Shown here: positions 1 to 40,330 of the stretch, piece by piece
Numbering within the stretch: the first letter of the stretch is position 1
Layout of the letters: every line of letters begins with the position of its first letter
Assembly: GCA_018711385.1 (NCBI GenBank)
Contig: DVIK01000084.1
Span: 1-40,330, forward strand
Origin: Candidatus Coproplasma avistercoris
GTDB lineage: Bacteria; Bacillota; Clostridia; Christensenellales; Borkfalkiaceae
DNA length: 40,330 nucleotides
Reading direction: 5' to 3'
Notes under the pieces: model-generated
Seen by the model: only the letters and a program-made list of their open reading frames with translations
Told to the model about the DNA's origin: nothing
Databases searched by the model: none
Made by a program: the position numbers and the translations under genes

Positions 1-54
1 CTGCTGTAGCGGATTGCAGGTACAGGGCACCGCTAACTCCCCGCCTAGCACAGC
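1..54 (-). ncRNA. ffs: Signal recognition particle RNA (large Gram-positive type), 5' portion only, truncated by window edge
   Basis: Reverse complement reads GTGCTAGGCGGGGAGTTAGCGGTGCCCTGTACCTGCAATCCGCTACAGCAG, nearly identical to the conserved 5' Alu domain of Bacillus-type SRP RNA (scRNA). A promoter lies immediately upstream. Confidence 0.88.
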
Positions 55-60
55 TATATC

Positions 61-89
61 ATTTTAGCAAAAAAAGCCCGTTATTGCAA
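61..89 (-). promoter_or_regulatory. sigma-A type promoter of the SRP RNA gene
   Basis: Minus strand TTGCAA (84-89) - 17 bp - TAAAAT (61-66), just upstream of the SRP RNA 5' end. Confidence 0.75.
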
Positions 90-127
90 GCAATTACTTT
101 ATTTTTTTGCGCAAAATATGTATTGGC

Positions 128-156
128 TTGACTTTTTATGCGGCTTGGCATAAAAT
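128..156 (+). promoter_or_regulatory. sigma-A type promoter of mrp, divergent from the SRP RNA promoter
   Basis: TTGACT (128-133) - 17 bp - TAAAAT (151-156). Confidence 0.7.
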
Positions 157-188
157 TTAATCCTACAATGCAACAAGGAGAAAATAAT

Positions 189-1034
189 ATGGCGGAAAAT
201 TGTTCGCACGACTGCGGCTCGTGCGGTGAAGACTGTCCTTCCCGTTCGGGCGCAAGCCTCAAAAAGCAGCCGCATGCCATGAGCGACATAAAGCATGTAA
301 TTGCCGTAGTCAGCGGCAAGGGCGGCGTAGGCAAATCCATGACGTGCGCGCTGCTCGCCGCGGCTTCGCAGGCAAAGGGCAACGTCACGGCGGTGATGGA
401 TGCCGACATAACCGGCCCGTCTATCCCCAGGATGTTCGGCGTGCACGAACGCGCCCGCGGCGACGAAACCGGCATACTTCCCTGTGTTAGCGGCGAGGGC
501 GTGCAGATGATGAGCATGAACCTGCTGCTTGAAAACGAGGACGACCCCGTGGTATGGCGCGGCGCGCTCATATCCGGCACCGTGCTCCAGTTCTGGACGG
601 ACGTGATATGGCAGGGCGTGGACTACATGTTCGTGGATATGCCGCCGGGAACGGGCGACGTGCCGCTCACGCTCTTCCAGAGCATCCCGCTCGACGGTAT
701 AGTCGTTGTGACCACGCCGCAGGATCTGGTGGGCATGATAGTTTCCAAGGCGATAAACATGGCTCAGATGATGAACGTGCCCATCTTGGGCATAGTCGAA
801 AATATGAGCTACATCACCTGCCCCGACTGCGGCAGAAAGATAAACATATTCGGAGAGAGCGTCGCCGACGCTATCGCGCTCGAACACGGTATTTCCGCCG
901 TTGCAAAGGTGCCCGTCGACCGCGAACTGACTCTCGCCGCCGATTCGGGGAAGATAGAGTCGGTAAAGAACAACTACCTTGCCGCGTTTTTCGACAAGAT
1001 AGCGGAGGAAGTTCAAAAAAACTCTCGTAAGTAA
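189..1034 (+). CDS. mrp: Mrp/NBP35 family Fe-S carrier P-loop ATPase
   Basis: ORF with VVSGKGGVGKSMT Walker A, DADITGPSIPRMFG, DMPPGTGD and VENMSYITCPDCG; N-terminal Cys cluster. ATG at 189 preceded by AAGGAG is preferred over the ORF-track start at 138. Confidence 0.93.
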   Translation: MAENCSHDCGSCGEDCPSRSGASLKKQPHAMSDIKHVIAVVSGKGGVGKSMTCALLAAASQAKGNVTAVMDADITGPSIPRMFGVHERARGDETGILPCVSGEGVQMMSMNLLLENEDDPVVWRGALISGTVLQFWTDVIWQGVDYMFVDMPPGTGDVPLTLFQSIPLDGIVVVTTPQDLVGMIVSKAINMAQMMNVPILGIVENMSYITCPDCGRKINIFGESVADAIALEHGISAVAKVPVDRELTLAADSGKIESVKNNYLAAFFDKIAEEVQKNSRK

Positions 1035-1041
1035 AAAGTAT

Positions 1042-1065
1042 CCCTGCGGCGCAAAAGCCGCAGGG
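1042..1065. terminator. Hairpin between convergent genes (likely bidirectional terminator)
   Basis: CCCTGCGGC-GCAAAA-GCCGCAGGG, between the convergent mrp and TIGR03915 genes. Confidence 0.65.
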
Positions 1066-1071
1066 AAATCT

Positions 1072-1803
1072 TTATGCATCGCCCTTCTTTTCGGGCAGAA
1101 ATTTCCAGTACCGCACGGGCATGTAGCCCTTCATCTGTCTTTCGTGCGGGCGCTCTTTTATATTCACGCCAGAGTAGTACTTTCTCCACAGATTTTCGAA
1201 CGCCTGCTCATATTCCGAAAGATAGACCTCGGCTTCGCCGACTTCCGCCATGAACCACTCGTTCCCGTCGCACATTGCGGCCTTTTTGCGCCTGATGTCG
1301 TGTATCACGAACGGCTGCGCGCCCAGCCGCGCCTTAAAGTGCGGCGCTATCAGGTCTGTTATGTCGTTGTCGGGCGAATAGGGCGCATACAGCGCGCCGC
1401 TTGCCGTCTCCATGAACCGCAAAAATCCCTTCATGTTGTGCAGTTCGCCCGTGACCCGCCCGATTATTTCGTTCATCTCTATCACGGCGGGCAGCGACAG
1501 CATCTTCCGTACGGGCCGCCCCTTCTGCACGAGCAGTCTTACGTATTCGAATGCTGCCTGTTCTTTCAGTCCTTCGTTGCTGCGCAGCGCAAGGTCTATG
1601 TCGCCGGCGGCGTATTTGTCTATGCCGTCTATCCTCTTTCTCACCCGTGCCGCCTTGGCGTCGTCCGCCGTCACGTCGGTCACCTCGCTGTCCAGCCCCA
1701 GCTGCATGTCGCGCGAAGTTATCATGCTGTCTTTATATCTGTAAGCGTCGAACACCGCGGTGTAAAAGCCTGTCGCGGTCCCGTCGGTCATAAATATCTT
1801 CAT
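1072..1803 (-). CDS. TIGR03915-type probable DNA metabolism protein, partner of the TIGR03916 radical SAM protein
   Basis: 243 aa; motifs ...FMTDGTATGFYTAVFDAY..., MxxRxTxELHNMKGFLRFME, YAPYSPDNDITDLIAPHFKARL, FVIHDIRRKKAAMCDG resemble the SAM-linked conserved family. Starts by ATGA overlap with the upstream radical SAM gene. No fused UDG domain. Confidence 0.8.
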   Translation of the reverse strand: MKIFMTDGTATGFYTAVFDAYRYKDSMITSRDMQLGLDSEVTDVTADDAKAARVRKRIDGIDKYAAGDIDLALRSNEGLKEQAAFEYVRLLVQKGRPVRKMLSLPAVIEMNEIIGRVTGELHNMKGFLRFMETASGALYAPYSPDNDITDLIAPHFKARLGAQPFVIHDIRRKKAAMCDGNEWFMAEVGEAEVYLSEYEQAFENLWRKYYSGVNIKERPHERQMKGYMPVRYWKFLPEKKGDA

Positions 1804-3062
1804 AGTTGCCCCGTAAGGGCGCCGATGGCGTCGGAGGGGGTGGAGAACATCGAAAGCTGCTCAGCGCTCCCGCCCGGGCGGCTTCTCTCGTCGATCATCA
1901 GCGCCGTGCGCACTGCCTCGCCCTCCGCGCCGTAAAATTTGCCCTTACAAGTTATAAAGTGCCTCGCCCGCTTCAGAACTATGCGCATTTTTGCAAGATT
2001 ATCGAAATCGAGCTTTGCAAACCGCCTCGCTTCGGTTATTTTGTATGCGCTCTTCGCTCCTATCCCGGGCACGCGCAGCAGCATCTCCAGCGGCGCGGTG
2101 TTTATCTCTACGGGAAAAAGATGCATATTTTTAAGCGCCCACGCACACTTCGGGTCGTAATCCTCGCTCAGGTTTTCGCCCTCTCCGCAAAGTTCGTTCA
2201 CGTCAAACCCGTAAAAGCGAAGCAGCCAGTCCGCCTGGTAAAGCCTGTGCTCGCGCAGCAGCCCCGTCGGCTTGGCCGGCAGCAACGGGCTTGCCACCAC
2301 CGGTATATACGAAGAGTAGTATACGCGCTTGAGCCCCAGCCTGCGGTAGAGGTATTCTGTCAGCCGCAGTATCTGCCCGTCGCTCTCGGGCGAGGCTCCC
2401 ACTATCATCTGCGTGGTCTGCCCGGCCGGCAGTACCATGCCCTCTTTCACCTTGTTTTCCCTGTCGCAGGCTATGGCCGACTGCAACCTCTTCATCGGCG
2501 TAAGCAGGCTGTCCCTGTTCTTCTGCGGGGCGAGCAGTCTGAGCGATTTTTCCGATGGCAGCTCTATGTTGTAGCTCATTCTGTCGGCGTAGCGCGCCGC
2601 CTTCATCATCAGCTCCCTGTCCGCCCCGGGTATGCCCTTCAGGTGTATGTACCCGTTGAAGTTGTAAAGTTTGCGCAACCTCACCACCGTTTCGGTGAGC
2701 AGCTCCATCGTTCTGTCGGGCGTGTCGAACACCGCCGAGGAGAGGAACAGGCCCTCGATGTAGTTGCGCTTGTAAAAGTTTATTGTAAGCCTGCACACTT
2801 CGTCGGGCGTTATCCTCGCCCGCTCCGTACCCGAAGAGCGCCTGTTGGGGCAGTACTCGCAGTCGTACAGACATTCGTTGCTCATAAGGATTTTAAGCAG
2901 GGAGATGCATCTTCCGTCGGGAGTAAAGGAGTGGCAAATGCCCCCGACGGAAGCGTTCCCCAACCCGCCCGCGCGGTTCGCCCGTTTTGAACCGGAGGAC
3001 GAGCAGGATACGTCGTATTTAGCGCTTTCCGTCAATATCTGTAGCGTGTGAGCGTCCAACAT
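1800..3062 (-). CDS. Putative DNA modification/repair radical SAM protein (TIGR03916-like) with C-terminal helix-hairpin-helix
   Basis: LDAHTLQILTESAKYDVSCSSSGS start, radical SAM CxxxCxxC (CLYDCEYC), C-terminal LLRVPGIGAKSAYKITEARR HhH. ATG at 3062 is preferred over the ORF-track 3161 start, which would extend through the promoter. Confidence 0.85.
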   Translation of the reverse strand: MLDAHTLQILTESAKYDVSCSSSGSKRANRAGGLGNASVGGICHSFTPDGRCISLLKILMSNECLYDCEYCPNRRSSGTERARITPDEVCRLTINFYKRNYIEGLFLSSAVFDTPDRTMELLTETVVRLRKLYNFNGYIHLKGIPGADRELMMKAARYADRMSYNIELPSEKSLRLLAPQKNRDSLLTPMKRLQSAIACDRENKVKEGMVLPAGQTTQMIVGASPESDGQILRLTEYLYRRLGLKRVYYSSYIPVVASPLLPAKPTGLLREHRLYQADWLLRFYGFDVNELCGEGENLSEDYDPKCAWALKNMHLFPVEINTAPLEMLLRVPGIGAKSAYKITEARRFAKLDFDNLAKMRIVLKRARHFITCKGKFYGAEGEAVRTALMIDERSRPGGSAEQLSMFSTPSDAIGALTGQL

Positions 3063-3114
3063 AGCTGTATCCCTGCCTTGTAAGCGCGGCCATAAAAACC
3101 CGAACAGGCTGCGC

Positions 3115-3126
3115 AAACATTTGTTT
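3115..3126. promoter_or_regulatory. Candidate LexA-like operator, copy 1 (AAACATTTGTTT / AAACAAATGTTT)
   Basis: Palindromic AAAC-N4-GTTT located at about +1 to +12 of the predicted radical SAM promoter; core AAC-RNRY-GTTY fits the Gram-positive LexA box. Confidence 0.45.
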
Positions 3127-3132
3127 AACAGG

Positions 3133-3161
3133 ATTATAACACTGCCGCGGTGTTTTGTCAA
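3133..3161 (-). promoter_or_regulatory. Consensus sigma-A promoter of the radical SAM / TIGR03915 pair
   Basis: Minus strand TTGACA (3156-3161) - 17 bp - TATAAT (3133-3138). Confidence 0.82.
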
Positions 3162-3171
3162 ACGTTTGTTT
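3160..3171. promoter_or_regulatory. Candidate LexA-like operator, copy 2 (AAACGTTTGTTT / AAACAAACGTTT)
   Basis: AAAC-N4-GTTT overlapping the -35 box of the radical SAM promoter. Confidence 0.42.
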
Positions 3172-3345
3172 GTTATTTTTTATGTAAAATTTTCCGTCTT
3201 TGGCGGCGGAGGAGGGATATGTGCAATTTTCACAAGTTTTTCATTGATGCTTTAAGCAAATCTAATAATATTGTGATATTTATGTTTCAGAAGATAACCT
3301 GCAAGGTTAAAAATAATTAACGACACCTTAAAGGCGGAATTTATT

Positions 3346-4017
3346 ATGAAAGTACTTATTGTTGACGATGAAGAGATGATACGCAACGTGCTCAAGGAGT
3401 ATGTGGAGTTCGAGGGCAACGAGGCTTTCGAGGCGACCGACGGCATGGAGGCCGTGCGCATGTGTCGCGACAACGACTACGACATCATCCTGATGGACGT
3501 GATGATGCCCAAGCTCGACGGTTTCTCTGCCGTCAAAGAGATAAGAAAGACCAAGGACATCCCCGTAATAATGCTCTCTGCGCGCGGCGAGGAGTACGAC
3601 AAGCTGTTCGGCTTCGAGATAGGCGTCGACGACTATGTAACCAAGCCTTTCTCGCCAAAGGAGGTGATGGCTCGAATAAACGCCGTCACCAAGCGCAGGA
3701 GCGCCGGCAAGGAAGAGCCCAGGAACGACGTGTATAAGTTCGAGGGGCTCACCATCGACATGGCGGGCAGGAACGTCTACGTCGACGGCGAAAAGGCGGA
3801 ACTTACCCCCAAGGAATACGAGATACTGTTCTACTTCGTAAAGAACAGGGGCATAGCGCTCACCCGCGAAAAGCTTCTCATGGATGTCTGGGGTTTTGAT
3901 TTCTACGGCGACGACAGAACGGTGGATACCCATATCAAGATGCTGCGCAGCAATCTCAAACAGTACAGGAAGTTCATAGTTACTTTAAGGGGACTGGGAT
4001 ACAAGTTTGAAGTCTGA
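3346..4017 (+). CDS. OmpR/PhoB-family response regulator
   Basis: Receiver domain (VLIVDDEEMIR, DIILMDVMMPKLDG, VIMLSARGEEYDKLFGFEIGVDDYVTKPFSPKE) and winged helix (LTPKEYEILFYFVKN...DDRTVDTHIKMLRSNL). Confidence 0.95.
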   Translation: MKVLIVDDEEMIRNVLKEYVEFEGNEAFEATDGMEAVRMCRDNDYDIILMDVMMPKLDGFSAVKEIRKTKDIPVIMLSARGEEYDKLFGFEIGVDDYVTKPFSPKEVMARINAVTKRRSAGKEEPRNDVYKFEGLTIDMAGRNVYVDGEKAELTPKEYEILFYFVKNRGIALTREKLLMDVWGFDFYGDDRTVDTHIKMLRSNLKQYRKFIVTLRGLGYKFEV

Positions 4018-5494
4018 AAAAAAGAGGCTCCGCAGGCTGAGGAGCCTCAACATTACGCTCTGGAAAAATTTCTGCTTTCTTGCATTTTTTACCATACTGC
4101 TCGTGGGCGTGATCTGTTACCTGATAGTGCAGGGTTCTATAACGACCTACACTCAGGACAAGATACGCGGCGTAGGCATGTCGGTCAGCGGCGAACTCAA
4201 CAAAGTAGCCGGCAATGCCAATCTTGCCACGCTGTTTGCCGCAGATGAGTATATAGAAAAGGAGGCATTCGATAATAACGTGAATATCGCCGTCATTACG
4301 CCTGACGGCGGTATCGTGCTGCCCGTTCCTCAACGCATGAGCGACAGCGAGCGCGAATACTGGCAGGACGTGCACGACGGGATAATAGACAGGATTTCGG
4401 AGTTCGAAGGCAACAGCATACAATTTGTCACAGGAAATGTGTTCACTTATGCCGAATTTACCATGTTCGCCGCTGATTCGGATGCCCCAAACTATATAGC
4501 CGTACGTTATTCCATGGATGTGGCAAGGGGCACGATGGGCTTTGTGTCGCGCTATATGATAATTATAGGCATCCTTGTGATCCTGATTGCGTTCCTTATC
4601 TCGTACAGCATGGCACAGAAGATCTCCGATCCGCTCAAAAGTCTCACCGTCTCGGCAAACAGGATGGCTAAGGGCGACTACGACGTAAAATTTGCCTCGG
4701 CCGACTATCAGGAGATGGTGCAGCTTTCGGATGCGCTGAATTATGCCTGCGCCGAGATAAAGAAGTCGGACAGCTTTCAGAAGGAACTGCTCGCCAATGT
4801 CTCGCACGACCTTAAAACGCCTCTTACGATGATAAAGGCTTACGCCTCCATGATAAAGGAGATCTCCGGCGACGACCCCGAAAAGCGCAACAAGCACCTG
4901 CAGGTGATAATCGACGAATCGGACAGGCTTGCGGAGCTCGTGAACGACGTGCTCAACATGTCAAAGATAAGTTCGGACATCAACCAGATCAACAAAAAGG
5001 TGTTCAACCTCACCGACTATCTCTACGGCATAATGCAGAAGTTCGAATACCTGCGCGACATGCAGGGATACAACTTCGTGGTCGATATAGATCCCGACAT
5101 ATACACCTGTGCCGACGAGGGCAAGATAGGTCAGGTGCTCTACAACCTCATATCCAACGCCGTCAATTACACCGGCGAGGACAAGACGGTGCACGTCAGC
5201 CTTAAACACGTTCAGGAGAGCGGCCGCGTGCGCTTTACCGTGCGCGATACGGGCAAAGGCATATCCAAGGAAGATCTGCCCTCCATATGGAACAGGTACT
5301 ACCGCGTAAAGGAGACGCACGCCCGCCCCGTGAAGGGCACAGGCCTCGGCCTGCCTATAGTAAAGACCATACTCGAAAAGCACTCCTTCGACTTCGGCGC
5401 CGATTCCGAACTCGGCAAGGGCAGCACGTTCTGGGTCGACTTCCCCGTCGTTCCGCCCGAACTCCCCGAAGCCGCCGCCGTACAGAAACAGTAA
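4007..5494 (+). CDS. Sensor histidine kinase (TM + HAMP + HisKA + HATPase)
   Basis: H-box ELLANVSHDLKTPLTMIKAY; N-box NLISNAVNYT; RDTGKGISKEDLPSIWNRYYR; GTGLGLPIVKTIL. TTG start overlaps the end of the response regulator gene. Confidence 0.94.
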   Translation: MKSEKKRLRRLRSLNITLWKNFCFLAFFTILLVGVICYLIVQGSITTYTQDKIRGVGMSVSGELNKVAGNANLATLFAADEYIEKEAFDNNVNIAVITPDGGIVLPVPQRMSDSEREYWQDVHDGIIDRISEFEGNSIQFVTGNVFTYAEFTMFAADSDAPNYIAVRYSMDVARGTMGFVSRYMIIIGILVILIAFLISYSMAQKISDPLKSLTVSANRMAKGDYDVKFASADYQEMVQLSDALNYACAEIKKSDSFQKELLANVSHDLKTPLTMIKAYASMIKEISGDDPEKRNKHLQVIIDESDRLAELVNDVLNMSKISSDINQINKKVFNLTDYLYGIMQKFEYLRDMQGYNFVVDIDPDIYTCADEGKIGQVLYNLISNAVNYTGEDKTVHVSLKHVQESGRVRFTVRDTGKGISKEDLPSIWNRYYRVKETHARPVKGTGLGLPIVKTILEKHSFDFGADSELGKGSTFWVDFPVVPPELPEAAAVQKQ

Positions 5495-5512
5495 CTCAGC
5501 ATCGCATATCCG

Positions 5513-5538
5513 AAAGCTCCGCGCAGTGCGGGGCTTTT
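5513..5538 (+). terminator. Hairpin downstream of the two-component operon
   Basis: AAAGCTCCGC-GCAGT-GCGGGGCTTT; only a weak U-tract follows. Confidence 0.55.
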
Positions 5539-5561
5539 GGTTTGCACGATAAAATATTACA

Positions 5562-5573
5562 AAACAAATGTTT
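5562..5573. promoter_or_regulatory. Candidate LexA-like operator upstream of uvrBA (AAACAAATGTTT)
   Basis: 12-mer identical to copy 1 upstream of the radical SAM gene; about 35 bp upstream of the predicted uvrB -35. Confidence 0.4.
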
Positions 5574-5607
5574 ATTTTTTGCATGCCGGGCAAGGTGCGC
5601 AAAGTTG

Positions 5608-5636
5608 TTGTAAAACTTTTTGTTTGGGTTTATAAT
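5608..5636 (+). promoter_or_regulatory. sigma-A type promoter of uvrBA
   Basis: TTGTAA (5608-5613) - 17 bp - TATAAT (5631-5636); predicted leader only about 8 nt. Confidence 0.65.
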
Positions 5637-5650
5637 TAACAAGGTTTTTT

Positions 5651-7630
5651 ATGGATTTCAGGTTACATTCAAAATTTCAGCCGACAGGCGATCAGCCGCA
5701 GGCTATAAAGTCGCTCACGGAGGGGGTGCTCGACGGCATACGCACCCAAGTGCTCCTCGGCGTCACGGGCAGCGGCAAGACGTTCACCATGGCAAACGTC
5801 ATCGCCAACGTAAACAGGCCGGCGCTCGTCATTGCGCACAACAAAACGCTCGCCGCCCAGTTGTGCAATGAATTCCGCGAATTTTTCCCCGAAAACAGGG
5901 TGGAGTACTTCGTGTCGTACTACGATTACTACCAGCCCGAGAGCTACATACCCTCTACCGATACTTATATCGAAAAGGATATGAGCCTCAACGACGAGAT
6001 AGATAAGCTGCGCAACTCCGCCACAGCCTCGCTCGGCGAACGGCGGGACGTGATAGTGGTTGCCTCGGTGTCGTGCATATACGGCCTGGGCGCGCCCGAA
6101 GAGTATTTCAGGCTGGCGATCTCTCTGCGCCCCGGCATGGAGATGGAGCGAGACGCGCTGCTGCGCAGACTGGTCGAGATTCAGTATTCGCGCAAGGACA
6201 TAGACTTTCAGCGCTCGTCCTTCCGCGTGCGCGGCGACATAGTAGAGATCTTCCCCGCAGGCAACTCCGAAGTTGCGGTGCGCGTGGAGTTTTTCGGCGA
6301 CGAGATAGACAGGATCTGCGAGGTGGACGCGCTCACGGGCACGGTGATATCCGAGCTGAAACACGTCTGCATATTCCCCGCCAGCCACTATGCCGTGGGC
6401 ACCGACAGGCTGGAACACGCGCTCTCGATGATAGAGCGCGACATGAACGACGAGGTGAAGGCCTTCCGCGACGCCGGCAAGCCGCTCGAAGCCGAAAGAT
6501 TGCAGCAGCGCACCACCTTCGATCTCGAGATGATACGCGAGATAGGTTATTGCAGCGGCGTGGAGAATTACAGCAGGTATTTCGACGGCAGAAGCCCCGG
6601 CGAGCCCTCGTTCACCCTGCTCGACTATTTCCCCGCAGGTCAGTTTCTCGTGTTCATCGACGAGAGCCACATGACCATACCGCAGATCCGCGCCATGTAC
6701 CGCGGCGACAGGAGCAGGAAAGAGAACCTAGTGAATTACGGCTTCCGCCTGAAATCGGCGTACGATAACCGCCCGCTCACCTTCGAAGAGTTCGACGCCC
6801 GCGTGCCGCAGCTCATCTGCGTCTCTGCCACGCCCGCGCCCTACGAGCTGGAGCAGTCGGGCAACACCGTCGAACAGCTGATACGCCCCACGGGGCTTCT
6901 GGACCCGACGGTGGAGGTGCGGCCCACCAAGGGGCAGATAGACGACCTGCTCGGAGAGGTGAACAAGGTCGTTGCGGAGGGCGGCAGGGTGCTCGTCACC
7001 ACGCTCACCAAGCGCATGGCTGAAAGCCTTACCGACTACCTCAAAGAACATTCCCTCAAAGTGCGGTATATGCACAGCGACATAGACGCGCTCGAGCGAA
7101 TCGACATAATCAACGGCCTGCGCAGCGGCGAATTCGACGTGCTCTGCGGCATAAACCTTTTAAGGGAGGGGCTCGACCTTCCCGAGGTTAAGCTCGTCGC
7201 CATTCTCGACGCCGATAAAGAGGGCTTTTTGCGCAGCGAAACGGCGTTCATACAGACGATAGGCCGCGCGGCGCGCAACGCCGAGGGCAGGGTGATAATG
7301 TACGCCGACAGCGTAACGGGCAGCATGCGCAGGGCGATAGACGAGACCGAGCGCCGCCGCAGGATACAGGACGAATACAACAGGGCGCACGGAATAACGC
7401 CCCGGACGATAATAAAGGAAGTAAAGAGCACTATAGGCATCACGGGCAAAAAGAAGCCCGGAGAGGACATAAAGGCTGCCGACATCCCCGCGGAGATCGA
7501 AAAACTTAAGGCGCTCATGGCGGTGGCCTCCGCGCAGCTCGACTTCGAGCGGGCGATAGAGATACGCGACACGATCAACGCATTGAAGAAACGCATGCGC
7601 ACGGCCGGAAGGGACGTCCCCAAAAAGTAA
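5651..7630 (+). CDS. uvrB: Excinuclease ABC subunit B
   Basis: [79 protein letters not shown]-terminal UvrC-binding motif. Confidence 0.98.
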
Positions 7631-7634
7631 AGGT

Positions 7635-10454
7635 ATGAAAGAAGAAATTTTTGTTAAAGGCGCAAAGGAAAATAACTTAAAGAATATAGACGTTCACATA
7701 CCCCGCAACACGCTCACGGTGTTCACGGGGCTTTCCGGCAGCGGAAAATCCACGCTCGCCTTCGACACCATCTTCGCCGAAGGGCAGCGCAGGTATATCG
7801 AAAGCCTTTCGTCTTACGCCCGACAGTTCCTCGGCCAGATGGAAAAGCCCGACGTGGAGCTCATCGAGGGACTTTCACCCGCGATCTCCATCGACCAGAA
7901 GACTACGTCGCACAACCCGCGTTCAACCGTGGGCACGGTGACGGAGATCTATGACTATTTCAGGCTGCTGTTCGCGCGCGTCGGCATACCTCACTGCCCC
8001 AAGTGCGGCAGGGAGATACGCAAGCAGTCCGTCGACGAGATCGCAGACCGCGTGATGTCGCTGCCCGAAAAGACGAAGATAATGGTGGAGGCGCCCATAG
8101 CGCGCGGCAAAAAGGGGGAATTTGTAAAGGAGCTCGCCTCGCTGAAAAAGAGCGGTTACGGCAGGGTGAAGATAGACGGCGCCGTCTACGATCTGCAGGA
8201 TGAGATCCGCCTCGAAAAGAACATCCGCCATACCATATCGGTCGTGGTGGACAGGCTGGTTATAAAGGAGGGCATATTGAAGCGCCTCACCGACAGCCTG
8301 GAAAACGCGCTGAAACTTGGCAACGGGCTGGTCATCATCGACAGCGGCGATAAGGAGGAACTGTATTCTTCCAACTACGCCTGCCCCGACTGCGGCATAT
8401 CCATAGAGGAGATAGAGCCGAGGCTGTTCTCCTTCAACACCCCGTGGGGCGCCTGCCCCGAATGTTCGGGCCTGGGCTTCAGACAGGTAGTCGACCCCGA
8501 CCTCATCTGTCCGGACAAGAACAAGACCCTGCGCGAGGGGGCGATAAAGATAAGCGGCTGGAACCTCGACAGTTCCACCGTCACGCAGATGTATATAAAC
8601 TCGCTTGCAAAGCACTATAACTTTTCGCTCGACGTGCCCGTCAAAGACCTGCCCGAGGGCGTGTACGACATGCTCATGTACGGCAACGGCGGCGAGCAGG
8701 TTGAGCTTGCCTACAACGCCTACCGCTTTTCCGGCAGCTACAAGACGGCGTGGGAGGGCTTTGCCAACAACCTGCAGCGCCGCTACAATCAGACCTCGTC
8801 AGACAGCGTAAAGTGGGATATAGAGCGCTACATGCGCGTCACAGACTGCCCCGCGTGCCACGGAAAGCGCCTCAAAAAGGAGGCCCTGGCCGTCACGGTG
8901 GGCGGCAAAAATATCGCCGAGGTGTGCGATATGGCGGTGGATGATTTAGGCTCGTTTACCGACTTTTCCTTCTTTACGCCCACCGAGCACATGATAGCCG
9001 ACAGCATCGTAAAGGAGATAGACAACAGGCTGAGTTTCCTCAAAAACGTCGGCCTCGGCTATCTTACGCTCTCGCGCAGCGCTGCCACCCTCTCCGGCGG
9101 CGAAAGTCAGCGCATAAGGCTTGCCACGCAGATAGGCAGCGCGCTCACGGGGGTGCTCTACATCCTCGACGAGCCGAGCATCGGCCTTCACCAGCGCGAC
9201 AACGAAAAGCTGCTCAACTCCCTCAAAGGCCTGCGCGACCTCGGCAATACGCTGATCGTGGTAGAGCACGACGAAGACACGATGCGCGCCGCCGACTATA
9301 TAGTGGACATAGGCCCCGGGGCGGGCGTGCACGGCGGCGAGGTGGTGGCGTGCGGCACCGTGCAGGACATAATGAGCGAGCCGCTCTCGATAACGGGCGA
9401 CTACCTTTCGGGCAGGCGCAGGATAGAGGTCCCCGCGGTGCGTAAGCAGCCGGACGGAAGATATCTTACCGCGACGGGGTGCAGGCAGAACAACCTGAAG
9501 GGTATAGACGTCAGCATACCCGCGGGGCTGATCACCGTGGTTACGGGCGTCTCGGGCTCGGGCAAGTCCAGCCTCGTGAACGAAATAATCTATCCATACC
9601 TTGCAAACAACCTCAACGGCGCGCGCCAGCCGCAGGGCAAGTTCGACAAAATAGAGGGGATTGAAAATTTCGATAAGGTCATAGCCATCGACCAGCAGCC
9701 CATAGGCCGCACGCCCCGTTCCAATCCTGCGACGTATACGGGCGTATTCACCATGATACGCGAGCTGTTCGCCGCCACTCCCGATGCAAAGGAGCGCGGC
9801 TACAAAAGCGGCAGGTTCTCCTTCAACATTAAGGGCGGCAGGTGCGAACACTGCGAGGGCGGCGGCATCATACAGATCGAGATGCACTTCCTGCCCGATA
9901 TCTACGTCCCCTGCGAAGTGTGCGGCGGCAAGCGCTATAACCGCGAGACGCTGGAAGTAAAGTACAAGGGCAAGTCGATAGCCGACGTGCTCGATATGAC
10001 GGTGGAGGACGCCGCTGAATTTTTCAGGCCGATAAGCTCCATCTACAACAAGCTCTCCACGCTCGTAGACGTGGGGCTGGGCTATATAAAGCTCGGGCAG
10101 AGCGCGACTACGCTCTCCGGCGGCGAGGCGCAGAGGGTAAAGCTAGCCACAGAGCTCTCACGCCGCAGCACCGGCAAGACGTTCTATATTCTGGACGAAC
10201 CCACCACCGGCCTGCATACCTACGACGTGGATAAACTCATTAAAATACTTGCCCGTCTGCGCGAGAGCGGAAATACGGTGCTCGTCATCGAACACAATCT
10301 CGACGTCATAAAGACTGCCGACTGGATAATCGACCTCGGCCCCGAAGGGGGCGACAAGGGCGGCACGGTGATAGCCTGCGGCACTCCCGAACAGATCGCA
10401 GAGCGGCCCGAAAGTTATACCGGTCAGTTCCTCAAAAAGGTGCTTGGCGGCTGA
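7635..10454 (+). CDS. uvrA: Excinuclease ABC subunit A
   Basis: GLSGSGKSTLAFDTIFAEGQRRYIESLSSYARQFL, two ABC domains (LSGGESQRIRLATQIGS, LSGGEAQRVKLATELSRR), CxxC zinc motifs. Confidence 0.98.
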   Translation: MKEEIFVKGAKENNLKNIDVHIPRNTLTVFTGLSGSGKSTLAFDTIFAEGQRRYIESLSSYARQFLGQMEKPDVELIEGLSPAISIDQKTTSHNPRSTVGTVTEIYDYFRLLFARVGIPHCPKCGREIRKQSVDEIADRVMSLPEKTKIMVEAPIARGKKGEFVKELASLKKSGYGRVKIDGAVYDLQDEIRLEKNIRHTISVVVDRLVIKEGILKRLTDSLENALKLGNGLVIIDSGDKEELYSSNYACPDCGISIEEIEPRLFSFNTPWGACPECSGLGFRQVVDPDLICPDKNKTLREGAIKISGWNLDSSTVTQMYINSLAKHYNFSLDVPVKDLPEGVYDMLMYGNGGEQVELAYNAYRFSGSYKTAWEGFANNLQRRYNQTSSDSVKWDIERYMRVTDCPACHGKRLKKEALAVTVGGKNIAEVCDMAVDDLGSFTDFSFFTPTEHMIADSIVKEIDNRLSFLKNVGLGYLTLSRSAATLSGGESQRIRLATQIGSALTGVLYILDEPSIGLHQRDNEKLLNSLKGLRDLGNTLIVVEHDEDTMRAADYIVDIGPGAGVHGGEVVACGTVQDIMSEPLSITGDYLSGRRRIEVPAVRKQPDGRYLTATGCRQNNLKGIDVSIPAGLITVVTGVSGSGKSSLVNEIIYPYLANNLNGARQPQGKFDKIEGIENFDKVIAIDQQPIGRTPRSNPATYTGVFTMIRELFAATPDAKERGYKSGRFSFNIKGGRCEHCEGGGIIQIEMHFLPDIYVPCEVCGGKRYNRETLEVKYKGKSIADVLDMTVEDAAEFFRPISSIYNKLSTLVDVGLGYIKLGQSATTLSGGEAQRVKLATELSRRSTGKTFYILDEPTTGLHTYDVDKLIKILARLRESGNTVLVIEHNLDVIKTADWIIDLGPEGGDKGGTVIACGTPEQIAERPESYTGQFLKKVLGG

Positions 10455-10514
10455 GCGGCATATTCCGGGCAAAACGATAGTACAATGTCACGCATAATGC
10501 GCTGATTTAATGGT

Positions 10515-10546
10515 AAAAAGGAGGCGTTCAGCCTCCTTTTTTTTTT
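10515..10546 (+). terminator. Rho-independent terminator after uvrBA
   Basis: AAAAAGGAGGC-GTTCA-GCCTCCTTTTTTTTTT. Confidence 0.92.
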
Positions 10547-10598
10547 CGCTTTCGCGGCGCATGTAAACAGTTGTTGCGCATTTTTTATATTTTGTTGC

Positions 10599-10778
10599 TT
10601 GCAAATTTTGATTTCCGGCGTTTCTGCCGCATGGCTTGCGGTGCTGGCATGCGGGCTTTACGGCAGCGTTACGATACCTGTATTTTTGATTGCGGGCATA
10701 TGCCTGGTGCTCTATATACTTGTGGGAGTATTTGTCAATGTTGCATGCTCATGCAAAAAAACAGATACCAAAAATTAA
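10599..10778 (+). CDS. Possible small membrane protein (about 59 aa, two predicted TM segments), start codon uncertain
   Basis: Frame reads LQILISGVSAAWLAVLACGLYGSVTIPVFLIAGICLVLYILVGVFVNVACSCKKTDTKN*, followed within 10 nt by a strong hairpin. Only TTG starts and no clear SD. Absent from the ORF track (below about 60 aa). Confidence 0.35.
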   Translation: MQILISGVSAAWLAVLACGLYGSVTIPVFLIAGICLVLYILVGVFVNVACSCKKTDTKN

Positions 10779-10785
10779 ACGGAGA

Positions 10786-10814
10786 AAAGCCGCGGCGCTG
10801 TGCGCCGCGGCTTT
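10786..10814 (+). terminator. GC-rich hairpin terminator
   Basis: AAAGCCGCGGCGC-TGT-GCGCCGCGGCTTT. Confidence 0.7.
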
Positions 10815-10874
10815 CTTGTCAAAAAAAGATTTACGGGAATATGCTGATAGTAATTCTGTGTAAAGGAGAATGTC

Positions 10875-11381
10875 ATGCCGCCTCTTTCCGTAAACAAACC
10901 TTACCCCGATGTCAACGAACTCTGCCCTGACGCCCGGTCGCTGCGCATAATTTCGCCCGCGTATGCAGGCGCCGCCGGCGAGCTGAACGCCGTGCTGCTC
11001 TATACCTATGCAGGCCTGCTGTTCAGAAGGGAGGGCTATGCCGACTTTGCCGAGGCCATCGGCGGGATCGCCATCGCCGAAATGGTGCACCTGAAACTGC
11101 TGGGCGGCGCGATAACCGCCCTCGGCGCCGCGCCCGTGTTCACCGCAAATCCGCCCTGTCTGTTCAACTTCTACTCTTCAAAATACGTAGTGTATTCGCG
11201 CACCCTTGTCAACATCGCCGAGGACGGCGTGCGGGCGGAAAAGCAGGCGATACGCGCCTACGAACGCATGCTCGGCATGCTTAAAAACGTAAGGGTGAGC
11301 GAGCTGATCGAACGGATCGTCGAGGACGAAAGGCTGCACCTTGCCGAGTGGGAAAAAATTTTGAAAGCCGTTAAAAGTTGA
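10875..11381 (+). CDS. Ferritin-like / manganese-catalase-type di-iron fold protein
   Basis: Helical ExxH patterns: AGAAGELNAVLLYTYAG, IAIAEMVHLKLLGGAI, EKQAIRAYERM, IVEDERLHLAEWEKIL; SD AAGGAG before the ATG. Confidence 0.7.
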   Translation: MPPLSVNKPYPDVNELCPDARSLRIISPAYAGAAGELNAVLLYTYAGLLFRREGYADFAEAIGGIAIAEMVHLKLLGGAITALGAAPVFTANPPCLFNFYSSKYVVYSRTLVNIAEDGVRAEKQAIRAYERMLGMLKNVRVSELIERIVEDERLHLAEWEKILKAVKS

Positions 11382-11406
11382 CATAACCTGCGGCATAATA
11401 TAAAAT
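11378..11406 (+). promoter_or_regulatory. Consensus promoter positioned to give a leaderless transcript of the downstream flavoprotein
   Basis: TTGACA (11378-11383, overlapping the stop codon of the ferritin-like gene) - 17 bp - TAAAAT (11401-11406); ATG at 11413. Confidence 0.65.
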
Positions 11407-11412
11407 TATGTT

Positions 11413-12579
11413 ATGCATTCCGACGTAGCAATAATAGGCGGAGGGGCATCGGGGCTGGCTGCCGCGGCGCTCCTCTGCCGTACGACTAAACTCGATATAG
11501 CGCTCATAGAGGGCGGCGGCCGCCTCGGCAAAAAGCTGGCGGCAAGCGGAAACGGGCAGGGGAATATCTCCAACGCGCACATTTCGGCGCAAAACTATCA
11601 CGGTTCGGGCGCCGCGCGGGCATACGATATCATCTCGTGTTTTGGCAAGGTCTATGAACGCCTCTTTTACGGAAGGTTTACCTGCGACGAGCGCGGCAGG
11701 ATATACCCCGCGGGCAGGCAGGCCTCCGCGCTGTCCGACTGCCTCATAGCAGAGGTAAGGCGCGGCGGGGTCAACGTGTTTACGGGCGCAAGGGTCGTCT
11801 CGCTGGAAAAGGGCGGGCAGTTTGTGCTGCGCCTTTCAGACGGCTCTTCCATGACGGCGAAATATGTAGTCATGTGCGTGGGCGGCAAGGCGCAGAAGCA
11901 GTTCGGCACCGACGGTTCGTCGTATGCGCTCGCCCGTGCGTTCGGGCACAGGATAACGCCGCTCTTTCCCTCGCTCGTGCAGCTGAAAACGGACGTCGCG
12001 CACATAAAGACGCTGCGCGGCATACGCGCCGACTGCAACTTGCGGGCGGTCGCAGAGGACGGCGGCGAGATGTCTGCGCGCGGCGATGTGATCTTCACCG
12101 ATTACGGGGTCTCCGGCAACGCCGTCTTTTCGGTATCGCCCGTGTTTGCGGGCAGCCGCGGCAAAATCTGCATAGGCTTTGCGCCCGGCATATCCGAGGA
12201 GGAGCTCGCGGCGGACATCCGCCTGAAACAGTCGCTCGGCTACGAAAGGAGCGAGGTGCTTGCGCTCACCCTCAACAATCAGATAGGCAGGGCGATAGTC
12301 AGGCGGGCAGGCTCCGGTGACGCCGCCGTCATAGCGCACACGGCAAAGAATTTCACGCTCGAAGTCAACGGCACTCTCGGATTCGACTACGCGCAGGTAA
12401 CGCGCGGCGGCGTCGATATGTCGGACGTGAACGACGACCTCGAAAGCGCGCTCTGCCCCGGGCTGTTCTTTGCGGGCGAGGTGCTTGACGTCGACGGCGA
12501 CTGCGGCGGGTACAACCTTACATGGGCATTTGCTTCGGCGGCGCGCGTAGCGGAGGCCATAGCTGGCAGGCAGATATGA
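11413..12579 (+). CDS. BaiN/HI0933-family NAD(P)/FAD-dependent oxidoreductase
   Basis: VAIIGGGASGLAAAALL, GKKLAASGNGQGNISN, C-terminal GLFFAGEVLDVDGDCGGYNLTWAFASA. Confidence 0.9.
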   Translation: MHSDVAIIGGGASGLAAAALLCRTTKLDIALIEGGGRLGKKLAASGNGQGNISNAHISAQNYHGSGAARAYDIISCFGKVYERLFYGRFTCDERGRIYPAGRQASALSDCLIAEVRRGGVNVFTGARVVSLEKGGQFVLRLSDGSSMTAKYVVMCVGGKAQKQFGTDGSSYALARAFGHRITPLFPSLVQLKTDVAHIKTLRGIRADCNLRAVAEDGGEMSARGDVIFTDYGVSGNAVFSVSPVFAGSRGKICIGFAPGISEEELAADIRLKQSLGYERSEVLALTLNNQIGRAIVRRAGSGDAAVIAHTAKNFTLEVNGTLGFDYAQVTRGGVDMSDVNDDLESALCPGLFFAGEVLDVDGDCGGYNLTWAFASAARVAEAIAGRQI

Positions 12580-14111
12580 TAAAGCGTATCGACAACATAA
12601 AACTTGCCGCGGACAAGGGCGAGGACAAGCTCCGCGAGATCGTAAAAAAGAGGGCGGGCGGCAGGCTCGGCTATTTCAGGATACTTAAAAAATCATTGGA
12701 TGCGCGCGACAAGGAAAATATCTTCTGGCTGTATTCCGTAGCGTATTCCGAACATAGCGAAAAGGATGAAAGGCCGCCCCTGGAGAGATTGAAGAATGCG
12801 CCGCGCGTGTGCATAATAGGCAGCGGGCCGGCGGGGCTGTGCTGCGCCGTAAGGCTGTGCGAGCGCGGCTATTCGCCCGTGATAATAGAGCGCGGCGGCA
12901 GCGTGGAGGAGCGCGAACTTGCGACGCGCGCCTTCTTTTCGGAGCGCAGGCTCGACGAGGAGTGCAACGTGCAGTTCGGCGAGGGCGGCGCGGGGACCTT
13001 TTCAGACGGAAAGCTGAACACGCAGACGAAGGACGGGTTCAACCGCGACGTGCTGGAAATTTTTGCCCGCTTCGGCGCGCCGGAGGAAATTTTATATCTC
13101 AATAAGCCGCACATCGGCAGCGACAGGCTGAAAGACGTGCTCAAAAATATCCGCCGCTATATCCAAAGCTGTGGCGGAAAATTTCTGTTCAACTGCAAAT
13201 TTACAGGTTTCACGGCAAGGGAGGGCGCGCTTAAAACGGTGATCTGCCGCAATACGCGCAGCGGCGAAGAGTTCGAACTCGAAGCGGCTGCCGCAGTGCT
13301 CGCCGTGGGCCATTCCGCGCGCGACACCTTCCGCATGCTGCATGAAAGCGGCGTTGCCATGGAGCCGCGCGACTTTGCGGTGGGCGTAAGGGTGGAGCAC
13401 CTCGCGGGGAGCATAAGCCTTGCGCAGTACGGCAGGTTTGCTAAGTTTTTGCCCGCCGCCGACTACAAGCTGGTATCGCACGCGCACGAGCGCACGGTGT
13501 TCACATTCTGCATGTGCCCCGGCGGCGTCGTGATCCCCGCGGCGAGCGAGCGGGGCGGAGTGGTGGTCAACGGCATGAGCGACTTTGCCCGCGACGGAGC
13601 AAATTCCAATTCCGCGCTCATGGTGCAGCTGAGCCGCGCCGACTTCGGCGGCGGACTGTTCGACGGCATGGAATTTCAGCGCAGGCTGGAACGCAAGGCG
13701 TTCGCGGCGGGCGGGGGCGATTACAGGGCGCCCTGCCAGCGCTTCGGCGACTTCCTGCGGGACAGGCCGTCGGATTCGTTCGGTTCGGTAAGGCCTACCT
13801 ACGCCGCGGGCGTTAACTTTGCGCCCCTTTCGCAGGTGCTGCCCGCCGTGGCCGTGAGCGCGCTCAAAGCCGCCGTCCCCGACATGGCAAGGCGGCTGCA
13901 CGGCTTCGACGACGCGGACGCGCTGCTCACAGGCGTCGAATCGCGCTTTTCCTCTCCCGTGCGCATCCTGCGGGGCGCAGACAGGCAGAGCGTTACGGTA
14001 AAAAATCTGTACCCGTGCGGCGAGGGCAGCGGCTATTCGGGCGGCATAACCAGCTCGGCCGCGGACGGCATACGTACGGCGGAATATCTGTATGAACTGC
14101 ATAAAATTTAG
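12576..14111 (+). CDS. COG2509-like FAD-dependent dehydrogenase
   Basis: VCIIGSGPAGLCCAVRLCERGYSPVIIERGG, EECNVQFGEGGAGTFSDGKLNTQTKD, C-terminal LYPCGEGSGYSGGITSSAADG. ATG at 12576 overlaps the upstream TGA (ATGA), preferred over 12522. Confidence 0.88.
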   Translation: MIKRIDNIKLAADKGEDKLREIVKKRAGGRLGYFRILKKSLDARDKENIFWLYSVAYSEHSEKDERPPLERLKNAPRVCIIGSGPAGLCCAVRLCERGYSPVIIERGGSVEERELATRAFFSERRLDEECNVQFGEGGAGTFSDGKLNTQTKDGFNRDVLEIFARFGAPEEILYLNKPHIGSDRLKDVLKNIRRYIQSCGGKFLFNCKFTGFTAREGALKTVICRNTRSGEEFELEAAAAVLAVGHSARDTFRMLHESGVAMEPRDFAVGVRVEHLAGSISLAQYGRFAKFLPAADYKLVSHAHERTVFTFCMCPGGVVIPAASERGGVVVNGMSDFARDGANSNSALMVQLSRADFGGGLFDGMEFQRRLERKAFAAGGGDYRAPCQRFGDFLRDRPSDSFGSVRPTYAAGVNFAPLSQVLPAVAVSALKAAVPDMARRLHGFDDADALLTGVESRFSSPVRILRGADRQSVTVKNLYPCGEGSGYSGGITSSAADGIRTAEYLYELHKI

Positions 14112-14236
14112 CAGATCATTAAAAAGCTATGCGCTTTTCATATATCAAACACATTGAACGGCTATAATTTTATCGTAACAGCGGAAAGATGCCTGTTGCG
14201 GAATGCTCACACTCAACTTTTTTCATATTCTCTCGA

Positions 14237-14269
14237 GGGGACTGCGCCACAGCGCAGTCCCCGCCCTTT
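14237..14269 (+). terminator. Terminator hairpin of the flavoprotein operon
   Basis: GGGGACTGCGC-CACA-GCGCAGTCCCC then GCCCTTTT. Confidence 0.7.
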
Positions 14270-14272
14270 TAC

Positions 14273-14308
14273 AAAAAGCCGCCGCGGCGCATATCAATGC
14301 GCCGCGGC
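14273..14308 (-). terminator. Terminator hairpin of pyk
   Basis: GCCGCGGCGCAT-ATCA-ATGCGCCGCGGC; on the minus strand followed by GGCTTTTTGT. Confidence 0.75.
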
Positions 14309-14334
14309 GTTGCCGTTACTTCATGTTAATTTTT

Positions 14335-15753
14335 TCAGATGGTCTCAACGCTTATAAGGTTTGCGTTGCCGCTCTTGCCGTTGGGTTTGCCGCCGGTGAG
14401 CACTATCTTGTCGCCCTTCTTCACCAGCCCCGTCGCCATGGCTGCGCACTTGCCGAAGTGGAAGAGCACGTCTACGGAGGAGAACTCCTCGCTCATCACG
14501 GGTATAACGCCCCAGCTCAAAGCCAGTTTCCTGTATGCGCGCTCGTCGGTGGTCATGCCTATTATGTCTATCATCGGGCGGAAGCGCGAAACGAGCTTTG
14601 CCGTGTATCCAGAGCGGGTGCATGCCACTATCAGCCTTGCGCCTATGTCCTGCGCCAGCGTGCACGCCGAGTGCGACAGCGCCTCGGAAAGGTTCTTTAT
14701 GTGGTAATCTTCGGGCTTGATGTAGTTGATGTACTGAGTGTTTGCCTCGGCCTGTTCGGCTATCCTTGCCATCGCCCTTACGGCCTCTACGGGGTGGTCG
14801 CCCGCCGCGGTCTCGCCGGAGAGCATTATGGCGGAGGAGCCGTCGTAAACGGCGTTGGCTACGTCGGAGATCTCTGCGCGCGTGGGACGGGGGTTCTTTA
14901 TCATCGACTCCAGCATCTCGGTCGCGGTGATGGAGCGCTTGCCCTGTATGCGGCACTTGTGGATTATCATCTTCTGTATGTTTGGTACTTCCTCGAATGG
15001 TATCTCCACGCCAAGGTCGCCGCGCGCTACCATTATGCCGTCGCTCGCTTCAAGTATCTCGTCTATGTTGTTCACGCCTGCGCGGCTCTCGATCTTGGCG
15101 ATTATCTCTATGTCGCCTTCGGGCGAGCCGCACTCTTTCAGCCAGTTCCTTATATCTATTATGTCTTGCGCGCGCGAAACGAACGAGCACGCGATGTAAT
15201 CTATGCCCAGCTTTACGCCGAAGGCGATGTCTGATTTATCCTGTTCGGAGAGGTACACCATGTCGAGGTTCTTGTCGGGGAAGAACATCGACTTCCTGTT
15301 GGAAAGTTCGCCGCCCACGATGGTCTTGCAGATGACCTCGGGCTTTTTTACTTTCAGTACTTCGAATATCATCAGCCCGTCGTTGAGCAGCACCTTGTCG
15401 CCCGGGTTGAGCTGTTCGCATATTCCGTCGAACGATACCGAAACTTTGCTTTGGTCGCCCTCTATCTTCTCGGTGGTGAATGTGAACGTGTCGCCGTCGT
15501 TTAAGAAGATTTTGCCGTCCTTGAAGGTGCCTATCCTGAATTCCGGGCCCTTCGTGTCGAGCATGATGGCGATAGGCGCGTTCTTCCTTGCGCGCACGCG
15601 CTTTATCTTTTCGATCTTGTCGGCCTGCTCTTCATAAGTGCCGTGCGAAAAGTTGATTCTCGCAACGTTCATGCCTGCGTCGATAAGGTCTGAAATGGTC
15701 TCCTCGGTGTCGCTGGCGGGGCCGAGTGTGCAGATGATTTTGGTTTTTTTCAT
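14335..15753 (-). CDS. pyk: Pyruvate kinase
   Basis: MKKTKIICTLGPASDTEETI, MNVARINFSHGTYEEQ, IMVARGDLGVEIPFEEVPNIQKMIIHKC, ATEMLESMIKNPRPTRAEISDVANAVYDGSSAIMLSGETA; SD AGGAG. Confidence 0.98.
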   Translation of the reverse strand: MKKTKIICTLGPASDTEETISDLIDAGMNVARINFSHGTYEEQADKIEKIKRVRARKNAPIAIMLDTKGPEFRIGTFKDGKIFLNDGDTFTFTTEKIEGDQSKVSVSFDGICEQLNPGDKVLLNDGLMIFEVLKVKKPEVICKTIVGGELSNRKSMFFPDKNLDMVYLSEQDKSDIAFGVKLGIDYIACSFVSRAQDIIDIRNWLKECGSPEGDIEIIAKIESRAGVNNIDEILEASDGIMVARGDLGVEIPFEEVPNIQKMIIHKCRIQGKRSITATEMLESMIKNPRPTRAEISDVANAVYDGSSAIMLSGETAAGDHPVEAVRAMARIAEQAEANTQYINYIKPEDYHIKNLSEALSHSACTLAQDIGARLIVACTRSGYTAKLVSRFRPMIDIIGMTTDERAYRKLALSWGVIPVMSEEFSSVDVLFHFGKCAAMATGLVKKGDKIVLTGGKPNGKSGNANLISVETI

Positions 15754-15855
15754 TTACAACTCCTGAAATAAAATTCTGTACCGCATATATTTTAAGATAA
15801 TTTTGCCGAAAAAGCAATTAGTTTTGCCGAAAAAGAAATTAGTCGGTAAAAATAG

Positions 15856-15884
15856 TTACAAAAATTTTTCAAGTATGTTACAAT
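15856..15884 (+). promoter_or_regulatory. Promoter of RNase P RNA
   Basis: TTACAA (15856-15861) - 17 bp - TACAAT (15879-15884), with the TSS expected at the start of P1. Confidence 0.72.
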
Positions 15885-15892
15885 CTATGTAT

Positions 15893-16243
15893 CCGAGTCG
15901 GTTATACGGTCGCGGGCCGCGAAAGCGGCGTGAGGAAAGTCCGAGCATCGCAGGGCAATGATGCCTGCTAACGGCAGGAGGAGGCGACTCCAAGGAAAGT
16001 GAACAGAAATACACCGCAGCGCTTTGCTGTAAGGTTGGAATGGCGAGGTAAGAGCTCACCGTCGCCCCGGTAACGGGGCGAGCCAATTAAACCCCATCTG
16101 ATGCAAGATTGGAACGGGGGCTGCATTGAATTGCAGGGCTGCCCGTCCGCTCCCGTTCGTTAATATCGCTTTAACTTGCCGGTGACGGCAAGTATAGATA
16201 GATGACCGTACACGACAGAACTCGGCTTACAGACCGGTCTCGG
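15893..16243 (+). ncRNA. rnpB: RNase P RNA (M1-like, class A features)
   Basis: Conserved GAGGAAAGTCCGAGC, ACAGAAATACACCGC, GGTAAGAGCTCACC, CCAATTAAACCCC, ATAGATAGATGACCG, ACAGAACTCGGCTTAC; the 5' and 3' ends can pair as P1. Confidence 0.95.
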
Positions 16244-16247
16244 ATTG

Positions 16248-16280
16248 CGCCGCGGCAACTTTGTTGCCGCGGCGTCCGTA
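16248..16280 (+). terminator. Terminator of rnpB
   Basis: CGCCGCGGCAAC-TTT-GTTGCCGCGGCG followed by TCCGTATTTT. Confidence 0.75.
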
Positions 16281-16282
16281 TT

Positions 16283-17509
16283 TTATACCGTCTTTACCGT
16301 AAAATCGTATTCGGGCGCTTCGCCGAAGATGAGCGCGCGCACAAAGTCGGCGCGCCTGTCGGCCGCATAGCACCTTTCCGCCGCCGTTTCGGGCATGCCA
16401 CGCCCCGCCGAAAGGGCCTTTAAGCTCATCTTCTTTATTATCACCGGCAGCGAAGCCTTGGCAAGTTCGGCAAATATCCCGTCTTTTAAGGCGGCGCTTA
16501 CGGCGAGCGGCTTTATATAGGTGCCTTCGGCAATATATCTCTTTACGTCGTCCGCGTACAGCCCCAGCATGTTTGCCGCAAGTATGCGCCTTATGCGCGA
16601 GGAAGTGTAGCGCCTGCTCGTGGCGCGCGCGACGATCTCTTCGCAGGTAAAGTGCGCGTCGGCTTTAAGTTTGTTTTCCAGTCCCTCGGTGCAGCCGAAT
16701 ATGCGCGCCATGTCGGCCCTGTCCGCCGCAGCGAGCGCATATCTCGCTATCGCGTCCGCCCTGTCCCGCGCGCCGCGCATGTCGGCGCCTTTGAGCGCGT
16801 CGAGCACGTACGGAGGTACATTTGCCTCAATTTCCCGCCTTCCGAGGTTGGCGCGTATGGCGCTCGCCGAAGAAAAGTTGTCTTTAAGCTCTTCGTCGCC
16901 GTAGCCGGCTCCCACGCGCAGCACGGGCAGGATATCTATGTTCGCGCCCTGCTTTTTTATGGCTCGGGCATACTCCGTGGCGAGTATGCCGTTGGGCGAG
17001 TTGACCAGTGCGCCCTCGGCGCCCAGCTCTTCGAGCGCCTGCGCGGCGCTCCTTTTGTAGCTTTCGCCGCGTTCCATACCCTCTGCAACGGAAGCCGTGA
17101 ATTTTTCCGAAAGGCAGCCGCCCTCGTCCGTGTCGCACAGCAGCCGTGCGGCGCTCTCTATGGCGCGGGCGTCGGCAACTTCGCTGCCGAAGGCGAGGCG
17201 GGTGACTGCGGGTATGCTCTTCAATATGCTTATGGCGCCCTGCGCAAAGACCTCGGCGGGGGCCACCGAAAAGGCGGCGGGCAGCTGTATCACGCAGTCC
17301 GCGCCGCCCCTTACGGCGTGCTCCGCGCGCACGAATTTGGGCAGAACGGCCGCCTCGCCGCGCTGGGTGAAGTTGCCGCTCATTATGCACAGCACGGCGT
17401 CGCAGCCCGAAAGCCGCTTCGCCTGTTCTATAAGGTATTTATGCCCGTTGTGGAAGGGGTTGTATTCACAGATCACAGCGCAAATTTTCATAGCCTCTAC
17501 CGCACTCAT
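16283..17509 (-). CDS. tmcAL: tRNA(Met) cytidine acetate ligase (TmcAL / YlbM family)
   Basis: KICAVICEYNPFHNGHKYLIEQAKR, VLCIMSGNFTQRGEAAVLPKFVRAEHAVRGGADCVIQLP. An alternative internal start at 17491 is possible. Confidence 0.92.
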   Translation of the reverse strand: MSAVEAMKICAVICEYNPFHNGHKYLIEQAKRLSGCDAVLCIMSGNFTQRGEAAVLPKFVRAEHAVRGGADCVIQLPAAFSVAPAEVFAQGAISILKSIPAVTRLAFGSEVADARAIESAARLLCDTDEGGCLSEKFTASVAEGMERGESYKRSAAQALEELGAEGALVNSPNGILATEYARAIKKQGANIDILPVLRVGAGYGDEELKDNFSSASAIRANLGRREIEANVPPYVLDALKGADMRGARDRADAIARYALAAADRADMARIFGCTEGLENKLKADAHFTCEEIVARATSRRYTSSRIRRILAANMLGLYADDVKRYIAEGTYIKPLAVSAALKDGIFAELAKASLPVIIKKMSLKALSAGRGMPETAAERCYAADRRADFVRALIFGEAPEYDFTVKTV

Positions 17510-17515
17510 TTTTCC

Positions 17516-17544
17516 TTTACATTGCAGAAATATTGTTATATAAT
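17516..17544 (+). promoter_or_regulatory. Promoter of pta-ackA
   Basis: TTTACA (17516-17521) - 17 bp - TATAAT (17539-17544). Confidence 0.75.
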
Positions 17545-17642
17545 AGTAAATGTCAGGCCGCGTTTAAGGCGCGGCGCGCTCCGGCGCAACTGAATTATAC
17601 ATCAAACCGGGCAATAAATAAAGTATTTTAAGGAGATAATAA

Positions 17643-18647
17643 ATGGCATTGCTTGACGAGATCAAGGCCAAAGCGGCTTCTCTTAAAAAGACCATCGTCC
17701 TCTGCGAAGGCGAGGACAGGCGCGTTGTGGAAGCTGCCGCCAGGATAACCAGAGAGGGAATTGCAAAGATAGTGCTCATCGGCAACGAGGAGGAGGCGAA
17801 GAAGGTCGCCCCCGGCGTCGACCTTACGGGGATCACGCTCGTCGATCCGCTCACTTGCGAAAAGACTGCGGAGTACGCAAAGATGCTCTACGAGGCACGA
17901 AAGGCCAAGGGCATGACGGAGGAGCAGGCCGCCCAGCAGGCTAAAGACAGGACGATGTTCGGCGCGCTCATGCTCAAAGCGGGCGACGTCGACGGATACG
18001 TTTCGGGCGCGTGCCACTCCACGGCCAACACCCTGCGCCCCGGGCTTCAGGTGGTAAAGACCGCCCCCGGCATAAAGACCGTCTCCAGCTGCTTCATAAT
18101 GATAGCTCCCGATGGCGGCAATAAGTACAATCCCGACGGCGTTGCGGTATTTGCCGACTGCGCCATAAATATCGAGCCCGACGCTCAGCAGCTTGCCGAC
18201 ATCGCCATATCCTCGGCAAAGTCAGCAAAGACGCTCGCCGGCATAGAGCCGCGCGTTGCAATGCTCTCGTTCTCTACCAAGGGTTCGGGCAACGACGACA
18301 AGTTCTTCAAGTCCGTTCCCAAGATGCAGGAGGCCACAAGGCTCGCAAAAGAGATGGCGCCCGACCTCGCGCTGGACGGCGAGTTCCAGTTCGACGCCGC
18401 AGTCGCCCCCGAAGTGGGTGAAATCAAGGCGCCAGGCTCCGCCGTTGCGGGGCACGCCAACGTGTTCGTGTTCCCCAACATCAATGCTGGCAACATAGGC
18501 TACAAGATAGCGCAGCGCTTCGGCGGGTACATGGCGATAGGCCCCGTATGCCAGGGCTTTGCAAAGCCGCTCAACGATCTTTCCCGCGGCTGCACGGTAG
18601 ACGACATAGTTGCCACCGTCGCAGTAACGGCATTGCAGGCGGAGTGA
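17643..18647 (+). CDS. pta: Phosphate acetyltransferase
   Basis: IVLCEGEDRRVVEAAARI, GALMLKAGDVDGYVSGACHSTANTLRPGLQ, GELQFDAA-like GEFQFDAAVAPEVG, VFPNINAGNIGYKIAQRFGG; SD AAGGAG. Confidence 0.97.
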   Translation: MALLDEIKAKAASLKKTIVLCEGEDRRVVEAAARITREGIAKIVLIGNEEEAKKVAPGVDLTGITLVDPLTCEKTAEYAKMLYEARKAKGMTEEQAAQQAKDRTMFGALMLKAGDVDGYVSGACHSTANTLRPGLQVVKTAPGIKTVSSCFIMIAPDGGNKYNPDGVAVFADCAINIEPDAQQLADIAISSAKSAKTLAGIEPRVAMLSFSTKGSGNDDKFFKSVPKMQEATRLAKEMAPDLALDGEFQFDAAVAPEVGEIKAPGSAVAGHANVFVFPNINAGNIGYKIAQRFGGYMAIGPVCQGFAKPLNDLSRGCTVDDIVATVAVTALQAE

Positions 18648-18665
18648 AAGGGGGAGGGGAATAAA

Positions 18666-19859
18666 ATGAAAATTCTTGTGATCAACGCGGGAAGTTCCTC
18701 GCTCAAATATCAGCTCATCGACATGGAGACGGAGGGTGTGCTCGCCAAGGGCGGCTGCGAAAGGATAGGAATACCCGGCTCCGTGCTCAAAGCCAAGGGC
18801 AACGGCAAAGAGAAGGTGTACAATACCGACATGCCCAGCCATAAGGTGGCGATAGAGCTCGTGCTTGAAGCCCTTCACGACGGCGAGATCGGTGTGATTA
18901 AGTCCATGAAGGAGATAGACGCCGTGGGCCACAGGATAGTGGCGAGCGGCGAATACTTCAAAAAGACCACTCTCGTCACTACCGAAGTGCTCAAAACCCT
19001 CGAGGAAAAGACCTTCGAGCTTGCGCCCCTGCACAATCCCGCGGCGGCTACCGCCATCCGCGCCTGCATGGAGGTGATGCCCGGCACGCCCATGGCGCTC
19101 GTGTTCGACTCGTCCTTTCACCAGACGATGCCCGAAAAAGCATACCTCTACGGCATAAAATACGAGGACTACAAGCAGTACGGCGTGCGCAAATTCGGCG
19201 CGCACGGCACCAGCCACAAGTTCGTCTCGCAGGAGGCGGCAAAGTATCTCGGCAAACGGCCCGAAGAGCTTAAAATCGTCACCTGCCACCTGGGCAACGG
19301 CTCCTCCATAACGGCGGTCGACGGCGGCAAGTGCGTTGACACCTCCATGGGCTTTACCCCGCTCGCGGGCGTGCTGATGGGCACCCGCTCGGGCGATATC
19401 GACGCCTCTGCCGTGGAATTCCTCGCGCGTAAGAAGGGTCTCTCCCACGCCGACATGGTGACCTACCTCAACAAGCAGTGCGGCGTTGCCGGTATCTCGG
19501 GCGTTTCGAGCGACTTCCGCGACCTCGAGGCGGGCATGGAGGCGGGCAACGAGAGGTGCAAACTCGCCCTCGACATGTTCAACTACCAGACCAAGCGCTT
19601 CGTGGGCGCCTATGCCGCGGTGATGGGCGGGCTCGACTGCATAGTGTTCACCGCGGGCATCGGCGAGAATACCCCATACGTCCGTGCGGGCGTGTGCGAA
19701 GGGCTGGAATTTCTCGGCGTAAGGATCGACCTTGCGAAGAACGAGGGCAGGGCGGAGGGTATCCGCGATATCTCCGCGCCTGACAGCAGGGTAAAGGTGC
19801 TCGTCATACCCACCAACGAAGAGCTCGTCATCGCGCGCGAAACGGCGGAACTTCTGTAA
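18666..19859 (+). CDS. ackA: Acetate kinase
   Basis: MKILVINAGSSSLKYQLID, VFDSSFHQTMPEKAYLYGIKY, RKFGAHGTSHKFV, HLGNGSSITAVDGGKCVDTSMGFTPLAGVLMGTRSGDID. Confidence 0.98.
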   Translation: MKILVINAGSSSLKYQLIDMETEGVLAKGGCERIGIPGSVLKAKGNGKEKVYNTDMPSHKVAIELVLEALHDGEIGVIKSMKEIDAVGHRIVASGEYFKKTTLVTTEVLKTLEEKTFELAPLHNPAAATAIRACMEVMPGTPMALVFDSSFHQTMPEKAYLYGIKYEDYKQYGVRKFGAHGTSHKFVSQEAAKYLGKRPEELKIVTCHLGNGSSITAVDGGKCVDTSMGFTPLAGVLMGTRSGDIDASAVEFLARKKGLSHADMVTYLNKQCGVAGISGVSSDFRDLEAGMEAGNERCKLALDMFNYQTKRFVGAYAAVMGGLDCIVFTAGIGENTPYVRAGVCEGLEFLGVRIDLAKNEGRAEGIRDISAPDSRVKVLVIPTNEELVIARETAELL

Positions 19860-19887
19860 AAATTGTTGCTGCCGTTTACAAAATAAG

Positions 19888-19916
19888 TTGACAAAAATAC
19901 GGCTATATAATATAAT
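19888..19916 (+). promoter_or_regulatory. Perfect consensus promoter of yceD-rpmF
   Basis: TTGACA (19888-19893) - 17 bp - TATAAT (19911-19916). Confidence 0.85.
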
Positions 19917-19937
19917 TGCATAGTCAATCGGTTCGGT

Positions 19938-20339
19938 ATGGTCATCGACATAGCAAGGCAAATAGCCTTAAAAAATTACCGCGGCAGCTTCAGTTTCGAT
20001 TATGACTGCCCGCAGGAGCTGGTCATTCTCCCTGCCGCCCGCATAGAGGGCAAGGTAAAAGTTACGGGGGAATACGAGATCTACGACGACGATTCCGTCG
20101 GAGTGGCTCTTAAAATAAGCTATCTCGTGGCGGGGCAGTGCTCTTATTGCCTCGAACCTGCAAAAAAGCAGGTGGAATACGAGTCCGACGTGCTGTACCT
20201 CACCGAAGACGACGGCGAAAATTATTCGTATAACGGCTTGAAGTTAGATCTTACTACTGCCGTAAACGATGCCGTTCTCTTCAGCCAGCCGCAGGTGCTT
20301 CTGTGCCGCGAGGGCTGCGGGGGAATAGATATAAAATAA
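19938..20339 (+). CDS. DUF177 / YceD family protein
   Basis: Position directly upstream of rpmF; VAGQCSYCLEPAKKQVEYE and C-terminal VLLCREGCGG typical of the family. Confidence 0.82.
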   Translation: MVIDIARQIALKNYRGSFSFDYDCPQELVILPAARIEGKVKVTGEYEIYDDDSVGVALKISYLVAGQCSYCLEPAKKQVEYESDVLYLTEDDGENYSYNGLKLDLTTAVNDAVLFSQPQVLLCREGCGGIDIK

Positions 20340-20367
20340 ACTGAGAGAAACAAAGAGGTGTAGAAAT

Positions 20368-20556
20368 ATGGCAGTACCTAAGGGAAAACAATCCAAGAGC
20401 AGAACTAACAGCAGGTTTGCAAACTACAAGGCTACGGCTCCCACGCTTGTGGAGTGCCCTCATTGCCATTCCATGATGCAGGCGCACAGGGTGTGCGGCA
20501 ACTGCGGCTACTACGACAAGGTAGAGGTCGTTGCTGAAAAGGCAAAGAAGGACTGA
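20368..20556 (+). CDS. rpmF: 50S ribosomal protein L32 (zinc-ribbon C+ form)
   Basis: MAVPKGKQSKSRTNSRFANYK...CPHCHSMMQAHRVCGNCGYY. Confidence 0.97.
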   Translation: MAVPKGKQSKSRTNSRFANYKATAPTLVECPHCHSMMQAHRVCGNCGYYDKVEVVAEKAKKD

Positions 20557-20578
20557 TCCGATCGTTTGGGAACTTCGG

Positions 20579-20606
20579 CGGGCTGCTTTACGGGGCAGCC
20601 CGTTTT
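20579..20606 (+). terminator. First of two tandem terminators after rpmF
   Basis: CGGGCTGC-TTTACGGG-GCAGCCCG-TTTTG. Confidence 0.8.
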
Positions 20607-20622
20607 GTCGTTAAATCTTTAT

Positions 20623-20653
20623 GCGCGCGGAACTTCTTCCGCGCGCTGTTTTG
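20623..20653 (+). terminator. Second tandem terminator hairpin
   Basis: GCGCGCGGAA-CTTC-TTCCGCGCGC-TGTTTTG. Confidence 0.75.
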
Positions 20654-20675
20654 TTGCCATACTTCCGTTATTTTG

Positions 20676-20704
20676 TTGACTTTTGCGGTGTGTGCGGCTA
20701 TAAT
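20676..20704 (+). promoter_or_regulatory. Promoter of copA
   Basis: TTGACT (20676-20681) - 17 bp - TATAAT (20699-20704). Confidence 0.78.
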
Positions 20705-20744
20705 TAAATCATATAAAAAAAGTAGGAATTAACGAGGTGGGCAT

Positions 20745-23270
20745 TTGGTAAGGACTTACGATATAACCGGCATGACGTGTTCGGCGTGCTCTTCGGGCAT
20801 AGAGAGAGTGGTCGGCAAGATGGAGGGAGTGCGCTCCGCCGAAGTCAGCCTCATGGCAAAGAGCATGACCGTCGATTACGACGAGTCCGCCGTCAGCGAA
20901 GAGCAGATATTCGACGCGGTAAAGAAGCTCGGCTACGGCATCTTCCGCGAGGGCGAGCGCGGCAGGGCGGAGGAGAAGGCGCGCGACAGGCAGATGCTCG
21001 TCCGCCTGATAGTTTCGGTGTGCCTGCTCGTGCCGTTGCTCTGCATATCCATGGGGCACATGTTTGGCATGCCCCTGCCGCGGTTTATCGACCCGCATCA
21101 CAATCCGCAGTGGTTTGCATTCTGTCAGTGCATGCTCACCGCGGCGGTAGCGGGGGTGAATTACAAATTCTTCACGAGCGGCGCCAGGGCGCTTTTCAAG
21201 CGCGTGCCCAATATGGATACGCTCGTCGCGCTCGGGGCGGGCGTGTCGTTCATCTATTCGCTCGTCATAATGATCCTCATCTTCGTCGATCCCGCTTCGG
21301 AGCAGTCGGCGGAATACGCGATGAACAATCTCTACTTCGAGTCGGCGGCGACCATCCTTACCCTCGTCACCGTAGGCAAATTTATCGAGGAGAAGTCCAA
21401 GCGGCGCACGGGCGGCGAGATAGAAAAACTTCTCAGCCTCGCGCCCGACAATGTGGTCAGGGAGGTCGACGGCAGGCGGGAGACGGTCTCGCTCTCGCAG
21501 GTGAACGTCGGCGACATCCTTGTCGTTAAGCAGGGCGAATATATCCCCGCCGACGGCGTAATAACCGAGGGCAGCACATTTGTTGATAAGTCTGCCATCA
21601 CGGGTGAAAGCCTGCCCGTGGAGGTGACGGCGGGCGACGCCGTGACTTCCGCCGCCCTCAACAAGAGCGGCGTGATAAAGATGCGCGTAGAGCGCACTGG
21701 CGCCGATACCACCCTCTCCAAAATAGTGAAGATGGTGCGCGAGGCGGGCGCCTCGAAGCCGCCCATCCAGAAGTTTGCCGACAAGGTGGCGGGCGTATTC
21801 GTGCCCGTAGTCACTGCGATAGCTCTGCTTACTTTTGCAATATGGCTGATGATAGACGGCGCGTTCGTCCCCGAACACTGCGTCACTTACGCAATATCGG
21901 TGCTCGTGGTTTCCTGCCCGTGCGCGCTGGGGCTTGCCACTCCCGTCGCCATAATGACGGCAACCGGCAAGGCGGCATCGCTCGGCATACTGTATAAGGA
22001 CGCCGAGAGCATGCAGAAGGTGTGCGACATAAACGCCGTGTTGCTCGACAAAACCGCCACGCTCACCGAGGGCAAGCCGAGGGTGACCGACGTGCTGACC
22101 TTCGGGGTGGACCGCGGCGAGGCGCTCTTTATAGCCTGCGGCATAGAGAAGAACTCCAACCACCCGCTGGCAAAGTGCATAGTCGATTACGTGGGCGAGG
22201 GCGCGGCCGTCGAAGACTTCGAATATATCGTAGGCAGGGGCGCAAAGGCGCGCTTTGCCGGCAAGAGTTACCTGCTCGGCAACGAAAAACTTACCGGCGG
22301 CGCAAAGTGCGCGGGGCAGGTAAAGGCGAGTGCCGCCGAACTCTCCGCGCAGGGCAAGACTGTAATATACCTCGCCGAAGATGGCCGCATCATAGCGCTG
22401 ATAGCAGTGGCGGATACCCTCAAAGAGGGCAGCTGCGAGGCGGTGGAACTGCTCAAAGACAGGGGCGTGCGCGTTGGCATGCTTACGGGCGACAGCGAGA
22501 GCACGGCAAAGGCCATCGCCGAAAGCGTCGGGATAGACGACTTCATGTCGGAGGTGATGCCCGAGGATAAGCTGCGCGCAGTCACCAACCTGCAGCAGGT
22601 GGGCGGCAATGTTGCCATGGTGGGCGACGGCATAAACGATTCGCCCGCGCTCAAACAGGCAGATGTCGGCATCGCCATAGGCAGCGGCACGGATGTAGCC
22701 ATAGATTCGGCCGACGTTGTGCTCGTAAGCGAGGATCTGCGCACGCTCGACGACATGTTCGAGCTTTCAAAGGCCACCGTGCGCAACATAAAGGAAAACC
22801 TTTTCTGGGCGTTCATATACAACGTGATAATGATCCCCGTCGCCGCGGGCGTGTTCGCGTGGGCAAACTTTACGTTCAACCCCATGATAGCGGCGGCGTG
22901 CATGTGTCTGAGCTCGCTGTTCGTCGTGTTCAACGCTCTGCGTCTTTTAAGGTTCAGAAACAGGCGCCGCAGCCATGCTGAGGCCTGCGCGGAAAGTGCC
23001 TGCACCAAAAGCGAAAAAGCTGATAAAAATAAAAGTTCATCGGAGGATGGTCATATGAAGACTATAGTCAATATCGAAGGCATGTGCTGCGACCACTGCG
23101 CAAAGCGCGTGGAGGGTGCGCTCTCCGCCGTGCACGGCGTGGTTAGCGCGGACGTAAAGCTCAAAAAGAATCTTGCCGTCCTGCGCTCGCGCGAGCCTCT
23201 CTCCGGGGAGGAGATTGCAAAGGCTGTGGAGGACGCTGGCTATAAGGTCACCTCTGTGGAAGAAAAGTGA
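20745..23270 (+). CDS. copA: Copper-translocating P1B-type ATPase with N-terminal HMA and C-terminally fused CopZ-like HMA domain
   Basis: GMTCSACSSGIE and C-terminal GMCCDHCAKRVE metal sites, CPC (VVSCPCALGLATP), TGES, NHPLA, GDGINDSPAL, YN and MxxSS of Cu ATPases; atypical DKTATLT phosphorylation motif. TTG start with GAGGTGG SD. Confidence 0.93.
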   Translation: MVRTYDITGMTCSACSSGIERVVGKMEGVRSAEVSLMAKSMTVDYDESAVSEEQIFDAVKKLGYGIFREGERGRAEEKARDRQMLVRLIVSVCLLVPLLCISMGHMFGMPLPRFIDPHHNPQWFAFCQCMLTAAVAGVNYKFFTSGARALFKRVPNMDTLVALGAGVSFIYSLVIMILIFVDPASEQSAEYAMNNLYFESAATILTLVTVGKFIEEKSKRRTGGEIEKLLSLAPDNVVREVDGRRETVSLSQVNVGDILVVKQGEYIPADGVITEGSTFVDKSAITGESLPVEVTAGDAVTSAALNKSGVIKMRVERTGADTTLSKIVKMVREAGASKPPIQKFADKVAGVFVPVVTAIALLTFAIWLMIDGAFVPEHCVTYAISVLVVSCPCALGLATPVAIMTATGKAASLGILYKDAESMQKVCDINAVLLDKTATLTEGKPRVTDVLTFGVDRGEALFIACGIEKNSNHPLAKCIVDYVGEGAAVEDFEYIVGRGAKARFAGKSYLLGNEKLTGGAKCAGQVKASAAELSAQGKTVIYLAEDGRIIALIAVADTLKEGSCEAVELLKDRGVRVGMLTGDSESTAKAIAESVGIDDFMSEVMPEDKLRAVTNLQQVGGNVAMVGDGINDSPALKQADVGIAIGSGTDVAIDSADVVLVSEDLRTLDDMFELSKATVRNIKENLFWAFIYNVIMIPVAAGVFAWANFTFNPMIAAACMCLSSLFVVFNALRLLRFRNRRRSHAEACAESACTKSEKADKNKSSSEDGHMKTIVNIEGMCCDHCAKRVEGALSAVHGVVSADVKLKKNLAVLRSREPLSGEEIAKAVEDAGYKVTSVEEK

Positions 23271-23312
23271 CAATGTTATATAATACATGACATTATACGC
23301 CCGAAATACGCT

Positions 23313-23342
23313 TTGACATATATGCATACGAGGCATTATAAT
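23313..23342 (+). promoter_or_regulatory. Promoter of the arsR-type gene
   Basis: TTGACA (23313-23318) - 18 bp - TATAAT (23337-23342). Confidence 0.72.
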
Positions 23343-23370
23343 TATAACGTAATAAATTTGCGGGAGGATT

Positions 23371-23727
23371 ATGATGCAGGAAGTTGCGGAAAATGACCTT
23401 ATGCTGCTCGACAGGCGCACGGCCGGGCTGATAAAGGAGTATGTGCCCGAGGGGAACGTACTCGACGAGATAGTGTGCTTTTTTTCGGTGTTTGCAGACA
23501 GCACCCGCGTAAAGATGCTGTCTGCCCTCGCCATATCGGAGATGTGCGTGACGGATCTGTCGCGCGTGCTCGGCATTAATCAGACCACCGTTTCCCATCA
23601 GCTCAGGCTGCTGAAAAACCTCGGCATAGTCAAGTGCGAGCGCTACGGCAAGATAATGTTTTACAGCCTTGTGAACGATACTGTGAACGACGTCATGCTT
23701 AAAGGAGTGGAGTTTTTGAGCAGCTGA
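23371..23727 (+). CDS. ArsR/SmtB-family transcriptional regulator
   Basis: VFADSTRVKMLSALAISEMCVTDLSRVLGINQTTVSHQLRLLKNLGIVKCERYGKIMFYSL winged helix; SD GGGAGG. Confidence 0.92.
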   Translation: MMQEVAENDLMLLDRRTAGLIKEYVPEGNVLDEIVCFFSVFADSTRVKMLSALAISEMCVTDLSRVLGINQTTVSHQLRLLKNLGIVKCERYGKIMFYSLVNDTVNDVMLKGVEFLSS

Positions 23728-23803
23728 GCAGTGCATATTATTGCCGTGCGCGCAGCCGTGCCGCAAAAGCGTACATTTTTTGAACGTTTGACCTTCTTTA
23801 ATA

Positions 23804-23847
23804 TTGCAAGCCGCGCCCCTTTATGGTATAATGCTTTAAGGGGGCGC
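23804..23847 (+). promoter_or_regulatory. uvrC promoter embedded in an inverted repeat
   Basis: TTGCAA (23804-23809) - 17 bp - TATAAT (23827-23832); GCGCCCCTTTA (23813-23823) and TAAGGGGGCGC (23837-23847) flank the -10 (10/11 match). Confidence 0.65.
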
Positions 23848-23860
23848 CCGATTTTTTTAT

Positions 23861-25678
23861 ATGGATATAGTAAGGGAAAAACTCAAACTGCTCCCGGATA
23901 ACCCGGGCGTGTATATAATGTTGGACAAGTACTCCAACGTCATCTATGTCGGAAAGGCGCGCGTGCTCAAAAACCGCGTGCGCCAGTATTTTCACTCCTC
24001 GCCCAAGCCCGATAAGGTCATGCGCATGGTCGAAAATATCGCCGACTTCAACTATATCATCACCAAGACCGAGCGCGACGCTCTCGCCCTTGAAAATAAC
24101 CTCATAAAAAAGTACAAGCCCAAGTACAACATACTGCTGAAGGACGACAAGACTTACCCGTATATAAAGGTCGACCTGCACGAGGACTACCCCGCTTTCT
24201 ATGTCACCCGCAGGGTGAAGAAGGACGGCGCGCGCTACTACGGCCCCTATATGGGCGGGGTGAACTATAAGGACATCCTCGAAATTTTGCAGCTAACCTT
24301 TCAGGTAAGGCTGTGCCATACCGCAATAGGCGAAAAGCCCAAACGCGAATGTCTCAATTACCACATAGGCAGGTGCCTTGCCCCGTGTGCGCACAAGTGC
24401 ACGCGTGAGGAGTACGCGGCGTGCGTTAAGCGTGCCGTGCACTTCCTCGAAGGCAACTATAAGGACGGCGAAGCCGTGCTAAAAGAGCGTATGATGGCAG
24501 CCGCCGCCGGCGAAAATTTCGAGCTTGCTCTCGACTACCGCAACAAGATGGAGATGCTCTCCAGACTCGAGGCGCGCAGGATAACTTCGCTTTCTAACTT
24601 CCTCGACGCCGACATAATAGCTTACACCACCAACGGGCTGTATTCCGCGGTAAACGTGCTCATCACGCGCAAGGGGGTGATGCAGGGCGGAACAAACTAT
24701 GCACTCGAAGACGCGCACGCCACCGACGCCGAGGCGCTCTCGCAGTTCATCACCCAGTACTATGCCGACAGGCTTCCGCCTTCGGAGATAATAACCGAGG
24801 CCTGCCCCGAGGCCGAGCGCGAACTTTTGGAGAGCTTCTTTAAGGAGAAGTACGACAGGAGCGTAAAGATAACTTTTGCCAAGCAGGGCGTAAAGGCGCA
24901 GCTGCTCTCGATGGCGCAGGAGAACGCGCGCGAATACCTTGAAAAATCGGTCGACCGCATAAGACACAAGGACGACATGACCGTAAACGCCTGCAAGCGG
25001 CTGCAATCGCTGCTCGGGCTCAAGACCTACCCGCGGCGGATGGAGTGCTACGACATCTCCAATATCAGCGGCGTGGACAAGGTCGGTTCCATGGTGGTGT
25101 TCATCGACGGTGAGGCAGACCGCGGCAGCTACCGCAGGTTCAGGATAAAAACGGTGGAGGGCGCCGACGACTTCGCGTCATTGCAGGAGGTGCTCACCCG
25201 CAGGCTTTCAAAGCTCGGCACGGACGAGGAGGAGCGCTTCCCCAAGCCGGATCTTGTGATAATCGACGGCGGCAAGGGTCAGCTTTCGGCGGTAAAGCAG
25301 ATATTCGATCGGATGAACATTCAGGGCATAGAGCTCATCTCTCTCGCCAAGCGCGAAGAGGAGGTGTTCACTGCGGACAGCGACGAGAGCATAGTCATTG
25401 ACCGCCGCGACTATGCACTTAAGATGTTGCAGCGCATAAGGGACGAGGCGCACCGCTTTGCCATAACCTATTTCCGCAATCTTCATTCAAAGCGCAATCT
25501 TGAAAGCGTGCTCTCCGAAATAGAGGGCGTCGGCAAGAAGAAGCGCGTGGCGCTCATGCAGAGGTTTGGCACGATAGACAGGATGATGCATGCAAGCGAA
25601 AGCGAACTTGCAGAGACAGAGGGCATCGGCCCCGTGCTTGCAAAAAATATAAAAGATTATTTCGAAGAAAAGTTATGA
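23861..25678 (+). CDS. uvrC: Excinuclease ABC subunit C
   Basis: LPDNPGVYIMLDKYSNVIYVGKARVLKNRVRQYF (GIY-YIG), RMECYDISNISGVDKVGSMVVF, C-terminal HhH LSEIEGVGKKKRVALMQRFG. Confidence 0.97.
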   Translation: MDIVREKLKLLPDNPGVYIMLDKYSNVIYVGKARVLKNRVRQYFHSSPKPDKVMRMVENIADFNYIITKTERDALALENNLIKKYKPKYNILLKDDKTYPYIKVDLHEDYPAFYVTRRVKKDGARYYGPYMGGVNYKDILEILQLTFQVRLCHTAIGEKPKRECLNYHIGRCLAPCAHKCTREEYAACVKRAVHFLEGNYKDGEAVLKERMMAAAAGENFELALDYRNKMEMLSRLEARRITSLSNFLDADIIAYTTNGLYSAVNVLITRKGVMQGGTNYALEDAHATDAEALSQFITQYYADRLPPSEIITEACPEAERELLESFFKEKYDRSVKITFAKQGVKAQLLSMAQENAREYLEKSVDRIRHKDDMTVNACKRLQSLLGLKTYPRRMECYDISNISGVDKVGSMVVFIDGEADRGSYRRFRIKTVEGADDFASLQEVLTRRLSKLGTDEEERFPKPDLVIIDGGKGQLSAVKQIFDRMNIQGIELISLAKREEEVFTADSDESIVIDRRDYALKMLQRIRDEAHRFAITYFRNLHSKRNLESVLSEIEGVGKKKRVALMQRFGTIDRMMHASESELAETEGIGPVLAKNIKDYFEEKL

Positions 25679-26499
25679 GTAAGATAAATTACGGGCTGAT
25701 CGTGTCCGACTTCGACGGCACGTTGCTCACCTCAAAACAGACCGTTCCCGAAGAGGTGAAAAAGGCAATATCTGAATATGTGTCGGCAGGCGGGATTTTT
25801 GCCGTATGCACGGGCAGGATGCTCGCTTCCATACTCCCGCAGGTGCGCGCGCTCGGGCTCAAAGGGCTCGTGGCGGCCTATCAGGGGACTGTAATTGCCG
25901 ACATAGAGAGCGGCAGGCTGCTCAGATGCGGCGGTTTTTCCGTTGACGACGCGTGCTACGTATGCACCGTACTCGAAGAGCGCGGCGAGCCGATAAACGT
26001 GTACGCCGACAATATAATGTACACCACTCTCCCCGCAGACGACAAGCTGCTCAACATGTACGAGCGCATAACGGGGATCACCGCCAGGCACTTCGATGGC
26101 AAAATGTCGGACTTCGTGCGCGCGAACGGGCTGTATTGCCAGAAGATAGTCAGCGTTGTCGGCCCCGAAAGGAAACAGCCGCTGTATGAGTATCTCAAAG
26201 AGATTATGGGCGACAGGTTCGAGGTGACTTACAGCGCGGCGGTGTTGGTGGAGGTCTCGCCCAAGGGTGACGACAAGGGCATGGCTCTTAAATTCCTTGC
26301 CGATCACTACAATATCCCGCGCGAAAAGACGGTGGCGGTGGGCGACAACCTCAACGACCTGCCCATGATACGTGAAGCCGCCGTAGGCGTGGCGGTGGCT
26401 AACGCCGTGGATGAGTTCCGCGCCCATGCGGATGACGTATGTCCCTCGTGCGACGATGGCGGAGTGGCTTGCGTCATCAGAAAATACGGTTTATCATAG
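25675..26499 (+). CDS. Cof-type HAD-IIB family phosphatase
   Basis: IVSDFDGTLLTSKQTVPEEV, AVCTGRM, KGMALKFLADHYNIPREKTVAVGDNLNDLPMIREAAVGVAVANA; ATGA overlap with uvrC. Confidence 0.93.
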   Translation: MSKINYGLIVSDFDGTLLTSKQTVPEEVKKAISEYVSAGGIFAVCTGRMLASILPQVRALGLKGLVAAYQGTVIADIESGRLLRCGGFSVDDACYVCTVLEERGEPINVYADNIMYTTLPADDKLLNMYERITGITARHFDGKMSDFVRANGLYCQKIVSVVGPERKQPLYEYLKEIMGDRFEVTYSAAVLVEVSPKGDDKGMALKFLADHYNIPREKTVAVGDNLNDLPMIREAAVGVAVANAVDEFRAHADDVCPSCDDGGVACVIRKYGLS

Positions 26500-26503
26500 T
26501 ACT

Positions 26504-28672
26504 ATGTGTGAAATACTTGCGCCTGCGGGCGATAAAAACAGCGCATTGGCGGCAATAAACAGCGGCGCAGACGCAATCTACCTCGGTCTTAAACAATTTT
26601 CGGCGCGCTCCTCCGCAGACAATTTCGATTTCGCAGGGCTGAAAGAGATAGCAGACTACGCCTCGCTGTTCGGCGTCAGGGTACACGTGGCGATGAACAC
26701 GCTCGTCAAACAGGGCGAACTTCAAGGCTTTATCGAAAGCATAAGGCAGGCATGGCTGGCGGGGGCGGACGCGATAATTTTGCAGGACCTGTTTCTTGGC
26801 AGGGCCGTGCATAAGGCGTGGCCGGAGATAGTGCTGCACCTTTCAACGCAGGCGGGCGTGTGCAACGAATACGGCGCGCGGCTTGCAAAGGAGTGCGGGT
26901 TTTCGCGCGTCATCCTCGCAAGGGAGACGGCGTTTTCGGACATTGCAAAGATAGCAAAACTGATAGAAACGGAGGTGTTCGTGCAGGGTGCGCTGTGCAC
27001 CTGTTTTTCGGGGCAGTGTTACTTTTCCTCGTTTGCAGGCGGAAACAGCGGCAACCGCGGGCGCTGCAAGCAGCCGTGCAGAAAGCTGTATTCCATAGAC
27101 CGCAGCGGATTTGAGGAGCGCGCATACAGGCTGTCGCCCTCCGATCTGTGCGCGGGCGCGAACATACTTAAACTCAAAGAGGCGGGCGTCTATTCCTTCA
27201 AGATAGAGGGCAGGATGCGCCGCCCAGAATACGTCGCGGCGGCGGTGGGTTATTACAGGCAGCTGCTCTCGGGCGGCCGCGGCGACCTCTCCGCGCTCAG
27301 GCGTACCTATAACCGCGGCAACTACACGGCGGGCCTTGCCTTCGGGCAGGACAAGTCTTTCCTCTCCTCTGCCGTGCAGGGGCACATCGGGGAGTACGTG
27401 GGCACGGTCAGGGTAGTCGGCGGCAGGTTTCTGTGTGAAAGTGCCGAGCGCCCGGCGGAGGGAGATTGCTTCAAGGTGCTGCGTTCGGGCACGGAGCTGT
27501 GCGGCGCGCGGTTCGGCGGAGCGGCAAAGGGCGGGTTTTTCGTTACCGCGCCCAAGAGGCTTAAAAACGGTGACAAGCTGTTCATAACCACAGATACCCG
27601 CTTAAACGAGCGGCTGCTTGCGCGCAGGCGGCTGCGCACGGTCACCGTCAGAGCGCGCTTTGCCGAGGGCGAACTGCCCGAGGCGGTCATCGACGGCGTG
27701 AAATTTGTCGGCGACGAGGTACTCGCAAGGGCGGATAACAGGCCGCTCTCAGAAGAGGATATCCGCGCCTGCTTTGCAAAGGTGGACGGGCTGCCGTTCG
27801 AAGTGCATTTCGGTGATATAGAGGTCGAGGGCACCCCCTACCTGGGCATGGCAAAGCTGAACGCGTTCAGGCGCGCGGCCTATGAAAAATATCTTGACGG
27901 CGTTACGGATAAGCACAGGTCGCTGCCGGAAGGCGGGCCCGCAATTCCCGCACCTATCCGCGGCAAAAACGGAAAAACGGCGGTCATCTGCACGTCGCTC
28001 TGCGGCGTCGATGCCGATATCGGAATATTGAAACCCGCAAATTATGCGGGCGATCTCTCCGCGCTCGTCGGCGGGTTTACGGGCGAAAAATATCTGTATC
28101 TGCCGCCCTTTCTGAGCGGAGAAGATATCGGGATCATAAGGCCGTCTTTGCCGCTGTTCGACGGAATATTTTGCGAGGGGATTTACGGCGTCGCGCTTGC
28201 GCGCGGGCTGGGCCTGCCGCTGTTTGCGGGCGTCGGCTTCAACGCAGCAAATGCGTTTGCCGCCGCATTTCTGGCGGAAAACGCCAGGTATTACTGCATA
28301 TCCAAGGAACTTACAGCCTCCGAGTCGTACGGGCTGTGCGCGGAAAATGCTTTTTCCCTTGCGTGCGGAGGCATCAAGCTGATGGATCTGATATACTGTC
28401 CGTTCGGCAAGAGCTGCCGCACGTGCGACAGGTGCGGGGGCTATACCCTCACCGATGAAGCGGGCAGGAAATTCCCTTTAAGGCGGTATGAAATTGCTTC
28501 CTGCCGCTTCGAGATCTACAACTGCTCAAACCTGCTGTGCGGCGCTGCCGCCGGACTGCTTGCCGACTTCACCGTCACGGGCGATCTTTCGGCAGACCTC
28601 GGCGACGGCACAGCGCTCAGGGAGGCGCTCGGCGCGGTTACCCGCGGACACAGCGTAAAGTCTGTGCTGTAA
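26504..28672 (+). CDS. U32 family peptidase / RlhA-like protein with extended C-terminal domain
   Basis: MCEILAPAGDKNSALAAINSGADAIYLGLKQFSAR, HLSTQAGVCNEYGARLAKECGFSRVILARE, CTCFSGQCYFSSFAGGNSGNRGRCKQPCRKLY. ATG at 26504 preferred over 26411. Confidence 0.9.
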   Translation: MCEILAPAGDKNSALAAINSGADAIYLGLKQFSARSSADNFDFAGLKEIADYASLFGVRVHVAMNTLVKQGELQGFIESIRQAWLAGADAIILQDLFLGRAVHKAWPEIVLHLSTQAGVCNEYGARLAKECGFSRVILARETAFSDIAKIAKLIETEVFVQGALCTCFSGQCYFSSFAGGNSGNRGRCKQPCRKLYSIDRSGFEERAYRLSPSDLCAGANILKLKEAGVYSFKIEGRMRRPEYVAAAVGYYRQLLSGGRGDLSALRRTYNRGNYTAGLAFGQDKSFLSSAVQGHIGEYVGTVRVVGGRFLCESAERPAEGDCFKVLRSGTELCGARFGGAAKGGFFVTAPKRLKNGDKLFITTDTRLNERLLARRRLRTVTVRARFAEGELPEAVIDGVKFVGDEVLARADNRPLSEEDIRACFAKVDGLPFEVHFGDIEVEGTPYLGMAKLNAFRRAAYEKYLDGVTDKHRSLPEGGPAIPAPIRGKNGKTAVICTSLCGVDADIGILKPANYAGDLSALVGGFTGEKYLYLPPFLSGEDIGIIRPSLPLFDGIFCEGIYGVALARGLGLPLFAGVGFNAANAFAAAFLAENARYYCISKELTASESYGLCAENAFSLACGGIKLMDLIYCPFGKSCRTCDRCGGYTLTDEAGRKFPLRRYEIASCRFEIYNCSNLLCGAAAGLLADFTVTGDLSADLGDGTALREALGAVTRGHSVKSVL

Positions 28673-28678
28673 AGAGAT

Positions 28679-31045
28679 ATGAACGATACATTTTATCAGA
28701 AGCTCGAACTGAATAAAGTGCTTGCGCAATGCGCGGGCTACGCCGTGCTCGACGGTGCGAAGGAACGGCTCGGGGCGTGTGTGCCCTCTGCCGATCTTGC
28801 CGAAGTGCGCGAAAGGCTCGACCGCACGGAGGAGGCAGACAAGCTGCTGTTCGGGGCGGGCGTTTCGGGCATAGAATATTTCGGCGGCGTTGAAGATCTG
28901 CTCTCCCGTGCGCAGAAGGGCAGCACGCTCTCCTGCGGGGAACTGATGCAGGTCAACGCGCTCAACCGTTCGGCGCGCATAGCGTTCGGTTCGGTCAGCT
29001 CCGTTTCGGACGAGAGTATAAAACTGCTCAAAGCCGACTGCGCGCGGCTGTATTTCGACAGGATGCTGGAGGACGACGTGGCGTTTTGCATACTCTCCGA
29101 AAGCGAGGTGAGCGACCATGCCAGCGAAAAACTTGCCGATATACGCAGCCGCATAAAGGCGCTGAACGCGCGCATACGCAGCAAACTTTCGGAATACATC
29201 AGCGGCCCCACCGCGGCGTATCTGCAGGACGCCTCCGTCACCATGAGGGGGGACAGGTTCGTCATACCCGTCAAGGCGGAATATAAGAACAGGGTGCGCG
29301 GCTTCGTGCACGATCGTTCGCAGTCGGGCGCGACATTCTTTATCGAACCGGAGTACGTGCTGGAGCTCAACAACGAGCTTATCGCCCTCACCTTAGACGA
29401 GCGCGAGGAGGTGGAGCGCATACTCAAGGCGCTTTCGGCGCGGTTCGGCGCGCTTGCAGACAGGCTGCGCACGGATATCTCCGTGCTCGAAGAACTCGAC
29501 TGCTGCTATGCCCGTGCGCAGTACGCCTATTCCATAAAGGCGGTCAAGCCCGCAGTCAACGGGCGCGGGTATATAGATATAATCAAGGGCAGGCATCCGC
29601 TAATAGATAAGGACAGGATAGTGCCGGTAAGCGTGGAGCTGGGCAGGGACTACGATTTTCTGCTGCTCAGCGGTGCCAATACGGGCGGAAAGACGGTTAC
29701 CCTGAAGATGATAGGCCTGTTCAGCCTCATGGCGGCATGCGGGCTGTTTATCCCCGCGGCGGCGGGCAGCTGCGTGGGCGTGTTCGATAACGTGTTCTGC
29801 GACCTCGGCGACAGCCAGAGCATAGAGGAGAGTCTCTCCACGTTTTCATCGCACATAAAGACGGTGATCGACATAGTAAACAACGTCACGGCGTCGAGCC
29901 TCGTGCTCATCGACGAACTGGGCGGCGGCACCAATCCCGACGAGGGCCAGGCGCTGGCGCGCGCCATAGTCGAAAAATTGCTCACGGTTGGATGTAAGGG
30001 TGTGGTCACCACTCATTTCACCGCGCTCAAAGAGTTTGCATTCGGTGCCGACGGCATAGAAAACGCCAGCATGGAGTTTGATTCCGCCACGCTTAAACCG
30101 CTTTACAGCATACGCATAGGCATGCCCGGTTCGAGCAACGCGCTCGCCATATGCAGGCGCATGGGGCTGCCGCAGGACGTGCTCGACAGCGCGGTTTCAT
30201 ATCTTTCCGAGGGCGGGCGCGCCTTCGAAAACATAGTGCGCAGCGCGGAGGACAGCAGGGTAAGGGCCGAGCAGCTCGCGGCGGAGAACGAGCAGCTGCG
30301 CGTTCAGCTCAGGCAGAAACTTGCTGAAGCAGAGGCACGGTCGGACGCGCTTGAACGCGAGCGGACAAAGCTGCTCTCGGGCGCTAAGGCGGAAAGCAGG
30401 CGTATAATCAACGAGCGCACCGCAGAGGCGGAGCAGCTGCTCGCCGAAATAGAGGATATATTCAAAAGGGATACGGTGACGGAGGCCGATCTGATAAAGG
30501 CGCGCACCCTTAAAAACAGGCTGCGCGATTCGGCGTTCGGTCGGGAAGAGCAGCCCGAGCGGCAGACCCCCTACGCTCCCGCGACGGCAGGCCTGCGGAC
30601 GGGCGACAGGGTATATGTAAAGCCCATGCAGACGGAGGGCGAAGTGCTCTCGTTTTCGCCTGCCAGGGGCGAAGCGGAGGTGGCGTGCGGCAGCATGAAG
30701 CTGCGCTGCAAACTTTCCGAGCTGCTCATGGTAATGCCCGCGGAAGATGTGAAGCGGCCCGCCGAAAAGGTGAAGGTGGTGCGCAAGCTCGCCCCTTCGC
30801 GGCCGGTGCTCGAAATTAACGTCATCGGCATGACCGTCGAAGAGGCTCTGTACGAGCTGGACAATTTTATAGATAAGGCTGTCACCGACAATCTTGAAGA
30901 GATAAAGGTCATCCACGGTGTGGGCACGGGCAGGTTGCGCAAGGCCATCGCCGAGCACTTAAAGCGCCATAAAAACGTGGAGAGCTTCCGCCCCGGCAAG
31001 TACGGGGAGGGGGAAACGGGCGTTACATTCATAAAACTCAAATGA
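28679..31045 (+). CDS. mutS2: MutS2 family ATPase with KOW-like and C-terminal Smr domains
   Basis: SGANTGGKTVTLKMIGLFSLMAACG (Walker A), STFSSHIKTVIDIV, LIDELGGGTNPDEG, Smr IHGVGTGRLRKAIAEHL. Confidence 0.93.
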   Translation: MNDTFYQKLELNKVLAQCAGYAVLDGAKERLGACVPSADLAEVRERLDRTEEADKLLFGAGVSGIEYFGGVEDLLSRAQKGSTLSCGELMQVNALNRSARIAFGSVSSVSDESIKLLKADCARLYFDRMLEDDVAFCILSESEVSDHASEKLADIRSRIKALNARIRSKLSEYISGPTAAYLQDASVTMRGDRFVIPVKAEYKNRVRGFVHDRSQSGATFFIEPEYVLELNNELIALTLDEREEVERILKALSARFGALADRLRTDISVLEELDCCYARAQYAYSIKAVKPAVNGRGYIDIIKGRHPLIDKDRIVPVSVELGRDYDFLLLSGANTGGKTVTLKMIGLFSLMAACGLFIPAAAGSCVGVFDNVFCDLGDSQSIEESLSTFSSHIKTVIDIVNNVTASSLVLIDELGGGTNPDEGQALARAIVEKLLTVGCKGVVTTHFTALKEFAFGADGIENASMEFDSATLKPLYSIRIGMPGSSNALAICRRMGLPQDVLDSAVSYLSEGGRAFENIVRSAEDSRVRAEQLAAENEQLRVQLRQKLAEAEARSDALERERTKLLSGAKAESRRIINERTAEAEQLLAEIEDIFKRDTVTEADLIKARTLKNRLRDSAFGREEQPERQTPYAPATAGLRTGDRVYVKPMQTEGEVLSFSPARGEAEVACGSMKLRCKLSELLMVMPAEDVKRPAEKVKVVRKLAPSRPVLEINVIGMTVEEALYELDNFIDKAVTDNLEEIKVIHGVGTGRLRKAIAEHLKRHKNVESFRPGKYGEGETGVTFIKLK

Positions 31046-31112
31046 CGGCAGTCAATAATTTGCTCCGCGGTTAATATCATATAAATAGTAATCGCATTAT
31101 AGGGGTAAACTG

Positions 31113-31811
31113 TTGAAGAGCAAAGTTATTGCAGCTGTCACCAATCTGGTGATCTGCGCGGTGATAATCGTCACTGCGCTCGTCGGGTTCTACGGCGGCA
31201 GCGCCGCCGCCGTGGCAGACGCCGACAACGTGTATTACGGCTCGCAGTCCGAAGACGAGGTCTGCCTGATGTTCAACGTCTATCAGAACACCGGCTGCGT
31301 GCGCGATATAGTGGAACTTCTGGAAACTTACGAAGCAAAGGCCACTTTCTTCATGGGCGGCTGCTGGGCGGACGACAACACCGACTGCGTGCGTGAAGTT
31401 TACGCCGCCGGGCACGAGATCGCCAGTCACGGCTATTTCCATAAGGACCACTCAAAGCTCGGCTACGAGGCAAACCTCAGCGAGATATCCACCAGCGTAA
31501 GGCTGTTGGAGGCGCTGTGCGGGGCGGACGTAAGGCTGTTCGCTCCCCCTTCCGGTGCGTTCGGGGAATACACGGTGAGCGCGTGCAGCAAGCTCGGGCT
31601 CGACCTCGTGATGTGGAGCAAGGACACCATCGACTGGCGCGACAGCGACCCCGATGTCATCTTCAGCCGCGCGACCGACGGGCTCGAGGGCGGCGATTTC
31701 ATACTCATGCACCCCACGGAGGGCACCGTAAAGGCCCTGCCGAGGATACTCGGATACATCAGGAATGCGGGGCTAACCTGCACGACTGTTTCACACGCTT
31801 TAGGAGAATAA
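31113..31811 (+). CDS. NodB-fold polysaccharide deacetylase-like protein with N-terminal membrane anchor, atypical motif 1
   Basis: VCLMFNVYQNTGCVRDIVELLETYEAKATFFMGGCWADDN, GHEIASHGYFHKDHSKL, LFAPPSGAFGEYTV. TTG start. Confidence 0.82.
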   Translation: MKSKVIAAVTNLVICAVIIVTALVGFYGGSAAAVADADNVYYGSQSEDEVCLMFNVYQNTGCVRDIVELLETYEAKATFFMGGCWADDNTDCVREVYAAGHEIASHGYFHKDHSKLGYEANLSEISTSVRLLEALCGADVRLFAPPSGAFGEYTVSACSKLGLDLVMWSKDTIDWRDSDPDVIFSRATDGLEGGDFILMHPTEGTVKALPRILGYIRNAGLTCTTVSHALGE

Positions 31812-31812
31812 A

Positions 31813-33051
31813 ATGGTTTACGTAAAGAAACTCGATAACGGAATAAGGCTTGTCGTCAAGCAGATGGAGGGGCTGATGTCGGTAAGCATGGGCGTGCTCG
31901 TGGGCACCGGCGCCTATGTGGAGAGCGACGCCGAGGACGGCATTTCGCACTTCATAGAACATATGATGTTCAAGGGGACGCAGAAGCGCACCGCGTTTGC
32001 CATATCCGACGAAATGGACAGGATAGGCGCGCAGACAAACGCCTTTACCGGCAAGGACATTACCTGTTACTACGCCAAATCGACCACCGAAAACGCCGCC
32101 GCGGCGTTTGAAATACTCGCCGACCTGTTCTTGAACAGCGCGTTTCCCGAAGAGGAGATGGCGCGTGAAAAGAACGTCATAATCGAGGAGATAAGCATGA
32201 ATGAGGACACGCCCGACGACCTGTGCCTCGATTTGCTCTCCGAGGCGTATTACGGCAGGGAGGGCTACGGCAGGAACATACTTGGCACCCGCGAAAACGT
32301 GCTCGGCTTCACGCGCGCCGACGTCGACAGATACATGAAGGCGCGCTATACTTCCGACAATATCGTCATCTCCATGGCGGGCAACATCTCCGTTCAGCTT
32401 GCCGAAGAGCTTGCGGAAAAATACTTCGGCGGCCTGCCCGCAACGCATGTGGACAAGCGCGTTATAGGCGTAAGCGCCCGCCATCGCTCGCTTGTGAAAC
32501 ATAAGGACATCGAGCAGGTGCACATCGCGCTCGCATGGCCCTCGGTCACGCGCGACGACAGGCTGTACGATGCTGTGCGCATAATGAATTCGGTGCTCGG
32601 CGGCAGCATGAGCTCGCGTCTCTTTCAGGAGGTGCGCGAAAAGCTCGGGCTCGCATACACGGTATATTCCTACAATTCGGCGTATGCCGATACGGGCACG
32701 CTGGTAGTCTATGCCGGCGTGAATGCGAAAAATTACCTCAGATCGGTAGACGCCGTGAAAAAGTGCATCGACGACGTAAAGGGCGGCAAAATAGGCAGGG
32801 AGGAGTTCGAACGCGGCAGGGAACAGCTAAAAGCATCGTCCATCTTTGCGCAGGAGAGCACAAGTTCGCAGATGCTGCTCTACGGCAAGGAGATGTTGTA
32901 CAGCGGCAAGCCTTACAGCTTCGAAGAGCGCATTGCTGCTATAAACGCCGTCACTGCCGACGATCTCGCCGAGGCGATCGAAGGCAGCTTCAACAACGAC
33001 GGCATGGCGGCTTCGCTGGTCGGAAAGCTCGATAAGCCGCTTGTTATTTAG
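31813..33051 (+). CDS. M16 family zinc metallopeptidase (insulinase/YmxG-like)
   Basis: HFIEHMMFKGTQKRTAF (HxxEH), NVIIEEISMNEDTPDD, SSRLFQEVREKLGLAYTVYSYNSAYADTG. Confidence 0.95.
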   Translation: MVYVKKLDNGIRLVVKQMEGLMSVSMGVLVGTGAYVESDAEDGISHFIEHMMFKGTQKRTAFAISDEMDRIGAQTNAFTGKDITCYYAKSTTENAAAAFEILADLFLNSAFPEEEMAREKNVIIEEISMNEDTPDDLCLDLLSEAYYGREGYGRNILGTRENVLGFTRADVDRYMKARYTSDNIVISMAGNISVQLAEELAEKYFGGLPATHVDKRVIGVSARHRSLVKHKDIEQVHIALAWPSVTRDDRLYDAVRIMNSVLGGSMSSRLFQEVREKLGLAYTVYSYNSAYADTGTLVVYAGVNAKNYLRSVDAVKKCIDDVKGGKIGREEFERGREQLKASSIFAQESTSSQMLLYGKEMLYSGKPYSFEERIAAINAVTADDLAEAIEGSFNNDGMAASLVGKLDKPLVI

Positions 33052-33055
33052 TACT

Positions 33056-33541
33056 ATGTCAAACGTAAAACACGGGTTTAAGCCTGTTTTCGACGGCAGG
33101 AGCCGCGTGCTGATACTCGGCAGCTTCCCCTCGGTAAAGAGCAGGCAGGTCGAATTTTATTACGGAAATACCAGAAACAGGTTCTGGAAGACTGTGAGCG
33201 CCTATTTCGGCGAGCGTCCGCCGCAGAGCACGGACGACAAGATAGACTTTTTGCACCGCAGGAACATCGCGCTGTGGGATATCGTTGCCGAGTGCGAGAT
33301 CGAAGGATCGAGCGACGCGAGCATCAAAAATTACAGCGTCGCGCAGCTTAAAGATGTGCTGGAAAACGCGCCGATAGAGCTTATAATCCTGAACGGTTCC
33401 AAGGCCTACGAAATATTTATCAAAAATTATCCGCGCATAGGCATTCCGTATGTCCTGCTGCCGTCCACAAGCCCCGCAAACCCGCGCGACGGCACGGCGG
33501 TATGGCATTCGGCGCTTTCGTGCGTATTCGAGGATGACTGA
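33056..33541 (+). CDS. DNA-deoxyinosine (hypoxanthine) glycosylase, UDG superfamily
   Basis: RVLILGSFPSVKSRQVEFYYGNTRNRFWKTVSAYF...NIALWDIVAECEIEGSSDASIKN...LPSTSPANPRD. ATG at 33056 is preferred over 33041. Confidence 0.85.
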   Translation: MSNVKHGFKPVFDGRSRVLILGSFPSVKSRQVEFYYGNTRNRFWKTVSAYFGERPPQSTDDKIDFLHRRNIALWDIVAECEIEGSSDASIKNYSVAQLKDVLENAPIELIILNGSKAYEIFIKNYPRIGIPYVLLPSTSPANPRDGTAVWHSALSCVFEDD

Positions 33542-33542
33542 C

Positions 33543-34262
33543 ATGGTTACATACGACGGATTGCTTGAGCGGCTCCGCGGGTTTTCGGAAGAGGAGTTTG
33601 CCGCTTTCAACCGCAGGGTGGTAAACGACGAAAAACTTGAAGTCATCGGCGTGCGCATGCCGCAGCTGAGAAAAGTTGCAAAGGAATATTACGGGTACTT
33701 CGGCGAGGTAAGTCTGTTTCCCGATGAGTACTTCGAGGTGGTGTTCGTAAAGCTGTGCCTTGCTTCGCGCCTGAAATACGAAGATTTTATTAAGGTGAGC
33801 GACGGCTGCGTGGCGTTGCTGTCCGACTGGGCGCTGTGCGACTGCTTTGCCCCCGCCTGCGTGGCAAAAAACAGGGAGAGCTATATCCCGTTCATAAAAA
33901 AGTACCTTTCGGAGCACGGCGGCTACCGTGGCGGAGAGTTTGTGCGCAGGTTCGCGCTGACCACTCTTCTGCATTTCTATGTGGAGGAGGACTACCTTCC
34001 GCTGATATTTTCCTGCATCGAAAACTGCGATTCTGCGCCGTATTATGTGGCGATGGGTGCGGCGTGGCTGCTCGCTGAGGTGCTTGTAAAGCACTATGCG
34101 GCCGGTTTTGAGTTCTTAAGTAGTACTATGTGTGACATAAATATTAAATTAAAGGCAATTTCTAAGGCGTGCGACAGTTACAGAATATCTCCCGCGCAGA
34201 AGGCGGAACTTCGGGCGCTGCGGGCCGGGCTGAAAGAAAAATTGCGTGCCGCCAAATTTTGA
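33543..34262 (+). CDS. AlkD-like DNA alkylation repair (HEAT-repeat) protein
   Basis: RMPQLRKVAKEYYG, DNWALCD-like LLSDWALCDCFAP, YYVAMGAAWLLAEVLVKH, KACDSYRISPAQKAELRALR. ATG at 33543 preferred over 33450. Confidence 0.87.
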   Translation: MVTYDGLLERLRGFSEEEFAAFNRRVVNDEKLEVIGVRMPQLRKVAKEYYGYFGEVSLFPDEYFEVVFVKLCLASRLKYEDFIKVSDGCVALLSDWALCDCFAPACVAKNRESYIPFIKKYLSEHGGYRGGEFVRRFALTTLLHFYVEEDYLPLIFSCIENCDSAPYYVAMGAAWLLAEVLVKHYAAGFEFLSSTMCDINIKLKAISKACDSYRISPAQKAELRALRAGLKEKLRAAKF

Positions 34263-34270
34263 AAAAAGTA

Positions 34271-34299
34271 TTGACTTGAAGCGCATTTTTAATTAAAAT
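34271..34299 (+). promoter_or_regulatory. Promoter of tex
   Basis: TTGACT (34271-34276) - 17 bp - TAAAAT (34294-34299). Confidence 0.7.
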
Positions 34300-34377
34300 A
34301 ATCAGGACGGGCATTAAGGCCGCAGCGCGCGGGGCGCGGCTGCCGCAGAATAAATTTTGCCCGCGGGAAAGCATACC

Positions 34378-36534
34378 ATGACGATCAACGAACAGCTGAC
34401 TACGGAGTTTAACTTAAAACCGGAATACACCGAGAACATCATCGCCCTTCTGGACGAGGGCAACACCATACCGTTCATCGCGCGCTACCGCAAGGAAAAG
34501 ACCGGCGCGATAGACGACCAGGTGCTCAGGGAGTTTGTGGACAGGTTCGAATACCTCAAAAATCTTGAAAAACGCAAGGACGAGGTGCGCAAGTCCATAA
34601 CCGAGCAGGGCAAGATGACGGATGAGCTTGAGGCGGCGATTTCCGCCTGCACCACGCTCACCGAGGTAGAGGACGTCTACCGCCCCTACAAACAGAAGAA
34701 AAAGACGAGGGCGTCTGTCGCCATAGAGCGCGGGCTTCAGGGGCTTGCGGACTTTATTCTTGCGCAGGAGGGCGACCCCTATTCAGAGGCGGACAAGTAC
34801 ATAGACGAAGAGAAGGGCGTGCCCGACAGGCAGTCTGCGATAAACGGCGCAAAGGACATAATCGCCGAGATAATTTCCGACAATGCCGAGCTCAGGAAAA
34901 AGCTGAGGGAGCTGTTCGAAAATCACGGCGAGCTGCAGTCCAGGATGATAAACGACGACGGCAAGGGCACATACGCAATGTATGCCGACTATTCCGAGCT
35001 CGTTCCGGAGATAAAGAATCACCGCGTGCTTGCGGTGAACAGGGGCGAAAAAGAGGGCTGCCTCAAAGTAAAGCTCTATTTCAATCCCGACATGGCAAAG
35101 CGCGTGTGCGCCGCCAAGTACGTCCACACCAAGGGCGCCTGTGCCGACCTCATCCGCGAGGCCGCCGACGACGGCTATGACAGGCTGATAGAGCCGTCCG
35201 TCGAGCGCGAAGTGCGCGCTATGCTCACCGAAAGAGCGGGCGAGCAGGCCATAAAGATGTTTGAGGTAAACCTTCGCCCGCTGCTTCTGCAGCCGCCGGT
35301 AAAGGGCAAGGTGGCGCTCGGGCTCGACCCCGGTTACAGGATGGGCTGTAAAGTCGCCGTCGTCGACGAGACGGGCAAGGTGCTCGAAACTTCCGTCATC
35401 TATCCCGTTCCGCCCTTTCACAGGGAGGAAGAGGCAAAAAAGACGGTAAAAGGCCTCATATATAAATACGGCGTGGACATGATCGCCATAGGCAACGGCA
35501 CTGCAAGCAAGGAGACGGAGATATTCGTCGCCGATCTTCTCAAAGAGGTCGATCGTGACGTGAGCTACATGGTGGTAAACGAGGCGGGTGCCAGCGTGTA
35601 TTCGGCAAGCAAGCTCGCCGCGGAGGAGTTCCCCGATTACGACCTCAACGTCCGCTCCGCCATCTCCATAGCGCGCAGGTTACAGGACCCGCTCGCCGAA
35701 CTCATAAAGATCGATCCCAAGTCGATAGGCGTGGGCCAGTATCAGCACGATGTAGATCAGAAGAGGCTCGACAGCGCGCTCGGCGGCGTGGTGGAGGACT
35801 GCGTTAACAGCGTGGGCGTCGACCTGAACACGGCTAGTGCTTCGCTGCTCGAACATGTCGCGGGGCTCAATGCCGGCATCGCCAAAAACATCGTGGCTTA
35901 CCGCGAGAGCAACGGCAAGTTTACCGGACGCGCACAGCTGCTCGGCGTAAAGAGGCTGGGTGAAAAGGCCTATGAACAGTGCGCTGGCTTCCTGCGCATC
36001 CCGGGCGGAGACAACATCTTCGACAACACCGCCGTGCATCCCGAATCGTACGAAAAGGCCAAAAAGCTGCTCAACCTCTTCGGCTATACCGAGGATGACG
36101 TAAAGGGCGGCGGGCTTGCGGAGCTTTCGCAGAAGGTCAAGGCGTTCGGCGAAAAGAAGGCGGCGGAGTATGTGGGGCTGGACGTGCCCACATTGCGCGA
36201 CATAATAACCGAACTCATGCGCCCCGGCAGGGACATAAGGGACAGCCTCCCCGCGCCAAAACTGCGCAAGGATATAATGGGCATTGAGGACCTGCAGGTG
36301 GGCATGGTGGTGGACGGTACCGTGCGCAACGTCATAGACTTCGGCGCGTTCATCGATATAGGAGTGCATCAGGACGGGCTGGTGCACATCTCCGAGATAA
36401 CCGACAGGTATATAAAGCACCCGTCAGATGTGCTCAAAGTCGGTCAGCAGGTAAAGGCTGTGGTCATAAGCGTCGACGTAAAGAAGCACAGGATAGGCCT
36501 TTCGCTCAAACAACTGAAAAAAGCTACGAATTGA
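34378..36534 (+). CDS. tex: Tex-family RNA-binding transcription accessory protein (S1 domain)
   Basis: NTIPFIARYRKEKTGAIDDQVLREF, GLDPGYRMGCKVAVVDETGKVL, SIGVGQYQHDVDQ, C-terminal S1 LQVGMVVDGTVRNVIDFGAFIDIGVHQDGLVHISEI. Confidence 0.96.
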   Translation: MTINEQLTTEFNLKPEYTENIIALLDEGNTIPFIARYRKEKTGAIDDQVLREFVDRFEYLKNLEKRKDEVRKSITEQGKMTDELEAAISACTTLTEVEDVYRPYKQKKKTRASVAIERGLQGLADFILAQEGDPYSEADKYIDEEKGVPDRQSAINGAKDIIAEIISDNAELRKKLRELFENHGELQSRMINDDGKGTYAMYADYSELVPEIKNHRVLAVNRGEKEGCLKVKLYFNPDMAKRVCAAKYVHTKGACADLIREAADDGYDRLIEPSVEREVRAMLTERAGEQAIKMFEVNLRPLLLQPPVKGKVALGLDPGYRMGCKVAVVDETGKVLETSVIYPVPPFHREEEAKKTVKGLIYKYGVDMIAIGNGTASKETEIFVADLLKEVDRDVSYMVVNEAGASVYSASKLAAEEFPDYDLNVRSAISIARRLQDPLAELIKIDPKSIGVGQYQHDVDQKRLDSALGGVVEDCVNSVGVDLNTASASLLEHVAGLNAGIAKNIVAYRESNGKFTGRAQLLGVKRLGEKAYEQCAGFLRIPGGDNIFDNTAVHPESYEKAKKLLNLFGYTEDDVKGGGLAELSQKVKAFGEKKAAEYVGLDVPTLRDIITELMRPGRDIRDSLPAPKLRKDIMGIEDLQVGMVVDGTVRNVIDFGAFIDIGVHQDGLVHISEITDRYIKHPSDVLKVGQQVKAVVISVDVKKHRIGLSLKQLKKATN

Positions 36535-36535
36535 C

Positions 36536-36565
36536 TTGACAAATGTTCACAGTCTATTGTAAAAT
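36536..36565 (+). promoter_or_regulatory. Promoter of acpP
   Basis: TTGACA (36536-36541) - 18 bp - TAAAAT (36560-36565). Confidence 0.68.
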
Positions 36566-36599
36566 TTATGTGAAATAATTTATGCGGAGGAACCGATAA

Positions 36600-36821
36600 A
36601 TGTTGGAAGAAATTGCAAAAATGCTCGGTGAGCAGCTTGACGTGGATCCTGCTACCATAACTGCCGATACCGATATAATAAAGGATCTCGGCGCAGATTC
36701 CCTCGACGTTGTAGAGCTTCTGATGGCTCTCGAGGAAAAGACGGGCAAGACTATTCCCGAAGACAAGGTTGCCGAAATAAAGACGGTCGGCGACATTGCA
36801 AAAGTGTTGGAAACTCTTTAA
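36600..36821 (+). CDS. acpP: Acyl carrier protein
   Basis: 73 aa with DLGADSLDVVELLMALEEKTGKTIPED phosphopantetheine site; SD GGAGG. Confidence 0.97.
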   Translation: MLEEIAKMLGEQLDVDPATITADTDIIKDLGADSLDVVELLMALEEKTGKTIPEDKVAEIKTVGDIAKVLETL

Positions 36822-36838
36822 GCAGGACTGGTAAAGTT

Positions 36839-36873
36839 GCCGTGCCGGGCGCACCGCGCCCCGCACGGCTTTT
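36839..36873 (+). terminator. Terminator of acpP
   Basis: GCCGTGC-C-GGGCGC-ACC-GCGCCC-C-GCACGGC-TTTT. Confidence 0.8.
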
Positions 36874-36880
36874 AATGTGA

Positions 36881-36909
36881 GCCGCCCGCCGCAAATTGCG
36901 GCGGGCGGC
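36881..36909. terminator. Perfect hairpin between convergent acpP and leuS
   Basis: GCCGCCCGCCGCAA-A-TTGCGGCGGGCGGC; no long U-tract, so the role is less certain. Confidence 0.55.
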
Positions 36910-36917
36910 TTCATGTC

Positions 36918-39326
36918 TTATAAGATTATGTTTATCAGCCTTCGAGGGACTATTATGAATTTCTTTATCGGCTTGCCCTCAATAAGCGGCGCGACCTCGG
37001 CATTGCTCTTCACGAGCGCCTCGATCTCGTCGTTCGGCATGTCTGCGGGTATGCTGATCTTTGTCTTTATCCTGCTGTTCACCTGCACGGCGTATTCGAA
37101 CGTGTCTTCGCCGCACTTGCTCTCGTCGTACTCCGGCCACTTTTCGTAGGCAATGGTGTCGGAGTGTCCGAGCACTTCGTGCCAGATCTCCTCGGTGAGG
37201 AAGGGTATCACGGGGTTTATCAGTTTTATGAAGCCCTCGGCGTACTTTCCGGGGAACGGCCTGCCTTCGCCGGTCTCCTTATAGACGGCGTTGATGAACA
37301 CCATCATCTGCGAGATAGCCGTGTTTACCTTGAGCGACATATAGTCCTCGCCGACTTTCTTTACCGTCTGGTTATAGATCTTTTCGAGGTTGGCGTTGGG
37401 CTCGTCGGATATCGCCTTCATGTCGAAATACAGCCTGTGTATGCGGTCGATGAACTTTTTCACGCCCTCGATGTTCTGCGTGTTCCACGGCTTGGTGTCG
37501 GCAACGGGCCCCATGAACATCTCGTACATTCTCAATACGTCTGCGCCGTAGTCGCGCACCACGTCGTTGGGATTTATCACGTTGCCCTTCGACTTGGACA
37601 TCTTTTCGCCGTCTTCGCCCAGGATCATGCCCTGATGGAAGAGCTTTCTGAACGGTTCCTTATAGGGAACATAGCCCTTGTCATACAGGAAATTGTTCCA
37701 GAACCGGGAATAGAGCAGGTGCCCCACGAGGTGCTCCTTGCCGCCGCAGTAGAAGTCCACCGGCATCCAATGCTTAAGAAGCTCGTAATCGGCAAATTTT
37801 TCGTCGTTGTGCGGGTCGCAGTAGCGGAGGAAGTACCATGAGGAACCTGCGGAACCTGGCATGGTGGCAGTCTCGCGCCTGCCCTTCACGCCGTCTACGG
37901 TCACGTTCACCCAGTCGGTCGCGTTGTCCAGCGGTGCCTTTCCGCCGCGCGCTTTGTAATCCTTCATCTTGGGCAATATCAGCGGCAGCTCCTCATCTTT
38001 GAGTGCCACGTCTCGCCCGTCTTCGAGGTGCACTACCGGCACCGGTTCGCCCCAGTAGCGCTGGCGCGCGAATATCCACTCGCGCAGTTTATACGAAACC
38101 GCCTTCCTGCCGCAGCCGTGTTCCTCGAGCCATGCCGCCATCCTGTCTATGGCGTCCTGTTTGTTCATACCGTTCAAAAATCCGGAATTTATATGCGGCC
38201 CGTCGCCTGTGAATGCTTCCTTTTCGATGTCTCCGCCCTCGAGCACGGCGATCACGGGCAGGCCGAACTTCTTCGCGAACGCGTAGTCGCGCTCGTCGTG
38301 GGCGGGCACTGCCATTATGGCGCCCGTGCCGTAGGAGGTGAGCACGTAATCGCTTATAAAGACGGGCAGCTTTGCGCCGTTTGCGGGGTTGATCGCATAC
38401 GCGCCCGTGAACGCGCCCGTCTTTTCCTTGTTCAGCTCCGTTCTTTCAAGTTCGGACTTGTTTGCGCACTCCTTTTTGTAGGCATCTATCTCCGCCTTCC
38501 TGTCGGCGGTCGTTATTTCGTCCACGAGCGCGTGTTCGGGCGCGAGCACGCAGTAGGTGGCGCCGAACAATGTGTCGCAGCGGGTAGTGAACACGGTGAA
38601 TTTTTTGTCGGTGCCGTCCACCGCGAATACGACGTTTGCGCCTACGGATTTGCCTATCCAGTTGCGCTGCGCCGTCTTGGAGGCCTCCGGCCAGTCGAGC
38701 TCGTCAAGCCCTTCCAGCAGGCGCTCGGCATACTTGTTTATGTCGATGACCCACTGCTTCATGTTCTTGCGCACTACGGGGAAGCCTCCGCGCTCGCTCT
38801 TGCCGTCTATGATCTCGTCGTTCGCGAGCACGGTACCCAGCTCTTCGCACCAGTTTACGGGCACGTCGGCATAGCGGGCGAGCCCCGCCTCGAACAGTTG
38901 CTTGAATATCCACTGCGTCCACTTATAGTAAGATGGATCGCAGGTGGAGACCGTCTGCGTGTAGTCGTAGGAAAGGCCGAGCATCTTCAGCTGCGAGGTG
39001 AAAGTGGCTATGTTCTTCTGTGTGAATTCGCCCGGGTCGTTGCCGGTGTTTATGGCGTACTGCTCCGCGGGCAGCCCGAACGAGTCGAATCCGATGGGAT
39101 GAAGTACGTTATAGCCCTGCATGCGCTTCATGCGCGCGATTATGTCGGTGGCGGTGTAGCCCTCGGGGTGGCCGACGTGCAGCCCCGCGCCCGAAGGGTA
39201 GGGGAACATGTCCAGCACATAGTATTTGGGCTTGGAAAAATCGTGCAGATCGGTATGGAACGTGCCGTGCTCGTCCCAGTACTTTATCCATTTTTTTTCT
39301 ACTTCGTTGAAATTTGTGTAAGCCAT
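36918..39326 (-). CDS. leuS: Leucyl-tRNA synthetase
   Basis: [22 protein letters not shown] (HIGH), [36 protein letters not shown] (KMSKS). Confidence 0.98.
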
Positions 39327-39355
39327 GTCGTTGTTTCCTGTGTTTTAATATCAAT

Positions 39356-39384
39356 ATTATACATAAACCTCGGCGGTTTAGCAA
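39356..39384 (-). promoter_or_regulatory. Promoter of leuS
   Basis: Minus strand TTGCTA (39379-39384) - 17 bp - TATAAT (39356-39361). Confidence 0.65.
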
Positions 39385-39416
39385 ATATTTTCACTTATTA
39401 TACTGCATTAAAGTTG

Positions 39417-39445
39417 TTGACAAACCCGCGTGAAAATAATATCAT
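39417..39445 (+). promoter_or_regulatory. Promoter of the thrS T-box leader
   Basis: TTGACA (39417-39422) - 17 bp - TATCAT (39440-39445). Confidence 0.75.
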
Positions 39446-39450
39446 ATAAG

Positions 39451-39672
39451 TACCGTGGCGGAAGGACAAGTACCGTCTGCGCGCCTTTCAGAGAGCGGGG
39501 CCTATGGCTGCAAGTTCCGCAGGCGTTGCGGGTTGCGGGAAACCACCCTCGCATTGCCGCGGCGACAATTTTACAAGCGGTCTTTAAGACAATTAAGGTG
39601 GAACCGCGCAAAGTGTGTATTTTGCGTCCTTAAAACAGCGCCATGACGGCAGTTTTAAGGGCGTTTTCTTTT
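39451..39672 (+). promoter_or_regulatory. T-box riboswitch (Thr-specific) with terminator, upstream of thrS
   Basis: AAGTACCG, AGAGAGCGGGG, GGCTGCAA, GGAA-ACC-A candidate Thr specifier (ACC at 39542-39544), T-box AAGGTGGAACCGCG (39594-39607), terminator CGTCCTTAAAAC...GTTTTAAGGGCG-TTTTCTTTT (39625-39672). Confidence 0.93.
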
Positions 39673-39696
39673 ACAAAAACCGACAGGAGACAGTTT

Positions 39697-40330
39697 ATGA
39701 AAGTTTTACTTAAAAACGGCGACAGCCTCACGCTCGAAAACGGAGCAAAGTGTTCCGATGCGGCAAAGGCGATAAGCGACTCGCTTGCAAGGAACGCAGT
39801 TGCGGCAAAGGTAAACGGCAAGCTCACCGATCTTTCGCACGCGCTTTCCGAGGGGGACAAGCTCGAACTGGTCACGCTTAAAGATAAGGAGGGGCTGGAC
39901 GTCTACCGCCACACCTGCGCGCATGTGCTGGCACAGGCGGTCAAGAACATATTCCCCACCTGCAAGCTCGCCATAGGCCCCGTGATAGAAAACGGGTTCT
40001 ATTACGACTTCGAGTTCAATACGCCCATCACGCAGGAGGACTTCGGCAAGATAGAGGCGGAGATGGAAAAAATAATCAAGGCTAACACCCCCATCGAGCG
40101 CTTCGAGCTTCCCCGCAAAGAGGCGGTGGAGCTGATGACCCGCTTCAAAGAAAAGTATAAGGTTGAGATAATCAACGACCTTCCCGAGGGCGAGCAGATC
40201 TCGTTCTATAAACAGGGCGCCTTCACCGATCTGTGCCGCGGGCCTCACCTGCCTTCGACCGGTAAGATCAAGGCGTTCAAGCTCACCTCGCTTGCGGGCG
40301 CTTACTGGCGCGGCAACGAAAAGAACAAGA
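39697..40330 (+). CDS. thrS: Threonyl-tRNA synthetase, N-terminal part (truncated by window edge)
   Basis: N-terminal TGS-like domain, VYRHTCAHVLAQAVKNIFPTCKLAIGPVIENGFYYDFEF, FTDLCRGPHLPSTGKIKAFKLTSLAGAYWRGN; SD AGGAG; downstream of a Thr T-box. Confidence 0.97.
   Translation, partial: MKVLLKNGDSLTLENGAKCSDAAKAISDSLARNAVAAKVNGKLTDLSHALSEGDKLELVTLKDKEGLDVYRHTCAHVLAQAVKNIFPTCKLAIGPVIENGFYYDFEFNTPITQEDFGKIEAEMEKIIKANTPIERFELPRKEAVELMTRFKEKYKVEIINDLPEGEQISFYKQGAFTDLCRGPHLPSTGKIKAFKLTSLAGAYWRGNEKNK

Follow-up and report, generated by a model that had tools for sequence, protein, structure and literature searches.

A radical SAM gene and its partner

The window, a 40,330-nucleotide stretch of Candidatus Coproplasma avistercoris, contains two minus-strand genes that encode a radical SAM protein and a smaller partner (Table 1). 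Translation bore out the coordinates, strand and ATGA overlap that an earlier note on this DNA had assigned to the two genes, and the profile search it proposed placed both products above the curated cut-offs of their families. The radical SAM protein matches TIGR03916 in NCBIfam over model positions 4-401 of 415 (E 3e-172), and the 243-aa protein, previously described as TIGR03915-like, matches TIGR03915 as well as the Pfam family DUF4130 (143 bits). Across the pair, the Pfam domains are Radical_SAM, HHH_3 and DUF4130. The radical SAM part of the TIGR03916/TIGR03915 pair corresponds to COG4277. Both families are already named yet biochemically unstudied: no biochemistry or mutant phenotype for either protein was found in the literature searched, and neither has a full-length relative by sequence among solved structures.

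The radical SAM gene starts at the ATG at 3062, near which the family alignments begin; a longer TTG reading frame from 3161, which would cross the promoter, was rejected. An mrp-like gene (138-1034) converges with the operon, and a terminator-like stem-loop lies between them. The transcription unit probably consists of just the two genes, because a promoter (3161-3133) and a bidirectional terminator (1066-1041) frame it. This terminator, the promoter with its operators (3115-3171) and the cysteines C20, C43 and C52 had not featured in the earlier note.

Table 1. Features of the radical SAM-DUF4130 operon, in order of transcription
Feature	Position	Strand	Evidence
AAACAAACGTTT, a further LexA-type operator that overlaps the -35 element	3160..3171	-	genome-wide site search
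Promoter TTGACA-N17-TATAAT, with TG ahead of the -10 element	3133..3161	-	12/12 hexamer matches
LexA-type operator AAACAAATGTTT in the transcription start region, 6 bp past the -10 element	3115..3126	-	genome-wide site search
Radical SAM gene (TIGR03916)	1800..3062	-	573.3 bits, cut-off 343.5
N-terminal region containing C20, C43 and C52, additional cysteines that are nearly invariant	2907..3005	-	111, 110 and 111 of 112 sequences
Radical SAM CX3CX2C motif (C64, C68, C71)	2850..2873	-	invariant, 112/112 sequences
Helix-hairpin-helix motif, residues 318-348	2019..2111	-	HHH_3 in 58/60 relatives
ATGA overlap, 4 bp (radical SAM stop, DUF4130 start)	1800..1803	-	translations
DUF4130/TIGR03915 partner gene, 243 aa	1072..1803	-	TIGR03915 189.5 bits, cut-off 112.25; DUF4130 E 8e-42
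Intrinsic-terminator-like stem-loop closing the operon	1041..1066	both	10-bp stem with 8 GC pairs, T-rich tails

Conservation and structure of the pair

Among the 300 genomes of the phylum analysed, 67 encode a TIGR03916 protein above the cut-off, and a TIGR03915 match is present in all 67 of these compared with one of the 233 others. The two genes lie side by side in 63 of the 67 carriers, the four unlinked cases all belonging to one family, and in 78 of 80 named loci the DUF4130 gene is downstream on the same strand, mostly within 400 bp. Of 24 genus relatives, 23 have the radical SAM gene; elsewhere in the order it was found in only 3 of 16 genomes sampled. The pair is therefore a trait of the genus that occurs patchily beyond it. 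With the gene order and coupling of those 63 carriers, the window pair differs from the family in nothing material, being UdgX-free and having a lineage-specific AAAC-type LexA box, and it is a typical member of a known but uncharacterised system, apparently in an ordinary and widespread form.

Clustering of the neighbours at about 100 loci revealed no general third partner. At locus L132 (14451-16874) and at seven similar Lachnospiraceae-type loci, the pair is followed on the same strand by a DinG/XPD-like helicase that matches PD-(D/E)XK weakly. Assignment to a defence system was rejected for lack of a PADLOC match, as was a phage origin, with no PHROGs match and only 2 matches in viral contigs. 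One record named “Acinetobacter phage MD-2021a” (L155, CAKLQH020000003.1) matches an A. baumannii plasmid (L152) in the order of its glyS, glyQ and pair genes, and looks bacterial rather than phage.

In the radical SAM protein, the CxxxCxxC motif reported earlier corresponds to C64/C68/C71, and the C-terminal helix-hairpin-helix also holds, although the window protein itself scores 26.1 bits for HHH_3, just below the Pfam cut-off of 27. The AlphaFold model (pLDDT 88) has a radical SAM barrel, for which the best Foldseek matches are HydE (E 5e-10), BioB and LipA, with ThiH also among the nearest solved folds. The three N-terminal cysteines may, speculatively, bind a second Fe-S cluster; the C20-C43 stretch is modelled with low confidence, which is how a loop missing its cluster would look but does not count as evidence of a cluster. 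One relative (L041:2274-3419) is a natural variant without C43, and a distant outlier (L162) lacks C20, C43 and C52 altogether; no DUF4130 gene was detected beside the latter within the stretch read.

The AlphaFold model of the DUF4130 protein has a pLDDT of 95. In UdgX-fused and divergent forms alike, the protein retains R129, R159 (one exception), R218 and E238, together with P229 and W233 (one exception); at locus L122 (9427-10728), where a repetitive charged insertion interrupts the protein ahead of the conserved C-terminal segment, the last of these positions are unreadable. The sequence alignment has no family-wide catalytic residue pattern, and the metal ligands and acidic motifs of DHH proteins are absent from the residues conserved throughout the family. 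Because the conserved set comprises these six residues, a binding or positioning subunit would suit DUF4130 better than a classical hydrolase. EXOG was discarded as a relative, since its weak sequence match in the PDB (E 0.17) vanished with the family profile and was taken as chance.

LexA-type operators

A search of the genome for the AAACAAAYGTTT-type 12-mer returned five sites: two at the pair, and one each upstream of lexA, uvrB and a small gene. The reversed-pattern control gave three sites, so that the count alone barely exceeds this control and the argument for SOS control rests on where the sites are located and on their conservation. A LexA-type operator is common to the pair, lexA and uvrB in this one genome, and the pair appears from its predicted operators to be under the same DNA-damage (SOS) switch as these two genes. 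In the genus, a LexA-type box is present in all 23 readable promoters (shuffles: mean 1, maximum 5), and in 18 of the 23, with promoter and box alignable, it follows the -10 element by 6-9 bp while the letters around it differ. Further afield, the Gram-positive LexA-type pattern RAAC-N4-GTTY occurs upstream of the radical SAM gene at 74 of 119 distinct loci (dinucleotide shuffles: mean 3.2, maximum 9), and the strict form GAAC-N4-GTTC at 26 of the 119 against 0.4 in shuffles. The window has no perfect GAAC-N4-GTTC box, near-matches being at chance level, and upstream of recA the genome showed no AAAC-N4-GTTT box.

The site at uvrB is a AAACAAATGTTT box at 5562-5573, preceding uvrB (5651-7630) and then uvrA (7635-10454); the window contains uvrC as well (23861-25678). 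The fifth box (G000:C60:24293-24304; loci L139 and L143) stands before an ORF of about 121 aa with no Pfam match, a candidate SOS gene.

Control by LexA has already been predicted for CAC3343-CAC3344 of Clostridium acetobutylicum (PMC3828012), and a study of Bacteroidetes has placed COG1573-COG4277 under SOS control and proposed a UDG-based system (PMC8565304), so the SOS link of the pair is extended here and not discovered. Like the window pair, the clostridial genes, predicted to be LexA-controlled, comprise a radical SAM ‘DNA modification/repair’ gene and a gene for an unknown protein, but in another species and with another LexA box; the identity of CAC3344 as a DUF4130 protein is inferred from its description.

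Proposed radical DNA repair and alternative functions

We propose, with a probability of about 0.55, that the pair is an SOS-induced, UDG-independent two-subunit enzyme that applies radical chemistry to damaged DNA. On strong sequence evidence, LexA would be bound to the promoter at one or two AAACAAAYGTTT operators until DNA damage released it, whereupon the pair would be co-induced with lexA and uvrB. From knowledge of its family, the TIGR03916 protein would carry a [4Fe-4S] cluster at C64/C68/C71 and generate a 5'-deoxyadenosyl radical from S-adenosylmethionine. We infer that DNA is the substrate: damaged DNA may be held by the C-terminal helix-hairpin-helix together with the obligate DUF4130 protein through its near-universal Arg129, Arg159, Arg218 and Glu238, while the radical would take a hydrogen atom from the lesion, leading to direct reversal or opening with no glycosylase step. 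More speculatively, C20, C43 and C52 could serve a second Fe-S cluster or a radical or sulfur relay. The DNA repair role suggested in the earlier note gains strength from the LexA-type operators common to lexA and uvrB, and the pair has the look of a true inducible system for DNA repair; SOS control is no proof of repair, since mutagenesis, checkpoint and phage genes can be under it too.

The alternative with the most in its favour, though unlikely, is excision of uracil or another deaminated base, in which a UDG-superfamily enzyme acting in trans (here UNG-like or deoxyinosine glycosylase) would cooperate with the pair, and the pair might, for instance, process or release the abasic site. The earlier note's reading and the published ‘UDG-based base excision repair’ (PMC8565304) come near to this. 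Aravind and colleagues had connected DUF4130 with UDGs and with radical SAM proteins resembling SplB (PMC3765255). Two PF03167 proteins are present in the genome, but UDGs are near-universal and their presence says little. In favour of this alternative, the radical SAM gene of alpha- and betaproteobacteria is followed by a DUF4130-UdgX fusion. Such operons, for example those of Phaeobacter, Caballeronia and Azospirillum, have the same radical SAM family (547 bits for the L153 protein) and the DUF4130 domain, and differ from the window pair in the C-terminally fused UdgX (TIGR03914) and in the replacement of DUF4130 D169 and mostly H155 too. On an Acinetobacter plasmid DUF4130 stands alone, and the partners of seven Bacteroidota radical SAM genes (L083, L095, L102, L104, L110, L112 and L125) are DUF4130 proteins with no UDG domain. 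In a tree of 112 sequences all seven UdgX fusions fall into a single eight-member clade beside Bacteroidota (SH-aLRT 100), the partner of the eighth member being lost at the end of its record; in this unrooted tree the fusion marks one nested proteobacterial clade and is likely derived.

In comparison, UdgX above the cut-off was found in none of the 300 phylum genomes and in only one of 50 other genomes carrying the radical SAM gene, nor did the genome of the window, which is 85% complete, yield a TIGR03914 match. The absence of a fused UDG domain noted earlier is confirmed, yet its framing as an unusual variant is not supported: with 67 of the 300 genomes carrying the pair and none UdgX above the cut-off, a pair free of UDG is what is usual for this phylum. 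The deoxyinosine glycosylase gene some 30 kb away is real (33041-33541; TIGR04274, 122.6 bits against a cut-off of 80), but it has no LexA-type box and no regulatory or neighbourhood link to the pair; its ORF overlaps a PF08713 DNA alkylation repair-like ORF, together an apparent two-gene base-repair unit (33041-34262). A deaminated base as substrate, as previously suggested, finds no support here and is rather weakened by the UdgX-free majority. The ‘uracil-DNA glycosylase’ of the Bacteroidetes SOS operon may itself be a DUF4130 protein filed under COG1573, and its ‘UDG-based base excision repair’ label may have originated in the fused proteobacterial members.

Repair of bulky, cross-link or DNA-protein adducts, in which the radical SAM protein would unhook the adduct and DUF4130 would be a degenerate, nuclease-like subunit of DHH type, is quite improbable. 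The operator common to the pair and uvrB would fit such a role, as would the DinG/XPD-like helicase with its PD-(D/E)XK trace at the eight Lachnospiraceae-type loci, and the top Foldseek matches of the pLDDT-95 DUF4130 model are DHH phosphoesterases (8a8k, E 3.6e-4; CDC45, PggH, PF0399 and RecJ). However, these matches superpose poorly (TM-scores 0.30-0.37, rmsd about 9), profile-profile comparison by hhalign with 20 NrnA-type and 30 RecJ sequences gave a probability below 1%, and the DHH metal ligands are missing, family-wide conservation being limited to three Arg and one Glu. Kinship of DUF4130 with DHH proteins, RecJ or CDC45 is accordingly no more than a Foldseek lead, to which the profile comparison lends no support.

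We consider it very unlikely that the pair modifies DNA bases instead of repairing them, for instance to mark self against non-self or as a protective hypermodification. Modification of nucleic acids is known from radical SAM enzymes, and the NCBI name leaves ‘modification/repair’ open, but the predicted SOS control argues otherwise, as do the lack of PADLOC or PHROGs matches, the rarity of the pair in viral contigs and a two-gene unit that in general has no nuclease or methyltransferase gene beside it. A radical SAM enzyme directed at RNA, a cofactor or a protein, and incidentally damage-inducible, is hardly credible given the SOS operators in many lineages, the UdgX fusion and a helix-hairpin-helix in nearly all members, even though HydE, BioB, LipA and ThiH are the nearest solved folds and such motifs are not confined to DNA-binding proteins.

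For the SOS-induced radical enzyme that we favour, the core would be the radical SAM protein and DUF4130, with UdgX outside it as a later addition in some Proteobacteria that widens or marks the substrate. A bolder and clearly more doubtful version is that the pair represents a new class of direct-reversal repair induced by SOS, its two subunits forming a radical SAM enzyme that holds a second Fe-S cluster at C20/C43/C52, has UdgX as a late proteobacterial accessory and reverts a lesion beyond those of known photolyases, SPL and glycosylases. If the favoured reading is right, many anaerobic bacteria would carry a damage-inducible radical SAM repair enzyme; to our knowledge, direct reversal by radical SAM chemistry is known for one DNA lesion only, the spore photoproduct. 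The enzyme concerned, SplB, is likewise a radical SAM protein acting on DNA damage and is a mechanistic analogue, SOS-regulated in several species (PMC8565304). The window protein has no SplB-family match in NCBIfam at E <= 1 and differs in its helix-hairpin-helix, obligate partner, extra N-terminal cysteines and a fold nearest to HydE, BioB and LipA. These three, the best matches of its barrel, share only 12-20% pairwise identity with it and are without its helix-hairpin-helix and DNA context; LipA too has an N-terminal cysteine set.
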